Positions 1 through 64,000 of a stretch of 64,000 bases of DNA are shown here, piece after piece. Source of the DNA: Sphingorhabdus sp. (GTDB lineage: Bacteria > Pseudomonadota > Alphaproteobacteria > Sphingomonadales > Sphingomonadaceae); assembly GCA_028279555.1 (NCBI GenBank), contig JANQNO010000008.1:62001-126000 (forward strand), given 5' to 3'. Position numbers and translations under genes: made by a program. The notes under the pieces were generated by a model. It was not told where the DNA came from and did not search any database. It worked only from the letters and a program-made list of their open reading frames with translations. Position 1 is the stretch's first letter; each line of letters begins with the position of its first letter.

Positions 1-644
1 TGATCTATGGTTCGGCCCGTATACCCGAGCCAGCCAAGGCGGATGAGAAAATTGCCGCCGCCAAAACCGATCGCGAAAAGATCATAGCACAGCGGCTGAA
101 GGACAAGTCTCGCTACTATGACGAGGCGCGCAAGCTTGCGCGTCTGGCCAGTGATTGCGGTATTGCCAGCGATGAAGGGCAGCGGCATTTCGTGGTGACA
201 TCAGGTGGCGGCCCTTCGATCATGGAAGCCGCCAACCGCGGCGCGCAGGATGCCGGCAAGGATTCGATCGGCCTGAATATCGTGCTGCCGCATGAGCAGG
301 CCCCCAACGAATTTGTGACGCCCAGCCTGAGCTTTCAGTTTCACTATTTTGCGCTCAGAAAGATGCATTTCCTGATGCGCGCCAGGGCGGTTGCGGTTTT
401 CCCTGGCGGCTTTGGTACCTTCGACGAGTTTTTCGAGCTGTTGACGCTGATTCAAACCGGCAAGATGGAACCGGTGCCCATCCTGCTATTCGGCAAGCAA
501 TTCTGGAACCGTGTGGTGAATTTTGAGGAACTGGCGCTAGAGGGCACGATCAGTCCGCGCGATCTGGAGCTGTTCCAGATGGTGGATGATGCAGACGAAG
601 CCTGGAAAATTGTTCAGCGATTCTATGAACTGGACTGCAGCTAA
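1..644 (+). CDS. LOG-family Rossmann-fold protein, 5' end missing
   Basis: The window opens inside this gene; the frame is open from base 3, giving about 213 residues and no visible start. LOG proteins are cytosolic nucleotide-binding enzymes. Characterised members cleave cytokinin riboside monophosphates to the free base, but the longer bacterial class to which this one seems to belong often has no proven substrate. Seen directly are the glycine motif SGGGPSIMEAAN near base 205 and the LOG signature PGGFGTFDE near base 400. The charged stretch over the first 40 visible residues fits the N-terminal extension of the longer class. It ends just before a convergent cytochrome gene. The family call is firm; the reaction is inferred. 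Confidence 0.85.
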   Translation, partial: IYGSARIPEPAKADEKIAAAKTDREKIIAQRLKDKSRYYDEARKLARLASDCGIASDEGQRHFVVTSGGGPSIMEAANRGAQDAGKDSIGLNIVLPHEQAPNEFVTPSLSFQFHYFALRKMHFLMRARAVAVFPGGFGTFDEFFELLTLIQTGKMEPVPILLFGKQFWNRVVNFEELALEGTISPRDLELFQMVDDADEAWKIVQRFYELDCS

Positions 645-681
645 GCCAGAGCCGCTATTTCCTGACCCGGATCGATAATGG

Positions 682-1323
682 CTATTCAGTAGCCTCGGCT
701 TGCGCATCGATCGCTTGATCGGCAGCGACCTGCTCGGCATCGAGCGACGGCTGCCCTTCGGTAGCGGCATCACCAGCAGCCTCACCCTCAGCGGCTGCAT
801 CCGCAGCTGGAGCAGCGGGAAGCGGCAGGCTTGAACCCTGGCTGTTCATATAGGCAAGCAAATTTGCTCTTTCCTGCGCATCGCTTATCCCGGGAAAGCT
901 CATCTTGTTGCCGGGCGCGTATCTTTTCGGACTTGCCAGCCAGGCATCCATATTTTCCCAGGTCCAGTTGCCGCCCATATCTTTCAGCGCGCTTGAATAG
1001 GCAAAGCCGCCCGCCGCCTTGGCCTTGCCCATAATGGCGTGGATATTCGGACCAACACCGTCGGCACCACCAGCGGCGATCGTGTGGCATGCGGTGCATT
1101 TTGCGAAAGCTGTCTCACCCTTCGCTGCATCTGCCGAGGCGAGCAGCGTCGCAAGCGGGATGGCTTCCTCTTCGCCTCCACCTCCACCTTCGGCAGCAGC
1201 GATGGCATATCCCTCTTGCTCCGGCTCTTTGGCATGGAATATCTGGCCGAACAGAATGCCCGAACCCAGCGCGACGATGCCCGCGCCCAACACCCAGCCT
1301 GCAATTGTATTACTGTCGCTCAT
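682..1323 (-). CDS. Membrane-anchored class I cytochrome c with acidic tail
   Basis: A 213-residue electron carrier, probably tethered to the cytoplasmic membrane and working in the periplasm between respiratory complexes. An uncleaved N-terminal helix spans about residues 8-26, followed by a Gly/Glu-rich linker. The heme site is CTACH (Cys76, Cys79, His80) and the likely axial methionine is Met141 in KMSFPG. After the heme domain comes an Ala/Glu/Asp-rich tail of about 48 residues that looks disordered. The ATG at 1323 is chosen because it places the helix at the terminus; the open frame continues upstream to 1419 without family-like sequence. It is divergent from pheA, a common pairing in sphingomonads. 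The exact respiratory partner cannot be read from the sequence. Confidence 0.9.
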   Translation of the reverse strand: MSDSNTIAGWVLGAGIVALGSGILFGQIFHAKEPEQEGYAIAAAEGGGGGEEEAIPLATLLASADAAKGETAFAKCTACHTIAAGGADGVGPNIHAIMGKAKAAGGFAYSSALKDMGGNWTWENMDAWLASPKRYAPGNKMSFPGISDAQERANLLAYMNSQGSSLPLPAAPAADAAAEGEAAGDAATEGQPSLDAEQVAADQAIDAQAEATE

Positions 1324-1508
1324 TGTGAAAATCGGCCCTGTCTTGCGGCGAAAGTCCAAAGCTCCCGCCCGTCTCGTTGAATCTTCTGCTCCTCTAGGGC
1401 CGCAGGCGAAGCCGCGCAAGTGCGTATATGGTCGTGCCGCTTGCAGTTCGTTTCATTGCCGATGGGGCTTGCCGACGCGGTGGCACTACCCTATCGCGCA
1501 TCGCCAAT

Positions 1509-2402
1509 ATGGACAGCTTTCCCGACATCGCCCTCAAGCAGGCAAAAGATATGGCCGCGGCGGCAGCGGAAACCCCTGCCCTTGCTGTTGCATTCCAGGG
1601 CGCGCCCGGTGCCAATTCGCATCTGGCGGCGCTCGAATATGAGGAGGGTTGCCTGCCGCTTCCCTGCTTCTCCTTCGAGGATGCCATCGACGCTGTAAAA
1701 GATAGCCGCGCAGACCGCGCCATCATCCCGATCGAAAACAGCCTGCATGGCCGCGTGGCCGACATACATTTTCTGCTGCCCGAAAGCGGGCTATCGATCA
1801 TTGCCGAGCATTTCATGCCCATTCGCCATTGCCTGATGGCAAAGGATGCAGGGGCCAAGCTGACCAGCGCCATGAGCCATCCGCAAGCACTGGGCCAATG
1901 CCGCCATTATTTGCGCGAACGAGGTATCATCCCGGTTGCCTATGCCGACACCGCAGCAGCAGCAGCCTATGTGGCAGGAAATGACGATGCAGGTGCCGCA
2001 GCCATTGCAGCGCCCATATCGGCGAAGCTTTATGGACTGGAGAAAGTCAGCGACGATATCCAGGACGCAGGGCACAATACCACGCGTTTTGTCGTGCTCG
2101 CTCGAGAAGCTGCGAAAATCGAAGCGCTCGATGGCCCATTGATGACTACTTTTGTCTTTCAGGTGAAAAATATCCCGGCTGCGCTCTACAAGGCTATGGG
2201 CGGCTTTGCGACCAATGGTGTTAATATGACGAAGCTGGAAAGCTACCAGCATGGCGGGAGCTTTTCAGCGACCGAATTCTACGCCGATATCGAGGGCGCG
2301 CCGGGCGACCCGGCCGTCGACCGCGCGCTTGCCGAGCTGGAATTCCACTGCAATTTTGTCAGGTTGCTTGGCAGCTACCGCCAGGCGAGATCAAGAGGTT
2401 AG
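1509..2402 (+). CDS. pheA: Prephenate dehydratase
   Basis: Converts prephenate to phenylpyruvate, the committed step to phenylalanine, in the cytosol. The 297-residue protein has the usual two-part layout: a dehydratase domain (about residues 20-200, starting VAFQGAPGANSHLAA) and an ACT regulatory domain (about 208-290). The catalytic Thr-Arg-Phe motif is seen in NTTRFVVLA near residue 191. The ACT phenylalanine-site motif is close to ESYQ near residue 243, where many homologues have ESRP. There is no chorismate mutase domain, so this is the monofunctional type. The ATG at 1509 is preferred; the frame extends to 1428 but that part has no family similarity. Feedback inhibition by phenylalanine is expected from the ACT domain. 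Confidence 0.95.
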   Translation: MDSFPDIALKQAKDMAAAAAETPALAVAFQGAPGANSHLAALEYEEGCLPLPCFSFEDAIDAVKDSRADRAIIPIENSLHGRVADIHFLLPESGLSIIAEHFMPIRHCLMAKDAGAKLTSAMSHPQALGQCRHYLRERGIIPVAYADTAAAAAYVAGNDDAGAAAIAAPISAKLYGLEKVSDDIQDAGHNTTRFVVLAREAAKIEALDGPLMTTFVFQVKNIPAALYKAMGGFATNGVNMTKLESYQHGGSFSATEFYADIEGAPGDPAVDRALAELEFHCNFVRLLGSYRQARSRG

Positions 2403-2530
2403 TTTCGTCTCATACGTCCAGATACCAACCCTGAACTCTGCCTTGTCAAAGTTAAGCTAGTTTTTACCCACTTTTGCTAGCCCTTGCGATGGCTTTCGGT
2501 TGTTCCGGAATTCATGACAAGGGGGCAAAA

Positions 2531-3910
2531 TTGGAACTCTCAAGACGTCATCTCCTCGGCGCAATGGGCGCTGGCGCGGTGTTGCCGGCGCTTGGCGGGT
2601 GCACTTCGCCATACGGCGGTAGATCGTCTTATCTGACCCCGATTCTGCATCCGCAGAATCGCAACAATGTAGCCTGGTGGATGGATGTCGTGCTGCAGCA
2701 AATCCGTGACCAGCGGGTTCCCCCGCCGCGCGCCGCCTACAATCTGGCGGCACCCGCGGTTGCCGGCTTCCTTGCGGCGAATGCCATTACTGGCAGCTAT
2801 GATGAGCCTTATGGAATCGGGCCGGCACCGATAGGTGCAGACCCGGAAGTCGCCTATGGCGTCGCTTTCGCAACGGCAGCATCGGAGAATTTCCAGCAAC
2901 CATTCGTCGGCGAGCGGTCGCGCTACAAGTCGATGTTTCCAAATGGCGAGGCAAAACGGCTAGGTGTCGAATGGGGCCGCAAGGTCGGCCTGCATGTCGT
3001 TAAGATGCGCACCCGTGACGGTTCGGAGCCCAACAAGGTCAACTACTATCTTGACCGGTACGAACGCCGAAATGATGCGCTCAAATGGACACCGACGGGG
3101 CCTTTCTACAGTGCCAGGCCCGGGCCCGCTTTCGACAGCTTTGCAAGACCGCTTTTCCCCGGTCATGGCCGCATCAAGCCCTGGACGATGGGCGATACAG
3201 GCCGCTTTCGCGTTGCGCCATTCCACGATCCGCACAGCCCCGAATTTGCCGCCGAATTTGATCAGGTGCGACGGATGGGCGGGGCCGACAGCCGGATTCG
3301 CACGTCGGATCAGTCGGAGATTGCCCTTTTCTGGGAAGACGGCCCCTGGGGCATCACACCACCAGGGCATTTCGTCTATATCGCGATACAGGTTCTGCAG
3401 CACAGGCAGTTGAGCTTCATCGAATGGGCACGGGCAATGGCCCTGGTCTGCATGACGCAGGCCGACGCCTCGATAAACGCCTGGGATGCAAAATATACGC
3501 ATGACATAATCCGGCCTGAAACCGCCATTCGCCACCGCGCCGAAAAATTCCGCAATGCTGATCCGCGCATTGTGAGGCAAAAAGGCTGGCGCAGCTATAT
3601 CCCGACACCTGAGTTTCCCGCCTACACGTCAGGTCATTCGACCTTTGGCGCAGCCGGGGCCGAGATGACCGCGCTGATTTACGGCAGCGACCGGGTGAAC
3701 TTCAGCCATGAATCGCCTGACCAGGTCCTTTGGCCGCAGCTGCGCGGGAAAGTGCGTCATTGGACGAGCCTGAGCCAGGCAGCAGAGGAAAACGGCATGA
3801 GCCGGATCTACGGCGGTGTCCACTGGATGGCCGACCACAAGGCGGCAATGATGGCCGGCATTGCGATCGCCCGGCACGCTCACAGACATTTCTTCAGGCC
3901 GAGATTTTGA
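2531..3910 (+). CDS. Tat-exported vanadium-haloperoxidase-like PAP2 protein
   Basis: A 459-residue protein of the vanadium chloroperoxidase/acid phosphatase superfamily. All three anion-pocket motifs are present: Lys-x6-Arg-Pro (KYTHDIIRP, near residue 320), PAYTSGH (near 363-369) and SRIYGGVHWMAD (near 424). This supports a bound vanadate or phosphate and either halide oxidation or phosphatase activity; which one cannot be told. The N-terminus carries a twin-arginine signal (LSRRHLLGAMGAG) ending in a lipobox-like LGGC, suggesting an exported, possibly lipid-anchored protein. I chose the TTG at 2531 because AAGGGGG lies 7 bases upstream and the Tat signal follows at once; an earlier in-frame TTG at 2474 is less likely. 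A porin-like gene follows after 2 bases, so the two are probably co-transcribed. Confidence 0.85.
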   Translation: MELSRRHLLGAMGAGAVLPALGGCTSPYGGRSSYLTPILHPQNRNNVAWWMDVVLQQIRDQRVPPPRAAYNLAAPAVAGFLAANAITGSYDEPYGIGPAPIGADPEVAYGVAFATAASENFQQPFVGERSRYKSMFPNGEAKRLGVEWGRKVGLHVVKMRTRDGSEPNKVNYYLDRYERRNDALKWTPTGPFYSARPGPAFDSFARPLFPGHGRIKPWTMGDTGRFRVAPFHDPHSPEFAAEFDQVRRMGGADSRIRTSDQSEIALFWEDGPWGITPPGHFVYIAIQVLQHRQLSFIEWARAMALVCMTQADASINAWDAKYTHDIIRPETAIRHRAEKFRNADPRIVRQKGWRSYIPTPEFPAYTSGHSTFGAAGAEMTALIYGSDRVNFSHESPDQVLWPQLRGKVRHWTSLSQAAEENGMSRIYGGVHWMADHKAAMMAGIAIARHAHRHFFRPRF

Positions 3911-3912
3911 AC

Positions 3913-4923
3913 ATGGCTGATTTCTCCACGAAATATCTTTCACTCGCGCTTGTTCCGGCATGCCTTTGCTTTCCGGCCAAGCTGCATGCACAGAGCGTAA
4001 ATTACGATACATTATCGTCGCTAGAGGAGCCTCTGGCATTCGAGGTTGCAGATGTAACCGTCGAGGTGAATGGCATACTCGACGCTCCGGTATCGCTGGA
4101 GATCGAAGACGGCGTGCATTTCGGCGATGCCGATGTCAGCTTCATTGGAAATTTCGAGGTTACCGCATCGACTCAGCTCGGCAATCGCTGGAATGTCGGG
4201 GTAGCCTATTTCGGGCAGTATGCCGAAAATGCGAACGAGTATAGCGACAATGTGGCCGGGTTTATCCGCACCAGCTGGGGAACATTTGCTGGCGGTAATG
4301 TTTCCGGAATGGTGCGCGAAAGCACACGCCGCCGCCGGGGGGTTGGCAATGGCGTGCTGGCTTTCGACAATTTTTACGGCCAGCTTGATCGCTGGGGCGG
4401 CGGCTACCAGGGGCGTTTTGGCCCGGTGATCGTGAGCGGCGTGGTCGATGAAAATGGCGACTTTGACATTGGCGCGGAATATCAGCGTCCCATAGGGACA
4501 AAGGACTACCGCTTTTCCACCCGCTTTGCCAAATCGCGGTACACAACGGCAGACGGCCTCGCGGTGCTGGACAGCAAGGCTGTGGGCCTGGTCGGCGAAC
4601 TTGTCTATGGGAGCAGCCTGTTCGATCTGGGCGGCGGCTATGAACGGCTGCAAGGTGCCGGGCTTGACCTCGACCGCTGGTACATCTCCGGCGGCGGCCA
4701 GCACAAGGTCGGGTCGCTCTCTTTTTCGGCAGAGGGCCATTATGGCGAACTGGACGGCAGCGAAGAAGTGGCGGCTGCCTTTGGACTGTCCTATGACATT
4801 GCGAGAGGGCTATCGACCAATCTGGGCCTCAATGCCCGCCGTGCGGAAGTCGCGCGAAACGGCATCGAGGTCGTCGACGAGGATGAAACGAGCGCGACAG
4901 CATCGGTCAGATACAGCTTCTAG
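3913..4923 (+). CDS. Porin-like outer-membrane beta-barrel
   Basis: A 336-residue protein with an N-terminal signal peptide (about residues 1-26, cleavage after LHAQ), many alternating beta strands, Gly/Tyr/aromatic spacing and a C-terminal Phe (ASVRYSF*) typical of outer-membrane barrels inserted by the BAM complex. It resembles the general porin family (about 16 strands) rather than a TonB receptor, since no plug domain is present. The ATG at 3913 is 3 bases after the stop of the haloperoxidase-like gene, so translation is likely coupled. The pairing hints that this barrel supplies substrate or ions to the exported enzyme, but that is inference. Substrate specificity is unknown. Confidence 0.75.
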   Translation: MADFSTKYLSLALVPACLCFPAKLHAQSVNYDTLSSLEEPLAFEVADVTVEVNGILDAPVSLEIEDGVHFGDADVSFIGNFEVTASTQLGNRWNVGVAYFGQYAENANEYSDNVAGFIRTSWGTFAGGNVSGMVRESTRRRRGVGNGVLAFDNFYGQLDRWGGGYQGRFGPVIVSGVVDENGDFDIGAEYQRPIGTKDYRFSTRFAKSRYTTADGLAVLDSKAVGLVGELVYGSSLFDLGGGYERLQGAGLDLDRWYISGGGQHKVGSLSFSAEGHYGELDGSEEVAAAFGLSYDIARGLSTNLGLNARRAEVARNGIEVVDEDETSATASVRYSF

Positions 4924-4941
4924 CGCCGCGCTTCGCCGATA

Positions 4942-5454
4942 CTACATCTTTGGAAATTGCTCCCAATCGCCCGGACTGCCATTCTGTCCAAGAGGGCGGT
5001 AGACCGTCTTACCACCCACGCGCCCGATTTCCCAGCGCCGCTTCTTCCGCACATGGACGACAATCAGCGATTGTCCGTATTCAGCCACAAAGTCAGCATC
5101 GGCACCAAGCGGCGCATCGGCCTTCTTCGGCATATTATAGCGCATACGAACAGCCCCAAGCGAATCTTCAATGAAGGGCGTTTGGGCTGCACTGGCGGGT
5201 CCCGCTATCCCGCTTGTCACAAGCTCCCCATCGTCGCGCCGTTTCAGATAGACAACACGGTCCTGTCCCTTTTGCGGCTTGCCCGCAAATTGCAATGTGA
5301 TGTCCGCGAAGGACAGCATCCCGCGCGCAGTTTCCTTGTCCAGCTGGATGTCATTGGCAGGCGCGGTAGCGGCAGGTTCAGCAACCGTCTCTTCGGCTCC
5401 AGCGGGCAGCGGAGTTAGCAAGGCCAACGCAAGCAGCAATATTCTCGGTTTCAT
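4942..5454 (-). CDS. Hypothetical exported protein
   Basis: A 170-residue protein that I do not recognise as a named family. It has a clear Sec signal peptide (about residues 1-20, ending PAGAEE), an Ala/Pro/Glu-rich linker, and a compact region (about 40-150) with many charged residues, including VVYLKRRDDGELV and VVHVRKKRRWEIGRV. No cysteine pairs, lipobox or membrane helix follow. It starts 13 bases after the polA stop on the same strand, so it is probably the tail of the polA transcript. It may be a small periplasmic protein; no function is proposed. Confidence 0.7.
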   Translation of the reverse strand: MKPRILLLALALLTPLPAGAEETVAEPAATAPANDIQLDKETARGMLSFADITLQFAGKPQKGQDRVVYLKRRDDGELVTSGIAGPASAAQTPFIEDSLGAVRMRYNMPKKADAPLGADADFVAEYGQSLIVVHVRKKRRWEIGRVGGKTVYRPLGQNGSPGDWEQFPKM

Positions 5455-5466
5455 TAACTCTCTCTC

Positions 5467-8307
5467 CTAATGCGCCTCGCCCCAGCTGGCACCGGTGCCG
5501 ATATCGACGCCGAGGGGCACAGAAATTTTTACCACCGGCTGCGCCGCGCCCGACATTACGTCTTCGATTACCTTGGACGCCGCCTCCACGTCTCCTTCGG
5601 GGCATTCGAAGACCAGCTCGTCATGCACCTGCAGCAGCATTTTTACGCCAGGCAGGTCAGCATCGGCGAGCGCATCGTCCATTCTGGCCATCGCGCGCTT
5701 GATGATGTCCGCGCTGGTCCCCTGGATCGGGGCGTTGATGGCGGCGCGTTCGCTCCCAGCGCGTTCGGTCTGGTTCTTTGAATTGATTCGCGGGAACCAT
5801 GTTTTGCGGCCAAACAGCGTCTCGGAATATCCGCATTCGCGTACGCTTGCCAAGGTTTCCTGAATATAGTTGCTGATGCCCGGAAAGCTCTTGAAATAGG
5901 CATCGATCATCGATTGCGCTTCGTCGGGCTCCACCTCCAGCCGTTTGGCAAGGCCCCAGCGCGATATGCCGTAAAGGATCGCGAAATTGATGGTCTTGGC
6001 GCGCCCGCGCGTATCGCGGTTGACCTCTCCAAACAGTTCCTGCGCCGTGCGGTTATGAATATCCTCTCCCGCCTCGAAGGCCGCCTTCAACTGCGGAACA
6101 TCGGCAATATGCGCGGCGAGCCTGAGCTCGATCTGGCTATAATCGGCGGCAAGGACGACATTGCCTTCTTCGGCCACAAACGCATCACGGATTTGCCGGC
6201 CGATTTCGGTCCGGATAGGGATATTTTGCAGATTGGGTTCGGTCGAGGCAAGCCGCCCGGTTTGCGCGCCGACCAGGCTATAACTCGTATGCACGCGGCC
6301 GGTTTTCTCGTTGATCTCTTCCTGCAGCGCATCGGTATAGGTCGATTTGAGCTTCGCCAGCTGCCGCCAGTCGAGAACCTTGCGCGCAATCTCGACGCCG
6401 TCACCGGCCAGGTTTTCCAGCACGGTGACATCGGTCGAATATTGTCCGCTCTTGCCTTTCCTGCCGCCTTTCAGGCCCATCTTGCCAAACAGGATTTCGC
6501 CCAGCTGTTTGGGGCTGCCGATGGTAAACTCCTGACCCGCAAGATCGTGGATGGTCTTCTCCAGCTTCTCCATCTCGCCGGCAAATTCGCCTGAAAGCCT
6601 GGACAGTACCGTCCGGTCGACCTTGATCCCGCGGCACTCCATGCGGCTGAGCGCCGGTATCGTCGGCCGGTCGACCATCTCGTAAATGCGCGTCGCTTTT
6701 TCCGGGCTCATCCTGAGCCTCAGATGATGCCAGAGCCGCAGCGTCACATCGGCATCTTCCGCCGCATATTTGGTTGCTTCCTCCAGGGGTACTTCGGCAA
6801 AGCTAATCTGGCTCTTGCCGGTTCCGGTAAGCGATTTGTAACTGATGCATTGGTGATCGAGATGCATCCGCGACAGCTCATCCATCCCGTGACCATGCTG
6901 CCCGGCATCGAGATTGAAACTCATCACCATTGTGTCGTCGAGCGGCGCGATTTCGATATCATGCTGCGCCATGACCGACTGGTCATATTTCAGATTTTGG
7001 CCGATCTTCAATATGCTGTCATCTTCAAGCAGCAGTTTCAGCCGCTCCAGCGCATCATCGAGCGCGATCTGCTTAGGCTTTTCGGCAAACATATCGGTGC
7101 CGCCATGCCCGATCGGCACATAGCAGGCTTCACCCGGCTCCGTCGCGAGCGAGAATCCGACCAGATTTGCGGTTACCGCTTCCAGGCTGTCGGTCTCGGT
7201 ATCGAAGCCGACCATGCCGGATACGCGTGCCTTTTCGATCCAGACATCCAGCGCTTCAAGTGTCGTAACGCATTCATATTTTGTGACATCGATCGGCGGC
7301 ATTTTCGGCGGTAAAGGTGCCTGCCCGGCCACGGGCGCATTCTCGCCGCCATCGCCCGCAGTCGTTGCCCTGGGCTGTCCGGCAATCGCCTTGTTGGCCG
7401 CCTGGGTATCGGTGGAAACGCCCACCCGCTTGAGCAAGGCCCGGAAATTATGGTGCTTCAGAAATTCGACCAGCGGCTCTTCGGGAATATCCCGTAGCTC
7501 CATCTCGCCCAGCGCAATAGGCAGCGGGCAATCCTCTTTCAGCGTCACCAGCACGCGCGACAGCCGCGCCATATCGGCATGCTCTATCAGCCGCTCCTGC
7601 ATCTTCGACTTTTTCATGTCGGGCGCGGCCGCCAGCACGCTTTCCAGATCGCCATATTCGAGCAGCAGCTTGGTCGCGGTTTTGGGGCCGATGCCCGGAA
7701 CGCCGGGAATGTTGTCGCTGCTGTCGCCCATCAGACCGAGCATGTCGCCAACAAGCTCAGGCCCCACTCCGAATTTCTCGATCACCTCCCCTGCCCCGAT
7801 GCGTTTGTCCTTCATCGTGTCGAACATGTCGACGCCGGGTTCGACCAGTTGCATGAGATCCTTGTCGGACGACACGATCGTCACTTTCCAGCCGTCGGCC
7901 ACCGCCGCCTTGGTGTAGCTGGCAATCATGTCATCCGCCTCGACATTGTCTTCCTCGATCATCGGCAGCGAGAAAGCGCGGGTGGCATCGCGAATGATCG
8001 GAAATTGGGGCTTCAAGTCTTCAGGCGCTTCGGGGCGGTTGGCTTTGTATTGGTCATAGATCTCGTTGCGAAAGCTGGTTCCCGATTTGTCGAGTACGAC
8101 GGCAAGATGTGTGGGACCGTCGGCGGCATGCAGATCACCCGCCAGCTTCCAAAGCATATTGGTGTAGCCCAATATCGCGCCAACCGGCGTTCCTTCGGGA
8201 TTGGTCAGCGGCGGCAGGCTGTAATAGGCGCGGAATATGAATGCCGATCCATCAACCAGATAGAGATGTTTCTGTTTGCCCGATGTCGTCGCAGATTCGT
8301 CGCTCAT
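5467..8307 (-). CDS. polA: DNA polymerase I
   Basis: A 946-residue repair and Okazaki-fragment polymerase. Three domains are readable: a 5'-3' nuclease (about residues 15-290, beginning LYLVDGSAFIFRAYYSL, with helix-hairpin-helix VPGIGPKTATKLL), a 3'-5' proofreading domain (about 340-530) and a family A polymerase domain (about 560-946). The proofreading metal motif FDTETDSL is intact near residue 366, unlike many bacterial Pol I proteins that lost it. Polymerase motifs A (DYSQIELR, near 722), B (RGRAKTINFAILYG, near 768) and C (VHDELVFE, near 893) are complete. The ATG at 8307 gives the standard N-terminus. Length is normal and there is no intein. Confidence 0.98.
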   Translation of the reverse strand: MSDESATTSGKQKHLYLVDGSAFIFRAYYSLPPLTNPEGTPVGAILGYTNMLWKLAGDLHAADGPTHLAVVLDKSGTSFRNEIYDQYKANRPEAPEDLKPQFPIIRDATRAFSLPMIEEDNVEADDMIASYTKAAVADGWKVTIVSSDKDLMQLVEPGVDMFDTMKDKRIGAGEVIEKFGVGPELVGDMLGLMGDSSDNIPGVPGIGPKTATKLLLEYGDLESVLAAAPDMKKSKMQERLIEHADMARLSRVLVTLKEDCPLPIALGEMELRDIPEEPLVEFLKHHNFRALLKRVGVSTDTQAANKAIAGQPRATTAGDGGENAPVAGQAPLPPKMPPIDVTKYECVTTLEALDVWIEKARVSGMVGFDTETDSLEAVTANLVGFSLATEPGEACYVPIGHGGTDMFAEKPKQIALDDALERLKLLLEDDSILKIGQNLKYDQSVMAQHDIEIAPLDDTMVMSFNLDAGQHGHGMDELSRMHLDHQCISYKSLTGTGKSQISFAEVPLEEATKYAAEDADVTLRLWHHLRLRMSPEKATRIYEMVDRPTIPALSRMECRGIKVDRTVLSRLSGEFAGEMEKLEKTIHDLAGQEFTIGSPKQLGEILFGKMGLKGGRKGKSGQYSTDVTVLENLAGDGVEIARKVLDWRQLAKLKSTYTDALQEEINEKTGRVHTSYSLVGAQTGRLASTEPNLQNIPIRTEIGRQIRDAFVAEEGNVVLAADYSQIELRLAAHIADVPQLKAAFEAGEDIHNRTAQELFGEVNRDTRGRAKTINFAILYGISRWGLAKRLEVEPDEAQSMIDAYFKSFPGISNYIQETLASVRECGYSETLFGRKTWFPRINSKNQTERAGSERAAINAPIQGTSADIIKRAMARMDDALADADLPGVKMLLQVHDELVFECPEGDVEAASKVIEDVMSGAAQPVVKISVPLGVDIGTGASWGEAH

Positions 8308-8370
8308 AGGCGCATGAATAGCAGCGAGCGAAAACGAAGTCTTGGGAAAATCCGCAGGCTTTTGGTCGGG

Positions 8371-8829
8371 TCAGAAATCGATCATTTCAACGATGAAGAT
8401 CAGATTCGCGCCGGGCGGTATAACCGATCCAGCACCGCGCTCGCCATAGCCCAGCCGCGACGGAATGCAGAGGCGGTATTGCGCGCCCCTGTTCATCAGC
8501 GTTGCACCTTCGCCAAAACCGGGAATGACGCCTTTCACGGGGAATTCGGCAGAGGGGCCATTGTCGAAGCGGCTGCCATCGGACAGCAGATAGCCGGAAT
8601 AACCGACTTTGACGGTTGCATCTTCGGTCGGGCGGCCCCCGCTGCCTTCGCGCAGTATGCGATAGCCTAGGCCGGATTTCGTTCGGCGGTCGCATTTGCG
8701 CTTGGAAATAGAGTCGAGCCGTTCGGGAGGGGCAGCAATGTCAATCGGCTTACCGTCGGCAGAAATGTGCGGAGCATCAGCCGGCACGCTCGATGCGGCC
8801 ACCATTGCCAACAAGAAAGGTGTTTTCAT
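8371..8829 (-). CDS. Exported FKBP-type peptidyl-prolyl isomerase
   Basis: A 152-residue prolyl cis-trans isomerase, probably periplasmic. A short signal peptide (about residues 1-17) precedes a linker and one FKBP domain from about residue 50 to the end. FKBP landmarks include VKVGYSGYLLSDGSRFDN, VIPGFGEGATLMNRG, IPSRLGYGERGAGSVIPP and the final strand LIFIVEMIDF. It lies upstream of polA on the same strand with a 63-base gap, and 43 bases downstream of the SH3-protein gene, so it may share a transcript with either. A role in folding exported proteins is the family expectation. Confidence 0.9.
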   Translation of the reverse strand: MKTPFLLAMVAASSVPADAPHISADGKPIDIAAPPERLDSISKRKCDRRTKSGLGYRILREGSGGRPTEDATVKVGYSGYLLSDGSRFDNGPSAEFPVKGVIPGFGEGATLMNRGAQYRLCIPSRLGYGERGAGSVIPPGANLIFIVEMIDF

Positions 8830-8872
8830 TTGATCGCTTTCTGCAAAGTTATGAAGAGTGCTGCCTGAAAGT

Positions 8873-9343
8873 TCAGGGCTTTTCTTCGCCGTAAATCCTG
8901 CTGGCGAGAATATACCCAGCGCGGCCCTTATTGTCGAAGCGGCACCAGCCTTTGGCGCATTCGCTAATGCGCCCGACCACGCCAGGCTCGACGCGCCAGT
9001 TGATACGGGCAGTGGCCGACGGTGCCTCGCGCAAGGCGGAGATCGAACTGCCGGTCACCATCGCCGTCCGCGCCGGGCTCAGCAGACTCACATGCATCCA
9101 GCCCTGATCGCCATCCGGGTCTTCGACCTTGCGCCAGATGCTGTGGACGGCGACCACCTTGACCGGAAGATTGGCGCGTTTGTAGACCCATTTGATTGGA
9201 TATTCCGTGCTCGGCCCGGTTCGCATTCGCGCTTCATCCGCCTTCACCGAAGCCCAATAGGGCGTCTTTTTCTGCGATTGGGCGAGACCGGCCACCGGCA
9301 AAACAGCCAGACCCGCAATGCAGATTTTCGCTATTCGATTCAT
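8873..9343 (-). CDS. Exported SH3-domain protein
   Basis: A 156-residue exported protein with a signal peptide (about residues 1-21, ending GLAQ) and two bacterial SH3-like segments: residues about 30-95 (DEARMRTGPSTEYPIKWVYK, then IWRKVEDPDGDQGWMHVSLL) and about 95-150 (WCRFDNKGRAGYILASRIYG). Such domains usually bind cell-wall peptides or help envelope proteins dock; no enzyme domain is attached. The ATG at 9343 is chosen because it begins the signal peptide; the open frame runs to 9904 only as antisense of the neighbouring dehydrogenase. It is divergent from that dehydrogenase across about 110 bases that should hold both promoters. Confidence 0.85.
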   Translation of the reverse strand: MNRIAKICIAGLAVLPVAGLAQSQKKTPYWASVKADEARMRTGPSTEYPIKWVYKRANLPVKVVAVHSIWRKVEDPDGDQGWMHVSLLSPARTAMVTGSSISALREAPSATARINWRVEPGVVGRISECAKGWCRFDNKGRAGYILASRIYGEEKP

Positions 9344-9454
9344 GTGATTACCGATACTATTCCACCCGAACAAGGAGACTATAGTGTAAGCCCGACCGAC
9401 AGTGCAAGACACTGTGCTTGACGATTCGAAAAATTTTGGTCTTAGCTGCCAACT

Positions 9455-10453
9455 ATGAGCGACAATAAGCGCATCGAGAAGCCGCGGGTCATCGTAACGC
9501 GGAAGCTGCTCCCCGAAGTCGAAGCGCGCATGGCCGAATTGTTCGACGTGCAGTTCAATGCCGACGATCACCCCATGAGCCGCAGCGAACTGGAGTCTGC
9601 GCTGGCCGATTGCGACGTGCTGATCCCCACCGTCACAGACAGTATCGATGCCGAATTGATAAACGCTGCGCCTGAAAGGTTGAAGCTGATCGCGCAATTC
9701 GGTGCCGGCGTTAACAATATCGATCTCAAGGCTGCAAATGCGCGCGGCATAATGGTCACCAACACGCCGGGCGTTTTCACAGACGACACGGCGGACCTGA
9801 CAATGGCGCTGATCCTCTCCGTCCCGCGCCGGCTTGCGGAAGGCGAAAAGCTGGTGCGCTCGGGCGAGTGGAAGGGCTGGCGGCCTTCCGGAATGCTCGG
9901 TCACCGTGTAGGCGGCAAAACACTCGCCATCGTCGGATTTGGCCGCATCGGAGAAGCCGTCGCCCGCCGCGCGAGAGGCTTTGGTCTCGACATTGTATAC
10001 AACAAGCGCAAGCGGCTCCCGCCTTCGCTGGAAGAGGAGTTGGGGGTAAGCTGGGAGCCCGACCTTGACCGCCTCGTATCGCGAGCCGACATCATCTCGC
10101 TACATTGCCCGCTCACGAGCGAAACCGAAAAACTGCTTTCGGCCGAGCGGATAGCAATGATGAAGTCCAGCGCCTATCTGATTAATACATCGCGCGGCGA
10201 GCTGGCCGACGAGGACGCGCTGATCGAAGCACTGGAAAACGAAAGAATCGCTGGCGCGGGGCTTGACGTCTACACCCATGAGCCCGCGGTCAACCCGCGC
10301 CTGCTGGCGCTATCCAACGTCGTGCTGATCCCGCATCTGGGCAGCGCGACCTTCGAAGGCAGGGCGGCATCGGGCGAGCGCGTGATTACCAACATCCGGG
10401 TTTGGGCCGATGGCCACCGGCCCCCTGACCAGGTTCTCGAAGGCCTCGACTGA
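9455..10453 (+). CDS. D-2-hydroxyacid dehydrogenase (glyoxylate/hydroxypyruvate reductase type)
   Basis: A 332-residue NAD(P)-dependent oxidoreductase that interconverts 2-oxo and D-2-hydroxy acids; closest by motif to glyoxylate/hydroxypyruvate reductases. The nucleotide-binding loop is GFGRIGEAVARRARGFG near residues 166-182. The catalytic trio is Arg in NTSRGE (near 246), Glu in DVYTHEP (near 276) and His in PHLGSAT (near 293). No C-terminal ACT domain is present, so it is not the long SerA form. Substrate choice between glyoxylate, hydroxypyruvate and others cannot be settled by reading. Ammonium transporter amt follows downstream but with its own leader. Confidence 0.9.
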   Translation: MSDNKRIEKPRVIVTRKLLPEVEARMAELFDVQFNADDHPMSRSELESALADCDVLIPTVTDSIDAELINAAPERLKLIAQFGAGVNNIDLKAANARGIMVTNTPGVFTDDTADLTMALILSVPRRLAEGEKLVRSGEWKGWRPSGMLGHRVGGKTLAIVGFGRIGEAVARRARGFGLDIVYNKRKRLPPSLEEELGVSWEPDLDRLVSRADIISLHCPLTSETEKLLSAERIAMMKSSAYLINTSRGELADEDALIEALENERIAGAGLDVYTHEPAVNPRLLALSNVVLIPHLGSATFEGRAASGERVITNIRVWADGHRPPDQVLEGLD

Positions 10454-10578
10454 CAGCCTTTTTGGGGCGGCTATCCACAAATTTGTGCTTAACGCGTTTG
10501 CGCGGGAGAGAATTTTGCCTAAGCATCCGCGCGTCTCGATCGAAGAAACACAAGCGAACAGATTGGCGGGGAAAGACA

Positions 10579-11892
10579 ATGCGGAAGATTTTGGCGACAG
10601 GTCTCGCGATGTTGATGGCCAGCGTTCCTGCGCATGCGCAAGATCAGTTGGAACTGGTTCAGGCAGATAGCGGCGACAGCGCCTGGATTCTGACCGCGAC
10701 CGCCCTGGTCCTGCTGATGACGCTGCCGGGGCTTGCGCTTTTTTACGGCGGCCTCGTCCGCTCCAAGAATTTTCTCTCGGTGCTGCTGCAATGCGGCGCG
10801 ATAGCTGCCATTGTCTCGATCCTCTGGGGCGTCCTGGGATACAGTATCGCCTTTGCCGACGGCAGCGGCGGGGTAATCGGCTCGCTCAGGAATTTCATGT
10901 TCTCCAATTTCGTCATCGGTGACGGCGTCGTGCTACGCGACGGCACCACGATCAACGAAGCACTGTTTGCCATGTTCCAGATGACATTCGCGATCATCAC
11001 CCCCGCGCTCATCGTTGGTGCCTGGGTGGAGCGTGCGCGTTTCGGCTGGGTCATCGGCTTCTGCGCGCTGTGGAGCCTGCTCGTTTACGCGCCCGTCACT
11101 CACTGGATCTGGGGCGGCGGCTGGCTTGCAGAGCAGAATGTCGTCGATTTCGCAGGCGGTATTGTCGTCCACACAACCGCCGGAATCTCCGCGCTCATCG
11201 TTGCAATCATGCTGGGCAAGCGGATCGGCTGGCCGAAAACGCTGATGCTGCCGCACAGCCCGGCGCTGACAGTGGCTGGTGCAGGCCTGCTCTGGGTCGG
11301 CTGGTTCGGCTTCAATGGCGGTTCCGCACTGAGCGCGGATTTCAGCGCGAGCACGGCGATTATCAATACTCATCTGGCTGCATCGGTTGCCGCGCTGACC
11401 TGGATATTCATCGAAAAACTGAAAGTCGGCAAATCTACCGCTGTCGGCTTTGCAACCGGCGCTATCGCAGGACTGGCTACAATCACGCCTGCAGCCGGAA
11501 GCGTCGGCCCGATGGGCGCTCTTATCCTCGGCCTGCTAGCCGGCGGCATCTGTTTCTATGCTGTCGGCCTTGTCAAAAACACGCTGGGCATCGACGATTC
11601 GCTGGATGTTTTTGCGGTCCACGGGGTGGGAGGCATGTTGGGCTCGATCCTTCTCGCCATTCTTGCGAGCAGCACTTTTGACGGACAGGGCTATGCCGAG
11701 GGGATGGGCATGGCCAGCCAGCTCTGGGTTCAGGTCAAGGCTGTCGGCGCAGTTGCTGCCTGGTCGGCAGTCGTTACGCTGGTCATCGGCTATATGGTAT
11801 CCATGGCAATTCCGATGCGCGTCAGCGAGGATGCAGAGCGCGACGGGCTAGACATTTCCAGCCATGGAGAGCGGGCCTGGGATCTGGATTAA
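10579..11892 (+). CDS. amt: Ammonium transporter
   Basis: A 437-residue inner-membrane Amt/Rh channel that brings in ammonium when nitrogen is scarce. A signal-like N-terminus (MRKILATGLAMLMASVPAHA) is followed by about eleven helices. Family signatures seen include GLALFYGGLVRSKN, THWIWGGGWL, the histidine-bearing GIVVHTTAGISALI, and VFAVHGVGGMLGSIL. The ATG at 10579 is preferred over the upstream TTG at 10462 because it begins the signal peptide and has GGCGGGG nearby. No glnK gene sits beside it, unlike the common glnK-amtB pair; the only PII gene seen here is glnB at 33.2 kb. Its last 4 bases overlap the convergent PilZ gene. Confidence 0.95.
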   Translation: MRKILATGLAMLMASVPAHAQDQLELVQADSGDSAWILTATALVLLMTLPGLALFYGGLVRSKNFLSVLLQCGAIAAIVSILWGVLGYSIAFADGSGGVIGSLRNFMFSNFVIGDGVVLRDGTTINEALFAMFQMTFAIITPALIVGAWVERARFGWVIGFCALWSLLVYAPVTHWIWGGGWLAEQNVVDFAGGIVVHTTAGISALIVAIMLGKRIGWPKTLMLPHSPALTVAGAGLLWVGWFGFNGGSALSADFSASTAIINTHLAASVAALTWIFIEKLKVGKSTAVGFATGAIAGLATITPAAGSVGPMGALILGLLAGGICFYAVGLVKNTLGIDDSLDVFAVHGVGGMLGSILLAILASSTFDGQGYAEGMGMASQLWVQVKAVGAVAAWSAVVTLVIGYMVSMAIPMRVSEDAERDGLDISSHGERAWDLD

Positions 11893-12224
11893 ACGGCGCG
11901 AATGGTCAGAGCCCGGAACAGGCTGAAATCGATCGCCTCGTCGAAGCGGCAGCCCATTTCGCCGTCGCGGCACCAAACGGCGCGCGCGGTGATCGGATCG
12001 CGTTCGAAAAAGCCGAGCTTGAGCAGCGTTCCAGCCCGGTAGCTCTGCGATACTTTCAGGCGGCAGCCATAGGATGAGATATCCATGAGCCGGGCTTCCT
12101 CGGGCAGGTTTGGCTTGCCGCGCAATCGCGCCTTTTGAAGAATGACCGGGTGACGCTCTTCGCAGCGCTGATCCAGACGGGCGGGCACCGCTTTACGAAA
12201 CTTGCTGTGATCGAGATAGCTCAC
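11889..12224 (-). CDS. Single-domain PilZ protein
   Basis: A 111-residue protein consisting essentially of one PilZ domain, the common receptor fold for cyclic di-GMP. It shows an RxxxR-like basic stretch near residues 20-24 (RCEERHPV) and the second motif, here LMDISSYGCRL, corresponding to D/N-x-S-x-x-G. The GTG start at 12224 has GAGGAG 8 bases upstream. The 3' end overlaps amt by 4 bases, so the two convergent genes share no terminator space. Target and output (motility, polysaccharide or other) are not shown by the context. A degenerate PilZ that no longer binds the nucleotide is possible, because the basic motif is not textbook. Confidence 0.8.
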   Translation of the reverse strand: MSYLDHSKFRKAVPARLDQRCEERHPVILQKARLRGKPNLPEEARLMDISSYGCRLKVSQSYRAGTLLKLGFFERDPITARAVWCRDGEMGCRFDEAIDFSLFRALTIRAV

Positions 12225-12352
12225 AATTGCTACTCCTCTGCTGCCAGTATGGTTAGCAGAAGATGGTCAATTTGAAGTTAAAGGCGCGGACGGGCCTGTC
12301 GATTGCCCGGCAAATATACTGTAATCAGCGCAAGAGCAGGGCGAGTATATGC

Positions 12353-13141
12353 TCAAAGATTGTCATGTTGCGGCATGCCCAGAACATGGAATCCGCCATC
12401 GACGCGGATGATCTCGCCGGTCGTGCAGGCACCGGCATCGCTGCACAGATACACCGCCGTACCGCCCACCGCCTCCAGTGTCGCATTGCTGCGCAGCGGC
12501 GCATTGGTCTCGGTATGCTTCCAGGTTTTGCGCGCACCGCCTATTACTGAGCCAGCCAGCGTTTTCATCGGCCCGGGACTTACGGCATTGACGCGGATGC
12601 CTTCGGGGCCGAGGTCATTGGCCAAATAGCGCACCGCCGCCTCCAGCGCCGCCTTGGCCACGCCCATCACATTGTAATTCGGGGTCACACGGGTCGAGCC
12701 CATGTAGCTGAGCGTAAGCAGCGTACCGCCATGCTCCACCATCATCGGATGGGCGCGGCGCGCCACTTCGATGAAGCTGTAGGCGGAAATATCCATGGAG
12801 TTTTTGAAATTCTGCCGCGAGGTGTTGAGAATACGGCCTGTCAGTTCCGACTTGTCGGAAAAGGCAATCGCGTGGATCAGGAAATCCAGCCTGCCCCACC
12901 GCTCCTGAAGCGCGTCAAAGGCGGCATCGAGCGAAGCGTCATCGGTAACATCCACATCCATCAAGAAATCCGAGCCAACGCTCTCGGCAAGCGGTTCCAG
13001 CCGCTTGCCAAAGGCCTCACCCTGATACGTAAAGGCCAGCTGAGCCCCTGCCTCGGCGCATGCCTTGGCTATCCCCCACGCAATCGATCGCTCGTTGGCA
13101 ACGCCCATTACAAGGCCACGTTTTCCTTCAAGCACGCCCAT
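12353..13141 (-). CDS. fabI: Enoyl-ACP reductase (NADH)
   Basis: Performs the last reduction of each fatty-acid elongation cycle in the cytosol. The 262-residue short-chain-dehydrogenase fold begins MGVLEGKRGLVMGVANERSIAWG, the FabI-type cofactor loop. The active site is Tyr-x6-Lys: the Tyr of SYMGSTRVTPNYNVMG and the Lys of VAKAAL. The end VDGGFHVLGMP is typical. The ATG at 13141 has GAGGTG upstream; the TTG two codons earlier is too close to it. It is the third gene of a fabA-fabB-fabI operon with a 38-base gap. FabI of this type is the usual triclosan and isoniazid-class target family. Confidence 0.95.
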   Translation of the reverse strand: MGVLEGKRGLVMGVANERSIAWGIAKACAEAGAQLAFTYQGEAFGKRLEPLAESVGSDFLMDVDVTDDASLDAAFDALQERWGRLDFLIHAIAFSDKSELTGRILNTSRQNFKNSMDISAYSFIEVARRAHPMMVEHGGTLLTLSYMGSTRVTPNYNVMGVAKAALEAAVRYLANDLGPEGIRVNAVSPGPMKTLAGSVIGGARKTWKHTETNAPLRSNATLEAVGGTAVYLCSDAGACTTGEIIRVDGGFHVLGMPQHDNL

Positions 13142-13179
13142 ATTCAATTCACCTCACCTATCGGCACCAAGGCCGGAAA

Positions 13180-14409
13180 TTACCCGTGGAACTTCGACAA
13201 CAGCATGGAACCGTTGGTTCCGCCAAATCCGAAGCTATTGGTCATCACCGTATCGAGCCCTGCATTCTCAACGATCTCTGTCGCGATCTCCTCCGGCTTG
13301 AGCGCCGGGTCGAGCGTTTCCACATTGATCGACGGAATGATGAAATCACTCGCCAGCGCCAGCAGGCAATAGACCGCCTCCTGCGCGCCGGTAGCACCCT
13401 GGCTGTGACCGGTCATCGACTTGGTGGAACTGACCGGCGGAGTGGTACCGTCCCCAAAAACCCGGCGCACCGCCTCGATCTCACCCACATCGCCCACTGG
13501 TGTCGAAGTGCCGTGGGCATTGACATAGCTGACTTTGCGATCCTCACCGAGCGTCCGCAGCGCGCCGCGCATGGCGCGCTCACCGCCTTCGCCGGACGGT
13601 GCGACCATGTCGGCACCGTCGGACGTGGCGCAGAAACCGGTGACTTCGGCGTATATCTTTGCGCCGCGCGCCTGCGCATGTTCGAGGGCTTCCAGCACCA
13701 CCATCGCACCGCCGCCGCCGATAACAAAACCATCGCGGTCGGCATCGAATGCGCGGCTGGCGCGCTCGGGCGTGTCGTTATATTTGCTCGACATGGCCCC
13801 CATGGCGTCGAACAGGCAGGACAATGTCCAGTCCAGCTCTTCACCGCCGCCGGCAAACATCACGTCCTGGTTGCCCAGCGCAACTTGGCCTGCCGCCATG
13901 CCGATGCAATGCAGCGAGGTAGAACAGGCCGAGGTGATGGAGAAGTTCATGCCCTTTAGTTTGTAAGCCGTGGCAAGGTTGGCGCTCACCGTGGAGGACA
14001 TACATTTGGGGACCGCAAACGGCCCTATCCGCTTGGTGCCTCCTGTCTTGAGCACCGTCTGATGTGCAGCCAGCATAGCCGAGGTGGAGGGGCCGCCGGA
14101 ACCAGCGATCACCCCGGTCATCGGATTGATGACGCCTTTTTCCTCCAGCCCGGCATCGGCAATCGCCTGCCCCATGGCGATATAGGCATAGGCCGCGCCC
14201 GGTCCCATGAAGCGCAAGGTGCGCTTGTCGACATGCTCCTTTACATCGAGATCTACCGCTCCCGCGATCTGCGAGCGGAAACCATGTTCGGCCATGTCCT
14301 CATTGAAGGTGATGCCCGATTTGCCGGCTTTTAGCGCGGCCAGCACTTCTTCTGCACTATTGCCAATGGAGGAAACGATCCCCAGCCCTGTAACGACGAC
14401 GCGACGCAT
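13180..14409 (-). CDS. fabB: Beta-ketoacyl-ACP synthase I
   Basis: Condenses malonyl-ACP with acyl-ACP and, with FabA, is required for unsaturated fatty acids. The 409-residue thiolase-fold protein carries the Cys-His-His triad: Cys in [10 protein letters not shown] (near residue 160), His in [12 protein letters not shown] (near 298) and His in [13 protein letters not shown] (near 331). The N-terminus [17 protein letters not shown] and C-terminal [13 protein letters not shown] are standard. It lies 25 bases downstream of fabA. The strict fabA-fabB adjacency supports KAS I rather than KAS II (FabF). Confidence 0.95.
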
Positions 14410-14434
14410 GATCCCCCTTATGCCTACGACTTAC

Positions 14435-14944
14435 TTACGCTTCGGAAAGCGCGACTTTCATATCCTTGACCTGATAGATGATCTCGCCATCGGCCTCAAC
14501 ACGGCCATCGGCCACACCCATGGTCAAACGACGGGTTTGCAGGGCCTTGGTGAAATCCACATAATAGGTCAGCATCTTGCGGTCGGGGCGCACCATGCCG
14601 GTGAGCTTTACCTCTCCGACACCCAGTGCATAGCCGCGCCCCTGCCAGCCGCGCCAGCCGAGATTGAAGCCGGTGAGCTGCCACAAGCCGTCAAGGCCAA
14701 GACAGCCGGGCATGATCGGATTGCCCGGGAAATGGCAGTCGAAGAACCAAAGCTCCGGTGTAATATCGAACTCCGCCACCACATGGCCCTTGTCATGGGG
14801 GCCGCCATCGCTGGAAATATCGGTAATCCGGTCCATCATCAGCATCGGCGGTTCGGGCAATTGCGCATTGCCGGGGCCGAACAGCTCTCCGCGCGCGCAT
14901 TTGAGCAGATCGTCACGGTCGAAACTGGATGGAAAATCTGTCAT
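14435..14944 (-). CDS. fabA: 3-hydroxydecanoyl-ACP dehydratase/isomerase
   Basis: Dehydrates 3-hydroxydecanoyl-ACP and isomerises the trans-2 to cis-3 double bond, starting anaerobic-type unsaturated fatty acid synthesis. The 169-residue hotdog protein shows the catalytic His in [17 protein letters not shown] and the acidic residue in [12 protein letters not shown]. It is the first gene of the fabA-fabB-fabI operon; the promoter should lie in the 56 bases before the glycosyltransferase stop at 15001 or further upstream. Length is typical of FabA (about 170) rather than FabZ (about 150). Confidence 0.95.
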
Positions 14945-15000
14945 CCCCGGCGGTACTCCCTACCTGTTGGTCAATTGATCGAGGCAGCGCCTAGACCAAA

Positions 15001-16152
15001 TCATGCCTGCTGTCGCGCAAAATCTGGTCGCCCCATCGCTTTGCCATAGAGCATGCGGTAACGCTCGAACATTGTCTCGTCCCGATATTCGCGCTGTGCC
15101 AACTGGGCATTCGCAAGACCAAGCTTCGAACGCAATGCCTTGTCGCGTGCAAGCTCTGCGATCGCCGGGCCCAGCGCTGCTTCATCGTCTCGTGCTACAA
15201 TATAGGGTAGATTTCCCTTGGCCACCATATTGCGAACATCTCCGACATCGGTCGAAACGATTGCGCATCCGGCCGCCATCGCCTCGACAAGCGAGATCGG
15301 ATATTGTTCGCTGTCCGATGACAGCGCAAAAATGTCGAACAGCCCGACATAGCGCCACGGCTCGGCAAGAAAACCAGGCATCAGCACATGATCGGATATC
15401 CCGATCCTCTGCGCCTCCGCCATTATCTCTCCCCGCGCAGGGCCCTCGCCGGCTATTGCCAGCCTGATATGACTTCCTGCTTGCGCGACGGCACGCACCA
15501 GCCGCGGCAGATTCTTGACCCGCCTGAGACCGGCGACTGTGCCAACCACAACCTCCCCTTTGGCTTTGCAGAGCCCCGGAAACGCATCCTTGTCGGGGGG
15601 CTTCCTGTAGGCATCCACATCGATACCGTTGGGAATATGCAGAAGTCTGGCCGCCGGTTGTTTCCAGACATCGAGGGCTATTTTTTCGAGCGTTTTCGAT
15701 GGAACGACCAGCGCGTGGGCACGGCGCAGCCCGCCTATGCGGAACCAGTTTCGTTTCCAGTTCAGTTTTTCATTCTCATCCTCGTTGAAGCCGTCTTCAT
15801 GATGGATCAGCGCGGGGACACCAGCTGCGCCGCCCAGCAAAGTGTGCGCCATGACTCCATCCATGGCACCCCAATTGTAACTCAAAACCAGATCGAACTT
15901 TTTGAAATAGTCGGCAAGCTTCAAATATCTTGCCGGGCCAGGCTTACCCAGCAGCGAGGGCGCAGCGTCGCCGGGAAATGCAACATCGATGTTCGGATCT
16001 ATGGCATCGCGTGCGCCAAGCGCCTCTCCATCACCGACTAAAACCGTATGCTCCGCCGCATCACCAAAATGATTCATCAATTTGACGGTCCGCGCTTCCT
16101 TTCCGCCCATATCGAACGTGCTGTGCAAATGCAGAATTTTTGCGCGCGACAT
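15001..16152 (-). CDS. Family 4 glycosyltransferase
   Basis: A 383-residue GT-B enzyme that transfers a sugar from a nucleotide donor; the acceptor is unknown. The N-terminal half opens with KILHLHSTFDMGGKE, a typical acceptor-domain start. The C-terminal half carries the donor-site E-x7-E element in SDSEQYPISLVEAMAAG (near residues 277-293) and an EGPARGE loop before it. No signal or membrane helix is seen, so it probably works at the cytoplasmic face of the membrane. It is alone, not inside a polysaccharide cluster, and divergent from selO across 38 bases. It might serve exopolysaccharide or glycolipid synthesis. Confidence 0.85.
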   Translation of the reverse strand: MSRAKILHLHSTFDMGGKEARTVKLMNHFGDAAEHTVLVGDGEALGARDAIDPNIDVAFPGDAAPSLLGKPGPARYLKLADYFKKFDLVLSYNWGAMDGVMAHTLLGGAAGVPALIHHEDGFNEDENEKLNWKRNWFRIGGLRRAHALVVPSKTLEKIALDVWKQPAARLLHIPNGIDVDAYRKPPDKDAFPGLCKAKGEVVVGTVAGLRRVKNLPRLVRAVAQAGSHIRLAIAGEGPARGEIMAEAQRIGISDHVLMPGFLAEPWRYVGLFDIFALSSDSEQYPISLVEAMAAGCAIVSTDVGDVRNMVAKGNLPYIVARDDEAALGPAIAELARDKALRSKLGLANAQLAQREYRDETMFERYRMLYGKAMGRPDFARQQA

Positions 16153-16190
16153 GCTTGCCTTTCCCTTGCCGCATCCCCAATTTCAAAAAG

Positions 16191-17591
16191 ATGCATCGAG
16201 AGCCCAAGCCCGCACCCTACAAAGCCGATCCGCAAATCACCAGCCCTGCAGCGGGTCTGACGGAAAAAATTGGCGATACAGTGCGTGCCGCCGAATTTCC
16301 GAAGCATATATTGCGGTGGCGCAATGACCGATGGGCGACCAGCGTCGGGCTTTCCGATTTGCAGGATGAAGAATGGACCGGTCATTTTGGCAGGTTCGAT
16401 CCGCTGCCGGGCAATCTGAAAGAACCGCTGGCGCTGCGTTATCATGGCCATCAATTCCGGACCTATAATCCCGAAATTGGCGACGGCCGCGGCTTTCTGT
16501 TTGCGCAAATGCGCGATGGCGACGGGCGGCTGCTGGATCTCGGCACAAAGGGGAGCGGCACGACGCCCTATAGCCGTCAGGGCGATGGACGGCTCACATT
16601 GAAAGGCGCAGTTCGCGAATTGCTCGCCACCGAAATGCTCGAAGCATTGGGCGTGAATACGTCAAAGACCTTCTCGATCATCGAAACCGGGGAGGAATTA
16701 TGGCGCAATGACGAGCCATCGCCCACCAGATCGGCAGTTCTGCTTCGCCTGTCGCATAGCCACATTCGCATCGGCACATTTCAGCGTATCGCCTTCGAGG
16801 GCGACGAGGAAATGATGCGCAACCTCATCGATTATTGTCTGCGCCATCTCTATGATGTGGAACCGGAGGAAAATGCGGCCGTACAGCTTTTGGAACTGGC
16901 GGTTCCGCGCATCGCCGATCTTGCAGCAAGCTATATGGTCGCAGGATTTGTCCACGGCGTCCTCAACACAGACAATATCAACATCACCGGGGAGAGTTTC
17001 GACTATGGGCCGTGGCGTTTCACGCCGCGATGGGACCCTGGTTTCACGGCAGCCTATTTCGACCATGGCGGCCTTTATGCGTTTGGCCGGCAAGCCGAGG
17101 CCATGCACTGGAATCTGGGACAGCTTGCGGTTGCGCTGCGTCTGATATGTGACGCGCCACCCCTGATCGAGGCGCTCGAAAAATTCCCGTCGCTATACCA
17201 GCAGGCCATCGTCAAACGCTTCCTCTGGCGCCTTGGAGTAAAGTCTCGAAACAACGATGAGGATCGCGATCTGGTGGCGGCGGGCGAGCGCGCCATGATG
17301 TCCTCCAATATCGATATCGACGAGTTCTTCCTGATCCACCGGGGGGCGAGCAATAGCCGATATGCCGGGAAAGATGGGGACTATCTCGATTTCCTGTCGC
17401 TGCTGAGCCGATTTAGCCCCGCGAGCACCGAACAGACAGCAGGAAAAACCGCTGAACGCTGTTCGATGCATATCGAGGAAGTGGAGGAAATCTGGTCATC
17501 GATTGCAGAAAATGATGACTGGCAGCCGTTACAAGTCAAGATAGGCAAAATCCGCCGATTTCAGATGCTTCTGCAAGGTAAGCAATTATAA
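16191..17591 (+). CDS. selO: Protein adenylyltransferase SelO (YdiU/UPF0061)
   Basis: A pseudokinase-fold enzyme that transfers AMP from ATP to Ser, Thr or Tyr of proteins; linked to redox stress in characterised members. The 466-residue protein keeps the nucleotide-binding and metal motifs: LGTKGSGTTPYSRQGDGRLTL (positions 16541-16600), the Asn/Asp of HGVLNTDNINITG (near residue 265) and DYGPWRF soon after. These are the conserved active residues, so an active enzyme is likely. The ATG at 16191 is chosen from the family N-terminus; an upstream start at 16140 would overlap the divergent glycosyltransferase. Many eukaryotic SelO proteins end in a selenocysteine motif; none is visible here. Confidence 0.92.
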   Translation: MHREPKPAPYKADPQITSPAAGLTEKIGDTVRAAEFPKHILRWRNDRWATSVGLSDLQDEEWTGHFGRFDPLPGNLKEPLALRYHGHQFRTYNPEIGDGRGFLFAQMRDGDGRLLDLGTKGSGTTPYSRQGDGRLTLKGAVRELLATEMLEALGVNTSKTFSIIETGEELWRNDEPSPTRSAVLLRLSHSHIRIGTFQRIAFEGDEEMMRNLIDYCLRHLYDVEPEENAAVQLLELAVPRIADLAASYMVAGFVHGVLNTDNINITGESFDYGPWRFTPRWDPGFTAAYFDHGGLYAFGRQAEAMHWNLGQLAVALRLICDAPPLIEALEKFPSLYQQAIVKRFLWRLGVKSRNNDEDRDLVAAGERAMMSSNIDIDEFFLIHRGASNSRYAGKDGDYLDFLSLLSRFSPASTEQTAGKTAERCSMHIEEVEEIWSSIAENDDWQPLQVKIGKIRRFQMLLQGKQL

Positions 17592-17666
17592 ATTTTACTT
17601 GTTTAACAGCATTTGGCATAGACTTTTGTTAACCAAATAATGGGCGATAGCGGGCGTTAGCGCATT

Positions 17667-19142
17667 TTGAACGACCTAGTTTCATATGAACCGGCAACCG
17701 GTGCGGAGTTGTGGCGCGGACAGTCCGGCGATGCGGATATAGAGGTTACCGCAGCGCGAGAGGCATGGCCAAAATGGGCCTCGATGGCGCTTAAAGACAG
17801 GCTCGAACGCGTTCGGGGATTCGCCAGCCGGGTGCGCGCGGACAGCGACAAATTTGCCGATCTGATTGCGCGCGAAACCGGCAAACCGCTTTGGGAAGCA
17901 AGAACCGAGGTCGAAAGCGTCGTCGCGAAAGTCGATTTCTCGGTAAAAGCCTACGCCGAGCGCACGTCGCAGCGGCGCATCGATGGCAAACCCGGCACCC
18001 GCAACGCGCTTCGGCACAAGCCACATGGCGTGCTGGCAGTCCTTGGACCCTACAATTTTCCCGCACACTTACCCAACGGACATATCGTTCCGGCCCTGAT
18101 CGCGGGGAATGCGGTCGTATTCAAACCATCGGAAAAAACACCGGCAACCGGAGAGTTGCTCGCCGAATATTTCCGAAAGGCCGGAGTGCCCGAAGGTGTA
18201 GTCCGTATTCTTCAGGGAGGGCCGGAAACCGGCAAGGCATTGTCGAGCCACCCCGGGATCGACGGGCTTTTGTTTACCGGTTCGTCACAAACGGGCCTGG
18301 CTCTCAACAAGCAGTTTGCGGGCCGGCCCGACAAGATTCTTACGCTGGAAATGGGCGGCAACAACCCGATTATCGCCTGGGACACCAAGGATATTCACAG
18401 TGCTGCGGTCATGGTGATACAGTCCGCTTTCACCACAACCGGGCAGCGGTGCACAGCGGCGCGGCGCCTGATTGTCAAAGACGAGCTATATGATCCGCTG
18501 GTTTCGGAGGTAAAACGGCTTGCCGACCGGCTCGTGATTGGCGAACCGCATGGTGATCCAGCGCCCTTTATGGGTCCCTTGATCGACAATGACGCGGCAG
18601 ACATGCTGACCGAAGCCTTTGTGGCAATCATGAGTCACGGCGGCAAGCCGATCAAGCATATGGCACGCCCGGTCGAAGGCCGTCCCTTCGTCACGCCTGG
18701 CATTATCGATGTTACCGACATGGTCGAGCGTGCGGATTTCGAGCTGTTCGGCCCGCTGCTTCAGGTCGTGCGCGTGCCGGATTTCGAGCGCGCTATCGAT
18801 GAAGCCAACAATACCCGCTTTGGCCTGTCAGCATCGCTACTCGGTGGTTCAGCGCAGCAATATGACGAATTCTGGGCCAACAGCCGCGCCGGAATTGTGA
18901 ACTGGAACGCGCCGACCAATGGCGCATCTTCTGCCGCTCCATTCGGCGGCATTGGTCTTTCGGGCAACCATCGCCCATCGGCATACTATGCCGCCGACTA
19001 TTGCGCCTATCCGGTGGTCTCGTCCGAAAATGAAATGCCCAGGGCGATGATCGGAATCGGCCTGAAAGAAGACGAGTTCGGTTCTGCAAGCGAACAGAGC
19101 GAAGAGATCGTTAGTTCCGTAAAGGCCGCCCAAAACAGTTGA
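17667..19142 (+). CDS. astD: Aldehyde dehydrogenase of the succinylglutamate-semialdehyde (AstD) type
   Basis: A 491-residue NAD-dependent aldehyde dehydrogenase. Its closest motif match is AstD, which oxidises succinylglutamate semialdehyde in arginine catabolism: GPYNFPAHLPNGHIVPALIAGN is diagnostic of that subfamily (positions 18046-18111). The catalytic Glu is in LEMGGNNP (near residue 230) and the catalytic Cys in TTGQRCTAARR (near 263). The start is TTG at 17667, with AGCGGGCG a little upstream. No other ast genes (astA, astB, astC, astE) are nearby, so a broader or different aldehyde substrate is possible. AT-rich sequence with two GTTAAC/TTAAC words precedes the gene. Confidence 0.85.
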   Translation: MNDLVSYEPATGAELWRGQSGDADIEVTAAREAWPKWASMALKDRLERVRGFASRVRADSDKFADLIARETGKPLWEARTEVESVVAKVDFSVKAYAERTSQRRIDGKPGTRNALRHKPHGVLAVLGPYNFPAHLPNGHIVPALIAGNAVVFKPSEKTPATGELLAEYFRKAGVPEGVVRILQGGPETGKALSSHPGIDGLLFTGSSQTGLALNKQFAGRPDKILTLEMGGNNPIIAWDTKDIHSAAVMVIQSAFTTTGQRCTAARRLIVKDELYDPLVSEVKRLADRLVIGEPHGDPAPFMGPLIDNDAADMLTEAFVAIMSHGGKPIKHMARPVEGRPFVTPGIIDVTDMVERADFELFGPLLQVVRVPDFERAIDEANNTRFGLSASLLGGSAQQYDEFWANSRAGIVNWNAPTNGASSAAPFGGIGLSGNHRPSAYYAADYCAYPVVSSENEMPRAMIGIGLKEDEFGSASEQSEEIVSSVKAAQNS

Positions 19143-19164
19143 TATTCTGGCCGTTAACTGCGCC

Positions 19165-19434
19165 TTAGGCCACATACCCATATACGGGGCGAGATGTGGT
19201 ATGGAGATATTTTCCTTCTCGGGAGGAGGGAAGCGCCGCGAAATACGGGATATTTGGCAAGTTTTCCGACGCTGTGAGAAGGAAAATAGACCATATCCTT
19301 GCGGACGTCGAAATGGCTTCAATCTGGCGCAAAACAGTCCTCGACCGGGTTTCAACCCGCTTCTCAGCCTGTTTCACCCCAGCTTATTGCCATTTCGGCG
19401 CCAAATCCGTCCCGTTTATGGGTATGTGGCCTAA
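19165..19434. repeat. Nested inverted-repeat element (MITE-like or structured RNA)
   Basis: The 360 bases between astD and cobA hold no gene but a nested palindrome. Outer arms are 19165-19188 (starts TTAGGCCACATACCCATA) and 19411-19434 (its reverse complement), matching at 23 of 24 positions. Inner arms are 19198-19220 (ends TATTTTCCTTCTC) and 19276-19298 (starts GAGAAGGAAAATA), nearly complementary with a few mismatches. A 55-base loop separates the inner arms, and about 110 bases separate the inner right arm from the outer right arm. It has no transposase. Either a miniature inverted-repeat transposable element or a long structured RNA would fit; I could not see a clear target-site duplication. 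Confidence 0.7.
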
Positions 19435-19502
19435 AGCAAAACTAGGGCCATCCCAAAATATCATGCTTTGCCGTCTGCTGCGGGAAAGCGCACCTTGCAA
19501 CC

Positions 19503-20285
19503 ATGACAGAAGAAACCAACCGAGCCGGAACAGTGTTCCTGGTGGGTGCCGGTCCCGGCGATCCGGATCTGCTGACCGTCAAGGCCGCGCGCTTGATCGC
19601 TTCGGCCGATGTGGTGATCCATGACGGGCTGGTCGACCAATCGATTTTGGAGCTTATAGACGCCGAAGCGCGCGTCATCTCCGTCGCCAAGAAGCGAAGC
19701 CGGCACAGCGTTCCGCAAGAAGGCATCAATGCGATGTTGATCCGCGAAGCACGTGCTGGCCATTTGGTCGTGCGGCTGAAGGGTGGTGATCCATTTATCT
19801 TCGGGCGCGGCGGCGAAGAGGCCGAAGCATGCCGTGCTGCCGGCATCGACGTCGAGGTTGTTCCCGGCATTTCGGCAGCGGTCGGCGGTGCAGCCGAAAC
19901 GCTGCTTCCCCTCACGCACCGCGAGGCATCGAGCGCCGTTACCTTCGTCGCCGGGCAATGCAAAGGGCTGAGTGACCAGAACTGGGCGGGTCTTGCTGGC
20001 AAGGGCCGGACCCTGGTGATCTATATGGGCGTTGCTACAGCCGCCGATATCACCGAAAAACTGATTTGCGACGGGCTTTCCCCTGATACCCCCGTCGCTG
20101 TGCTGGAGCGCGTGACCCGACCCCGATCGCGCGCGCTCCGCACGCTATTGACCGATCTGGGCGACATGATTGCGCGCGAGCGCGTCAAGAGCCCGGCCAT
20201 CATTATTGTGGGCGATGTCGTGCTCAGATCGGACGCCGACGACAGACTCCAATCGCTGGCTCAGAAGGCGGAGGCGCTGAGATGA
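19503..20285 (+). CDS. cobA: Uroporphyrinogen-III C-methyltransferase
   Basis: Methylates uroporphyrinogen III twice to give precorrin-2, the precursor of siroheme, which the sulfite reductase downstream needs. The 260-residue tetrapyrrole methylase begins with the signature VFLVGAGPGDPDLLTVKAAR and has the second motif RLKGGDPFIFGRGGEEAE near residue 92, then VVPGISAAVGG. No CysG-type N-terminal dehydrogenase/ferrochelatase domain is present, so other genes must finish siroheme. Its TGA overlaps the DUF2849 ATG (ATGA). This is the first gene of a five-gene assimilatory sulfur operon. Confidence 0.95.
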   Translation: MTEETNRAGTVFLVGAGPGDPDLLTVKAARLIASADVVIHDGLVDQSILELIDAEARVISVAKKRSRHSVPQEGINAMLIREARAGHLVVRLKGGDPFIFGRGGEEAEACRAAGIDVEVVPGISAAVGGAAETLLPLTHREASSAVTFVAGQCKGLSDQNWAGLAGKGRTLVIYMGVATAADITEKLICDGLSPDTPVAVLERVTRPRSRALRTLLTDLGDMIARERVKSPAIIIVGDVVLRSDADDRLQSLAQKAEALR

Positions 20286-20578
20286 AACTTCTGACAGGCA
20301 ATGATCTGAAGAGCGGTGCCGTCACTTGGTGGACGGGCAGCGACTGGTCGATCCATGTTGAGCATGCCGCCGATGTCGGGGAGCATGGCGAAAGCATTTT
20401 GCAGGCCGAAGAGGGCGCTCGCCGGGTAAATGCGCCCTATATCATCGATGCTGTCGATACAGCTGAAGGCCCGCGCCCGGCGCATATCAAGGAAAGGGTC
20501 CGCGCCCTGGGCCCAACCGTGCGCCCCGACCTTACGTTGAAACCGGCAGACCCCGACGCCGGCGATTGGGTGATTTGA
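20282..20578 (+). CDS. DUF2849 protein of the sulfite-reductase operon
   Basis: A 98-residue cytosolic protein matching DUF2849, a small family found next to siroheme sulfite/nitrite reductase genes in alphaproteobacteria. It starts MKLLTGNDLKSGAVTWWTG and contains acidic, Ala-rich segments without cysteines or membrane helices. It overlaps cobA by 4 bases (ATGA), so translation is coupled. No biochemical role is established to my knowledge; the fixed position between cobA and the reductase suggests a part in reductase maturation, electron delivery or regulation. Confidence 0.85.
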   Translation: MKLLTGNDLKSGAVTWWTGSDWSIHVEHAADVGEHGESILQAEEGARRVNAPYIIDAVDTAEGPRPAHIKERVRALGPTVRPDLTLKPADPDAGDWVI

Positions 20579-20595
20579 ATTTGAGCACACCTTCC

Positions 20596-20710
20596 CTTCA
20601 TCTTGAGGAGCTGCTGAGTAGGCCGAAGGCTGTATCGAAGCAGCGTCTCGAAGGACCATGCTTCGAGCCGAGACTTCGACTAGCTCAGTCTCTCCTCAGC
20701 ATGAGCGGGA
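20596..20710. repeat. Dispersed palindromic repeat, copy 1 (within sulfur operon)
   Basis: The gap between DUF2849 and the reductase gene is filled by a repeat with nested symmetry: CTCGAAG at 20647-20653 pairs with CTTCGAG at 20661-20667 across a 7-base loop, and TGAGGAG at 20604-20610 pairs with CTCCTCA at 20692-20698. The words CTTCGAC and GCTCAG recur in copies at 22.4 kb and 33.1 kb. It is inside a transcribed spacer, so it could form an mRNA stem that affects stability or attenuates downstream expression. Confidence 0.65.
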
Positions 20711-20728
20711 GGGAAAGAAGGACAAGCC

Positions 20729-22360
20729 ATGTATAGTTACGACAAATATGACCAGTCAATTGTCGATGGCCGCGTTGCCGAGTTTCGCGACCAGGTGAAA
20801 CGCCGCCTGGCTGGTGAGATAACCGAAGATCAGTTCAAGCCGCTGCGGCTGATGAATGGCCTCTATCTGCAGCTGCACGCCTATATGCTGCGCGTGGCCA
20901 TCCCCTATGGAACGCTCGACAGCCGCCAGATGCACAAGCTGGCCGATATCGCGCGCAAATATGACCGCGGGTACGGCCATTTCACGACGCGGCAGAATAT
21001 TCAGTATAACTGGATCAAGCTTGAGGATTGCCCGGATTTGCTCGATGATCTTGCCAGCGTCGAAATGCATGCCATTCAGACCAGCGGCAATTGCATCCGC
21101 AATATTTCCTCGGACCAATATGCAGGCGCGGCTGCCGATGAGGTTACCGATCCGCGCCCCTGGGCGGAATTGCTACGGCAATGGTCAAGCTTTCACCCGG
21201 AATTCAGCTTTCTGCCGCGCAAATTCAAGATCGCGGTGATTGCCAGCAAGGAAGACCGCGCGGCCATGCGGCTGCATGATATTGGCATCGAGCTGACCCA
21301 AAAGAATGGCGAAATCGGTGCCCGCGTTTTTGTCGGCGGTGGCATGGGGCGAACGCCGATGATCGCACCCGAAATCGGCCCTTTTGTGAAGGCTGAAGAC
21401 CTGCTGAGCTATATCGAGGCCTGTATGCGGGTCTACAACCGCTTTGGGCGCCGCGACAATATGTACAAGGCGCGGATCAAGATCCTGGTACACGAAATTG
21501 GCGCAGACGAGTATCGCCGCCAGGTCGAGGAAGAGTTTGCTCATGTGAAGAAACTGGGTATCGATCCGCCACTTGCGGAGCTGGAGCGGATAACCGAATT
21601 CTTTGCGCCGCCGGAGTTCGCCGCCGACGCGGACATAAAAGTCGACCGGAGCGATCCCGACTTTGCCCTTTGGCTTGACCAGAATGTGAAGGATCACAAG
21701 CAGCCGGGTTATGCTATCGTCAATATCAGCCTGAAACCGATTGGCGGGATTCCCGGCGATGCGAGCGCCGATCAGATGGACGTGATGGCGGAGATCGCCA
21801 AACAATACAGCTTCGACGAGCTGCGCGTCACGCATGCGCAGAATATCGTTCTGCCGCATGTCGCCAAGAAGGACTTGCATACGGTCTGGCGCGCCTTGCG
21901 CGAGGCCAAACTGGCCGATGCAAATCTTGATCTGATCAGCGATATCATTTCCTGCCCCGGGCTTGATTATTGCAGCCTCGCCAACGCGCGTTCGATCCCC
22001 GTGGCGCAGAAAATCGCCACGCGTTTCGCCGATATGGACCGGCAGCGCGATCTTGGCGAGCTCAAGCTCAAAATATCCGGCTGCATCAATGCCTGCGGAC
22101 ACCACCATGCAGGGCATATCGGCATATTGGGCGTCGACCGCAAAGGCGTCGAAAACTACCAGCTGACTTTCGGCGGTTCGGGTGCGGAAGATGTTGCGAT
22201 CGGCAAAATTATCGGCCCTGGCTTCGACGAAGACGGTATCGTCGATGCGGTCGAGAAAGCGACCGATGTTTACCGCGAATTGCGCGAAGAGGGCGAGCGT
22301 TTTCTCGATACCTATCGCCGCGTTGGCGTGACGCCTTTCAAGGAGGCGATCTATGGTTGA
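20729..22360 (+). CDS. cysI: Siroheme-dependent sulfite (or nitrite) reductase
   Basis: Reduces sulfite to sulfide with six electrons, using a coupled siroheme and [4Fe-4S] cluster. The 543-residue protein has the duplicated ferredoxin-reductase fold; substrate-side arginines are expected in FTTRQNIQYNW (near residue 90). The cluster/siroheme cysteines are CPGLDYC (near residue 409) and CINAC in SGCINACGHHHAG (near 452). Context with cysH and DUF934 argues for sulfite rather than nitrite. There is no flavoprotein cysJ in this window, so electrons may come from ferredoxin or an unlinked reductase. The ATG has AAGGAC upstream. Confidence 0.92.
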   Translation: MYSYDKYDQSIVDGRVAEFRDQVKRRLAGEITEDQFKPLRLMNGLYLQLHAYMLRVAIPYGTLDSRQMHKLADIARKYDRGYGHFTTRQNIQYNWIKLEDCPDLLDDLASVEMHAIQTSGNCIRNISSDQYAGAAADEVTDPRPWAELLRQWSSFHPEFSFLPRKFKIAVIASKEDRAAMRLHDIGIELTQKNGEIGARVFVGGGMGRTPMIAPEIGPFVKAEDLLSYIEACMRVYNRFGRRDNMYKARIKILVHEIGADEYRRQVEEEFAHVKKLGIDPPLAELERITEFFAPPEFAADADIKVDRSDPDFALWLDQNVKDHKQPGYAIVNISLKPIGGIPGDASADQMDVMAEIAKQYSFDELRVTHAQNIVLPHVAKKDLHTVWRALREAKLADANLDLISDIISCPGLDYCSLANARSIPVAQKIATRFADMDRQRDLGELKLKISGCINACGHHHAGHIGILGVDRKGVENYQLTFGGSGAEDVAIGKIIGPGFDEDGIVDAVEKATDVYRELREEGERFLDTYRRVGVTPFKEAIYG

Positions 22361-22372
22361 ACATACCCAAAA

Positions 22373-22442
22373 ACCGCTCATGCTGAGCTTGTCGAAGTAT
22401 AGCGGTTTTCCATTCACCCTTCGACAGGCTCAGGATGAACGG
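22373..22442. repeat. Dispersed palindromic repeat, copy 2
   Basis: The 90-base spacer between cysI and DUF934 is this repeat. Left arm ATGCTGAGCTTGTCGAAG starts at 22380 and right arm CCTTCGACAGGCTCAGGAT starts at 22418; they can pair imperfectly. The GGAG just after the repeat, at 22441-22444, lies 6 bases from the DUF934 start, so the end of the element touches the ribosome-binding site of the next gene. The same words occur at 33.1 kb between glnB and glnA. Confidence 0.75.
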
Positions 22443-22450
22443 AGCTAAAT

Positions 22451-22873
22451 ATGGCTGAACTTCGCTACCGCGATGACGAACCGCATGAACAGCCTGCCGT
22501 CACGCTCGATGCCTTTCTCGACCAGTCCAACGCGGCGGCTGTACGGCTCGAACCCGATGATGATGCGCGCGCATTGATTCCGTATCTGGACCGGATTTCG
22601 CTCATCGAAGTGGGTTTTCCCGCATTCCGCGACGGGCGCGGATACAGCGCGGCAAGGATTTTGCGCGAAGCAGGCTATACTGGCGAACTGCGCGCACAGG
22701 GCGATATCCTTGTCGACCAGATCGCCTTTATGCGCCGCTGCGGCTTCGATAGTTTTGCGCCGGAAGGCTCGCTCGACCCAGCCGCCGTGGAACGCGCGCT
22801 AGGACAATTCCCCTATGCCTACCAGACCGCAGCAGACGACGCCGATCCCATCTGGAAATTGCGTCATGAATAA
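22451..22873 (+). CDS. DUF934 protein of the assimilatory sulfur operon
   Basis: A 140-residue protein of the DUF934 family, commonly encoded between sulfite reductase and cysH in proteobacteria. Seen are LIPYLDRISLIEVGFPAFRDGRGYSAAR and the conserved LRAQGDILVDQIAFMRRCGFDSF segment near residues 78-103. No signal peptide, membrane helix or metal-binding pattern is obvious. GGAG 6 bases before the ATG supports the start. The 3' end overlaps cysH by 8 bases. The family has no firmly proven function; operon position suggests it helps sulfite reduction. Confidence 0.88.
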   Translation: MAELRYRDDEPHEQPAVTLDAFLDQSNAAAVRLEPDDDARALIPYLDRISLIEVGFPAFRDGRGYSAARILREAGYTGELRAQGDILVDQIAFMRRCGFDSFAPEGSLDPAAVERALGQFPYAYQTAADDADPIWKLRHE

Positions 22874-23645
22874 GCCTGTTCGTATCATCGACCGCATCGA
22901 TAGCGCGCCGCGCTATACCGACGGTGACGCTATCCGGCTCAACAATATGTTCCGCGGGCACGACACCTATGAAATGCTCGATCTTCTATTTGGCGAAAAT
23001 ATGCTTGGCGATGCGGCAATCGTATCGAGCTTCGGCGCGGAGAGCGCTGTTCTCCTGCATCTGATCGGCAGCATGCGGCCGGATATTCCGGTGCTGTTTC
23101 TGGAAACCGGCAAACATTTCCCCGAAACGCTTGCCTATCGCGATCAGCTTGTAGAGCTGATCGGTCTCACAGATCTGCGCAATATCCGGCCGGATGAAGC
23201 CCTGCTGCAAGCAAAGGATGAAAATGGCTTGCGCTGGTCATACGATCCCGATGGCTGCTGCGAGCTTCGCAAGGTCTTGCCGCTCAAGGCTGCGCTTGCG
23301 CCATTCGAGGCGCAGTTTACCGGACGCAAGGCGTTCCAGTCGTTGACGCGCACCAATTTGCCGCGCTTTGAAATCGAGGAGGGCCGGCTCAAGGTCAACC
23401 CGATCATCGACTGGAGCAAGGAGCAGCTCGAAGCCTATGTTGCCGAGCATAATCTCCCGCCGCATCCGCTGGTCGAACAGGGCTACCCCTCGATCGGCTG
23501 CGCACCCTGCACGTCGAAGGTGCTGCCCGGCGAAGACCCGCGTTCGGGCCGCTGGAAAGGCTGGGACAAAACCGAATGCGGAATCCACACGCCGATCGAC
23601 GGCAATGACGATGACGACAATGGTGCGAATGACCCGGTATTTTGA
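22866..23645 (+). CDS. cysH: Adenylylsulfate (APS-type) reductase
   Basis: Reduces activated sulfate to sulfite. The 259-residue protein has the PP-loop start SSFGAESAVLLHL and the catalytic Cys in ECGIH (near residue 238). It also has four extra cysteines: Cys-Cys in DGCCELRKV (near 131-132) and CAPC (near 212-215). These bind a [4Fe-4S] cluster in the APS-using enzymes (EC 1.8.4.10), so APS rather than PAPS is the likely substrate. The ATG at 22866 overlaps the end of DUF934; an upstream start at 22815 lies inside that gene. No cysD/cysN sulfurylase genes are in the window. Confidence 0.92.
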   Translation: MNKPVRIIDRIDSAPRYTDGDAIRLNNMFRGHDTYEMLDLLFGENMLGDAAIVSSFGAESAVLLHLIGSMRPDIPVLFLETGKHFPETLAYRDQLVELIGLTDLRNIRPDEALLQAKDENGLRWSYDPDGCCELRKVLPLKAALAPFEAQFTGRKAFQSLTRTNLPRFEIEEGRLKVNPIIDWSKEQLEAYVAEHNLPPHPLVEQGYPSIGCAPCTSKVLPGEDPRSGRWKGWDKTECGIHTPIDGNDDDDNGANDPVF

Positions 23646-23653
23646 GCGCCCAT

Positions 23654-23857
23654 CTAGGCCTGAAAGTGTTTTTCCCCGCCATTGACGGCGTTCAGGATTG
23701 TGTTCGCAACTTCGTCGGTTGACCCGACCACCAGCAAAGGCGAACCCCCGACCATTCCGACATTGGTTTGGCCATTCTCGGCCTCGCGGAGCCAAGCTAC
23801 ATTATTGGCAACCACCATATAGTCACCGCCGCGAGAATGCAGTTTGACAAATTCCAT
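23654..23857 (-). CDS. Small FlbD-like hypothetical protein
   Basis: A 67-residue cytosolic protein starting MEFVKLHSRGGDYMVVANNVAWLR. The N-terminal half resembles the short YlzI/FlbD-type family, whose members read as 'I-x-L-T-x-x-G-x-x-x-x-L-N-x-x-x-I', but no flagellar gene is near. I chose the ATG at 23857 because AAAGGAG lies 9 bases upstream; the frame continues further upstream without clear sense. It faces cysH with an 8-base gap between stops. Function unknown. Confidence 0.6.
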   Translation of the reverse strand: MEFVKLHSRGGDYMVVANNVAWLREAENGQTNVGMVGGSPLLVVGSTDEVANTILNAVNGGEKHFQA

Positions 23858-23961
23858 CTTACCGAGCTCCTTTGCACACTCCAGCATAGAGAAATTTGGC
23901 AACCAGATGGCTAACAAATATGGTTGAAAAATTGCTTCGCCCGGCCATCGGGGCGGAGTCG

Positions 23962-24363
23962 TCATTCTGTTCCGAAGAAATAATCCTGCACGTCTTTTGC
24001 AATGCGCGCCGGACGGAGCGTCTCGGCATCGATGCAGCACCAGCTCGATTTGACTTCGGCGAGCACTTCTTCACCGCGCTTGATCACCGTTTCATAGAAG
24101 CTGCGCGCACCCTGCACTCTTTCCAGGACAACCGTCGCAATCACCTCGTCGTCGAGGAAAGCCGGCTTGCGGTATGTGATCTCATGCCTCAGCGCGACCC
24201 AGAGATACTTCGCCGCAGCCTCCGGCGGCGCGAGCTTGTTCCAATGCGCAAGAACGGCCTCCTGCACCCAGTTGAGGTAGCGCGCATTGTTGACATGCCC
24301 CATAAAGTCGATGTCGTCGGGGATAATCCCGATGGGGTGGAAATGCGGACGGGCATTAGTCAT
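23962..24363 (-). CDS. Acyl-CoA thioesterase (4-hydroxybenzoyl-CoA thioesterase type)
   Basis: A 133-residue single hotdog domain that hydrolyses acyl-CoA thioesters in the cytosol. The signature DDIDFMGHVNNARYLNWVQEA (positions near 24300-24330) includes the catalytic-position Asp and the HVNN loop of the YbgC/4HBT class. The middle helix LRHEITYRKPAFLDDEV is also typical. The chain is of normal length. The natural substrate is not deducible; neighbours (dnaB upstream region, FlbD-like protein) give no hint. Confidence 0.88.
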   Translation of the reverse strand: MTNARPHFHPIGIIPDDIDFMGHVNNARYLNWVQEAVLAHWNKLAPPEAAAKYLWVALRHEITYRKPAFLDDEVIATVVLERVQGARSFYETVIKRGEEVLAEVKSSWCCIDAETLRPARIAKDVQDYFFGTE

Positions 24364-24501
24364 TATTTTTCGATACTTTCGCGCATGCAGGACAATCGAT
24401 TCTCGCTAACAATGATGTAAGCAACTTGTTTGCTATTCGCCACCGGTAATTACAATTTGATGAATAGCCCCGGTCAATTCCCAAAAAAGTCGGGCTACAG
24501 A

Positions 24502-25992
24502 TCAATCGTAGGAGGAATCGCCCCAGCTATCATCTGCCAGGTCGCTGAATTTCGTAATCTTGGCTTCGAATTTCATCCGCACCTTGCCGGTCGAGCCATG
24601 CCGCTGCTTGGCGACAATCAACTCGGCGATACCGTGCACTTGTTCCATCTTTTCGACCCAGCGTGCATGCGCCGCCTCGTCACTGGCATCGGGCTGTTTG
24701 TTCGCCTCATAATAATCTTCGCGGAAGATGAACCAGACCATGTCGGCATCCTGCTCGATCGAACCCGATTCCCTCAAGTCCGAGAGCAGTGGGCGTTTGT
24801 CCTCGCGCTGCTCGACGGCGCGGCTCAGCTGCGCCAGTGCGACGACCGGGACATTGAGCTCCTTCGCCAGCGTCTTGAGGCCGCGGCTGATCTCTGAAAT
24901 CTCGTTCACGCGATTGTCATTGGATGGCCTGCCCGAACCCTGAAGAAGCTGAAGATAGTCGACGATGATGAGGCCAATGCCATGCCGTCTTTGCAATCGC
25001 CGCGCACGGGTGCGCAGCGCCGCGATCGTGAGCGCGGGTGTATCGTCGATAAACAGCGGCAAATCCTGAAGCTCGCGCGACGCCCGCGACAGCTCGCGAA
25101 AATCCTCGCGGCTTATCTTGCCCATACGCAGGGCTTCGGCGCTGATCCCCGATTGCTCCGCGAGTATGCGCGTTGCCAGCTGGTCGGCCGACATCTCCAG
25201 ATTGAAGATCGCGACCTTCGCGCCCGCGCCCTTGTCTTCCTCGATTCCCTCTTCGCGCTCCCGCACCCAGCGGCTTGCAGCGTTGAAGGCTATGTTGGTG
25301 GCGAGCGAGGATTTACCCATGCCGGGACGGCCAGCGATGATCACAAGGTCGCTATTGTGCAGCCCGCCGCATTTCGCATTGATGCCGTCCAGACCCGTTG
25401 TCACGCCCGAGAGATGGCCACCTGAATTGAGCGCCTTCTCCACATTCTTGATCGCCTCGGTCGAAGCGGTCAGGAAGCTTTGCATGCCGCCGGTTTCGCC
25501 ATCGCCCTCGGCGACGCGGTAGAGCGCGCTTTCGGCATTTTCGATCTGCCCCTTGGGGTCAACATCGACGCTGGTATCGAGCGCGTCGTCGACAAGGTTG
25601 CGCCCTACCGAAATCAGCTCGCGCAAAAGCGCCAGATCGTAAATCTGCTGGGCGAAATCACGCGCACCGATCAGGCCTGCGCCATCGGCGGTCAGCTTGA
25701 CCAGATAGCCCGGCCCGCCCAGCTCGCCCATCGCCTCGTCATTTTCGAAAAAGGGTTTCAGCGTCACCGGCGTGACCAGCATATTGCGGTCGATCAGCTT
25801 CAATATCTGCTCATAAATCCGGCCATGCAGCGGCTCGAAAAAATGACCGGGCTGCAGCTTGATCGATACATCCTCGACGATCCGGTTGTCGATCAGCAAG
25901 CCGCCGAGAAAAGCGGCCTCGGCCTCGATATTGCGGGGCAGTCGCCGTTCTTCATCCTCATTCGAAGAGGCCAGTTTGATCGCTTCTGCCAT
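24502..25992 (-). CDS. dnaB: Replicative DNA helicase
   Basis: The hexameric fork helicase. The 496-residue protein has the N-terminal primase-binding domain (about residues 15-120, PRNIEAEAAFLGGLLIDN), a linker, and a RecA-type motor. Walker A is AGRPGMGKSSLATN near residue 223, Walker B is IGLIIVDYLQLLQG near 340, and ALAQLSRAVEQREDKRPLLSDLRESGSIEQDAD follows as usual. No intein interrupts these motifs. The ATG at 25992 matches the family; the frame extends further upstream to 26139 without similarity. It is divergent from the UPF0262 gene. Confidence 0.97.
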   Translation of the reverse strand: MAEAIKLASSNEDEERRLPRNIEAEAAFLGGLLIDNRIVEDVSIKLQPGHFFEPLHGRIYEQILKLIDRNMLVTPVTLKPFFENDEAMGELGGPGYLVKLTADGAGLIGARDFAQQIYDLALLRELISVGRNLVDDALDTSVDVDPKGQIENAESALYRVAEGDGETGGMQSFLTASTEAIKNVEKALNSGGHLSGVTTGLDGINAKCGGLHNSDLVIIAGRPGMGKSSLATNIAFNAASRWVREREEGIEEDKGAGAKVAIFNLEMSADQLATRILAEQSGISAEALRMGKISREDFRELSRASRELQDLPLFIDDTPALTIAALRTRARRLQRRHGIGLIIVDYLQLLQGSGRPSNDNRVNEISEISRGLKTLAKELNVPVVALAQLSRAVEQREDKRPLLSDLRESGSIEQDADMVWFIFREDYYEANKQPDASDEAAHARWVEKMEQVHGIAELIVAKQRHGSTGKVRMKFEAKITKFSDLADDSWGDSSYD

Positions 25993-26126
25993 AGCGTCCT
26001 TATCACGCAGTTGGCATGCAAAAGAAAGGGGCGGGAAAAAGAAATATGGGAACATTTCCGGCATAGGCCTGTGGAAAAATGCCGCAAGCCACTTGCCGCC
26101 CGCGCCCGAGCGGCTACACGGAAAAA

Positions 26127-26609
26127 ATGAGCGATGCACGCATCATAAAGGTCGAGCTCGATGAAGGCACGATATTGTGGCGCAATGCCGATATCGAGCA
26201 GGAGCGGCGTGTGGCAATCTTCGATCTGATAGAGGAAAACCACTTCAAGCCCAGCCGCGAATATCCGGGTGAGTATGCCGGTCCCTTCCAGCTTCATCTC
26301 AGCGTGCAGGAAGGACGTCTGGTCTGGGATATCCGCAGCGAAGACGGCAAGCCCCTGGAGACCATCATTCTTGCGCTTGGCCGCTTTCGCAGGCCCATCC
26401 GCGACTATTTTGCGATCTGCGATTCTTACTATCAGGCCATTCGCAAATCGACAGCATCAGAGATTGAGACAATTGATATGGCGCGGCGCGGCGTCCACAA
26501 TGAAGCGGCCGAATTGCTGATGGAGCGTCTGGAGGGCAAGGTCAAAGTGGACTTCGCAACGGCCCGGCGTCTGTTTACGCTCATCTGTGTATTGCATATC
26601 AAGGGATGA
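26127..26609 (+). CDS. UPF0262 family protein
   Basis: A 160-residue protein of UPF0262, a family nearly restricted to alphaproteobacteria. Characteristic stretches are ERRVAIFDLIEENHF, GPFQLHLSVQEGRLVWDI and the helical C-terminal IDMARRGVHNEAAELLMERL ... FATARRLFTLICVLHI. No signal peptide or catalytic motif is apparent; it is likely cytosolic. The ATG at 26127 is chosen from the family start (MSDARIIKVELDEGT). The gene is divergent from dnaB and 50 bases before the GH25-like gene. No function is established. Confidence 0.88.
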   Translation: MSDARIIKVELDEGTILWRNADIEQERRVAIFDLIEENHFKPSREYPGEYAGPFQLHLSVQEGRLVWDIRSEDGKPLETIILALGRFRRPIRDYFAICDSYYQAIRKSTASEIETIDMARRGVHNEAAELLMERLEGKVKVDFATARRLFTLICVLHIKG

Positions 26610-26659
26610 GACAGGATTGATTCGCCGGGCAGCAATGCCGGCTTGGGGGTAAACGGCTG

Positions 26660-27349
26660 ATGGCCGCTAACGGAAAGAACATCATTCGCATCCTGGCGAT
26701 CATTGTTGCCGTTGCGCTCACGGCCTTTGTGGTCCGCAGCTACGCTGCTGGCTGGGCCCCTTCGCGCGACGAATATGCAACCCAGGGCATTGCCGTCAAC
26801 GATGAAAGCGGCAAGGCAAATTGGGAGCAGCTGCGCAATATCGGTGTCGATTTCGCCTATATGACGGCAACCAGCGGCACCGATGACCGCGACGAAAACT
26901 TTGCCGAGAATTTTGCTGCAGCCAGGGAAGCAGGAGTGCGATATGGAGCGGTGCATGGTTTTGACACTTGCAGGCTCGCCAAGGATCAGGCGACGCTGTT
27001 TATCACCACCGTGCCGCGCGACGAGAATGCCCTGCCCCCCGCCATCAGGCTCGACTTCAGCGACACGTGCCAAAGCAAACTCAACCGCAGCGCGCTGGTG
27101 TCCGAATTGGCGACGCTGATCAACCAGATTGCGACGCATAGCGGCAACCCGCCGCTGCTCTATGTAACCCGGTCCTTTGAGCAGGAATATCAGCTTAGCA
27201 AGGCCTTCCCCAATCTTCAGCTTTGGGTGGAAAGCACTTGGTTTCTTCCAGAATATACCGCCCGGCCCTGGGTCATGTGGACGGCCAACAGGGCGCGCGA
27301 AATCGATGGTATTGAACAGCCGGTTGGCTGGATCGTGGTGCGCAATTGA
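26660..27349 (+). CDS. Membrane-anchored GH25-like protein with lost catalytic residues
   Basis: A 229-residue protein with one N-terminal membrane helix (about residues 8-30) and a GH25 lysozyme-fold domain (about 40-229) facing the periplasm. The fold is recognised from TQGIAVN, NWEQLRNIGVDFAYMTATSGT, AGVRYGAVHGF and LPPAIRLDF. Compared with active GH25 enzymes, the catalytic positions are changed: GIDVS is GIAVN (Ala45), KATEG is TATSG (Ser72), the D-x-E pair is Arg130-x-Asp132, and WQYS is WTAN. It is therefore probably a non-hydrolytic peptidoglycan-binding protein. Its TGA overlaps the TTG of cdd (TTGA), tying it to nucleotide salvage genes. Confidence 0.8.
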   Translation: MAANGKNIIRILAIIVAVALTAFVVRSYAAGWAPSRDEYATQGIAVNDESGKANWEQLRNIGVDFAYMTATSGTDDRDENFAENFAAAREAGVRYGAVHGFDTCRLAKDQATLFITTVPRDENALPPAIRLDFSDTCQSKLNRSALVSELATLINQIATHSGNPPLLYVTRSFEQEYQLSKAFPNLQLWVESTWFLPEYTARPWVMWTANRAREIDGIEQPVGWIVVRN

Positions 27350-27771
27350 CTGAGCATATAAAGCAGCTTGTGGAAGCCGCGAAAAAAGCGGCCAGTCATG
27401 CCTATGCGCCCTACTCCAATTACCATGTGGGTGCAGCGCTTCAGCTCGAGGACGGTAGCATTGTAACAGGTGCCAATATGGAAAATGCAAGTTATGGCAT
27501 GACGCTTTGCGCGGAAACCGTGGCGGTTGCCAAAGCCAATAGCGACGGCCACCTTCGCGATATTGTCGCCATTGCGGTTGCCGGTGGCCCCGAGGGAAAG
27601 GTCGGCGATGTTCTGTGTACCCCCTGCGGCCGGTGCAGGCAGATATTGAAGGAGGTCGCCGATCTGACGCAGCGTGACCTTCCGGTCTATTGTGCGCATG
27701 CCGATGGCTATGATACGCATTTGCTTTCCGAGCTGCTCCCGCATGGCTTTGGCCCGGCCAATCTGAAATAA
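27346..27771 (+). CDS. cdd: Cytidine deaminase
   Basis: Deaminates cytidine and deoxycytidine to uridine forms in pyrimidine salvage. The 141-residue protein holds the zinc site: CAETVA (Cys and catalytic Glu, near residue 46) and CTPCGRCRQ (near 90-98), plus the substrate loop NMENASYG. The start is TTG at 27346, overlapping the TGA of the GH25-like gene by TTGA; no later ATG would keep the N-terminal helix. dcd follows after 9 bases, so deoxycytidine nucleotides can be routed to dUTP/dUMP by the pair. Confidence 0.93.
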   Translation: MTEHIKQLVEAAKKAASHAYAPYSNYHVGAALQLEDGSIVTGANMENASYGMTLCAETVAVAKANSDGHLRDIVAIAVAGGPEGKVGDVLCTPCGRCRQILKEVADLTQRDLPVYCAHADGYDTHLLSELLPHGFGPANLK

Positions 27772-27780
27772 GGAAAAACC

Positions 27781-28335
27781 ATGCCCATTCTGTCCGACAA
27801 ATGGATTCGCAACGAGACGCGGCACACGCGCATGATCGAGCCTTTCGTGGAGGGCCAGAAGCGCGAAGGATGCATCAGCTATGGCCTTTCGTCCTATGGA
27901 TATGACGCGCGCGTATCCGACGAGTTCAAGATCTTCACCAATGTGAATAGCTCGCTGGTCGATCCAAAGGAGTTCGATCCCGACAGTTTCATCGATCGCA
28001 AGACCGACGTTTGCATTATTCCGCCCAACAGTTTCGCGCTGGCCAGGACAGTGGAATATTTCCGGATCCCCAGGGATGTGCTGGTCATCTGTCTCGGTAA
28101 ATCCACATATGCGCGCTGCGGCATTATCGTCAACGTCACCCCGCTTGAACCCGAATGGGAAGGCCATGTGACGCTCGAATTTTCGAACACCACGCCGCTG
28201 CCTGCAAAAATATACGCCAATGAAGGGGCCTGCCAGTTTCTGTTTCTAAAAGGCAACGAACCCTGCGAAACGAGCTATTCGGACCGGTCGGGCAAATATA
28301 TGGGGCAGCAAGGCGTGACTCTGCCCAAGCTTTGA
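27781..28335 (+). CDS. dcd: dCTP deaminase
   Basis: Converts dCTP to dUTP, the main route to dTTP in many proteobacteria. The 184-residue trimeric dUTPase-fold protein starts [14 protein letters not shown] and includes [20 protein letters not shown], the motif [34 protein letters not shown] (28096-28194) with the catalytic Glu, and the flexible tail [17 protein letters not shown]. It is not the bifunctional DCD/dUTPase form as far as length shows. AAGGAAAAACC before the ATG provides the binding site. Confidence 0.96.
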
Positions 28336-28377
28336 TCCATAGCCGATCGAGGGCCAGACCAGTTTAGGAGCAAGGAA

Positions 28378-29547
28378 ATGAGCGACCGCGAATTTGATGT
28401 CATCGTCTATGGGTCGACCGGATATACGGGCCGGCTGGTTGCCGAATATCTGGCCAACCGAAATGCCGACGGTGCCGGCATCAACTGGGCGATGGCGGGC
28501 CGCAGCCAAGACAAGCTGGAAAATGTGCGCGACGAAATCGGCGCGCCCGCCGATACGCCGCTGGTCGTTGCTGACGCGTCCGATCCGGCCTCGCTCGATG
28601 CTATGACATCGCGCGCAAAATCCGTGATCACAACGGTCGGTCCCTATCAGCATTACGGCGATGCGCTTGTCGATAGCTGCGTCAAGAATGGCACGGACTA
28701 TGCCGATCTGTGCGGCGAACCAAACTGGATCCACGCGCAGATCGAAAAGCATCATGAGGCAGCGAAGAAATCGGGCGCACGTATCGTCTGTTCCGCTGGC
28801 TTCGATTCCATCCCCTTCGATCTCGGCGTTCATCAGGTTCAAAAGCATTGTCAGGAGAAATTCGGCAAGTCGGCTCCGCGGGTAAAAGGGCGTATGCGCG
28901 CCATGCAGGGCGCTGCATCCGGCGGGACGGTAGCCAGCATGAATGCGACGATGGCAGCAGCGCAGAAAGACCCCGGCCTTATCGCCCTGCTCACCAATCC
29001 CTTTGCCCTGGCCGATGGCTTTCAGGGGCCCGAGCAACCCGCCGGCACCCAGCCGGCCTATGACGAGCGGCTCGATAGCTGGAATGCGCCCTTCATCATG
29101 GCCCCGATCAACACCAAGAATATCCATCGCACCAACTATTTGCTCGGCCATGCCTATGGCGAGGATTTTGTCTATGACGAAATGGTCATGACCGGACCGG
29201 GCGAAAAAGGCGAAGCAATCGCTAGGGAAATGGCCAGCACCCCGCAATTTGGAGCTGGAAGCGATATCAAACCTGGCGAGGGACCAACCAAGGAAGAGCG
29301 CGAAAATGGTTTTTACGACGCGGTATTTTTCGCCGAGTTTCCCGACGGCAATGGTGCGGTTCTCTCGGTGAAGGGTGACCGCGATCCCGGCTATGGATCG
29401 ACGTCGAAAATGATCGCCGAGACTGCGCTCGGTTTGGTCGAAACTCCCGGTGAAGGGGGCGTGATGACGCCGGCAGCAGCGCTTGGCGACAAGCTGGTCG
29501 ACCGTCTGCAGGCCAATGCCGGGCTGACTTTCACAGTGGAGGGATAA
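28378..29547 (+). CDS. Saccharopine-dehydrogenase-like oxidoreductase
   Basis: A 389-residue NAD(P)-binding protein. The Rossmann start is FDVIVYGSTGYTGRLVAEYLA, followed by VVADASDPASLDAM and the YADLCGEPNWI stretch typical of the trans-acting enoyl reductase/saccharopine-dehydrogenase-like group. These proteins act on lipid-like substrates in mycobacteria; in proteobacteria the substrate is unknown. TAGGAGCAAGGA lies just before the ATG. It probably shares a transcript with dcd (42-base gap) and with the YdcH gene 12 bases downstream. Confidence 0.85.
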   Translation: MSDREFDVIVYGSTGYTGRLVAEYLANRNADGAGINWAMAGRSQDKLENVRDEIGAPADTPLVVADASDPASLDAMTSRAKSVITTVGPYQHYGDALVDSCVKNGTDYADLCGEPNWIHAQIEKHHEAAKKSGARIVCSAGFDSIPFDLGVHQVQKHCQEKFGKSAPRVKGRMRAMQGAASGGTVASMNATMAAAQKDPGLIALLTNPFALADGFQGPEQPAGTQPAYDERLDSWNAPFIMAPINTKNIHRTNYLLGHAYGEDFVYDEMVMTGPGEKGEAIAREMASTPQFGAGSDIKPGEGPTKEERENGFYDAVFFAEFPDGNGAVLSVKGDRDPGYGSTSKMIAETALGLVETPGEGGVMTPAAALGDKLVDRLQANAGLTFTVEG

Positions 29548-29559
29548 AGCAGGAGCACG

Positions 29560-29757
29560 ATGAACGACGAGGGGCTGAAAGCCGAATTGGAGTTGCTGAA
29601 AACCGAGCATCGCGATCTCGATGATGCGATTGCCGCACTTGCCTCCTTGCCCATCGTCGATCAGATGCAGATTGCGCGGCTGAAGAAGAAAAAGCTCGCG
29701 CTCAAGGACAGGATCAGACGGGTCCAGGACCAGCTGCTGCCGGATATCATCGCCTGA
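29560..29757 (+). CDS. YdcH-family (DUF465) coiled-coil protein
   Basis: A 65-residue helical protein of the YdcH/DUF465 family. It reads as one hairpin of two charged helices: ELELLKTEHRDLDDAIAAL and QIARLKKKKLALKDRIRRVQDQL, joined by a short turn. No catalytic features. It lies 12 bases after the oxidoreductase and 130 bases before the RcdA-type gene. The family has no firm function; small coiled coils of this kind often act as adaptors. Confidence 0.88.
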   Translation: MNDEGLKAELELLKTEHRDLDDAIAALASLPIVDQMQIARLKKKKLALKDRIRRVQDQLLPDIIA

Positions 29758-29887
29758 ATTCCGCTTTGATCGCCGATTTACGGTATATCGCTCTGCCGTG
29801 CCAACGCGGCACAGCGCCGTCTTTTTCCACAGGAAAAGGGTTAACCGACTCCCTGCCCGCCGCAAAAATCTGCCATAAACGCGACTC

Positions 29888-30337
29888 ATGGAAAATACGC
29901 ATCTCGAAATGACGCCCAAGCTGCTGGACGCCCTCTATACCGAGGCGATGTTGCTGGCCGACGAAGCGCGTTCCTATTTCGACCGCGATCCGGCTGAAAA
30001 CGGGCTGGATTCGCGTACAGCCGTTGCCTTTTCCTGCGAGTCCCTGAAGGTCACGACGCGGTTGATGCATTCGATTGCTTGGCTGCTCGCGCAGAAAGCG
30101 CTGCATGCCGGAGAAATCAGCGAGGAAGAAGCAAGCAGCGAGGCCCGGCAGCTGGGTTACGCCCCGGCGAGCGACGATCTCGCCCTGCCAACCTTTCCGC
30201 ACGATGCGCAGGATATCATTCGCGCGAGCGAAGAACTTTACTACCGGCTGCAACGGATGGGCAACGGGCTGGCTCGCGAGGTTTCGGCAAAGCCGGCACC
30301 TCTGGAAATGCTCGAAACGCTCGAAGGCGCATTTTGA
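29888..30337 (+). CDS. rcdA: DUF1465/RcdA-family protein (possible ClpXP adaptor)
   Basis: A 149-residue helical protein of DUF1465, the family of Caulobacter RcdA, which helps the ClpXP protease degrade the cell-cycle regulator CtrA and others. Recognisable segments are LLDALYTEAMLLADEARSYFD, the AFSCESLKVTTRLMHSIAWLL helix and the loop between them. The family match is strong; that it controls CtrA here is inferred from family knowledge. An 8-base palindrome GGTTAACC at 29839-29846, containing a TTAACC word like half of a CtrA site, lies 41 bases upstream of the ATG; this is suggestive only. Confidence 0.75.
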   Translation: MENTHLEMTPKLLDALYTEAMLLADEARSYFDRDPAENGLDSRTAVAFSCESLKVTTRLMHSIAWLLAQKALHAGEISEEEASSEARQLGYAPASDDLALPTFPHDAQDIIRASEELYYRLQRMGNGLAREVSAKPAPLEMLETLEGAF

Positions 30338-30523
30338 CATCCGGAAACGTCTAAAAAAAGATTTTACATTTGCACCAAACCTTTGATGCAGATTCGAAAA
30401 TTCATATAGCCGACTGACAAATAGGTCCATTTCGGATCAATCTTCTTGCGCGCCGAATCACATTATGCGAATCAGCACGCGAAATTTGCGGCTCATGGCA
30501 TTTTCTCTCGGGGGGAGAGGTAG

Positions 30524-31519
30524 ATGGCGCGCTCGGTTATTTCTAACACGCATTATCGGGGCAATGGTCCTGTTCCGCGAAAGTCGCGCGTCAAAAACCA
30601 TCATCTCAATCATGCAGCGCCCCATCGCGGCAAGATAAAACAGGACGAGAGCCTGCTACTGTCCGGCTTCGCCAAATCAGGCAGCGGAACGCTCGCCGAT
30701 ATTGACGCCAAGCTCGCGCCAGCTATCCCGCTGGCAGACCAACCAGCAGATCAGGGGTCCATTTCGCTGATCGACATAGCTGGCGCGCCCAAATCCGGGA
30801 AAGCCAAGCGGGCTGCGAAGAGAAAGGCGCGTACAAAAGGAACGTCGCGTTCCAGTAAAACCAAAACTGCAAACAAAGCTGCAGCGAAGAAGAGTGCAAA
30901 AACGAAAGCGGCGCGCAACAAAGCGGCTGCTCCGAAGCTGGCAAAATCGAAGGCCAAATCCACCGCCAAAACAGGCACCGCAAAGAATGCCAAGGCGGCC
31001 AACAGCAAGGCGAAGGCATCGGCACGAACCAAAAGCCAGCAGAAGACAAAAGCAAAGTCAGCGGGGACAAGGCCCGCCCGGCGCAAAAAAGCGAGGGCGA
31101 AAAAGCAGCGCCCGGCAATCGACGCCGGGAGCCTGACAGTCAAGACCGGCGCGTGCGGGGCCCTGCCGCAGGGCCAGTCCGGTTTTCATCTTTCAACAAT
31201 CACCTCTTGTGCAGATCGCGCGCCCGCATCGCCGTGGCAGGCGAAAGCCGCACCGCCCAAAGAGGAAACTGCCGATATTGCCCCCTTACCGCGCAGCGCC
31301 GCCATACAGGCCTATAAGGCGGGCGGCTGGTTCGGGCATTTTGGCTATTGGTTCCGCCAGTCGGCGCGAAAGATGCTGCGGCGCAGTCCGAAGCGCCGCC
31401 TGTCAAGGAACGGGAAGATCAAGATCAAGGCGCATGAAATGCTGGACGAGCTCAACCGGCTGGCAGCTGAAAACCGAGCGCTGCGCAACCGAGTGGAAGA
31501 GCTTACCGAAGGGGCCTGA
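30524..31519 (+). CDS. Histone-H1-like Lys/Ala-rich protein with coiled-coil tail
   Basis: A 331-residue protein with three parts. Residues about 1-88 are mixed and start MARSVISNTHYRGNGPVPRKSR. Residues about 89-197 are almost entirely Lys, Ala, Arg, Ser and Thr in irregular short repeats such as KTANKAAAKKSAKTKAA, the composition of bacterial histone-H1-like DNA- or RNA-binding tails. Residues about 255-331 include KAGGWFGHFGYWFRQSARKML and end in a short coiled coil, MLDELNRLAAENRALRNRV. It lacks a signal peptide. GGGGGGAGAGG precedes the ATG. I do not recognise a named family for the whole protein. A strong terminator follows. Confidence 0.75.
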   Translation: MARSVISNTHYRGNGPVPRKSRVKNHHLNHAAPHRGKIKQDESLLLSGFAKSGSGTLADIDAKLAPAIPLADQPADQGSISLIDIAGAPKSGKAKRAAKRKARTKGTSRSSKTKTANKAAAKKSAKTKAARNKAAAPKLAKSKAKSTAKTGTAKNAKAANSKAKASARTKSQQKTKAKSAGTRPARRKKARAKKQRPAIDAGSLTVKTGACGALPQGQSGFHLSTITSCADRAPASPWQAKAAPPKEETADIAPLPRSAAIQAYKAGGWFGHFGYWFRQSARKMLRRSPKRRLSRNGKIKIKAHEMLDELNRLAAENRALRNRVEELTEGA

Positions 31520-31564
31520 AAGGTCGCTCCTGCTGCCCGTTTGGGGGAATGGGCAGCGAATGAA

Positions 31565-31606
31565 GAGGCGCCGGGATTTGGGGATCCCGACGCCTCTTTC
31601 CTTTTC
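31565..31606 (+). terminator. Rho-independent terminator after the H1-like gene
   Basis: GAGGCG-C-CGGGAT (31565-31577) pairs with ATCCCG-A-CGCCTC (31584-31596) around the loop TTGGGG, with one C/A mismatch, and is followed by TTTCCTTTTC. It lies between the stop of the H1-like gene and the convergent glnA stop, and probably ends transcription from the left. Confidence 0.8.
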
Positions 31607-31627
31607 GTTATCGCAATGCCTTTCAGG

Positions 31628-33040
31628 TCAAGCGCTGTAATACATGTCGAATTCGCCGGGAGTCGGCGTCGTTTCGAAACGGCTGACCTCTTCCCATTTC
31701 AGCTCGGCATAGGCCTCGATCTGGTCCTTGGTGAAGACATCGCCCTGCAACAGGAAGTCATGATCGGCTTCAAGCGCCTCCAGAGCCTCACGCAGGCTGC
31801 CGCAAACCGTCGGCACCTCAGCGAGTTCGGCGGGCGGCAGATCGTAAAGATTCTTGTCCATGGCATCGCCGGGATGAATCTTGTTCTTGATGCCATCGAG
31901 ACCCGCCATCAGCAGAGCGGAATAGGCAAGATAGGGATTTGCCATCGCATCGGGGAAGCGGAATTCGACGCGCTTCGCCTTTTCGCCTGCACCATAGGGA
32001 ATACGGCAGGAAGCCGATCGGTTGCGGCTCGAATAAGCGAGCAGCACCGGCGCTTCGAAACCCGGAACCAAGCGCTTGTAGCTGTTGGTCGTCGGGTTGG
32101 TGAAGGCATTCAGCGCCTTCGCATGCTTGATCACGCCGCCGATATAATGGAGGCACATCTCGCTAAGCCCTGCATAACCGTCGCCCGCAAAGAGCGGCTT
32201 CTTGCCTTTCCAGATCGACATGTGGGTGTGCATGCCCGAACCGTTATCTTCCTTGATCGGCTTGGGCATGAAGGTTGCCGTCTTGCCATAGGCATGCGCG
32301 ACCTGATGCACGACATATTTGTAAACCTGCATGCGGTCGGCGGTCTGCACCAGCGTGCCGAATGTCAGGCCCAGCTCATGCTGCGCGGGCGCCACTTCAT
32401 GGTGATGCTTGTCCATCGGCAGGCCCATTTCCTGCATGGTGGCGACCATTTCGCCGCGAATATCCATGGCGCTGTCAACCGGTGCCACCGGAAAATAGCC
32501 ACCGGTCTGCCGCGGGCGGTGGCCCATATTGCCGGTTTCATATTTGCGTCCCGAATTGGTCGGAAGCTCGACATCATCGATAGCGAAATGCGATCCGGAA
32601 TAGCCATCCTCGAAACGGACATCGTCGAACATGAAAAATTCGGCTTCCGGTCCGACAAAGACGGTATCGCCCAGCCCGGTCGATTTCAGATAGGCTTCGG
32701 CGCGCGTCGCCGTGCTGCGCGGGTCGCGGCCATAGAGATCGCCGGTCGATGGTTCGACAATGTTGCAGAAGATGACCAGCATCGGCGTTGCGCTGAATGG
32801 ATCGTCATAGACCGAGTCCAGATCGGGCTTCAGGATCATGTCGGATTCGTTGATCGCTTTCCAGCCGGAGATGGAGGAGCCATCGAACATCAACCCGTCC
32901 TCGAGCGCATCTTCATCCATCACGTCGGCGCACATCGAAAGATGCTGCCATTTGCCCTTGGGATCGGTGAAACGCAGATCGACCCATTCGATCTCCTCAT
33001 CCTTGATCCGTTTGACGATATCCTTTGCTGTCGCGCCCAT
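31628..33040 (-). CDS. glnA: Glutamine synthetase, type I
   Basis: Makes glutamine from glutamate, ammonia and ATP; the entry point of nitrogen assimilation. The 470-residue dodecamer subunit has [18 protein letters not shown] near residue 52, the metal/glutamate motif [18 protein letters not shown], and the ATP loop [20 protein letters not shown]. The adenylylation site is in the C-terminal segment NLYDLPPAE (near residue 397), so control by GlnE is expected. It lies downstream of glnB on the same strand, with a 115-base spacer holding a dispersed repeat. Type and length are standard for proteobacterial GSI. Confidence 0.97.
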
Positions 33041-33078
33041 TTAACTTTCCTTTTCTCTGATTTCCTGAACCTAAAATT

Positions 33079-33149
33079 CCGTTCGCCCTGAGCTTGTCGA
33101 AGGGCGAGACCGAGAGGCGTTCATGCTTCGACAGGCTCAGCACGAACGG
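33079..33149. repeat. Dispersed palindromic repeat, copy 3 (between glnB and glnA)
   Basis: CCGTTCGCCCTGAGCTTGTC starts at 33079 and continues CGAAGGGCG; GCTTCGACAGGCTCAGCACG starts at 33125 and continues AACGG to 33149. The two arms are near inverted copies. The same words appear at 22.4 kb. Because it lies in the glnB-glnA spacer it is probably transcribed and can fold; its effect on glnA expression relative to glnB is untested. Confidence 0.8.
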
Positions 33150-33155
33150 TTGAGG

Positions 33156-33817
<662 letters not shown>

Positions 33818-34168
33818 CTAGATTGCAATCTCGCCATCGAACTCCTGATCAATCACCTTGTCGATCAAATCGTTCGATTCCATAGGTTTTTCTTCGGTCT
33901 TTGGCGGCGGCTCCACCGCGTCATCCATAGCAACGACATGCGTTTCGGACTCTGGATCAAATCCCTGTACCTGTAATCCAATGGCAAAACCAAGCGCACC
34001 ACCAATCAGAACGAGCGCTGCATACTTTTCTGTCCTACTATGCCGGGAATTTCGATCCCGGTCTGCTTCAAGCCGGTTGCTTCTGAGAATCTCCTGGATC
34101 TCAGAGGGCAAATGTTCGTCCGGATTCTTAGCGGGGCCAATAATGCCCCGGAATACAATCGTATCCAT
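33818..34168 (-). CDS. Small anchored protein of unknown function
   Basis: A 116-residue protein. Residues about 1-55 are polar and basic (PDEHLPSEIQEILRSNRLEADRDRNSRH), followed by one membrane helix (about 58-75, YAALVLIGGALGFAIGLQV) and an acidic tail of about 40 residues, EPPPKTEEKPMESNDLIDK onward. The basic side suggests the N-terminus stays in the cytosol. The ATG at 34168 is chosen because AGGAG lies 6 bases upstream; an upstream start at 34192 lacks this. No family is recognised and the flanks are long non-coding regions. Confidence 0.6.
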   Translation of the reverse strand: MDTIVFRGIIGPAKNPDEHLPSEIQEILRSNRLEADRDRNSRHSRTEKYAALVLIGGALGFAIGLQVQGFDPESETHVVAMDDAVEPPPKTEEKPMESNDLIDKVIDQEFDGEIAI

Positions 34169-34438
34169 GGCATGCTCCTGTAACCGCAGCAACGGTCAGT
34201 GATTTTCAACAATGTAATAATCTGCTTCTGGAGTCTTCGTTTGCTCGGCACTTTGGCCCCGGACAGTAGCAGAGTCCGCAGAGGCGAATCGATTCGCGTG
34301 CGCCCCTCTCACGAGTCTTTCTTGGAATAAAGTATGACTCTATTATGACATAGCAGTTTATTGCTCAGAATACAAAATTACGAAATAGTAATAATATTAC
34401 TACACTCCGCAATTTACTTGTCTTCGGCCCAAGCCGTC

Positions 34439-35629
34439 TTAGACCAGTTCCACCGCAACAGCCGTGCCTTCGCCGCCGCCGATGCAGAGCGAGGCGACGC
34501 CGCGTTTCTTGCCCTGCTGCTTGAGCGCGTTGATCAGCGTGACCATAATCCGCGCGCCGCTGGCCCCGATGGGATGGCCCAGCGCAGTTGCGCCGCCATT
34601 CACATTGATCTTGTCATGGCCGATACCCAGATCCTGCATCGCAAACATCGCGACGCAGGCAAAGGCCTCGTTGACCTCGAACAGGTCGACATCGTCGACG
34701 CTCCAGCCGGCCTTTTCGAGCACGCTGTTAATCGCGCCGACGGGGGCCGTGGTGAAATCCTTCGGCTCCTGCGCATGTGCCGCCGTCGCCACGATGCGCG
34801 CGACCGGCGTCGCGCCCTTCTCCTCGGCAACCGACTGGCGGGTCAGCACCAGCGCCGCAGCGCCATCGGAAATCGAGCTCGACGTCGCCGCCGTGATCGT
34901 GCCATCCTTGGCGAAAGCCGGACGCAGCGAAGGTATCTTGTCGGGACGGCCCTTGCCGGGCTGCTCATCGGTATCGACCGTGACCTCGCCCTTGCGCGTC
35001 GCGAAGGTCACCGGGACAACCTCGTCAGCAAAAGCGCCGCTTTCGATGGCCTTTTGCGCGCGGCTCAGGCTTTCGATCGAATAATTGTCCTGCGCTTCAC
35101 GGGTGAGCTGATATTCGTTGGCTGTATCCTGCGCGAAAGTGCCCATCGCGCGGCCTTCCTCATAGGCATCTTCGAGCCCGTCGAGGAACATGTGGTCATA
35201 GGCCGTATCGTGACCGATGCGCGCACCGCTGCGATGCTTCTTGAGCAGATAGGGCGCACCCGACATGCTTTCCATCCCGCCCGCTACAACCATATCGATC
35301 GTACCGGCCGCCAGCGCCTCGCTACCCATAATTGCCGTCTGCATGCCGCTGCCGCACACCTTGTTCACCGTCGTCGCCTGCACGGACTTGGGCAGCCCGG
35401 CCTTGATGCCGGCCTGGCGCGCCGGAGCCTGCCCCAGTCCGGCGGGCAATACGCAGCCCATATAAATGCGATCAATGTCATCGCCCTTTACACCGGCGCG
35501 TTCGACCGCCGCCTTTACTGCCGTCGCGCCCAGATCGGTGGCGGAGACATCGGACAGCGCCCCCTGCATTCCGCCCATCGGTGTGCGGGCGTAGGAGAGA
35601 ATTACGATTGGGTCTGAAGCAGCGGTCAT
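34439..35629 (-). CDS. Acetyl-CoA acetyltransferase (thiolase)
   Basis: A 396-residue type II thiolase that joins two acetyl-CoA or cleaves 3-ketoacyl-CoA. The nucleophile Cys is in VNKVCGSGMQT (near residue 90), the His in GGATALGHPIGASGAR (near 353) and the second Cys in ASLCIGGGEG (near 383). The final motif GEGTAVAVEL is conserved. The ATG at 35629 gives the usual start MTAASDPIVILSYARTP. No beta-oxidation or PHB genes adjoin it, so a role in short-chain ketoacyl-CoA or ketogenic amino acid metabolism is possible. Confidence 0.92.
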   Translation of the reverse strand: MTAASDPIVILSYARTPMGGMQGALSDVSATDLGATAVKAAVERAGVKGDDIDRIYMGCVLPAGLGQAPARQAGIKAGLPKSVQATTVNKVCGSGMQTAIMGSEALAAGTIDMVVAGGMESMSGAPYLLKKHRSGARIGHDTAYDHMFLDGLEDAYEEGRAMGTFAQDTANEYQLTREAQDNYSIESLSRAQKAIESGAFADEVVPVTFATRKGEVTVDTDEQPGKGRPDKIPSLRPAFAKDGTITAATSSSISDGAAALVLTRQSVAEEKGATPVARIVATAAHAQEPKDFTTAPVGAINSVLEKAGWSVDDVDLFEVNEAFACVAMFAMQDLGIGHDKINVNGGATALGHPIGASGARIMVTLINALKQQGKKRGVASLCIGGGEGTAVAVELV

Positions 35630-36062
35630 GGAAACAATCCTTGCGAGTCGGTTTCGGATATTTGTGCGCTGCAATATATCACGTCAGGGCAATTGGCAAC
35701 TTGTGCTAAAGTCTAGGTAGGTCTGGTGATGAAAGGAAGAGTGGCAAGCGAGAAAGGCCAGCCCCGAAGATGCGTTTCGAAAAAACTTTCCTACACGGTC
35801 CAAAACTGGTTTGGTTCATAGATGCCAAATTTCAATTTCTCCCGTGTCGCTTCCCGTATTTCTCCAGACCTGTCTTTGCGCAGGATCACCGGTGCGGCTT
35901 CGCCAAATCGCTGGATTATAGTGCAAACCGACCCTAACCTTCCTAACCTTTGGAAGAATAATTCATGCGTAAGTGCCGCGTTAATCATGCGATTAAAACG
36001 GGTTTTCAATCGCAACGCTTTGCGCTAATTTGCGAGCCAAAGAGGACAAAGGAGACTGGATC
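35630..36062. other. Divergent intergenic region with small symmetric sites
   Basis: 433 bases between the thiolase start and the aldehyde dehydrogenase start. It holds a perfect 6-base inverted repeat TTAATC-ATGC-GATTAA at 35981-35996, about 67 bases before the dehydrogenase ATG, which would suit a dimeric repressor. It also holds a 9-base tandem repeat CCTAACCTT at 35933-35950. Two overlapping short frames (35822-36028 forward, 35791-36015 reverse) are present but neither has a convincing binding site, so I do not call them genes. Confidence 0.45.
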
Positions 36063-37517
36063 ATGGCCACCGCAATCAAGGATACAGCTGCTGGTGCAGC
36101 GCAGGCAATGCAGGCCACTCTGGAAACGCAGCGCCGGGCATTTCTGGACGCACAGCCAGAGGCGATGTCGGTGCGACGGGACCGCCTTGACCGCGCCATT
36201 GCCATGATGGTCGATCATGCAGAGGATTTCACCAAGACCATGAGCGAGGATTTCGGACATCGCAGCACCGAACAGTCGCTCATGACCGATATGGGCCCGT
36301 CGATCCAGGCGCTCAAGCATGCCCGCAAGCATTTCGAAAGCTGGGCGCGCGGTGAAAAGAGAAAGCCGATCTTCCCGCTGGGTCTGCTCGGTTCTAAGGC
36401 CGAATTACGCTTTCAGCCAAAGGGCGTCGTCGGCATTGTCGCACCCTGGAATTTTCCGGTGGGCATGGTGATGATCCCGCTCGCCGATATTTTTGCAGCC
36501 GGCAACCGCGCAATGGCCAAGCCATCGGAATATACCGAAAATACCAGCGCGCTCTTCGAAGAGATCGTGCCCAAATATTTCGACGAAAGCGAGTTTGCGA
36601 TTGTCACCGGCGGTCCCGACGTAGGGCAAGCTTTCACGTCGCTGCCCTTCGACCATCTGATCTTTACAGGAGCGACCAGCATCGGCCGCCATGTGATGCG
36701 TGCAGCCGCCGACAATCTGACACCGGTCACGCTGGAGCTTGGCGGAAAATCGCCCACCATCATTGGGCGCAGCGCGGACAAGAAGAAGGCTGCTACGCGG
36801 ATAACGATGGGCAAGATGATGAATGCCGGGCAGATCTGCCTCGCGCCCGATTATCTCTACGTCGCGAAAGAGGATGAGGATGCGATGATCGAAGGCGTCA
36901 GGGACAGCGTGGCAGAGCAATATCCCACGCTGCTCCACAATGACGATTACACATCGGTCATCAACGGGCGGCACCATGAGCGGCTGCAGGGCTATCTGTC
37001 CGATGCCGTGGAAAAGGGTGCCGAGGCGATCGAGGTCAATCCGGCGGGTGAGGATTTCTCCTCGACCAACGGCCACAAGATGCCGCTCACGATCCTGCGC
37101 AACGTCAATGACGATATGAAGGTGATGCAGGAGGAAATTTTCGGGCCCATTCTGCCGGTAAAAACCTATGAGAGTATGGATGAAGTCATCGACTATGTGA
37201 ATGATCATGACCGTCCGCTCGGCCTCTATTATTTCGGCAATGACAAGGCCGAGGAAGAAAAGGTGCTTTCGCGCACGACCTCGGGCGGGGTTACTGTCAA
37301 TGACGTGATATTCCATGTCGCGATGGACGATCTGCCCTTTGGCGGGGTCGGCCCCAGCGGCATGGGGCATTATCACGGGTTTGACGGCTTCAAGGAATTT
37401 TCGCACCAGCGCGCGGTCTATCGCCAGACGGGCGTCGATGTCGCCAAAATCGGCGGTTTCAAACCACCCTATAACAAGGCCACGCAAAAGGCGATCAAGC
37501 AGTCGGTGAAGAAGTGA
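36063..37517 (+). CDS. Aldehyde dehydrogenase, coniferyl-aldehyde type
   Basis: A 484-residue NAD(P)-dependent dehydrogenase of the coniferyl aldehyde dehydrogenase subgroup (oxidises phenylpropenals or similar aldehydes). Key parts are GVVGIVAPWNFPVGMVMIPL, the Glu in LELGGKSPTI (near residue 229), the Cys in NAGQICLAPDYL (near 261) and the subgroup-typical EDFGHRSTEQSLMTD near residue 60. AAAGGAGACTGG precedes the ATG at 36063. No lignin-degradation cluster surrounds it, so the physiological substrate is open; lipid-derived aldehydes are an alternative. Confidence 0.85.
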   Translation: MATAIKDTAAGAAQAMQATLETQRRAFLDAQPEAMSVRRDRLDRAIAMMVDHAEDFTKTMSEDFGHRSTEQSLMTDMGPSIQALKHARKHFESWARGEKRKPIFPLGLLGSKAELRFQPKGVVGIVAPWNFPVGMVMIPLADIFAAGNRAMAKPSEYTENTSALFEEIVPKYFDESEFAIVTGGPDVGQAFTSLPFDHLIFTGATSIGRHVMRAAADNLTPVTLELGGKSPTIIGRSADKKKAATRITMGKMMNAGQICLAPDYLYVAKEDEDAMIEGVRDSVAEQYPTLLHNDDYTSVINGRHHERLQGYLSDAVEKGAEAIEVNPAGEDFSSTNGHKMPLTILRNVNDDMKVMQEEIFGPILPVKTYESMDEVIDYVNDHDRPLGLYYFGNDKAEEEKVLSRTTSGGVTVNDVIFHVAMDDLPFGGVGPSGMGHYHGFDGFKEFSHQRAVYRQTGVDVAKIGGFKPPYNKATQKAIKQSVKK

Positions 37518-37527
37518 CGACCAAGGA

Positions 37528-37558
37528 ATGTCATCCCCGACTTGATCGGGGATGACAT
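37528..37558. terminator. Bidirectional hairpin between convergent genes
   Basis: ATGTCATCCCCGA (37528-37540) and TCGGGGATGACAT (37546-37558) are perfect inverted copies around CTTGA. The hairpin sits between the dehydrogenase stop at 37517 and the ubiG stop at 37560, almost touching the latter. The core TCATCCCCGACTTGATCGGG is a well-travelled repeat in alphaproteobacterial genomes. A poly-T tract is weak on either side, so it may work partly as an RNA end stabiliser. Confidence 0.7.
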
Positions 37559-37559
37559 A

Positions 37560-38306
37560 TTAGTCGAGAAAACGCGCGGCCAGTATGTAATTGAGCGCCT
37601 TGTTGCTGCCGATATGGAGCCCTTTGAGCGGGGTGAAGGCAATCCCCTCCAGCGCCATTATCTGCAGCCCAGCATCATACAGCAACTGTTCCATTTCACC
37701 GGGTGTGATGAACTGATTCCAGTCATGCGTTCCGCGCGGAATTTGTCCGAAACGCTCGGCGGCCTCGACCAGAAGCAGCTTCGAGGCAGCCGTCCTGTTG
37801 GGCGTAGAGAGAATGAGCAAGCCATCCGGCTTCAGATGCGCCGCGAGCTGCGCGACGAATTCCGCGGGATCGGCAACATGCTCGATCACTTCCATCGCGG
37901 TGACCAGATCGAATTTCCCAAGCTTCTGCCGGGAAAGCTCCCCGGCCCGATAATCGATCGCAAGCCCGGACCGCGCCGCATGTGTGCTCGCCGCCTCTAT
38001 ATTCTCCTGAGCCGCATCGACGCCCGTCACATTTGCGCCCAGCCGCGCCAGCGGCTCGCACAGCAGCCCGGCACCGCAGCCGACATCGAGCGCGGTTTTC
38101 CCTGCAAGCGGCCGCAGCGCCTCTTCAGCGCAGCCAAAATGCTGATTGATCTGCGCGCGGACAAATCCCAGCCGCACCGGATTGAGCTTGTGCAGCATGG
38201 CGCTCGACCCGGCGGGATCCCACCAGTCAGCCGCGAGCCCGCCGAAATGCGCGGCTTCTTCCTCCTTGATTGTCGCTGTGCCACTTGCCTTTGTCATAAG
38301 TCGCAT
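37560..38306 (-). CDS. ubiG: Ubiquinone O-methyltransferase
   Basis: Carries out both O-methylations of ubiquinone synthesis at the membrane face. The 248-residue SAM-dependent enzyme begins with the UbiG-type EEEAAHFGGLAADWWDPAGSS and has SAM motif I LDVGCGAGLLCEPLARLG near residue 74, then DLVTAMEVIEHVADP. The start is ATG at 38306 or, equally well, ATG at 38297; neither has a strong binding site. It is divergent from lysC over 58 bases, the arrangement conserved in many alphaproteobacteria. With coq7 at 47.4 kb it indicates ubiquinone-based aerobic respiration. Confidence 0.95.
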   Translation of the reverse strand: MRLMTKASGTATIKEEEAAHFGGLAADWWDPAGSSAMLHKLNPVRLGFVRAQINQHFGCAEEALRPLAGKTALDVGCGAGLLCEPLARLGANVTGVDAAQENIEAASTHAARSGLAIDYRAGELSRQKLGKFDLVTAMEVIEHVADPAEFVAQLAAHLKPDGLLILSTPNRTAASKLLLVEAAERFGQIPRGTHDWNQFITPGEMEQLLYDAGLQIMALEGIAFTPLKGLHIGSNKALNYILAARFLD

Positions 38307-38364
38307 CTATCAGGCCGCGTTCCTGCAACAAAGCATTATTCAACGGGGCCTTTCAGAAAAGATC

Positions 38365-39639
38365 ATGGCGCGCATCGTGATGAAATTCGGCGGCACCTCT
38401 ATGGCGGGAACCGAACGTATTCGCCGCGTTGCGCAAATCGTCAAAGCGCAGGCGGATCGCGGGGATGAGGTCGCCGTCGTGGTTTCCGCCATGGCCGGCG
38501 ACACAGACCGCCTCGTCGGCTTCTGCCGCGAAGCCAACGCCCTCTATGATCCGGCGGAATATGATGTGGTGGTTTCCGCAGGCGAACAAATCACATCCGG
38601 CCTGCTCGCGATGACGCTGCAAGCACTGGGCGCAAAGGCGCGCAGTTGGATGGGCTGGCAATTGCCGGTGCAGACCGGGAGCGCACACAGCAAGGCGAAG
38701 ATCGACGAGATCGAAACAGGGGCGCTGCTCTCCAGCATGGGTGAAGGAACGATAGCGGTCATTCCGGGCTTCCAGGGACGTTCACCGGGCGGACGTATCA
38801 CGACGCTGGGCCGCGGTGGATCCGACACTTCGGCTGTGGCGGTCGCGGCGGCGGTCGATGCCGACCGCTGCGACATTTATACCGATGTCGACGGGGTCTA
38901 CACGACAGACCCCCGCATTGTGGCACGCGCGCGCAAGCTGAAGGCGGTGACCTATGAAGAAATGCTGGAACTGGCCAGCGTCGGGGCCAAGGTGCTCCAA
39001 ACACGGTCGGTGGGGCTCGCGATGAAGGCAGGCGTGCCTATTCAGGTCCTGTCATCTTTCACCGAAGAGGATGCCCCGGTAGCGGATACCATTCCCGGAA
39101 CGATGATCGTTGGCGACGAGCGGCTGGCGCAGATGGAGAAGGAAGGAAGCAGCGTGGAACGGCAACTGATTACTGGTATCGCCCATGATAAGAACGAGGC
39201 GAAGATCACCCTCACACGCGTGCCCGACAAACCTGGCGCTGTAGCGCATATTTTCGAGCCATTGTCGGATGCCAACATCAATGTCGACATGATCATTCAG
39301 AATGTCGCGCGCGACAAGGGCGAGACGGATGTCACCTTCACCGTGCCAGCCGCGGATCTGGCGCGGGCAACGGATATTCTGGAAAATCAGCGAGAGAAGA
39401 TCGGTTTCAACCGCGTCATTCCCGACACTCGCGTTGCCAAGATCAGCGTTGTCGGCGTCGGCATGAAAAGCCATGCAGGCGTTGCATCGACAATGTTCAG
39501 CGCGCTCGCCGACCGGAAAATCAACATTGTTGCCATCACCACTTCGGAGATCAAGGTTAGTGTCCTGATCGATGAGGATGAAACCGAACTCGCCGTCCGC
39601 GTGCTGCACACCGCTTACGGCCTGGATGCGGAGGGGTAA
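38365..39639 (+). CDS. lysC: Aspartate kinase
   Basis: First step from aspartate to lysine, threonine and methionine. The 424-residue monofunctional kinase starts MARIVMKFGGTSMAGTERI with the KFGGTS motif, has TLGRGGSDTSAVAVAAA near residue 155, and two C-terminal ACT domains (about 270-345 and 350-424). In the ACT region VPDKPGAVAHIFEPLSDANI and SAVGVGMKSHAGV-type strands are readable. The ATG at 38365 is certain from the family start. Feedback control by lysine and/or threonine is expected. Its stop directly abuts the yjbQ stop. Confidence 0.96.
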   Translation: MARIVMKFGGTSMAGTERIRRVAQIVKAQADRGDEVAVVVSAMAGDTDRLVGFCREANALYDPAEYDVVVSAGEQITSGLLAMTLQALGAKARSWMGWQLPVQTGSAHSKAKIDEIETGALLSSMGEGTIAVIPGFQGRSPGGRITTLGRGGSDTSAVAVAAAVDADRCDIYTDVDGVYTTDPRIVARARKLKAVTYEEMLELASVGAKVLQTRSVGLAMKAGVPIQVLSSFTEEDAPVADTIPGTMIVGDERLAQMEKEGSSVERQLITGIAHDKNEAKITLTRVPDKPGAVAHIFEPLSDANINVDMIIQNVARDKGETDVTFTVPAADLARATDILENQREKIGFNRVIPDTRVAKISVVGVGMKSHAGVASTMFSALADRKINIVAITTSEIKVSVLIDEDETELAVRVLHTAYGLDAEG

Positions 39640-40056
39640 CTACTCCCCCATCACATGACACGCGACCGTCCGCCGGTGTGGGGCAGTGCGATGCTCGAAC
39701 AGATATATCCCCTGCCAGGTGCCGAGCGCCAGACCGCCATCCATGACCGGAATAGAAAAATGCGTCTGAGTGAGCGCGGCGCGAAGATGTGCTGGCATAT
39801 CGTCGGGCCCTTCGTCGTCATGCTCATAATGCGAAGCTTCCGGCGCAAGCTCGCTGAAATAGCGCTCCAGATCGCGGCGCGCGGAAGGCGCGGCATTTTC
39901 CTGGATCAGAAGCGAACAGGATGTGTGGCGCACAAACAGCGTCAAAAGGCCCTGCCCAACTCCGGTATCGCCAAGCCAGCGCTCAACGCCCATCGTGAAC
40001 TCATGCAGCCCCTGCCCTGGCGTTTCGATGGTTAGCTGCGTGGTAAATTGCTGCAT
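39640..40056 (-). CDS. yjbQ: YjbQ-family protein (UPF0047)
   Basis: A 138-residue trimeric protein of the YjbQ/UPF0047 family; members show weak thiamine phosphate synthase activity but their true role is unsettled. The conserved core includes GLLTLFVRHTSCSLLIQENA, DDEGPDDMPAHLRAAL and LGTWQGIYLFEHR, with several conserved His/Asp that bind metal or phosphate. The ATG at 40056 (MQQFTTQLTIETPGQGL) is preferred over an upstream start at 40203 that overlaps the next gene. The gene faces lysC stop-to-stop. Confidence 0.92.
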   Translation of the reverse strand: MQQFTTQLTIETPGQGLHEFTMGVERWLGDTGVGQGLLTLFVRHTSCSLLIQENAAPSARRDLERYFSELAPEASHYEHDDEGPDDMPAHLRAALTQTHFSIPVMDGGLALGTWQGIYLFEHRTAPHRRTVACHVMGE

Positions 40057-40078
40057 TCCCCTTGGCCCTTTTGCCGGG

Positions 40079-40675
40079 CTATTTCCCGCTTCGTTCGCTC
40101 GCCTGCTCGGCCACCTGTTCAGCGGTTTTTGGCAAATGCATTTCAAACTGCGTATCAAGCAGCCCCTCAACCCTAAGGCTGCCAAAGCCGATTTTGCGCG
40201 CAAGCTTCACGGCCTTGTCGAGCGGCACATCACCTTCACGGTGCAGCCATGCCGCAAACATGTGGCTTGCACGGCCACTGCTGGCGCAATGCAGCAACAC
40301 TGGTTTGCCATCTGCCTCCTTCATCGCCGCGGCAACCTGGTCCAGCGCCTCCGGTGTAGCCGGGAATTCGCTGCCGCCTTGCGGCACATGGACATAGCGC
40401 ATGCCGAGGCGCTCAACCGCAGCAGCTTGATCAAAGGGCACCGCCTCCATTTCGCTTGGCGTGCGGCGATTGATCACGGTGGTAACGCCTGCCTCGGCCA
40501 TGCGGGCAAGCCCGCTCTCATCCGGCTGACCGGCAACAAAAAGATCTCCTGACCTCGCAAGTTTGCCCCTGAAACCGGTATTCTCCAATGTTTCGATCGC
40601 GGCCGGGGTTTCGCCGGCAACGGCGGATGTGGCTGTCATGGCAAATGCAGCTGCGATTATTGCAACCCTCTTCAT
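40079..40675 (-). CDS. Exported phosphatase of the BLH/DSP-like family
   Basis: A 198-residue protein with a signal peptide (about residues 1-20, ending AVAG) and one phosphatase domain (about 30-170). It has VAGQPDESGLARMAEAGVTTVINRR, the usual start of the beta-lactamase-hydrolase-like (PF04273-type) phosphatases, and the active-site loop LLHCASSGRAS near residue 130. The loop is Cys-x4-Arg, as in that family, rather than the Cys-x5-Arg of classical tyrosine phosphatases. The protein would act in the periplasm. Substrate unknown. It lies downstream of katG behind a hairpin. Confidence 0.8.
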   Translation of the reverse strand: MKRVAIIAAAFAMTATSAVAGETPAAIETLENTGFRGKLARSGDLFVAGQPDESGLARMAEAGVTTVINRRTPSEMEAVPFDQAAAVERLGMRYVHVPQGGSEFPATPEALDQVAAAMKEADGKPVLLHCASSGRASHMFAAWLHREGDVPLDKAVKLARKIGFGSLRVEGLLDTQFEMHLPKTAEQVAEQASERSGK

Positions 40676-40707
40676 GACCGAATTCTCCCCTATTGACTGT
40701 TTAAGAA

Positions 40708-40738
40708 GCGAGGCCCGGTCTCAATGATCGGGCCTCGC
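40708..40738 (-). terminator. Rho-independent terminator after katG
   Basis: GCGAGGCCCG (40708-40717) and CGGGCCTCGC (40729-40738) are perfect inverted copies around an 11-base loop. Reading in the katG direction the stem is followed by TTCTTAAAC. It should end the katG transcript before the phosphatase gene. Confidence 0.8.
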
Positions 40739-40753
40739 CGGGTAATGTTGATA

Positions 40754-42937
<2,184 letters not shown>

Positions 42938-43005
42938 TCAAAAGACGGGTTCAGGGGTTGAAACATTGCCTGCCAGAAGCGGCTCGCAAGCCTTCGAATC
43001 GTCAT

Positions 43006-43020
43006 ATAGTTACTGGCTAT
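43006..43020. promoter_or_regulatory. OxyR-like site upstream of katG
   Basis: ATAG-TTACTGG-CTAT fits the OxyR half-operator ATAG-N7-CTAT, including the inner T at the expected place. It lies 81 bases before the katG ATG and about 170 bases before the divergent PH-domain gene. A second properly phased half-site is not evident, so strength is uncertain. Confidence 0.5.
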
Positions 43021-43192
43021 TACAGCAGCAATTTGATTATCGCTGCATTGCTGATTGATTTTATCAATGACTGACTGCGCAGGCTTCACGCCAACAGCTC
43101 CGCTGGCCATCGAAGAGATGGATGTGAACTATAAGGGCTTTGGCGCGATAAACTGTCTTGTCAGCGCAATACAGCAGCGCCATATCAGCAAT

Positions 43193-43687
43193 ATGGACGA
43201 AGCTACCGAAACCGAAGAACTGACTCGCCTGCATCCCGATCATGTCAAAGTGACACGCATTGTCGCATCGCTGTTTATGCTTGTTCTTATCATCCCCGCC
43301 ATCATTGCCGAGACTGCAGCCTATCTCAATCAGGAGAGCGGGCCGCCAAATGGCGTGTTCATCATCCCGGTTCTGCTCATTGCTGCTTTTTTCGTCCTTT
43401 TTATGCCCTGGCGCCGCTATATCCACCGCGGCTTCCATATGAGCGCAGACCGTATTCGGATCGTACGCGGCTATCTGTTCCGGTCGGACACAATAGTACC
43501 ATTCGGGCGCATACAGCATATCGATGTCGATCAAGGCCCGATTCAGCGGCGTTATGATCTCGCCACGCTGACCGTTCATACGGCGGGCAATCACAATAGT
43601 ACCGTCAGCCTGCCCGGATTGTTGCATGAAGATGCAATTGCGATGCGCGAAGAGATCCGCGCACATATCAAGCGGGATGCGATTTGA
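43193..43687 (+). CDS. Bacterial PH-domain membrane protein (YdbS-like)
   Basis: A 164-residue protein with two adjacent membrane helices (about residues 20-42 and 55-75) followed by one bacterial PH domain (about 80-160): HMSADRIRIVRGYLFRSDTIVPFGRIQHIDVDQGPIQRRYDLATLTVHTAG. It matches the YdbS half of a YdbS-YdbT pair. The ATG at 43193 gives the natural N-terminus; an earlier in-frame ATG at 43055 would add 46 unrelated residues. Its TGA overlaps the next start by TTGA. The pair confers resistance or affects membrane state in Bacillus, but no role is proven in proteobacteria. Confidence 0.85.
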   Translation: MDEATETEELTRLHPDHVKVTRIVASLFMLVLIIPAIIAETAAYLNQESGPPNGVFIIPVLLIAAFFVLFMPWRRYIHRGFHMSADRIRIVRGYLFRSDTIVPFGRIQHIDVDQGPIQRRYDLATLTVHTAGNHNSTVSLPGLLHEDAIAMREEIRAHIKRDAI

Positions 43688-45252
43688 CCGAAGACCCAAA
43701 CAACCAGCAAGATCCCGCTCCGATGGCCGCGGGCGAAGGACACCGGCTCCACCGGCTGGGACTGGTTGTCAATATGGTCGGCGGTCTGCGCAATTTGATT
43801 TTCCCGCTCATTGCTATCGCGTTTGGTACAAGCACCCTCGACTTCGGATATCTCTTGCTGGTTGGAATAGCGATCCTGTTTATAGGCTTCACCCTGTTTT
43901 TCAGCTGGCTCGCATGGACCCGTTTCCGCTACATTATCGGCGTCGAGGAAATCCGCATTGAAAGCGGCATCCTGAACCGCAATGCACGGTCTATTCCCTT
44001 TGAACGCATCCAAGATGTGAGCATCGAGCAAAAGCTGATCCCGCGCCTGCTTGGCCTGGGCGAAGTGAAGTTCGAAACGGGAGGCGGAGAAGGCGATGAG
44101 GGAACACTTGCTTATGTCAGCACCGAAGAAGGCGAGAGGCTGCGCGAACTCGTGCGTGACCGCAAGGAAGGAGCTGTTGCCACCCCTGCGCCCGAAATTG
44201 CCAATAACGATGACGGAACCGCCGATATTCGGCGTTTTGAGCCTGAGGCCGAACCGCTTTTCGCTATGGACACCCAGCGGATTTTCACTTTTGGGCTGTT
44301 TGAATTTTCGCTGGTAATATTTGCGGTATTGTTCGGTGTTGCACAGCAGTTCGAATTTATCCTGCCCTTTAACCTGTACGATATCGGTGCCTGGATAGGC
44401 ATCGTCGAAGATAGCGGCATCGATATCGATGCCATTAGCTGGGGGGCGCGGATTTTTGGAGCAATGGCAGCGCTGGCCAGCCTGATCGCTATTGGGATAG
44501 CGACCGGGCTGTTGCGCACATTCCTGCGCGAATATGGCTTCCGCCTCGACCGGACGCCCAAGGGATTTCGCCGCCGCCGCGGGCTGACCACCCTGACAGA
44601 TGTCGTCATGCCAGCACATCGCGTGCAGGCCGCGATTGTGCAAACCGGCTTTTTCCGCAGGCGCTGGGGTTGGCATGCGCTGAAATTTGTGAGCCTGGCG
44701 CAGGACAGCAAGGAAGAAGGCAGCCATGTGGTGGCCCCCTTTGCGCAGCGCCCTGAAATTGACCCCATCATGAAAGAAGCGGCAATCACGCCGGAAACCT
44801 TAGACATTGGGTTTCGCAGGCTTGATTGGCGGTGGTGGTTCGATCAGTGGGCGCTGCTGCTGCCCTTTGCGCTCTTGCCGATCGTGGGTCTTCTGATCTT
44901 TACCGATGTCGGCGCAAGGGCGGCATTGATATTGCTGCTGCCTGTGATCGCGGCGCTGTTTGTCTGGCTAAGCTGGCGGCACTGCAAGAAGGCGCTGGAC
45001 GAAAACCAACTTTATTTCCGCGAGGGCTGGTGGTCGCCCAAGCTCACCATCGCGCCGCAAGTCAAGATTCAATCGATCGAGATCAGCCAGGGGCCGATCG
45101 CCCGTTTGCGCGGGCTGGCAGAAATGGAGTTTGGCATCGCCGGCGGCGCGCTGAGCATTGGCGGCATACCGGTCGGCGAGGCAAACGCCATTCGCCAGCG
45201 GCTGCTCGATGAAATCGTCAAGGTCGATTTTGCCGACGTGAACCGGGGTTAG
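43684..45252 (+). CDS. Large bacterial PH-domain membrane protein (YdbT-like)
   Basis: A 522-residue protein partnering the gene above. It has paired membrane helices near residues 20-75, 195-285 and 395-440, alternating with three bacterial PH domains: TRFRYIIGVEEIRIESGILNRNARSIPFERIQDVSIEQ (43918-44031), a middle one with RRRGLTTLTDVVMPAHRVQAAIVQTGFF, and a C-terminal one with QVKIQSIEISQGPIARLRGL. The start is TTG at 43684, overlapping the upstream stop. The stop overlaps convergent phoD by 4 bases. A membrane complex with its partner is likely; function unknown. Confidence 0.85.
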   Translation: MTEDPNNQQDPAPMAAGEGHRLHRLGLVVNMVGGLRNLIFPLIAIAFGTSTLDFGYLLLVGIAILFIGFTLFFSWLAWTRFRYIIGVEEIRIESGILNRNARSIPFERIQDVSIEQKLIPRLLGLGEVKFETGGGEGDEGTLAYVSTEEGERLRELVRDRKEGAVATPAPEIANNDDGTADIRRFEPEAEPLFAMDTQRIFTFGLFEFSLVIFAVLFGVAQQFEFILPFNLYDIGAWIGIVEDSGIDIDAISWGARIFGAMAALASLIAIGIATGLLRTFLREYGFRLDRTPKGFRRRRGLTTLTDVVMPAHRVQAAIVQTGFFRRRWGWHALKFVSLAQDSKEEGSHVVAPFAQRPEIDPIMKEAAITPETLDIGFRRLDWRWWFDQWALLLPFALLPIVGLLIFTDVGARAALILLLPVIAALFVWLSWRHCKKALDENQLYFREGWWSPKLTIAPQVKIQSIEISQGPIARLRGLAEMEFGIAGGALSIGGIPVGEANAIRQRLLDEIVKVDFADVNRG

Positions 45253-46445
45253 AAGCCGACTGTCTGCGTTTCAAGAACGCTCGTATCGTCGCGGCGCAGG
45301 CTCATTGTTATTTTGCGATCCGCCCAATCGATATCGACCTGGCCGAAGTTTGGTACAGACCAGAAACCGCCGACACGCTTGGGGTCGGGCTCGCGCGCGC
45401 TGCTATCGCCATCACCGAACGCAAAATTCAGCGAGCTGGATGTGAAGTCCCATAACGGACGGGCAAAGCCGGGAACCTGCTCCTTGTAGATCGCGCCTGA
45501 ATGGCGATCGCCCGACAGAAAAAACGCATTGTCGATATTCTTTTCCGCGAGCAAGGCATAAAGCCGTTTGCGCTCATTGGGAAAGTTCTCCCAGCTTTCA
45601 TAGTTATGCGCATCGGTGATGATCTGTATCGATGATACGATGAAACGCAAATCGGCCGGCTTTGACAATTCCTGTTCAAGCCATTGCCACTGCGCATCGC
45701 CCAGGATTGTCGCTCTGGGGTCAGTGGTGGGAATATACCAGCCAAGCGGAGGACGTTCGGCCTGATAGGGCATGCGCGCAAGATCGCTGCGGAAATAGCG
45801 CGTATCGAGAATGATGAATTGTACCCGCTTGCCTTCGGGGCCGATCATCCGGCTTTCATAGATGCCCGGACGCGATTTGACCTCCGCGCTCGAATCCCAG
45901 TAGGTTTCAAACACCTTCTCCGCCCATTCCTTGAAGGCGAAGCTACCGCCCGCATCATTCGCGCCGTAATCATGGTCGTCCCAAGTGGTCATCATCGGGA
46001 CCTGCGCGCGGAACCGGGCGAATTCCTGACGCGATGACAGTTTGCGATAGCTGGCCGGAAGGGTTGGAATATCGGCCGCATTTGTCGTGCCCGTATCGCC
46101 ATAGACATTGTCACCGATGAAGAGGAAGGCTTGCGGATTTTGCGCTGCGATCCTGTCCCAAAAAGCCATATCGCGGTTTTCGTTGACGCAAGAGCCAAAA
46201 GCGAAGCGGGTCAAGGTGGTCGAAGGCGCCAGCTCTGGCCCTTTTGGTGCAACAGGAAGCCTGATGTCCAACGAAGCATAATAGGGCCGCAGCGCCTCTT
46301 GGGCCGAAGCAGGTGCCGCTGCGACTGAAGCCGGAGCCGGCACCGGTGCTGCAGCGCTTTCACCATCATAGGCCGTCACGCTGCTGCAAGAGGCGAATAG
46401 CGCTGCAGCTGAAAGACTCACAATTGCGCCAACTTTTCTCATCAT
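45249..46445 (-). CDS. PhoD-like alkaline phosphatase
   Basis: A 398-residue exported metallophosphoesterase of the alkaline phosphatase D family. A lipoprotein-like signal (AAALFASCSS, lipobox Cys near residue 20) is followed by an Ala/Pro-rich spacer and the catalytic domain from about residue 75. Metal-binding motifs include FGSCVNENRD, FLFIGDNVYGD, TTWDDHDYGAND and FLSGDRHSG. The length is shorter than Tat-exported PhoD (about 550), so it belongs to the shorter phosphodiesterase-like subgroup. ATG at 46445 or the adjacent ATG at 46442. It would release phosphate outside the cytoplasm. Confidence 0.87.
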   Translation of the reverse strand: MMRKVGAIVSLSAAALFASCSSVTAYDGESAAAPVPAPASVAAAPASAQEALRPYYASLDIRLPVAPKGPELAPSTTLTRFAFGSCVNENRDMAFWDRIAAQNPQAFLFIGDNVYGDTGTTNAADIPTLPASYRKLSSRQEFARFRAQVPMMTTWDDHDYGANDAGGSFAFKEWAEKVFETYWDSSAEVKSRPGIYESRMIGPEGKRVQFIILDTRYFRSDLARMPYQAERPPLGWYIPTTDPRATILGDAQWQWLEQELSKPADLRFIVSSIQIITDAHNYESWENFPNERKRLYALLAEKNIDNAFFLSGDRHSGAIYKEQVPGFARPLWDFTSSSLNFAFGDGDSSAREPDPKRVGGFWSVPNFGQVDIDWADRKITMSLRRDDTSVLETQTVGF

Positions 46446-46566
46446 ACTCCCTCTTCGTCGAACAAACTGTTATTGATCAATCATGTCGCTTACGTGACAG
46501 CATGGCATGGCATAGTACAGGCACAAAGCGAAGAGATGATCGGGCAAAATTCCTAAGCCGGACTAA

Positions 46567-46686
46567 GGCGACAAATTTCGCCTTGCTGGTTTCCAAGACA
46601 CTGTGCTCGGCCAAGGTTCGGTGCCGCTCGACGTGCTCGAAGCGCAGGTGAAGGATTGGGTAGCTGCCGTCAAAAGCGGCGACTAG
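46567..46686 (+). pseudogene. Leftover 3' end of a DUF885 gene
   Basis: From 46567 an open stretch reads GDKFRLAGFQDTVLGQG, then SVPLDVLEAQVKDWVAAV and ends KSGD before TAG at 46684-46686. This is recognisably the C-terminal signature of DUF885 proteins (G-x-K-F-x-L, H/Q-D-x-V-L-x-x-G-x-V-P-L-x-V-L-E), which are about 580 residues long. A TAA sits in frame immediately before it at 46564-46566 and no DUF885 sequence is visible further upstream. It has no start or binding site, so it is a gene remnant left by deletion. Confidence 0.7.
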
Positions 46687-46720
46687 AGCAAGCCTGATTT
46701 AGTCCGGCTGTCCTAGTGGA

Positions 46721-47356
46721 TCATCCGCCCGGCGGAACTGGCAAGGGGTCATCATAGACGTTGCTGGGCTCTCCAGCACCATCCTCTGTGTCTTCAGCAA
46801 TATCGTCAATCATTTCCATGCGTTGGCGCGCTTCCGCCTCGCGGGCCTCGCGCTCGGCGCGGTCCTTCTCAAATTGCTGAACGCGCCGTTCGACCTCTTC
46901 GGCCTCGGCATCGATCTCGGCCAAGCGCTCGGCACGTTTTTGCGCGATCAAACGTCCGAACAACTTACCCAGATCCTGCTCTTTCTCGGCATAGGCTTTG
47001 TCGATCGCACCGAGACCGCAGCCAGTGAAGCCGCCAGCACCCGAAGGCGAGCAGCTCATAGTGCCGTCGCGGCCAACATATTTGTATGCCTGCACCCGCT
47101 GCGACCATGCCTCATTCTTCAGGTCGTTCGGGTTGTCTCGCAATTCCGCCGGAATGCGGTAACGATCCCCTTCGACCAGGATCACGCAAACCGTGATCAA
47201 ATCATCTGTGCTTTCAGGGCACTCATCATCCCCATAGATGATAAGCTGATTGATCTTCTCATCCTGCCCCTGCTTTTCGCCTGCACTTTCCTGCGCAGCG
47301 ACGGGAAGCGCGCTCAGCATTGCGATGGCTGCAAGGCAACTCGAAAAGCGGGTCAT
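46721..47356 (-). CDS. Exported coiled-coil protein of unknown function
   Basis: A 211-residue protein with a signal peptide (about residues 1-21, ending PVAAQ). Residues about 30-120 form a small cysteine-bearing domain (DDECPESTDDLITVCVI and MSCSPSGAGGFTGCG, four cysteines that could form two disulfides). Residues about 125-190 are a long charged helix (RLAEIDAEAEEVERRVQQ...). The tail is Pro/Gly-rich. The ATG at 47356 begins the signal peptide. A dsbB gene two genes upstream would suit a disulfide-containing exported protein. No family named. Confidence 0.72.
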   Translation of the reverse strand: MTRFSSCLAAIAMLSALPVAAQESAGEKQGQDEKINQLIIYGDDECPESTDDLITVCVILVEGDRYRIPAELRDNPNDLKNEAWSQRVQAYKYVGRDGTMSCSPSGAGGFTGCGLGAIDKAYAEKEQDLGKLFGRLIAQKRAERLAEIDAEAEEVERRVQQFEKDRAEREAREAEARQRMEMIDDIAEDTEDGAGEPSNVYDDPLPVPPGG

Positions 47357-47429
47357 AGCTTTACTCCTGTAGGTAGTGCTCGGCTTGGGGCAGATAGTAT
47401 GAATGCCGCCTGAAATACATTGTCCTGAA

Positions 47430-47987
47430 TCAAATTCGTTTTGAGAGCGATATTGCCGCACGGCAGCCAAGGCGGATAGCCGCACTCATTAACGGGTAGG
47501 CGGGGGCACGTTCTGCGCCTTGCGCAAGCGCCGCCTCTTTATGCTCCAACTCTTCCGCCTGAAATTCCGCAATTTTTTCAGATAGTTCTGGATCCGAATC
47601 GCCCAGGGCTTCCAGCTGTTCGGAATAGTGTTTGTCGATCTCGGTTTCGACCGCAACCGTGCAGGCCATGGCAGCTTCGGGTCCGATGGCGGCAGTCACC
47701 GCGCCCAGCGCAAACCCGGCCACATTCCAGACAGGCTGAAGCGCGGTAGGGCGGACCCCACGCTCGGCGATCATTTGATCAAAGGCAGCCAGATGACGCT
47801 CTTCCTGCTCGGCCATATGCCGGATACTACGCGACGCTTCATGCCGGTCGCCCAAAATAGCAAGCTGGCCTGCATAAATCCGCTCGGCACCATACTCGCC
47901 TGCCTGATTCACACGGATCATGCTTGCTATGCTTGCGTTGTCATCGCCAGCCAGTGGCATATCGTTCAGTCTTTTGCGTTTCGCCAT
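47430..47987 (-). CDS. coq7: Demethoxyubiquinone hydroxylase (Coq7 type)
   Basis: A 185-residue di-iron enzyme that adds the C6 hydroxyl in ubiquinone synthesis. The carboxylate/His ligands are readable in GEYGAERIYAGQL, AEQEERHLAAFD, VETEIDKHYSEQL and AEELEHKEAAL. It is a peripheral membrane protein. Alphaproteobacteria often use Coq7 in place of flavin-dependent UbiF. The ATG at 47987 lies inside the end of dsbB (22-base overlap), so the two are co-translated. It links functionally with ubiG at 37.6 kb. Confidence 0.95.
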   Translation of the reverse strand: MAKRKRLNDMPLAGDDNASIASMIRVNQAGEYGAERIYAGQLAILGDRHEASRSIRHMAEQEERHLAAFDQMIAERGVRPTALQPVWNVAGFALGAVTAAIGPEAAMACTVAVETEIDKHYSEQLEALGDSDPELSEKIAEFQAEELEHKEAALAQGAERAPAYPLMSAAIRLGCRAAISLSKRI

Positions 47988-48436
47988 ATTCCCATCAAGA
48001 TGACGATTGCGCCGCCGCAGGACAAGAGAAAATTATAGCCGGCAAGCGAAATGCCGAAAAGTGTCCAAGGCGCGACGTCGCAGCGGATCAACGGCGCATT
48101 CATGATATTATCGAGCGTATTGCCGTCGCCGATATTGCCCGTTGCGCAGCCCGTTATCCCTTCCCACCAGCCATATTCGACGCCAGCGTGAAAAGCGCCA
48201 ATTGCGCCGCTTGTCAAAATGGCAAACGCTGCCAGCGCAACCAGCATACGCTGCATGGCGGGATTCTTGACGACAAATGCCAAACCGGCAGGCACAAGCG
48301 CGGCAAAATGCGGCCAGCGCTGCCAGAGGCACATTTCACAAGGGTAGAGCCCAAAGCCATATTGCGAAACATAGGCCCCGGCCAGCAATCCTGCAGGTAG
48401 CAGAAAGGCCAGCAGCCGAAACAGTTTAAAGCTCAT
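47966..48436 (-). CDS. dsbB: Disulfide bond formation protein DsbB
   Basis: A 156-residue inner-membrane protein with four helices that reoxidises DsbA and passes electrons to quinone. Cys pair 1 is in LYPCEMCLWQRWPHF (near residue 32); pair 2 is split, ITGCATG and LIRCDVAPWTLFG. The ATG at 48436 (MSFKLFRLLAFLLP) gives the correct first helix; the longer frame to 48532 overlaps ctpA. It overlaps coq7, linking disulfide formation with quinone supply at the genetic level. No dsbA is seen here. Confidence 0.93.
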   Translation of the reverse strand: MSFKLFRLLAFLLPAGLLAGAYVSQYGFGLYPCEMCLWQRWPHFAALVPAGLAFVVKNPAMQRMLVALAAFAILTSGAIGAFHAGVEYGWWEGITGCATGNIGDGNTLDNIMNAPLIRCDVAPWTLFGISLAGYNFLLSCGGAIVILMGIWRNAKD

Positions 48437-48446
48437 TGCGCTTGGA

Positions 48447-49823
48447 TCAATTGCTACCCGACGGCGCAGCAGGCTTTTTCTTGGCGAGCCGCATGGTACC
48501 GTCGCCAAGGCGCTGCAAAGTCTCCATGGCATAATGCAGCTGAAAATCCTCGATGCCTTCCGCCTTCAACTCTTCGGCTGTTTTCTTGAAGCGCGGATCG
48601 TCGAGAGTGTCTTTTTCCACATCCTTGTCGTCGGTCATCAATTCATTGACCAGGTGACGCCGCAAGTCGGATTCGCGAATTTTGACGCGGCTTGCATAGT
48701 CAGGATCGGAGAGCTGCGGCACGGGAATATCCGGCTTTATCCCGCCTTCCTGCACCGAGCGGCCCGAAGGCAGATGATAACGCGCAATGGTCAACCTTAG
48801 GCCTGTATCGCGCGTTAAAGGCAGGACATTCTGCACCGAACCCTTGCCGAAGCTGCGTTCGCCCATCACGAGACCGCGATGATGGTCCTGCAATGCGCCT
48901 GCGACGATCTCGGATGCTGATGCCGATCCGGCATCGACCAGCACAATCACCGGAGCGCCTCTCGTTACGTCGCCGGGAACCATGCTTTCGGCGAACCAGC
49001 GCTGAATATCGCCGCGCTTGCGCCCACGCTCGGAAACAATCTCTCCATTGTCAAGAAACACATCCGAAACGGCAACGGCTTCCTGCAGGATGCCGCCGGG
49101 ATTGGAACGCAAATCGACGACATACCCCAGCGGCTTCTCGCCCAAGGAGCGCTGAACCCCGCGCACAGCCTCTGCGACATCCTTACCGGTGCTGTCGGAA
49201 AATGCCGTAATCGTGATCAGCCCGATTTTGTCCTGCACTTTCCAACGTACCGGCTTCAGTTCAATGACCGCACGGGTAATGGTGACGTCGAATGGCGCAT
49301 CCCTGCCGGGACGTACAACGGTCAGTTTGATCGACGTGCCCGGCTCGCCGCGCATCGCCTGAACCGCTTCATCCAGCGTACCCCCGACAATCAGCTTGCC
49401 GTCAAGGTGGGTGATATAATCACCTGATTTCATACCCGCCTTGTCCGCCGGCGTATCAGCGGTTGGCGCAATCACCTTCACTGCGCCATCTTCCATGGTC
49501 ACCGACAGGCCAAGCCCGCCATACTCGCCATCGATCTGCGTTTGCAGATTTTCGAAATCGCTCCGATTGAGAAAGCCGCTATGTGCATCAAGGCTGGAGA
49601 GCATGCCTTGAATGGCCCCCTCCATAAGCTGCTTGTCCTTCACTTCGTCCACATAATTGGCCTTCACCTTCTTGTAGACAGCGAGGAACTGTTCCAGCTC
49701 ACGGTAAAGTTCTTCCTTCTCTGCGTCGGCCCGCGATTGCGCTTGCGCCTGAATGCCGTAGGTCGCACTACCCGCCACCAATGCCAAGGCCATTGCCGAT
49801 GCCCAAAAGATATTCTTTTTCAT
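48447..49823 (-). CDS. ctpA: C-terminal processing protease (S41)
   Basis: A 458-residue exported serine protease that trims C-termini of envelope proteins. It has a signal peptide (about residues 1-29), a PDZ domain (about 90-175, GLGLSVTMEDGAVKVI, SGDYITHLDGK) and the S41 protease domain. The catalytic Ser is in LVDAGSASASEIVAGAL (near residue 300) and the Lys in MGERSFGKGSVQN (near 325). It lies downstream of the EnvC-like gene on the same strand, a common alphaproteobacterial neighbourhood, and just upstream of dsbB. Confidence 0.95.
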   Translation of the reverse strand: MKKNIFWASAMALALVAGSATYGIQAQAQSRADAEKEELYRELEQFLAVYKKVKANYVDEVKDKQLMEGAIQGMLSSLDAHSGFLNRSDFENLQTQIDGEYGGLGLSVTMEDGAVKVIAPTADTPADKAGMKSGDYITHLDGKLIVGGTLDEAVQAMRGEPGTSIKLTVVRPGRDAPFDVTITRAVIELKPVRWKVQDKIGLITITAFSDSTGKDVAEAVRGVQRSLGEKPLGYVVDLRSNPGGILQEAVAVSDVFLDNGEIVSERGRKRGDIQRWFAESMVPGDVTRGAPVIVLVDAGSASASEIVAGALQDHHRGLVMGERSFGKGSVQNVLPLTRDTGLRLTIARYHLPSGRSVQEGGIKPDIPVPQLSDPDYASRVKIRESDLRRHLVNELMTDDKDVEKDTLDDPRFKKTAEELKAEGIEDFQLHYAMETLQRLGDGTMRLAKKKPAAPSGSN

Positions 49824-49950
49824 ACCGCTTCTCTATCCTGCTCGCGACTCTTGCTCTCACCACCAGGCCATAGCCCGCCCAGCATATTGGTGAAAGCATG
49901 TTTACCACAAATGAACACCAACTGTCGGCCAGCGGATCGCTCTTGAGCGT

Positions 49951-51105
49951 TCAAAGAAGCATTGCCGCGATGTCGATGACACGCCCTTTTCTGCGCAACT
50001 CGAAGGATATTTCGCTTTCCTCCGATCCTGTTTGTCCGATCACGTCGCCTTGGCCGACCTGCTCGCCTTCATCGACGGCTAGCGATCCCAAATTGGTGAC
50101 CAGCGTTGTCCAGCCACCGTCATGTTCGATGATTACGATCTGCCCGTAGCTGCGATAGATTCCGGCAAAGGCAACGCGCCCCCCGGCCGGCGCAACAACG
50201 TCTGATTCTGCCGGCAGAGCAATCTTGACTCCCCGCTCCCGATAACCTGTTTGGTTTATTTCACTAAATCCAAGAACCAAATCTGCATCGTCCGGCAATC
50301 GATAAGCACCACTATTTTGTCTCGGCCCGGAATCTTTCCTGCGCAAAACCGGTCCGTCCAGCGCTGCGAGATCCGCCGCTCTCTCGCCGCTCAGCCTTGC
50401 CGTATCGATTTCTTCGACAATATCCCTGGCGCGTTCGCCTTGTGCTATCGCGCGCTCGAATTCAGCTGCAGCGCTGGCACTCAGAGCGCCCGCCCTATTG
50501 CGGTTCGATCGTTCCAGCTGCGCCAACGACTTTTGCCTGTTCTGCAATTGCTGGCCGGCTTGCCTAAGCGATTCCGTTGCAATTTCTTCTTGCCGGCGCA
50601 GTTCTTTTTGAACCGAGATTTGCTGCTTGAGAACCGCTGTCCGTCGATCGATCTCGGGCTGGACGCTGTCCAGGACTGCGCGCAGATGGACATAGTCGCG
50701 GCGGCTACCGGGCTGTGCCAGCAGAAAAGTCGCAGGCCTGTTTGTTAGTTGAAACAGGGCAGCATTGAGCCGCAAGAGCGGTTCGGTTTCACGCCCCAGC
50801 TCGGCCTGCTGCCTGCTTTGCCGCCGGTTGATAATCGCGATCCTTGCCCGTGCCGCCTGAATCTGCGCATTGGCTGCATCTATCTCGGCAGAAAGCACCG
50901 CGCGCTGCGCAAGCAGCCGGTCTGCCGCGCCGCTCGCATTGGCAGCTTCCTGCCGCAAACGCTCGCTTCTCTCCTCAGCGGCATTGGCGCGCGTTTTGGC
51001 TTCACGGAGCGCCGCCTGCTGCTCGCTTCCCGTCTGCGCCGATAGCGCCGCACCCAAGGCAATGGGGACCGCAGCGAGGATGAGAAAGGCGACCGGATAT
51101 TTCAC
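49951..51105 (-). CDS. envC: EnvC-like murein hydrolase activator with degenerate LytM domain
   Basis: A 384-residue exported protein: signal peptide (about residues 1-21), a long coiled coil (about 25-250, rich in Ala, Glu, Arg and Gln) and a C-terminal LytM-like domain. In the LytM part the zinc ligands are missing: the expected H-x3-D is replaced by KIALPAESD, Y-x-H-L by TLVTNLG and H-x-H by EISFELR. EnvC proteins of this kind do not cut murein but activate amidases at division. The GTG at 51105 has GGGAAGGGTAGG upstream and begins the signal peptide. It starts 4 bases after the rlmH stop. Confidence 0.87.
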   Translation of the reverse strand: MKYPVAFLILAAVPIALGAALSAQTGSEQQAALREAKTRANAAEERSERLRQEAANASGAADRLLAQRAVLSAEIDAANAQIQAARARIAIINRRQSRQQAELGRETEPLLRLNAALFQLTNRPATFLLAQPGSRRDYVHLRAVLDSVQPEIDRRTAVLKQQISVQKELRRQEEIATESLRQAGQQLQNRQKSLAQLERSNRNRAGALSASAAAEFERAIAQGERARDIVEEIDTARLSGERAADLAALDGPVLRRKDSGPRQNSGAYRLPDDADLVLGFSEINQTGYRERGVKIALPAESDVVAPAGGRVAFAGIYRSYGQIVIIEHDGGWTTLVTNLGSLAVDEGEQVGQGDVIGQTGSEESEISFELRRKGRVIDIAAMLL

Positions 51106-51109
51106 GGCC

Positions 51110-51535
51110 CTACCCTTCCCTATGATAGGGGTGGTTGGCAAGTATCGATGTCGCGCGGTAGAGTTGCTCAGCCAGCATCGCTCGCGCCAAAAGATGCGGC
51201 CATGTCGCCTGTCCAAAGGCAATCACTTCGTCGGCCTGGCTGCGCTCTTTGTCGTCGAAACCATCCGCGCCGCCGATCAGAAAGCGGGCTTCGCGCACCC
51301 CGGAATCACGCCATTTTTCTAGCATCTTCGCAATTTTCACTGAATTTTTCTGGTTGCCCTTTTCGTCGAGCAGAACGGTCTTGACCGGCCGGTCTTTCTC
51401 GGGCGGAAACTTGCCTCCCATATCGGGCAGCTCGGTCAGCTTCACCGGCCAGTTTATGCGACCGAGATAACGGTCGACCAGCTCTTTTTCAGGAGAGCGC
51501 CCGATCTTGCCGCGCGCGATGATATGCAATCGCAC
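51110..51535 (-). CDS. rlmH: 23S rRNA pseudouridine-1915 N3-methyltransferase
   Basis: Methylates pseudouridine 1915 in helix 69 of 23S rRNA on assembled ribosomes. The 141-residue SPOUT knot protein begins MRLHIIARGKIGRSPEKEL and has the cofactor knot FLIGGADGFDDKERSQ and the end LLARAMLAEQLYRA..NHPYHR. The start is GTG at 51535. Length is slightly below the usual 155. It lies between rsfS and envC; the rsfS-rlmH order is widely conserved. Confidence 0.95.
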   Translation of the reverse strand: MRLHIIARGKIGRSPEKELVDRYLGRINWPVKLTELPDMGGKFPPEKDRPVKTVLLDEKGNQKNSVKIAKMLEKWRDSGVREARFLIGGADGFDDKERSQADEVIAFGQATWPHLLARAMLAEQLYRATSILANHPYHREG

Positions 51536-51565
51536 GGTCGCCCTGTCCTCGAATTCCCGCCCGCC

Positions 51566-51973
51566 TTACTGGCGCGCGGCAGCGACCCCTGGCGCATCGC
51601 CAAAGGCCCACATACGCTCGAGATTATAGAAGCTGCGGACCTCGGGACGAAAGAGATGCACGATCACATCTTCCGCATCGATCAGCACCCAGTCCGCAGT
51701 CGGCAGCCCCTCGATCCGAGCATTGCGCCCGGCTTTCTTGATGCGTTCAGCAAGCTTTTGCGCAATGGAGGTGACCTGCCGGCTTGAGCGCCCGCTGGCA
51801 ACCACCATATGGTCAGCTATGCTGCTTTTACCTTCAAGGGGGATGCTGACGACTTCCTGTGCCTGGTCATCGTCGAGCGATTTGAGAATGAGCTTGTGAA
51901 GCTCGGTTGCGGAGAGCATTTCTCCTTTTGCATCCGCTGCGTCGTTAGCGGGACGCTCTTGCATATCGATCAA
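51566..51973 (-). CDS. rsfS: Ribosomal silencing factor
   Basis: Binds uL14 on the large subunit and blocks subunit joining when nutrients are low. The 135-residue protein has the DUF143 core: LILKSLDDDQAQEVVSIPLEGKSSIADHMVVASGRSSRQV (51771-51890), then ADWVLIDAEDVIVHLF. TTG at 51973 is taken because GAGGAG lies 6 bases before it; an ATG three codons later is the alternative. It is 10 bases downstream of nadD, a pairing conserved across bacteria. Confidence 0.95.
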   Translation of the reverse strand: MIDMQERPANDAADAKGEMLSATELHKLILKSLDDDQAQEVVSIPLEGKSSIADHMVVASGRSSRQVTSIAQKLAERIKKAGRNARIEGLPTADWVLIDAEDVIVHLFRPEVRSFYNLERMWAFGDAPGVAAARQ

Positions 51974-51983
51974 AAATCACTCC

Positions 51984-52616
51984 TCATGTATGAACAAGCC
52001 GTCTTGTGACAGCATCCCGGATGCTGCCTGTTGCATAATCTTCAAACCAGTCGGGATCGGCCTTTCGCAACGCGGTTGCCGAACGTGGATCGGGTCGAAA
52101 GCGCAAAAATACAAGCGCTGGCCTGCTCCATTGTGTCCAGTTCCTAATCTGGTCCGGACGCCGGACAAATCGTCTGAACCAGGCCATTGCAGGCCCTGCA
52201 ACAGCATCGCCATTATAGCCGGGTCGGGCGATGACTGCAATCGGCATAATTCTTGCGATCTCGCGCCAGTCCTTCCATCGGTGGAACTGCCCCAGATTGT
52301 CCGCGCCCATGATCCAGACAAAGCGATGCCCGGGATAGCGCCGGACCAGCTTTTTTAAGGTATTGACGGTAAAGCGCGTTCCTAATTCCCGTTCGATCGC
52401 GGTTGGCCTTATCCTGCTTATTCGCGCCATCCGGCGCGCCGATGCGAGCCGGGCAGCAAGCGGTGCCATGCTTTTTTGGGGCTTCAGAGGATTACCAGGC
52501 GAGACGAGCCACCACACCTCATCAAGCTGCAATTCGTCCATCACCCGCAGGCTTATCGAGCGGTGCCCGCCATGTGCCGGATTGAAGGAGCCGCCAAGAA
52601 GGCCAACTATGGTCAA
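51984..52616 (-). CDS. nadD: Nicotinate-nucleotide adenylyltransferase
   Basis: Joins nicotinate mononucleotide with ATP to form deamido-NAD. The 210-residue nucleotidyltransferase starts with the signature GLLGGSFNPAHGGHRSIS, where the His-x-x-His is GGHRS-like, and has the second motif MGADNLGQFHRWKDW and the ISRIRPTAIE stretch. The start is TTG at 52616 overlapping the proA TGA (TTGA); no ATG exists before the first motif other than one at 52649 well inside proA. Coupling to proA is tight. Confidence 0.92.
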   Translation of the reverse strand: MTIVGLLGGSFNPAHGGHRSISLRVMDELQLDEVWWLVSPGNPLKPQKSMAPLAARLASARRMARISRIRPTAIERELGTRFTVNTLKKLVRRYPGHRFVWIMGADNLGQFHRWKDWREIARIMPIAVIARPGYNGDAVAGPAMAWFRRFVRRPDQIRNWTQWSRPALVFLRFRPDPRSATALRKADPDWFEDYATGSIRDAVTRRLVHT

Positions 52617-53866
52617 GATCTTGCTTGCCCATCGCCACGCACGACCCATTTGTAGGTCGTCAGACCCTCCAGAGCGACCGGACCGCGTGCATGCAGCCGT
52701 CCTGTTCCGATACCGATCTCCGCACCGAGACCGAACTCGCCTCCATCGGCAAACTGCGTCGATGCGTTATGCATCACGATAGCACTATCGACGTCGGCCA
52801 GGAATCTGTCCGCAGCATTTTTGTCTTCCGCGATAATCGCATCAGTATGGCCCGAGCCATGCGCGGCAATATGCGCCATGGCGTCGTCCAGATCCGAAAC
52901 AAGGCGAGCCGACAAGACGGGCGCAAGATATTCGGTACCCCAATCTGTTTCGCTTGCGGACACGGCGCGGGGTTCGACCTCCAGCAACGCATCATCCACG
53001 CGCAACTCGCATCCTGCATCGATGAGCGCGGAAAGGAGCTCTTGCGGCGCTGTAAAATCCTGATCGATCAGCAACGTCTCCATCGCGCCGCATATTCCCG
53101 TTCGTCGCATTTTGGCGTTCACCACGATTTCGCGTGCCATTTCGCGGTCAGCCGAGGCATGAACATAAGTGTGGCAGATTCCATCAAGATGCGCGAGCAC
53201 CGGCACTCGCGCCTCATCCTGCACCCGTTCCACCAGCGATTTTCCGCCGCGCGGAATGATCATGTCGATCATGCCCTGCGCCTTCAGCATCGCGCCCACC
53301 GCGCCTCGATCCTGGGTAGTAACAAGCTGCACCGCGCCTTCCGGAACGCCGCCTTCGACAAGGCCTTTTACGAAGGCTTCATGAATCGCTCTATTGCTGT
53401 TCACAGCTTCGCTTCCGCCGCGCAAAATGACGGCATTGCCCGAGCGAATAGCCAGCGCCGCCGCATCTGCGGTCACATTGGGACGACTTTCGTAAATGAT
53501 ACCAATTACGCCAATGGGTATCCGGACACGCCGCAATTTCAGTCCATTGGGCGGAGAGGCCTCATCGATCACTTGGCCCAATGGACTTTCAAGGTCGGCA
53601 ACATCCGCAACCGCGATGGCCATAGCGTCGATCCTGCTCTCGTCGAGCATCAGCCGATCCTGCATGGCGTCGCTCAAACCAGCATCTTTCGCAGCCGCCA
53701 TGTCGATAGCGTTGGCGGCCATAATATCGGGGGCAGCCTTGCGCAATGCGTCCGAAGCCAAGTTGAGCGCCCGTCCGCGCGCAGCATCGCCAAGCTTGGC
53801 CAACCCGCCTCGCGCATTTCTGGCTCGCCCAGCCATTTCAGATACAAGCTTAACTGTGTCCGTCAT
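52613..53866 (-). CDS. proA: Gamma-glutamyl phosphate reductase
   Basis: Second step of proline synthesis: reduces gamma-glutamyl phosphate with NADPH. The 417-residue aldehyde-dehydrogenase-fold protein includes IGVIGIIYESRPNVTADAAALAIRSGNAVILRGGSEA (53396-53506), the catalytic Cys in RRTGICGAMETLLID (near residue 255) and the C-terminal EFGLGAEIGIGT ... ALEGLTTYKWVVRG. proB is not adjacent. It is the first gene of a leftward series with nadD, rsfS, rlmH and envC. The promoter should lie in the 300-base gap upstream, shared divergently with the M23 gene. Confidence 0.97.
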   Translation of the reverse strand: MTDTVKLVSEMAGRARNARGGLAKLGDAARGRALNLASDALRKAAPDIMAANAIDMAAAKDAGLSDAMQDRLMLDESRIDAMAIAVADVADLESPLGQVIDEASPPNGLKLRRVRIPIGVIGIIYESRPNVTADAAALAIRSGNAVILRGGSEAVNSNRAIHEAFVKGLVEGGVPEGAVQLVTTQDRGAVGAMLKAQGMIDMIIPRGGKSLVERVQDEARVPVLAHLDGICHTYVHASADREMAREIVVNAKMRRTGICGAMETLLIDQDFTAPQELLSALIDAGCELRVDDALLEVEPRAVSASETDWGTEYLAPVLSARLVSDLDDAMAHIAAHGSGHTDAIIAEDKNAADRFLADVDSAIVMHNASTQFADGGEFGLGAEIGIGTGRLHARGPVALEGLTTYKWVVRGDGQARS

Positions 53867-54168
53867 GCTGCTCTCCTAAGGCGCCAATGCTGCAGAGGAA
53901 AGAGTTTCCGGGGTTGAACGGCAAATGTAGCGATTCGGCGCTGCAGCATGTTGGCTGATTCTTCAGCAAAATATTGTAAAATATAAGGAACTTTACCAAT
54001 GATAGGCTGAAACGCCGAATTGACCGAATCTCCGGCAAAGCACCGGAAATGCTTGGCTTTTGGCATTTCATCGTGCGATTAACTCGATTCGTGGCAGATT
54101 CGAATGCGGGATTCGCGCGAGGTCAGGATTCCTGCTAACTGCCGCGCAAATATAAAACGGGGTGGGTC
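53867..54168. other. AT-rich divergent promoter region (proA / M23 peptidase)
   Basis: 302 bases between the divergent starts, noticeably AT-richer in the middle (AAAATATTGTAAAATATAAG near 53968). It should hold both promoters. A short stem CCGGcaaagcaCCGG sits near 54031-54045. I could not fit a confident -35/-10 pair or a known operator, and no gene is supported. Confidence 0.5.
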
Positions 54169-55329
54169 GTGAGCCTAAGAATGAAGTTCAGCAGCCTGAA
54201 AGAGAGGCTGGCCGACTGGTTTGTTGATCGCGAATTTTTTATGCGCGCAAACGGGCAGGTCAAATTCCTCAAAATTTCGGCAAAATTGCAGCGCCGTGTG
54301 GCGACCATAGCCGCTGTCGGCGTGGGTGTGACCGCCGTGACAATGGCCGGCCTCGCCATCAATCAGGTCAGTGTGTCCTTCGAACGTATGGCGCTTTCAA
54401 CCAAGGAAGCGCGAATCCAGTCGGCCGAGGAGCGCGTTGAAAAATATCGCGATTCGATTCAAGACGTCACACAGGAGCTGAAACAGCGGCAGGACATGAT
54501 TGAAAGCGTCTCGCGCGAATATCTGAAGGAAGCTCCCGCAGCCGCGCCAGGCGATGCAGAGGTCGACGGCGATGAAACTGTGCGCAAGATCAGTGCTTCA
54601 ATCCCCGAGGCGGCAGCGCTCGCCCGTATCGAAGCCCGTCAGATTATTTTTGCCCAGCGCATGACCAAGGTCGCGGAACAACGCGCCAGGCGGGCGGCAG
54701 ACGCAATCCGTAAATATGGAATCGACCCCGACATGCTGATCGGTAAAAGGGAAAGCGCTCGCGGTGGTCCCTTTATTCCATTCTTCGGCAGCAAGGAAAA
54801 GGAGTTGACCGACCCCCGTTTCGATAAGCTTGCTGCTGCTCTGGAACGGATGAAACGGATGGAAAGATCGCTGGCCAGTATACCGACGACGATGCCTGCA
54901 ACGATCAAGAGAATCTCGTCCTATTACGGTTATCGCCGCGATCCGTTTACCGGTGCCAGCGCCATGCATAGTGGTGTAGACTTTACAGCGCCGCATGGCA
55001 CGCCCATCCTTGCGGCGGCAGATGGTGTTGTCACCAGGGTAGGGTGGCAAGGCGGCTATGGTAAGACCATCGACGTTACACATGCTGACGGTCTGGTAAC
55101 GCGTTATGCGCATCTTTCGGGCTATGACGTGAATGAGGGACAGAAGGTCTCGCGCGGCGCGAAAATTGGGCGTATGGGTAATACGGGTCGCTCCACAGGT
55201 ACGCATCTCCATTTTGAGGTGCGTCTGAATGGAAGAGCCGTTAACCCAATGAAATTCCTGGAGTTTAATCCCGATGTTCTCGAAGTCAAAAACAACCGCC
55301 GAACCCGTCGCTCCGCCTCGGAGTCGTGA
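54169..55329 (+). CDS. Membrane-anchored M23 endopeptidase (LmdC-like)
   Basis: A 386-residue protein with a short basic cytosolic end, one membrane helix (about residues 43-65), a coiled coil (about 70-120) and a C-terminal M23/LytM domain (about 255-370) in the periplasm. The zinc ligands are complete: HSGVD (His267, Asp271) and HLHFE (His346, His348), with YAHLS between. It should therefore cut peptidoglycan cross-links. The start is GTG at 54169 with a GGGGTGGG stretch before it. It overlaps the bactofilin gene by 56 bases. In Hyphomonas a bactofilin works with such an M23 enzyme (LmdC) to shape the cell; the same pairing is inferred here. Confidence 0.9.
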   Translation: MSLRMKFSSLKERLADWFVDREFFMRANGQVKFLKISAKLQRRVATIAAVGVGVTAVTMAGLAINQVSVSFERMALSTKEARIQSAEERVEKYRDSIQDVTQELKQRQDMIESVSREYLKEAPAAAPGDAEVDGDETVRKISASIPEAAALARIEARQIIFAQRMTKVAEQRARRAADAIRKYGIDPDMLIGKRESARGGPFIPFFGSKEKELTDPRFDKLAAALERMKRMERSLASIPTTMPATIKRISSYYGYRRDPFTGASAMHSGVDFTAPHGTPILAAADGVVTRVGWQGGYGKTIDVTHADGLVTRYAHLSGYDVNEGQKVSRGAKIGRMGNTGRSTGTHLHFEVRLNGRAVNPMKFLEFNPDVLEVKNNRRTRRSASES

Positions 55330-55747
55330 AAGCGTGGCGAGTAGCGGTCATACTTTTTCCATGATTGCGTCAGATGTCGAGATTGTCGGAAATGTCTCGG
55401 CAAAAGTAGATCTGCATATCGATGGCAAGATTCAGGGTGACGTGACTTGCGGATCACTTGTGCAAGGCGAGAGTAGCGTCATCGCAGGGAAGGTCGTTGC
55501 CGAATCGGCCAAGCTTTCGGGGCAGGTCGATGGCTCGATCGAGGCCGGAGATCTCGTCATCGAGGCGAGCGCGCGTATCAAGGGCGATGTGTCCTATGAA
55601 AGCCTGACGATAGCTCCTGGCGGGCAGGTCGAGGGCAAATTCAAGCACAAGGCCCCAGGGGGCGGACCGAATTTGCGCAAGAGTACGGTCGATCCGAAGC
55701 TGAAGGAAGAACCGCTGGTTCTGGATGACGAAGCCAAGGTTGCCTGA
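55274..55747 (+). CDS. bacA: Bactofilin
   Basis: A 157-residue cytoskeletal protein that polymerises without nucleotide on the inner face of the membrane. The disordered ends flank a right-handed beta-helix (about residues 30-125) made of short turns such as DVEIVGNVSAKVDLHIDGKIQGDV and KLSGQVDGSIEAGDLVIEAS. The N-terminal MFSKSKT may be a membrane-targeting tail. It begins inside the end of the M23 gene (56-base overlap), so the two are translationally linked. It would position the peptidase and local wall synthesis. Confidence 0.93.
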   Translation: MFSKSKTTAEPVAPPRSRESVASSGHTFSMIASDVEIVGNVSAKVDLHIDGKIQGDVTCGSLVQGESSVIAGKVVAESAKLSGQVDGSIEAGDLVIEASARIKGDVSYESLTIAPGGQVEGKFKHKAPGGGPNLRKSTVDPKLKEEPLVLDDEAKVA

Positions 55748-55753
55748 GCGGCT

Positions 55754-57004
55754 CTAAACCAAAATTTCTTTTGCTGCGCCCTGCCCCAGAAAATTCATCG
55801 GGCTGGCGCTCGCTCCATAGGCCCCTGCACAAAAAATCGCGACAAGATCGCCAACCTCTGCGCGCGGCAAAAATACGTTGTTTGACAGCAGATCGAGCGG
55901 CGTACAGAGGCAACCGACGATATCAACAACCTCCTCCGCTTCAGCATCGAATTTGTTGGCAATCGCAATCGGGTAGTTGCGCCGAATGACCGTTCCGAAA
56001 TTGCCGCTCGCTGCCAGTTGGTGATGCAATCCGCCATCGGTGATCAGGAAAGTCTCTCCATGGCTGACCTTTCTGTCGACAATGCGCGTGAGATACACGC
56101 CTGCCTCTCCCACCAGATAGCGGCCAAGCTCGATGCAATATTCGCTTTCCGCTATACTATCCGGTAGCGCCGAAAAAGCCTGTCCCAATGCGCCGCCGAC
56201 AGCGTCCAGATCGAATGGCTCTTCTCCGGGAAAATAGGGAATGCCGAAACCGCCGCCCAAGTTGATCTTGTCCGGTGATGTGCTGGCCTCATCAGACAGC
56301 CTTGCCGCCAGTTCGAGCGTCGCAGCCTGCATTTCGATAATCGCGCCAGTATTCAGCGCCTGCGATCCTGCATAGATATGCAGCCCGCGCCAATCCGCAC
56401 CGCTGGCGATGATCTCCTTGATGAGCGCCGGAACGCGCTCGGCATCGACGCCGAACTGTTTCGCGCCGCCGCCCATCTTCATGCCCGATCCTTTGAGGTC
56501 GAATGATGGATTGACCCGCACCGCCAGTTTCGGCGTCGTGCCTGATCTTTCGCCGATCGCGACGGCCCGGGCAAACTCGCCTTCGCTTTCCAGATTGAGC
56601 GTCACGCCTGCCTCAATCGCGGCTTTCAGCTCGCGGTCACGCTTGCCCGGCCCCGCAAAGCTCATATTCTCAGCGTTGACCCCGGCCGCGAGCGCCAATT
56701 CCATCTCTCCGCCCGAGGCCAAGTCGAAACCATCCACCAGGCCATTCATATATTCCAGCAACGGCGGGAAAGGGTTACCCTTCATCGCATAGTGGATCGC
56801 AAGCTGGTCTGGCATCGCCGCGCGCAGATCGGACACGCGCCGTTTGAGCAGCTCGCGCGAATAAACGAAAAGCGGCGTATCGCCCGCCTCTTCGGCCAAC
56901 TGCGATGCGGTCTTTCCGCCGATGGCTAGCTCGCCATCGATCGCGCCGTAGCCCAACGGAATAGGGCCTGTTGGCTTGGCTTTGGAAGATGAAGCTCCGG
57001 TCAT
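55754..57004 (-). CDS. PLP-dependent decarboxylase, exosortase-A-associated type
   Basis: A 416-residue enzyme of the ornithine/diaminopimelate decarboxylase fold III. The PLP lysine is in AIHYAMKGNPFPPLLEYMNG, the phosphate loop is GGGFGIPYFPGE, the dimer-side motif is ELGRYLVGEAGVYL, and substrate-side CLCTPLDLL and GAYGASASPMNF are present. The match is to the form found in exosortase-A gene sets rather than to LysA itself, because of its neighbours and N-terminal extension. ATG at 57004 with AAAGGGG 7 bases upstream; the TTG at 57025 has no site. It would make an amine from an amino acid for the pathway encoded by the next genes. Confidence 0.85.
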   Translation of the reverse strand: MTGASSSKAKPTGPIPLGYGAIDGELAIGGKTASQLAEEAGDTPLFVYSRELLKRRVSDLRAAMPDQLAIHYAMKGNPFPPLLEYMNGLVDGFDLASGGEMELALAAGVNAENMSFAGPGKRDRELKAAIEAGVTLNLESEGEFARAVAIGERSGTTPKLAVRVNPSFDLKGSGMKMGGGAKQFGVDAERVPALIKEIIASGADWRGLHIYAGSQALNTGAIIEMQAATLELAARLSDEASTSPDKINLGGGFGIPYFPGEEPFDLDAVGGALGQAFSALPDSIAESEYCIELGRYLVGEAGVYLTRIVDRKVSHGETFLITDGGLHHQLAASGNFGTVIRRNYPIAIANKFDAEAEEVVDIVGCLCTPLDLLSNNVFLPRAEVGDLVAIFCAGAYGASASPMNFLGQGAAKEILV

Positions 57005-57054
57005 TGCCGCCCCTTTAGCAGCCAAGCGTTAAAAGGAGAATGACGCATGCAAGG

Positions 57055-57894
57055 TCAATTCTCATCCAAGTCTATCGTCATCGCAATATGCGCGCATTGC
57101 CGGTCTGCCTGAGAAATCCGCATCACAATCATTTCCTCGGTTTGTTGGTCGTCATCCAGTACAATTTCGAATGGGTAATCCAGTTCGATAAATCGATTGA
57201 ATTGCATCTTACCAGCCTCAACAGTGACCGGCTGCCGGTGAAGCGCCGTTGCAAACTGCAGCGCGACATCGGCAAGATGATTGGCATTCACATGATCGCC
57301 CGATCCGCTGTGATAGGGATGGCCCGGCATCAAACCATTTTCCCTGGTGATCAGCGCTTGCACAGACGGTTCATCACGCGCTCGAAGCGGCGAGATCAGA
57401 CTTTCCTTCTGGGTCCCGACGCCCACTGACGCAGCGGCCGCATATTCGAAGTTTGCGGGCTTTGGGGCCTTTGCCAGCTGCCGTTTCGCGGATGCCCGCC
57501 AAGCTTCAAAATCCCGGTTCCGAAATACCACGCCCTTCCCGCTCATCTGAACGACCAGCGCGTCATTCTGATCGTATAAGGTCAATTTATACCCTTCTAC
57601 ATCGCCATCATTTTGGGTTTCGGCTCTGCCATGAGACAAAGGCCCAGAGCCCCTTTCACCGCAATGCCAATCCGACTGGGTCAGCGCCGTCCATTGCGAC
57701 AGATCGAGCGTCCCGCGCGCCTTTGCCGCTTCCACCGATGCCCAATAATTGATCGTCTGTATGACAATCGGGTGATGCGGGTTCAGGGCAAGCCATGGCC
57801 AGATCCCGATGTCATAGGAACAGCTGAAAGTTACCGTGCCGTCCTTGGCGACTTTGTGATCCCGCGTAAACTCGTGCTCTGGGAGCGTCTTCAC
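57055..57894 (-). CDS. Double-hotdog-like protein of unknown function
   Basis: A 279-residue protein that I cannot place in a named family. It reads like two hotdog halves. The first (about residues 15-130) ends GKGVVFRNRDFEAWR. The second (about 195-275) has SGDHVNANHLADVALQFATAL, then MQFNRFIELDYPFEIVLDD, which recalls the AfsA-type repeat (D-H-V ... F-x-R-F-x-E-L-D-x-P). Such domains act on acyl-ACP or acyl-CoA thioesters. The GTG start at 57894 overlaps the ligase stop (GTGA). With an acyl ligase and an ACP gene nearby, an acyl-thioester dehydratase, thioesterase or condensing partner is plausible; this is inference. Confidence 0.6.
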   Translation of the reverse strand: MKTLPEHEFTRDHKVAKDGTVTFSCSYDIGIWPWLALNPHHPIVIQTINYWASVEAAKARGTLDLSQWTALTQSDWHCGERGSGPLSHGRAETQNDGDVEGYKLTLYDQNDALVVQMSGKGVVFRNRDFEAWRASAKRQLAKAPKPANFEYAAAASVGVGTQKESLISPLRARDEPSVQALITRENGLMPGHPYHSGSGDHVNANHLADVALQFATALHRQPVTVEAGKMQFNRFIELDYPFEIVLDDDQQTEEMIVMRISQADRQCAHIAMTIDLDEN

Positions 57895-59444
57895 CGCTGT
57901 TCCAGCTTGGCCGCAAGGCCGTTTCGGTCCAGCTTGCCATTGGCGTTTTTCGGGAACTCGTCGAGCCAGATGATTTCAGCGGGCTGCATGAAATTTGGTA
58001 GTTCGGCCTTCAGATAAGCGCAGAGTTTCTTCTCTGCCGGCACCTGCTCCAGCCGGGCTTCGGCGCGCGCAAACAGGATGATCGCTTCGCCCAGCCTCTC
58101 ATCCTTGCGGCCCAGCGCGCAGGCCTCGGCCACTGCGCCGCTCTCCACCGCTGCTTCTTCTACTTCGGTCGGTGAGACCCGGTTACCGCTAGTCTTTATC
58201 ATCGCATCGTCGCGACCGACAAAATAAAGCAGGCCGTCCGCGCCGCGTTTTACAGTATCACCCGACCATACGGCCAACTCGCCATATTCGCTAAAATCCG
58301 GAGCAGGTTTGAAACGCTCTTTGGTGCGTTCCTCATCCTGCCAATAGCCTTGCGCTACCAGCGGGCCAGCATGCACCAGTTCACCTTCTTCACCCGGCGC
58401 TGCGCGCTCGCCGTCATCATTTACCACCATGATCTCGGCATAGGGAATCGCGCGGCCCATGCTCGTCGGATTGTCATCTATCAACGCCGGATCGAGATAG
58501 GTCGAGCGGAATGCCTCGGTCAGGCCATACATCGCATAAATATCTGTATCCTTGCCGAAAATCCCGCGCAAATCGCGCACAAGCGGCGGCGTTAACGCGC
58601 CGCCCGAATTGGTTAGCCGCCGCATCGCACTCGTCGCCGCTTCCGGCCAGTCCTGCTCGACGAGCTGTACCCAGAGCGGCGGAACAGCGGCCAGCGTTGT
58701 CACGCCATATTTCCCGCAAGCCTTCACCACATCGCGCGGCATCAGATAATCGAGCGGGACCGCACATCCGCCTGCCTGCCATGTCGACAAAAGCTGATTC
58801 TGCCCATAGTCGAATGAGAGCGGGAGAACTGCCAGCGTCACATCATCTGCCGCCAATTCGAGATACTGCGCCACGCTGACGGCACCCAGCGTGAGGTTGG
58901 CATGGCTGAGCATCACGCCCTTGGGCCGTCCCGTGCTACCCGACGTGTAGAGAATTGCCGCGAGTTTGCCGGTATCATAGCCGCCGAGCAAGGGCGGCAG
59001 CTCTTTCGATGACCGACCGGCTTCTTCCGTCAGCCATTTCTCGTCCACAACGACATATTGGTTTGTGTCGAGCGATTTGGAGTCTTCCAGGCTTTGGAGC
59101 TGCCGTATCCTCGATTTCGCCGTCACCAGCAGTTTCGCGCCGCTGTCCGCCAGGATATGCGCAAGCTGGGCCGGCTTGAGCAGCGGGTTTACCGGTACAT
59201 GAACCAGCTCGGCCCGCGCCGCCGCCAAAGGCATCAGGCAGGCAATCTCTGTCTTGGGTAGCCAGGTCGCAACCCTGTCGCCGGGATCAAGCCGCTGCCC
59301 GCGCAAAAGACCCGCCAGCCGGGATACACGGCTATTTAACTCCTCATAGCTAAGGATAGCGCCCTTGATGTTCAGAGCAGCAGAGCCGGACGCACCGCGT
59401 AGAGCGAGATGGTCAAGCGGAAAAGCTGGTAAATCCTTGGACAT
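57891..59444 (-). CDS. AMP-dependent acyl-CoA/acyl-ACP ligase, exosortase-A-associated type
   Basis: A 517-residue adenylate-forming enzyme that activates a carboxylic acid as an acyl-AMP and transfers it to CoA or to a carrier protein. Motifs: the P-loop-like YTSGSTGRPKGVMLSH (near residue 167), MYGLTEAFRSTYLDP, GDTVKRGADGLLYFVGRDD and the C-terminal catalytic lysine in NANGKLDRNG. Its match and its neighbours fit the exosortase-A-associated ligase. ATG at 59444 lies 30 bases from the divergent acyltransferase start. The separate ACP in the other arm is an obvious candidate acceptor. Confidence 0.88.
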   Translation of the reverse strand: MSKDLPAFPLDHLALRGASGSAALNIKGAILSYEELNSRVSRLAGLLRGQRLDPGDRVATWLPKTEIACLMPLAAARAELVHVPVNPLLKPAQLAHILADSGAKLLVTAKSRIRQLQSLEDSKSLDTNQYVVVDEKWLTEEAGRSSKELPPLLGGYDTGKLAAILYTSGSTGRPKGVMLSHANLTLGAVSVAQYLELAADDVTLAVLPLSFDYGQNQLLSTWQAGGCAVPLDYLMPRDVVKACGKYGVTTLAAVPPLWVQLVEQDWPEAATSAMRRLTNSGGALTPPLVRDLRGIFGKDTDIYAMYGLTEAFRSTYLDPALIDDNPTSMGRAIPYAEIMVVNDDGERAAPGEEGELVHAGPLVAQGYWQDEERTKERFKPAPDFSEYGELAVWSGDTVKRGADGLLYFVGRDDAMIKTSGNRVSPTEVEEAAVESGAVAEACALGRKDERLGEAIILFARAEARLEQVPAEKKLCAYLKAELPNFMQPAEIIWLDEFPKNANGKLDRNGLAAKLEQR

Positions 59445-59474
59445 GATGGTTATGTTCTTTTTGGGGCCAATGAG

Positions 59475-60503
59475 ATGAATGCACCAGGACTGATGTCGTT
59501 GAAGGGTGAATATCACGATAATTTCCTCGACGTGCAAGCCTCTGCGCGCGGCAATCTCGATCGCGAGGCACAGCCCTGCCTCTTTGACCGGCTCGACTGG
59601 TTCGATTTGCTCCACCGCATGGCAATGCGAGACCGTAAGCCGGCAATATACCGAGCAAGCGACGGCGCGCGCGATTTGTGGTTTCCGTTGATGGAGGATG
59701 GCCCCGGCAATGCGACCGCCTTCGCCAACTGGTATAATTTTAGCTGGCGGCCCATATTCGCGGGCAATTATGACGAAGTGACCAAGCTCGCCTTGCTCCG
59801 CGAAATATCTGTAAAGGCGTCGGAAAAATTTCGCCGGATCACGCTGTCACCGCTGCCCGGCGAAGATGATTCCGCACGCCTTACCGCAACGGCCTTTGAG
59901 GCGGCCGGATGGGTCGCGCATCTCGAAGAATGCGACGAAAACCACTTTTTGCCCGTCAATGGCCGCAGCTTTGACGAATATTGGAAAGGCCGCCCCGGCC
60001 AGTTGCGCTCGACAGTAAAGCGCAAGGGCAAGAAAGGGATCGTCTCTATCCGCATCGAGAATGAGTTTAGCGAGAGCACCTGGACCGACTATGAAAGCGT
60101 TTACGAAAAAAGCTGGAAGCCGACGGAGGGCAATCCTGAATTTTTGAAAGAGCTTGCCCGGCAGGAAAGCGGCGTTGGCGCGCTGCGCCTTGGCCTGGCC
60201 TATATCGATGGCCGCCCGGCGGCCGCGCAGTTCTGGACCGTGGAAAATGGCGTAGCCCTGATTCACAAACTCGCGCATGACGAGGCATTTCTGTCGGCCT
60301 CGCCCGGCACCCTGCTCTCGGCCGCGCTTTTTCAGCATGCAATCGACATCGACCAGGTCGCCGAAATCGATTTCGGAACAGGCAGCGACAAGTATAAACG
60401 CGACTGGATGGAGGAAATGCGACCGCGCTACAGTCTGGATTTGCTTTGGCCGAACCATCCCGCTAACTGGGCGCGTATCGCGAAATACAAGCTGCTCAAA
60501 TGA
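59475..60503 (+). CDS. FemAB/CelD-like GNAT acyltransferase
   Basis: A 342-residue acyltransferase of the BioF2-like (PF13480-type) GNAT group, which includes the PEP-CTERM-associated FemAB-related proteins. The C-terminal GNAT half contains RLGLAYIDGRPAAAQFWTVENGVALIHKLAHDE (60186-60282) and IDQVAEIDFGTGSDKYKRDWM, the CelD/FemAB hallmark. The N-terminal half is a degenerate second GNAT fold. No signal or membrane helix. It starts 30 bases from the divergent ligase and ends 22 bases before the ACP gene. It could transfer an acyl group from the ACP to an amine or sugar. Confidence 0.82.
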   Translation: MNAPGLMSLKGEYHDNFLDVQASARGNLDREAQPCLFDRLDWFDLLHRMAMRDRKPAIYRASDGARDLWFPLMEDGPGNATAFANWYNFSWRPIFAGNYDEVTKLALLREISVKASEKFRRITLSPLPGEDDSARLTATAFEAAGWVAHLEECDENHFLPVNGRSFDEYWKGRPGQLRSTVKRKGKKGIVSIRIENEFSESTWTDYESVYEKSWKPTEGNPEFLKELARQESGVGALRLGLAYIDGRPAAAQFWTVENGVALIHKLAHDEAFLSASPGTLLSAALFQHAIDIDQVAEIDFGTGSDKYKRDWMEEMRPRYSLDLLWPNHPANWARIAKYKLLK

Positions 60504-60525
60504 AGCAGCGTTGGGACTAGGGAGC

Positions 60526-60807
60526 ATGTCCGGGGTGGCGGAAATATCGCAAGTGGAAGACAGCGTGCGCGAATTGCTTGTAGACGTCTTGGGCGTCGAT
60601 GCCGAGCAGGCCGCAGAGATGGAAAGCGATACACCTTTATTCGGTGCATTGCCCGAACTTGATTCCATGGCGGTGGCAGGTTTGCTTACCGAAATGGAAG
60701 ACCGGCTTGAAATCATGATCGACGATGAGGATGTCGATGGCGAGCTTTTCGAGACCTTTGGCAGCCTGGTGGAGTTTACCGCCGGAAAGCTCGAAGAAGG
60801 AGCCTGA
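60526..60807 (+). CDS. Acyl carrier protein
   Basis: A 93-residue acidic carrier with the 4'-phosphopantetheine serine in ELDSMAV (near residue 46), within an otherwise typical four-helix ACP: VRELLVDVLGV, DTPLFGALPELDS and LEIMIDDEDVDGELFETFGSL. It is not the primary fatty-acid ACP, which normally lies with fabD/fabG and ends with a different helix. GGGAG lies just before the ATG. Located between the acyltransferase and the hydrolase pair, it should carry the intermediate of this locus after loading by the divergent ligase. Confidence 0.92.
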   Translation: MSGVAEISQVEDSVRELLVDVLGVDAEQAAEMESDTPLFGALPELDSMAVAGLLTEMEDRLEIMIDDEDVDGELFETFGSLVEFTAGKLEEGA

Positions 60808-60818
60808 GGGCAGCCCGA

Positions 60819-61493
60819 ATGCGCCATCTGACCTACAGCTGGGCCGATCGCGACGAACAATTGCTCACATGCGGCCCGGATGGCGCGGAACAGCGCATCT
60901 TGTTTGTCCCGCCGCTCTTCGATGAAATGAACAGAGTGCGCCGCACACTTGTCGAGGCAATGCGCATACTGGGCGATACCGGAATTTCAAGCACGCTTCC
61001 CGATTTGCCCGGATGCAATGAAAGCCAGGCAAAGCTGGAAGATCAAAGTCTGGAGGATTGGCGCGATGCGATCACGGCGGCTGCAAAAGCCATTGACGCG
61101 ACGCAGACATTCTCAGTCAGGGGCGGTGCCCTGATCGATGATGGTCCTGCCCTTCCTACGATACGGCTATCGCCTGCGAAGGGCAAAAGCCTGCTGAACA
61201 TGCTTGTCCGCACACGAATAGTTGGCGACAAGGAAGCGGGCGTCACGACCACCGCTGAAGCGCTGCGCACCGAAGCCGAAAATGGGTCTGTGGAATTGGC
61301 AGGACACAATATCAGTGCGCTGATGTGGAATGGGCTGGAGACAGCCGAAATTCCAGATGGTAGTGACGCTGCGCTACTCAAGCCCGCCGATGTCGATGGC
61401 AGTGCTTTATGGCTGCGCGCCGAGCCGCAGCATGATCCTGCCATGGCGGCGGGGCTTGCCGAAATGCTCGCGAAGGGGAGTGCGGCAAGTTGA
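60819..61493 (+). CDS. Exosortase-A-associated hydrolase 2-like protein
   Basis: A 224-residue alpha/beta-hydrolase-fold protein. The start LFVPPLFDEMNRVRRTLVEA is the hallmark of exosortase-A-associated hydrolase 2. At the position of the nucleophile elbow, where active members of the superfamily have G-x-S-x-G, this protein reads FSVRGGALID (near residues 98-107), with Arg101 where the Ser would be. It is probably not a classical serine hydrolase. The short length also suggests loss of the cap. Its TGA overlaps the next gene by TTGA. Confidence 0.8.
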   Translation: MRHLTYSWADRDEQLLTCGPDGAEQRILFVPPLFDEMNRVRRTLVEAMRILGDTGISSTLPDLPGCNESQAKLEDQSLEDWRDAITAAAKAIDATQTFSVRGGALIDDGPALPTIRLSPAKGKSLLNMLVRTRIVGDKEAGVTTTAEALRTEAENGSVELAGHNISALMWNGLETAEIPDGSDAALLKPADVDGSALWLRAEPQHDPAMAAGLAEMLAKGSAAS

Positions 61494-62335
61494 GGGAGCA
61501 CTTCACTTTCGACGTCGACGGGGCGAGTTGCGCAGGAACGCTTGATAAAGCAGGCGGAAGCACAGGACTGCTGATCGTGAGCGGCGGCAATGAGATTCGC
61601 AGCGGCGCGCATGGCGGGCAGGCCGCATTGGCCGGGAAAATCGCCGAGGCGGGATTTCCGGTCTTTCGCTATGACCGCCGCGGCATCGGCGACAGCGAAG
61701 GAGACAATATCGGCTTTGAAGAAAGCGCATCGGATATTGCGGCGGCGCTAGGCGCTTTCAGAAAGGCTGCTTCGCACATCGAGCGGGTTGTCGCTTTTGG
61801 CAATTGCGATGCCGCGACGGCGCTTGCCTGTTTTCATCATGAAATGCCTATCGACGCAATGCTACTTGCCAATCCATGGGTGATCGAAACTGACAGCTCG
61901 GATGCTGGCGATGAGGCATCCACTCAGCCCAGCGCAGCCTCCATCCGGGCACGCTATTGGGCTCGGATCAAAAATCCGAGCAGTATCATCGATCTGCTGA
62001 CCGGCAAGATCGATTTGCGAAAACTGTTGGGCGGGCTTGCAAAAGCCTCATTAAAGGAGGCCCCGAGCGAACTGGCTGAAAAACTTGCCTCAGCGCTAGA
62101 TGGCAGCAGGACACCGACCCGAATTCTGCTTGCCAAGCGCGATACCACGGCGCTCGCCTTCTACGGCGCCTGGAAAAGCAAGATATTTGGTCCGGCACGG
62201 CAACGCGACAATCTGAAAGTGGAAATGATCGATAGCGCGGCGCACAGCTTTGCAAGCACCGATGAAAAGGCATGGCTGTATGAGCAGATTATGTCGGTCT
62301 TGTTGGCGGATGAAGGTCTCACAAATGAAACGTGA
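61490..62335 (+). CDS. Exosortase-A-associated hydrolase 1
   Basis: A 281-residue alpha/beta hydrolase with the family start LLIVSGGNEIRSGAHGGQAALAG and FRYDRRGIGDSEGD. The nucleophile elbow is GNCDAA with Cys106 in place of Ser, as in the known group (G-x-C-D-G-A), pointing to a thioester or ester hydrolase with a cysteine nucleophile. The start is TTG at 61490 overlapping the upstream stop. It ends the rightward arm; about 220 non-coding bases follow before the M28 gene. Confidence 0.85.
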   Translation: MREHFTFDVDGASCAGTLDKAGGSTGLLIVSGGNEIRSGAHGGQAALAGKIAEAGFPVFRYDRRGIGDSEGDNIGFEESASDIAAALGAFRKAASHIERVVAFGNCDAATALACFHHEMPIDAMLLANPWVIETDSSDAGDEASTQPSAASIRARYWARIKNPSSIIDLLTGKIDLRKLLGGLAKASLKEAPSELAEKLASALDGSRTPTRILLAKRDTTALAFYGAWKSKIFGPARQRDNLKVEMIDSAAHSFASTDEKAWLYEQIMSVLLADEGLTNET

Positions 62336-62555
62336 ACCCAGCGGGAGCGACCGGTAGACACGCAGTCATATTTTCTCGCTCAATGAACGCCGGCTCCTCT
62401 CTCCGGTCCAAGCTCCAGCCGCGGTCCTCGGCTGCCTTCATACACGCCGTGCCATAGTGGACACTATCCGCTCGATGTGTATTGAGAAGGACCAATGCTT
62501 CTCGACCGATTCCCCGCATAAAACGGTCACAACTATACATGACTGGGAGACTCTC

Positions 62556-64000
62556 ATGATCCGCTTGTTTGCCGCCGCCAGTGCCATCGCGCTCGCCACT
62601 TCGCTTCCCGCCGCTGCGCAGGAATTTTCAGAAGAACGTATCGACCAGCATATCCGCACTTTGTCGGACGATTGGTTCGAAGGCCGCGCGCCGGGCACAT
62701 CGGGTGAGGACAAGACGGTCGCCTATCTTTCGGGTGCCTTCGCCGGCGCAGGGCTCCAGCCAGGCGGCGACCTTCGCGAGGACGGATCACGGGCCTGGAC
62801 GCAAGACGTCATCCTGAACCGGTCGACGATGACCGAGGCACCTTCGCTCTCCATCTCGATTGGCGGCGAAGATGTGACCATGGTCCAGGACAAGGATCTC
62901 GCGGTGCGCTCGCCGCTTAACGGCATGGCGCGGGTCAAACTCGATGACGTCCCGCTACTCTTCGTCGGATATGGCACGCATGCACCCGAGCGCAACTGGT
63001 CCGACTTCAAGGACGCCGAAGTCAAAGGCAAGGTCATCGTGGCCCTCGTCAACGACCCTGATTTCGAAAGCGGGGAAGGCGTTTTTGGCGGCGAAGCAAT
63101 GACATATTACGGGCGCTGGACTTACAAATATGAGGAAGCCGCACGGCGCGGCGCAGCTGGCGTGCTCGTCATCCATGAAACCAAGCCCGCCAGCTATCCC
63201 TGGGGCGTCATTGCCAACGGGAACAATGAAACATTGGATATCGTCCGCGACGATCCTGCCAAAGCGCATTCGGCGCTGCAGGGATGGATGCATGTCGATA
63301 CCGCCAGCCGGCTCTTCGAGGCGGCAGGCATAAGCTATGAAGAAGCCAAGAAGATGGCCCAGCGGCGCGATTTCCAGCCGATGGATCTAGGCGCGACCAT
63401 CGATGCCACGCTGGTGTCGAAAAGCGAGCAGATCGCGGCAAAAAATGTCGTCGGTATCCTGCCCGGAAGCAAGCACCCCGACGAGCATATCCTGTTCACG
63501 GGGCATCATGACCATCTTGGGGTGGGCGAGCCTGACGAGACAGGCGATACCATCTATAATGGTGCTATCGACAATGCGAGTGGCCTCTCCTTCATGATCG
63601 AGATGGGCCGCGCCTTTGCCGCTAGCGGGGGGACCGAGCGCAGCCTCGTTTTCCTGGCCGTCGGGGCGGAGGAAAGCGGGCTGCTAGGCGCAAAATATTA
63701 TGCTGCAAATCCGCTCTATCCGCTGGAAACGACGGTGGGCGTACTCAATGTCGACGGCCCAGGCGTTCACGGCCCGACGCGAGATTTCTCGATTTCGGGC
63801 AGCGCGCGGCTCGGCCTGCTCGACGTGCTGACCGAGGAAGCGGCGGCGCGCGGGCGCAGCTACAGCCCCGATCCCAACCCGGCCGCGGGCGGCTTTTTCC
63901 GCTCCGACCATTTCGCCTTTGCGCAGGTCGGCGTGCCTGCAGTCAGCTTCAATTCGGGCCGCGATCTGGTCGACGGCGGGACCGAGCGTGCGGCGGCGAT
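62556..64000 (+). CDS. Exported M28 metallopeptidase, 3' end outside window
   Basis: At least 481 residues of a secreted zinc aminopeptidase. A signal peptide (about residues 1-22, ending PAAAQ) is followed by the M28 start and a PA (protease-associated) insert around residues 120-220. All five zinc positions are visible: GHHDHLG (near 318), AIDNASG (near 339), GAEESGLLG (Glu-Glu, near 372), LNVDGPG (near 400) and FRSDHF (near 450). GGGAGA lies 6 bases before the ATG. The frame is open to the end of the window. It probably cleaves N-terminal residues of peptides in the periplasm or outside. Confidence 0.93.
   Translation, partial: MIRLFAAASAIALATSLPAAAQEFSEERIDQHIRTLSDDWFEGRAPGTSGEDKTVAYLSGAFAGAGLQPGGDLREDGSRAWTQDVILNRSTMTEAPSLSISIGGEDVTMVQDKDLAVRSPLNGMARVKLDDVPLLFVGYGTHAPERNWSDFKDAEVKGKVIVALVNDPDFESGEGVFGGEAMTYYGRWTYKYEEAARRGAAGVLVIHETKPASYPWGVIANGNNETLDIVRDDPAKAHSALQGWMHVDTASRLFEAAGISYEEAKKMAQRRDFQPMDLGATIDATLVSKSEQIAAKNVVGILPGSKHPDEHILFTGHHDHLGVGEPDETGDTIYNGAIDNASGLSFMIEMGRAFAASGGTERSLVFLAVGAEESGLLGAKYYAANPLYPLETTVGVLNVDGPGVHGPTRDFSISGSARLGLLDVLTEEAAARGRSYSPDPNPAAGGFFRSDHFAFAQVGVPAVSFNSGRDLVDGGTERAAA

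Follow-up and report, generated by a model that had tools for sequence, protein, structure and literature searches.

Seven genes in a 64,000-nucleotide stretch of a Sphingorhabdus sp. genome (the window, C6:62001-126000 of the genome) are, judged from sequence, a displaced part of the known exosortase A (XrtA)/PEP-CTERM surface-polymer and protein-sorting locus, which is split in this lineage. We consider it likely that they constitute the amino-acyl carrier module of this exopolysaccharide (eps) locus, joined by a double-hotdog gene, and that the module makes an omega-aminoacyl group on an acyl carrier protein (ACP).

Locus organization

All seven genes described in the initial annotation were found at 55754-62335 of the window, in the two divergent arms reported there (Table 1). 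The four matches it had assigned to exosortase-A-associated families held for TIGR03099, TIGR03098 and TIGR03100, all over their curated cut-offs, while TIGR03101 fell below its own. The FemAB/CelD-like acyltransferase and the ACP were borne out by PF13480 and PF00550 matches, and we agree that the set is self-consistent as a carrier-protein pathway of the type associated with exosortase A. The NCBIfam model type of the exosortase-A-associated ligase, decarboxylase and hydrolase families is 'hypothetical equivalog'. The ACP gene starts at 60277 in the open reading frame list; 60526 is the best reading.

Table 1. Genes of the module, with positions in the window.
Feature	Position	Strand	Evidence and remarks
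BtrK-like PLP decarboxylase (dCO2ase_PEP1)	55754..57025	-	TIGR03099, 587.7 bits, over cut-off; core gene
Double-hotdog protein, accessory	57055..57894	-	AlphaFold2 + Foldseek; between decarboxylase and ligase
AMP-forming ligase (ligase_PEP_1), proposed amino-acid:ACP ligase	57891..59447	-	TIGR03098, 638.3 bits, over cut-off; core gene
Acetyltransf_6 / Fem-like aminoacyl transferase, proposed	59475..60503	+	PF13480; mostly follows XrtA
Stand-alone acyl carrier protein, 93 aa	60526..60807	+	PF00550; core gene
Hydrolase 2-like alpha/beta protein	60819..61493	+	TIGR03101, 49.0 bits, below cut-off of 202.75
Hydrolase 1, alpha/beta-hydrolase	61490..62335	+	TIGR03100, 212.5 bits, over cut-off; mostly follows XrtA

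Linkage to exosortase A

The window contains neither an exosortase nor a PEP-CTERM protein, as first described, since all PF09721 and PF07589 matches lie elsewhere in the genome. A whole-genome search for xrtA and PEP-CTERM proteins, suggested by the initial annotation, returned a single PF09721 match at C6:7236-7988, identified as XrtA (TIGR03109, 345.4 bits), and three PF07589 matches on C5, C7 and C1. These three PEP-CTERM-like proteins have VPAP/IPAP tails, a hydrophobic stretch and a basic end. Absence of exosortase from the genome was rejected on the PF09721 match. xrtA and the eps locus, with nine other genes of the XrtA/eps locus adjoining xrtA, are on the same contig as the module and ~110 kb away, a distance at which the two are not physically linked.

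A comparison of the neighbourhood across Sphingomonadales, also suggested earlier, placed the decarboxylase within 30 kb of xrtA in 89/100 genomes holding both markers. At least three eps genes adjoin the module in 50 of the 63 named loci with full flanks (80 compared, 17 with cut flanks). Because XrtA and eps share the contig and the two markers lie within 30 kb of each other in 89/100 genomes, we read the seven genes as part of a split known locus and not as the new exosortase-free system first suggested. The split position seen here, beside bactofilin-M23-proA, recurs in L151 and L155. Across the order, 27/127 XrtA-positive genomes had no decarboxylase over the cut-off. Overall, the first interpretation is partly supported.

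Ligase and ACP

Asp213, Arg314 and Lys505 of the ligase were invariant in 39/39 sequences. Among solved structures, the closest to the ligase are NRPS adenylation domains and 3wvn, which we take to be VinN. Asp213 falls on the FD Asp of the NRPS domains in alignment, the residue that binds the amino group. In a VinN-type ligase, an Asp is expected for the amino group and a Ser/Arg pair for the alpha-carboxylate. The spacing between Asp213 and Arg314, 101 residues, equals that of VinN Asp230/Arg331 (PMC7756342, partial text), and by constant spacing VinN Ser299 would fall on Gly282, one residue off Ser281. The aligned rows listed for the ligase were those of gramicidin synthetase, with none of VinN, and a piece of the ligase at an E limit of 1e-10 gave no match. 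The phosphopantetheine Ser of the ACP is within the motif ALPELDS; PE[LF]DS was present in 37/37 aligned ACPs, with the serine kept in all, and the nearest solved structure is 2lki.

A fatty or aromatic acid, in place of an amino acid, as the substrate that the core loads on the ACP, with an acyl amide or lipid signal as the product, seems improbable to us. The ligase does match acyl-CoA ligase models and acyl-CoA ligase structures, and the hotdog gene has an acyl-thioesterase fold, but the top-scoring solved ligase relatives are amino-acid adenylation enzymes, the residue aligned with the FD Asp is invariant, and the hotdog gene is outside the conserved set.

Decarboxylase

The nearest solved structure to the decarboxylase is BtrK (7ru7/2j66), at 236 bits vs 144 for the best diaminopimelate (DAP) decarboxylase. 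Its PLP residue is Lys82, and the loop C374-T375-P376 replaces the CE[ST] of DAP decarboxylases. With positions matched by motif and spacing, Glu315 of the Thermotoga maritima DAP decarboxylase (TmDAPDC) corresponds to Thr in 39/39 family decarboxylases, and Arg285 to Ala in 38 and Ser in 1 of the 39. BtrK itself has Thr and Ala at these positions, while the LysA comparison set has Glu and Arg in 16/16. The decarboxylase is therefore without two of the three distal residues that grip DAP. In TmDAPDC, E315T alone is reported to have removed most DAP activity (PMC8277567, partial text). Twenty-eight BtrK residues are fixed in the dCO2ase_PEP1 family but rare in LysA, with 9 in the reverse case. 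BtrK was on a long branch in the tree, and its position relative to the dCO2ase_PEP1 family was not fixed. The nearest solved relative acts on an ACP-bound amino acid, so the decarboxylase is probably not a supplier of free amine for joining to an acid, the role it was first given.

We give little credence to the alternative that this enzyme is a second LysA-like or an ornithine decarboxylase yielding free amine or lysine, with the ligase and ACP making a separate acyl group. It resembles the LysA family (TIGR01048, 241 bits, below cut-off), and 9/14 genomes of genus g12 are without a LysA over the cut-off, 7 of these 9 keeping the decarboxylase. A separate LysA is present in the same genome at C7:22665, however, and in genomes G153 and G195 neither LysA nor the decarboxylase exceeds its cut-off, so LysA loss does not depend on the decarboxylase. 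A role as LysA substitute is disfavoured by this separate LysA and by the DAP contacts replaced throughout the family, and the proximity of the ligase, within 150 bp of the decarboxylase in 114/118 genomes, also speaks against a LysA-like enzyme.

Transferase and hydrolases

The predicted model of the transferase (pLDDT 90.6) has a tandem GNAT fold, and Foldseek matched it to FemX (TM-score about 0.6), Sba18/Sbb17 and MprF/PGS. The neighbouring ACP suggests that the donor would not be aminoacyl-tRNA. The transferase was found in 13/14 XrtA-positive vs 1/30 XrtA-negative genomes, and hydrolase 1 in 14/14 vs 2/30. Among XrtA-positive genomes, G056, G005 and G047 had no transferase, and the XrtA-positive locus of G007 had no match to the ACP, hydrolase 1 or hydrolase 2. 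The transferase, ACP and hydrolases are consequently not obligatory beside XrtA.

Hydrolase 1 has invariant Cys106, Asp218 and His252, with Cys106 the probable nucleophile. The hydrolase 2-like protein, whose orthology was assigned by position and alignment, has Arg in place of the nucleophile (Arg101, invariant in 11/11; GxRxG in distant relatives) and is probably no hydrolase.

Double-hotdog protein

A Pfam search of the double-hotdog protein gave no match at E 0.001; its AlphaFold2 model (pLDDT 86) was matched by Foldseek to the FatA/TesB double hotdogs, and the protein is perhaps a thioesterase-like enzyme. The gene was present in 12/196 genomes, outside the locus in the other 11, and in 0/80 named loci of relatives (17 of these with cut flanks). 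We rejected it as a member of the conserved set, where the initial annotation had placed it; by its distribution it is a local insertion, seen at this locus only here.

Core genes in genomes without XrtA

The ACP, ligase and decarboxylase are, from their distribution, an exosortase-independent core, and the transferase and hydrolase 1 go with XrtA in most cases. Thirty of the 130 decarboxylase-bearing genomes were without XrtA, and 23 of these 30 had no exosortase family match of any kind. A life of the set apart from exosortase, foreseen in the initial annotation, is supported here in a way it did not anticipate. Among the 29 XrtA-less loci read, ligase and decarboxylase were together in 29/29 and the ACP was present in 28/29, while the transferase and hydrolases were left in 1/29 and most eps genes had gone. 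The locus L173, from a Sphingorhabdus strain that may lack XrtA, likewise shows the core genes alone. In the decarboxylase tree, at least 8 changes of the XrtA label fall on branches with good support; together with this retention, they argue for the independence of the core. Such decoupling is rare outside the order, where 9/10 genomes with a decarboxylase over the cut-off had XrtA; G209, G217 and G340, also outside the order and with the decarboxylase below the cut-off, had no XrtA.

It is very unlikely that the core in these genomes is a decaying, functionless remnant of a deleted eps locus: there are leftovers (an ATPase match adjoining the core in 8/29 XrtA-less loci, that of G157 being a fragment; a deacetylase besides the ATPase in G030; an export/amidotransferase junction in G117), the ATPase evolves fast in genus g7, and dN/dS is as high as about 0.6 for some of the deeper g12 pairs, but the core genes had no premature stops in the 21 XrtA-less genomes tested, dN/dS was about 0.04-0.19 in the closest pairs, close to the neighbouring truA/recR, the ACP serine is kept in 37/37, and the ligase and decarboxylase stay together despite the repeated changes in XrtA.

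Proposed pathway and its meaning

In the amino-acyl carrier pathway that we favour, a dicarboxylic amino acid, more likely aspartate, possibly glutamate, would be adenylated by the ligase and tethered to the ACP through its side-chain carboxyl. Still ACP-bound, it would lose its alpha-carboxyl to the BtrK-like PLP enzyme, leaving beta-alanyl- or 4-aminobutyryl-ACP. This omega-aminoacyl group would be passed on by the Fem-like transferase to an acceptor in the XrtA/eps pathway, either a glycan or lipid-linked, and the Cys-type hydrolase 1 may act in proofreading or in a second transfer. Where XrtA is absent, the carrier product would be the same but would have to serve another acceptor.

In Gram-positive bacteria, the amine to which sortases attach proteins is a product of Fem transferases, and we know of no established acceptor to which exosortase joins its proteins. 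More speculatively, and with low confidence, the module might build a primary-amine anchor for exosortase A: a carrier-made beta-alanyl or 4-aminobutyryl group would be placed on a glycan or lipid by the Fem-like transferase, and this amine would serve exosortase in releasing PEP-CTERM proteins onto the surface, with the core having a second, exosortase-free role kept through repeated XrtA losses.

The exosortase-A-associated ligase, decarboxylase and hydrolases owe their names to association. In the available text of Haft 2006 (PMC1569441), the terms 'decarboxylase', 'ligase', 'acyl carrier' and 'hydrolase' are absent, and among the matches listed from the open-licence literature none assigned a product to an exosortase-linked ligase, decarboxylase or ACP, though one may be in print elsewhere. 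Omega-aminoacyl-ACP chemistry and the division into core and delivery genes make the gene roles and the exosortase acceptor testable, and the label 'exosortase A system-associated' misleads for genomes with the core but without an exosortase.

Comparison with known systems

The locus resembles the XrtA/PEP-CTERM loci with TIGR03098, TIGR03099, TIGR03100 and TIGR03101 in its gene families, gene order and divergent arms, and in having XrtA and eps in the genome. It differs from them in the 110-kb split, the hotdog insertion and a hydrolase 2 below the cut-off, as well as in a core that also occurs without exosortase in relatives.

Butirosin BtrI/BtrK is similar in its decarboxylase, to which ours is nearest, in a small ACP gene nearby and in aminoacyl transfer (proposed here). 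BtrJ of butirosin has another fold than the AMP-forming ligases, whereas the adenylating ligase here is AMP-forming, and the setting is a polysaccharide/protein-sorting locus and not an antibiotic cluster.

The vicenistatin VinN/VinL/VinO, fluvirucin FlvN and bolagladin BolO/BolC/BolN systems share an AMP-forming amino-acid ligase and a stand-alone ACP with the module. A PLP decarboxylase acting on an ACP-bound dicarboxylic amino acid has been shown for vicenistatin and proposed for bolagladin (PMC11284099, PMC7756342, partial texts). Unlike these systems, the module has no polyketide or peptide synthase adjoining, and it has a Fem-like transferase and alpha/beta hydrolases, neither of which occurs in 28/29 XrtA-less loci.

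The fold of the transferase model is that of FemX/FemA, Sba18/Sbb17 (streptothricin) and MprF/PGS. FemX and Sba18/Sbb17 are by description aminoacyl-tRNA or peptidyl-RNA enzymes, whereas the donor proposed here would be an aminoacyl-ACP.

Exosortase A and the split module

The seven-gene cluster is a known exosortase A module that is split in the Sphingorhabdus genome. All seven genes were present in two divergent arms, as the initial annotation described, the frames of ligase and transferase being 27 bases apart. Three proteins scored over their curated family cut-offs: the ligase (TIGR03098), the decarboxylase (TIGR03099) and hydrolase 1 (TIGR03100); the TIGR03101 match of hydrolase 2 was far under the family cut-off. 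The ACP matched PF00550 and the transferase PF13480. The exosortase reported as missing from the window was found elsewhere in the genome (2.75 Mb, 99.9% complete): exosortase A (XrtA) is on the same contig, ~110 kb from the cluster; the locus has split. XrtA is surrounded by the standard set of genes: an amidotransferase, the glycosyltransferase stp1, FemAB, a deacetylase, an ATPase, a tyrosine kinase that scored 210 bits against a cut-off of 230.65, a chain-length determinant and an export protein. One further protein, between ATPase and tyrosine kinase, had no family match at E 1e-10, and calling it the beta-barrel, from its place, is a guess. The genome-wide check that the annotation had asked for also gave three proteins with VPAP/IPAP tails of PEP-CTERM type. 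A PEP-CTERM-like protein of 429 aa, mainly Ser/Gly/Thr repeats, is likely an XrtA substrate.

Coordinates of the cluster and related features (C, contigs of the Sphingorhabdus genome; L, loci read)
Feature	Position	Strand
Seven-gene cluster	window 55754-62335	both
Decarboxylase, hotdog gene, ligase		-
Transferase		+
ACP	window 60526-60807	+
Hydrolase 2	window 60819-61493	+
Hydrolase 1	window 61490-62335	+
Window	C6:62001-126000	
XrtA	C6:7236-7988	
PEP-CTERM-like protein (L006)	C1:189882	
313-aa frame (L045, genome G117)	11555-12496	

Linkage to XrtA across Sphingomonadales

Among 196 Sphingomonadales genomes, this one included, 130 had the decarboxylase over cut-off, 127 XrtA, 100 both and 39 neither. 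Where both occurred they shared a contig in 92 genomes and sat on separate contigs in 8. The distance between them was ≤30 kb in 89/100 (median 9.6 kb), and 88 of these 89 close pairs were on the same strand. The other 30 of the 130 decarboxylase genomes had no XrtA over cut-off. Three genomes (ours, G065 and G180) had both genes far apart on one contig. The usual order was hyd1-hyd2-acp-gnat, divergent from lig-dCO2-export-ChnLen-TyrK-barrel-ATPase-deac-femAB-GT-xrtA-amidoT.

We read 80 named loci and counted the 63 with full flanks, leaving out 17 with cut flanks. At least three exopolysaccharide (eps) genes of the XrtA locus lay beside the cluster in 50, one or two in 3 and none in 10, all counted within the flanks of the locus. 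Five of these ten kept transferase and both hydrolases, like our cluster, and five had the core (ACP, ligase, decarboxylase) alone. Bactofilin-M23-proA adjoins the cluster in L151 (one flank cut) and L155, as in the window; the hotdog gene is absent from both. Decarboxylase and ligase shared a contig in 118 genomes, and the gap between them was ≤150 bp in 114 of these, vs 965 bp here, occupied by the hotdog gene. This gene was found in 12/196 genomes, away from the decarboxylase in the other 11, and the predicted model of its protein resembles double-hotdog thioesterases.

XrtA occurred over cut-off with no decarboxylase over cut-off in 27 genomes, 25 of them in one family (f5), mostly one genus (g37). 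XrtA of the f5 genomes without the decarboxylase was mostly lower-scoring. Two of the 27, G088 and G107, had decarboxylase matches below cut-off.

A core that outlives the exosortase

The core outlives the exosortase. A PF09721 search at E 0.001 found nothing in 23 of the 30 genomes without XrtA; the other seven had another exosortase type. We read 29 of the loci, leaving out G023 (81% complete assembly): ligase and decarboxylase were present in 29/29 and the ACP in 28/29, and transferase plus both hydrolases survived in one (G117). Leftovers of eps genes were an ATPase match in eight and a deacetylase in one; xrtA was found in none. truA lay within about 300 bp of the decarboxylase in 16/29, as expected if everything between was deleted: in our genome and G180, the xrtA locus is bordered at its amidotransferase end by truA and recR. 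At the G117 locus, export protein and amidotransferase pieces share a single open frame of 313 aa, resembling the scar that a deletion of the eps/xrtA genes would leave. Ten XrtA-bearing loci read likewise had no transferase match in G005 and G047, and no ACP or hydrolase match in G007.

Whole-genome searches covered 44 genomes, the 30 without XrtA and 14 controls (ours included) hand-picked from the 100 with both genes. Hydrolase 1 was found in 14/14 controls and, among XrtA-lacking genomes, in 2/30 (G117, G023); for the transferase the counts were 13/14 (absent from G056) and 1/30. Core genes carried no premature stops in the 21 XrtA-lacking genomes tested, which came from genera g12, g11 and g24 plus five g7 genomes; three of the g7 five (G168, G190 and G192) retain another exosortase. 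Core dN/dS was about 0.04-0.19 in the closest pairs, near truA/recR values, and higher in deeper pairs, up to about 0.6 in g12 among the four closest pairs listed per gene. The decarboxylase tree comprised 59 genomes, 29 of them lacking XrtA and 30 carrying it. On it the XrtA label needed 12 changes, of which well-supported branches force 8; leaving out the seven genomes with another exosortase brings the total to 9. These changes on a gene tree are compatible with transfer and may include regain.

Among 349 Pseudomonadota genomes, 25 had the decarboxylase over cut-off and 23 of these XrtA (exceptions G030, G300); decoupling is therefore mainly a Sphingomonadales feature. Five of 28 XrtA genomes in this sample had no decarboxylase over cut-off, and G209, G217 and G340 had one just under it and no XrtA at E 1e-55. 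In G300 (L139), an alphaproteobacterium and the exception that lies outside Sphingomonadales, ligase-decarboxylase-ACP sits amid genes that by eye look glycan-related (glycosyltransferases, acetyltransferase, DegT-like aminotransferase), which fits a glycan acceptor. Five XrtA-bearing loci outside the order (L140, L141, L143, L147, L149) held ligase, decarboxylase, ACP and both hydrolases together, and L142 and L148 part of that set.

Transferase and hydrolases

The transferase model (pLDDT 90.6) matched FemX, Sba18/Sbb17 and MprF/PGS aminoacyl transferases at 10–15% identity. Cys106, Asp218 and His252 of hydrolase 1 were invariant in 11/11 rows, and the Cys of its GxCD motif is the probable nucleophile. 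Hydrolase 2 and its 10 relatives have Arg at the alpha/beta-hydrolase nucleophile place (11/11 rows), and in exosortase A loci it is probably a non-catalytic partner.

Decarboxylase

The closest solved structure was BtrK, an L-glutamyl-[BtrI ACP] decarboxylase (235.7 bits, vs 144.5 for the best diaminopimelate (DAP) decarboxylase). T. maritima DAP decarboxylase is described as gripping the distal carboxylate with Arg249 and Arg285 and the distal amino group with Glu315, and E315T as removing most DAP activity (PMC8277567). We placed these residues on the EPGR, RP and CE motifs of LysA via motif and spacing, not direct alignment. The Glu315 position is Thr in 39/39 of the decarboxylase family and the Arg285 position Ala in 38 and Ser in one, with Arg249 retained; BtrK has Thr and Ala, and 16/16 LysA rows Glu and Arg. 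Chain 6knh, close in sequence to 6knk, also has Thr at the Glu315 position. 6knk is SbnH, reported to decarboxylate a citryl-linked amino acid (PMC7857480). BtrK residues fixed in the family and rare in LysA number 28, the reverse 9. Because BtrK sits on a long branch of the tree with no settled position, the residue pattern supports BtrK-like working more than descent from BtrK. In genus g12, 9/14 genomes had no LysA over cut-off, and seven of the nine (not G153 or G195) had the BtrK-like decarboxylase.

Ligase and parallel carrier pathways

Overall, sequence supports a pathway that runs through omega-aminoacyl-ACP and whose core does not depend on exosortase. The location of the module is near certain and its reaction class likely. 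The top-scoring solved relatives of the ligase were NRPS adenylation domains. For linear gramicidin synthetase the score sums two domains (best single domain 159.6 bits); 3wvn, annotated as a non-ribosomal peptide synthetase and presumably VinN, scored 166.3 bits. Asp213, Arg314 and Lys505 of the ligase were invariant (39/39). VinN is described as holding the alpha-amino group of beta-methylaspartate by Asp230 and the alpha-carboxylate by Ser299/Arg331 (PMC7756342). Compared by spacing, not residue alignment, Asp213-Arg314 and Asp230/Arg331 are an identical 101 residues apart, and Ser299 would land on ligase Gly282, next to Ser281. In the vicenistatin pathway, as reported, VinN puts methylaspartate on VinL and VinO then decarboxylates it on the carrier (PMC11284099), and the same carrier route has been proposed with aspartate for BolO/BolC/BolN of bolagladin, where BolN resembles BtrK (PMC7756342).
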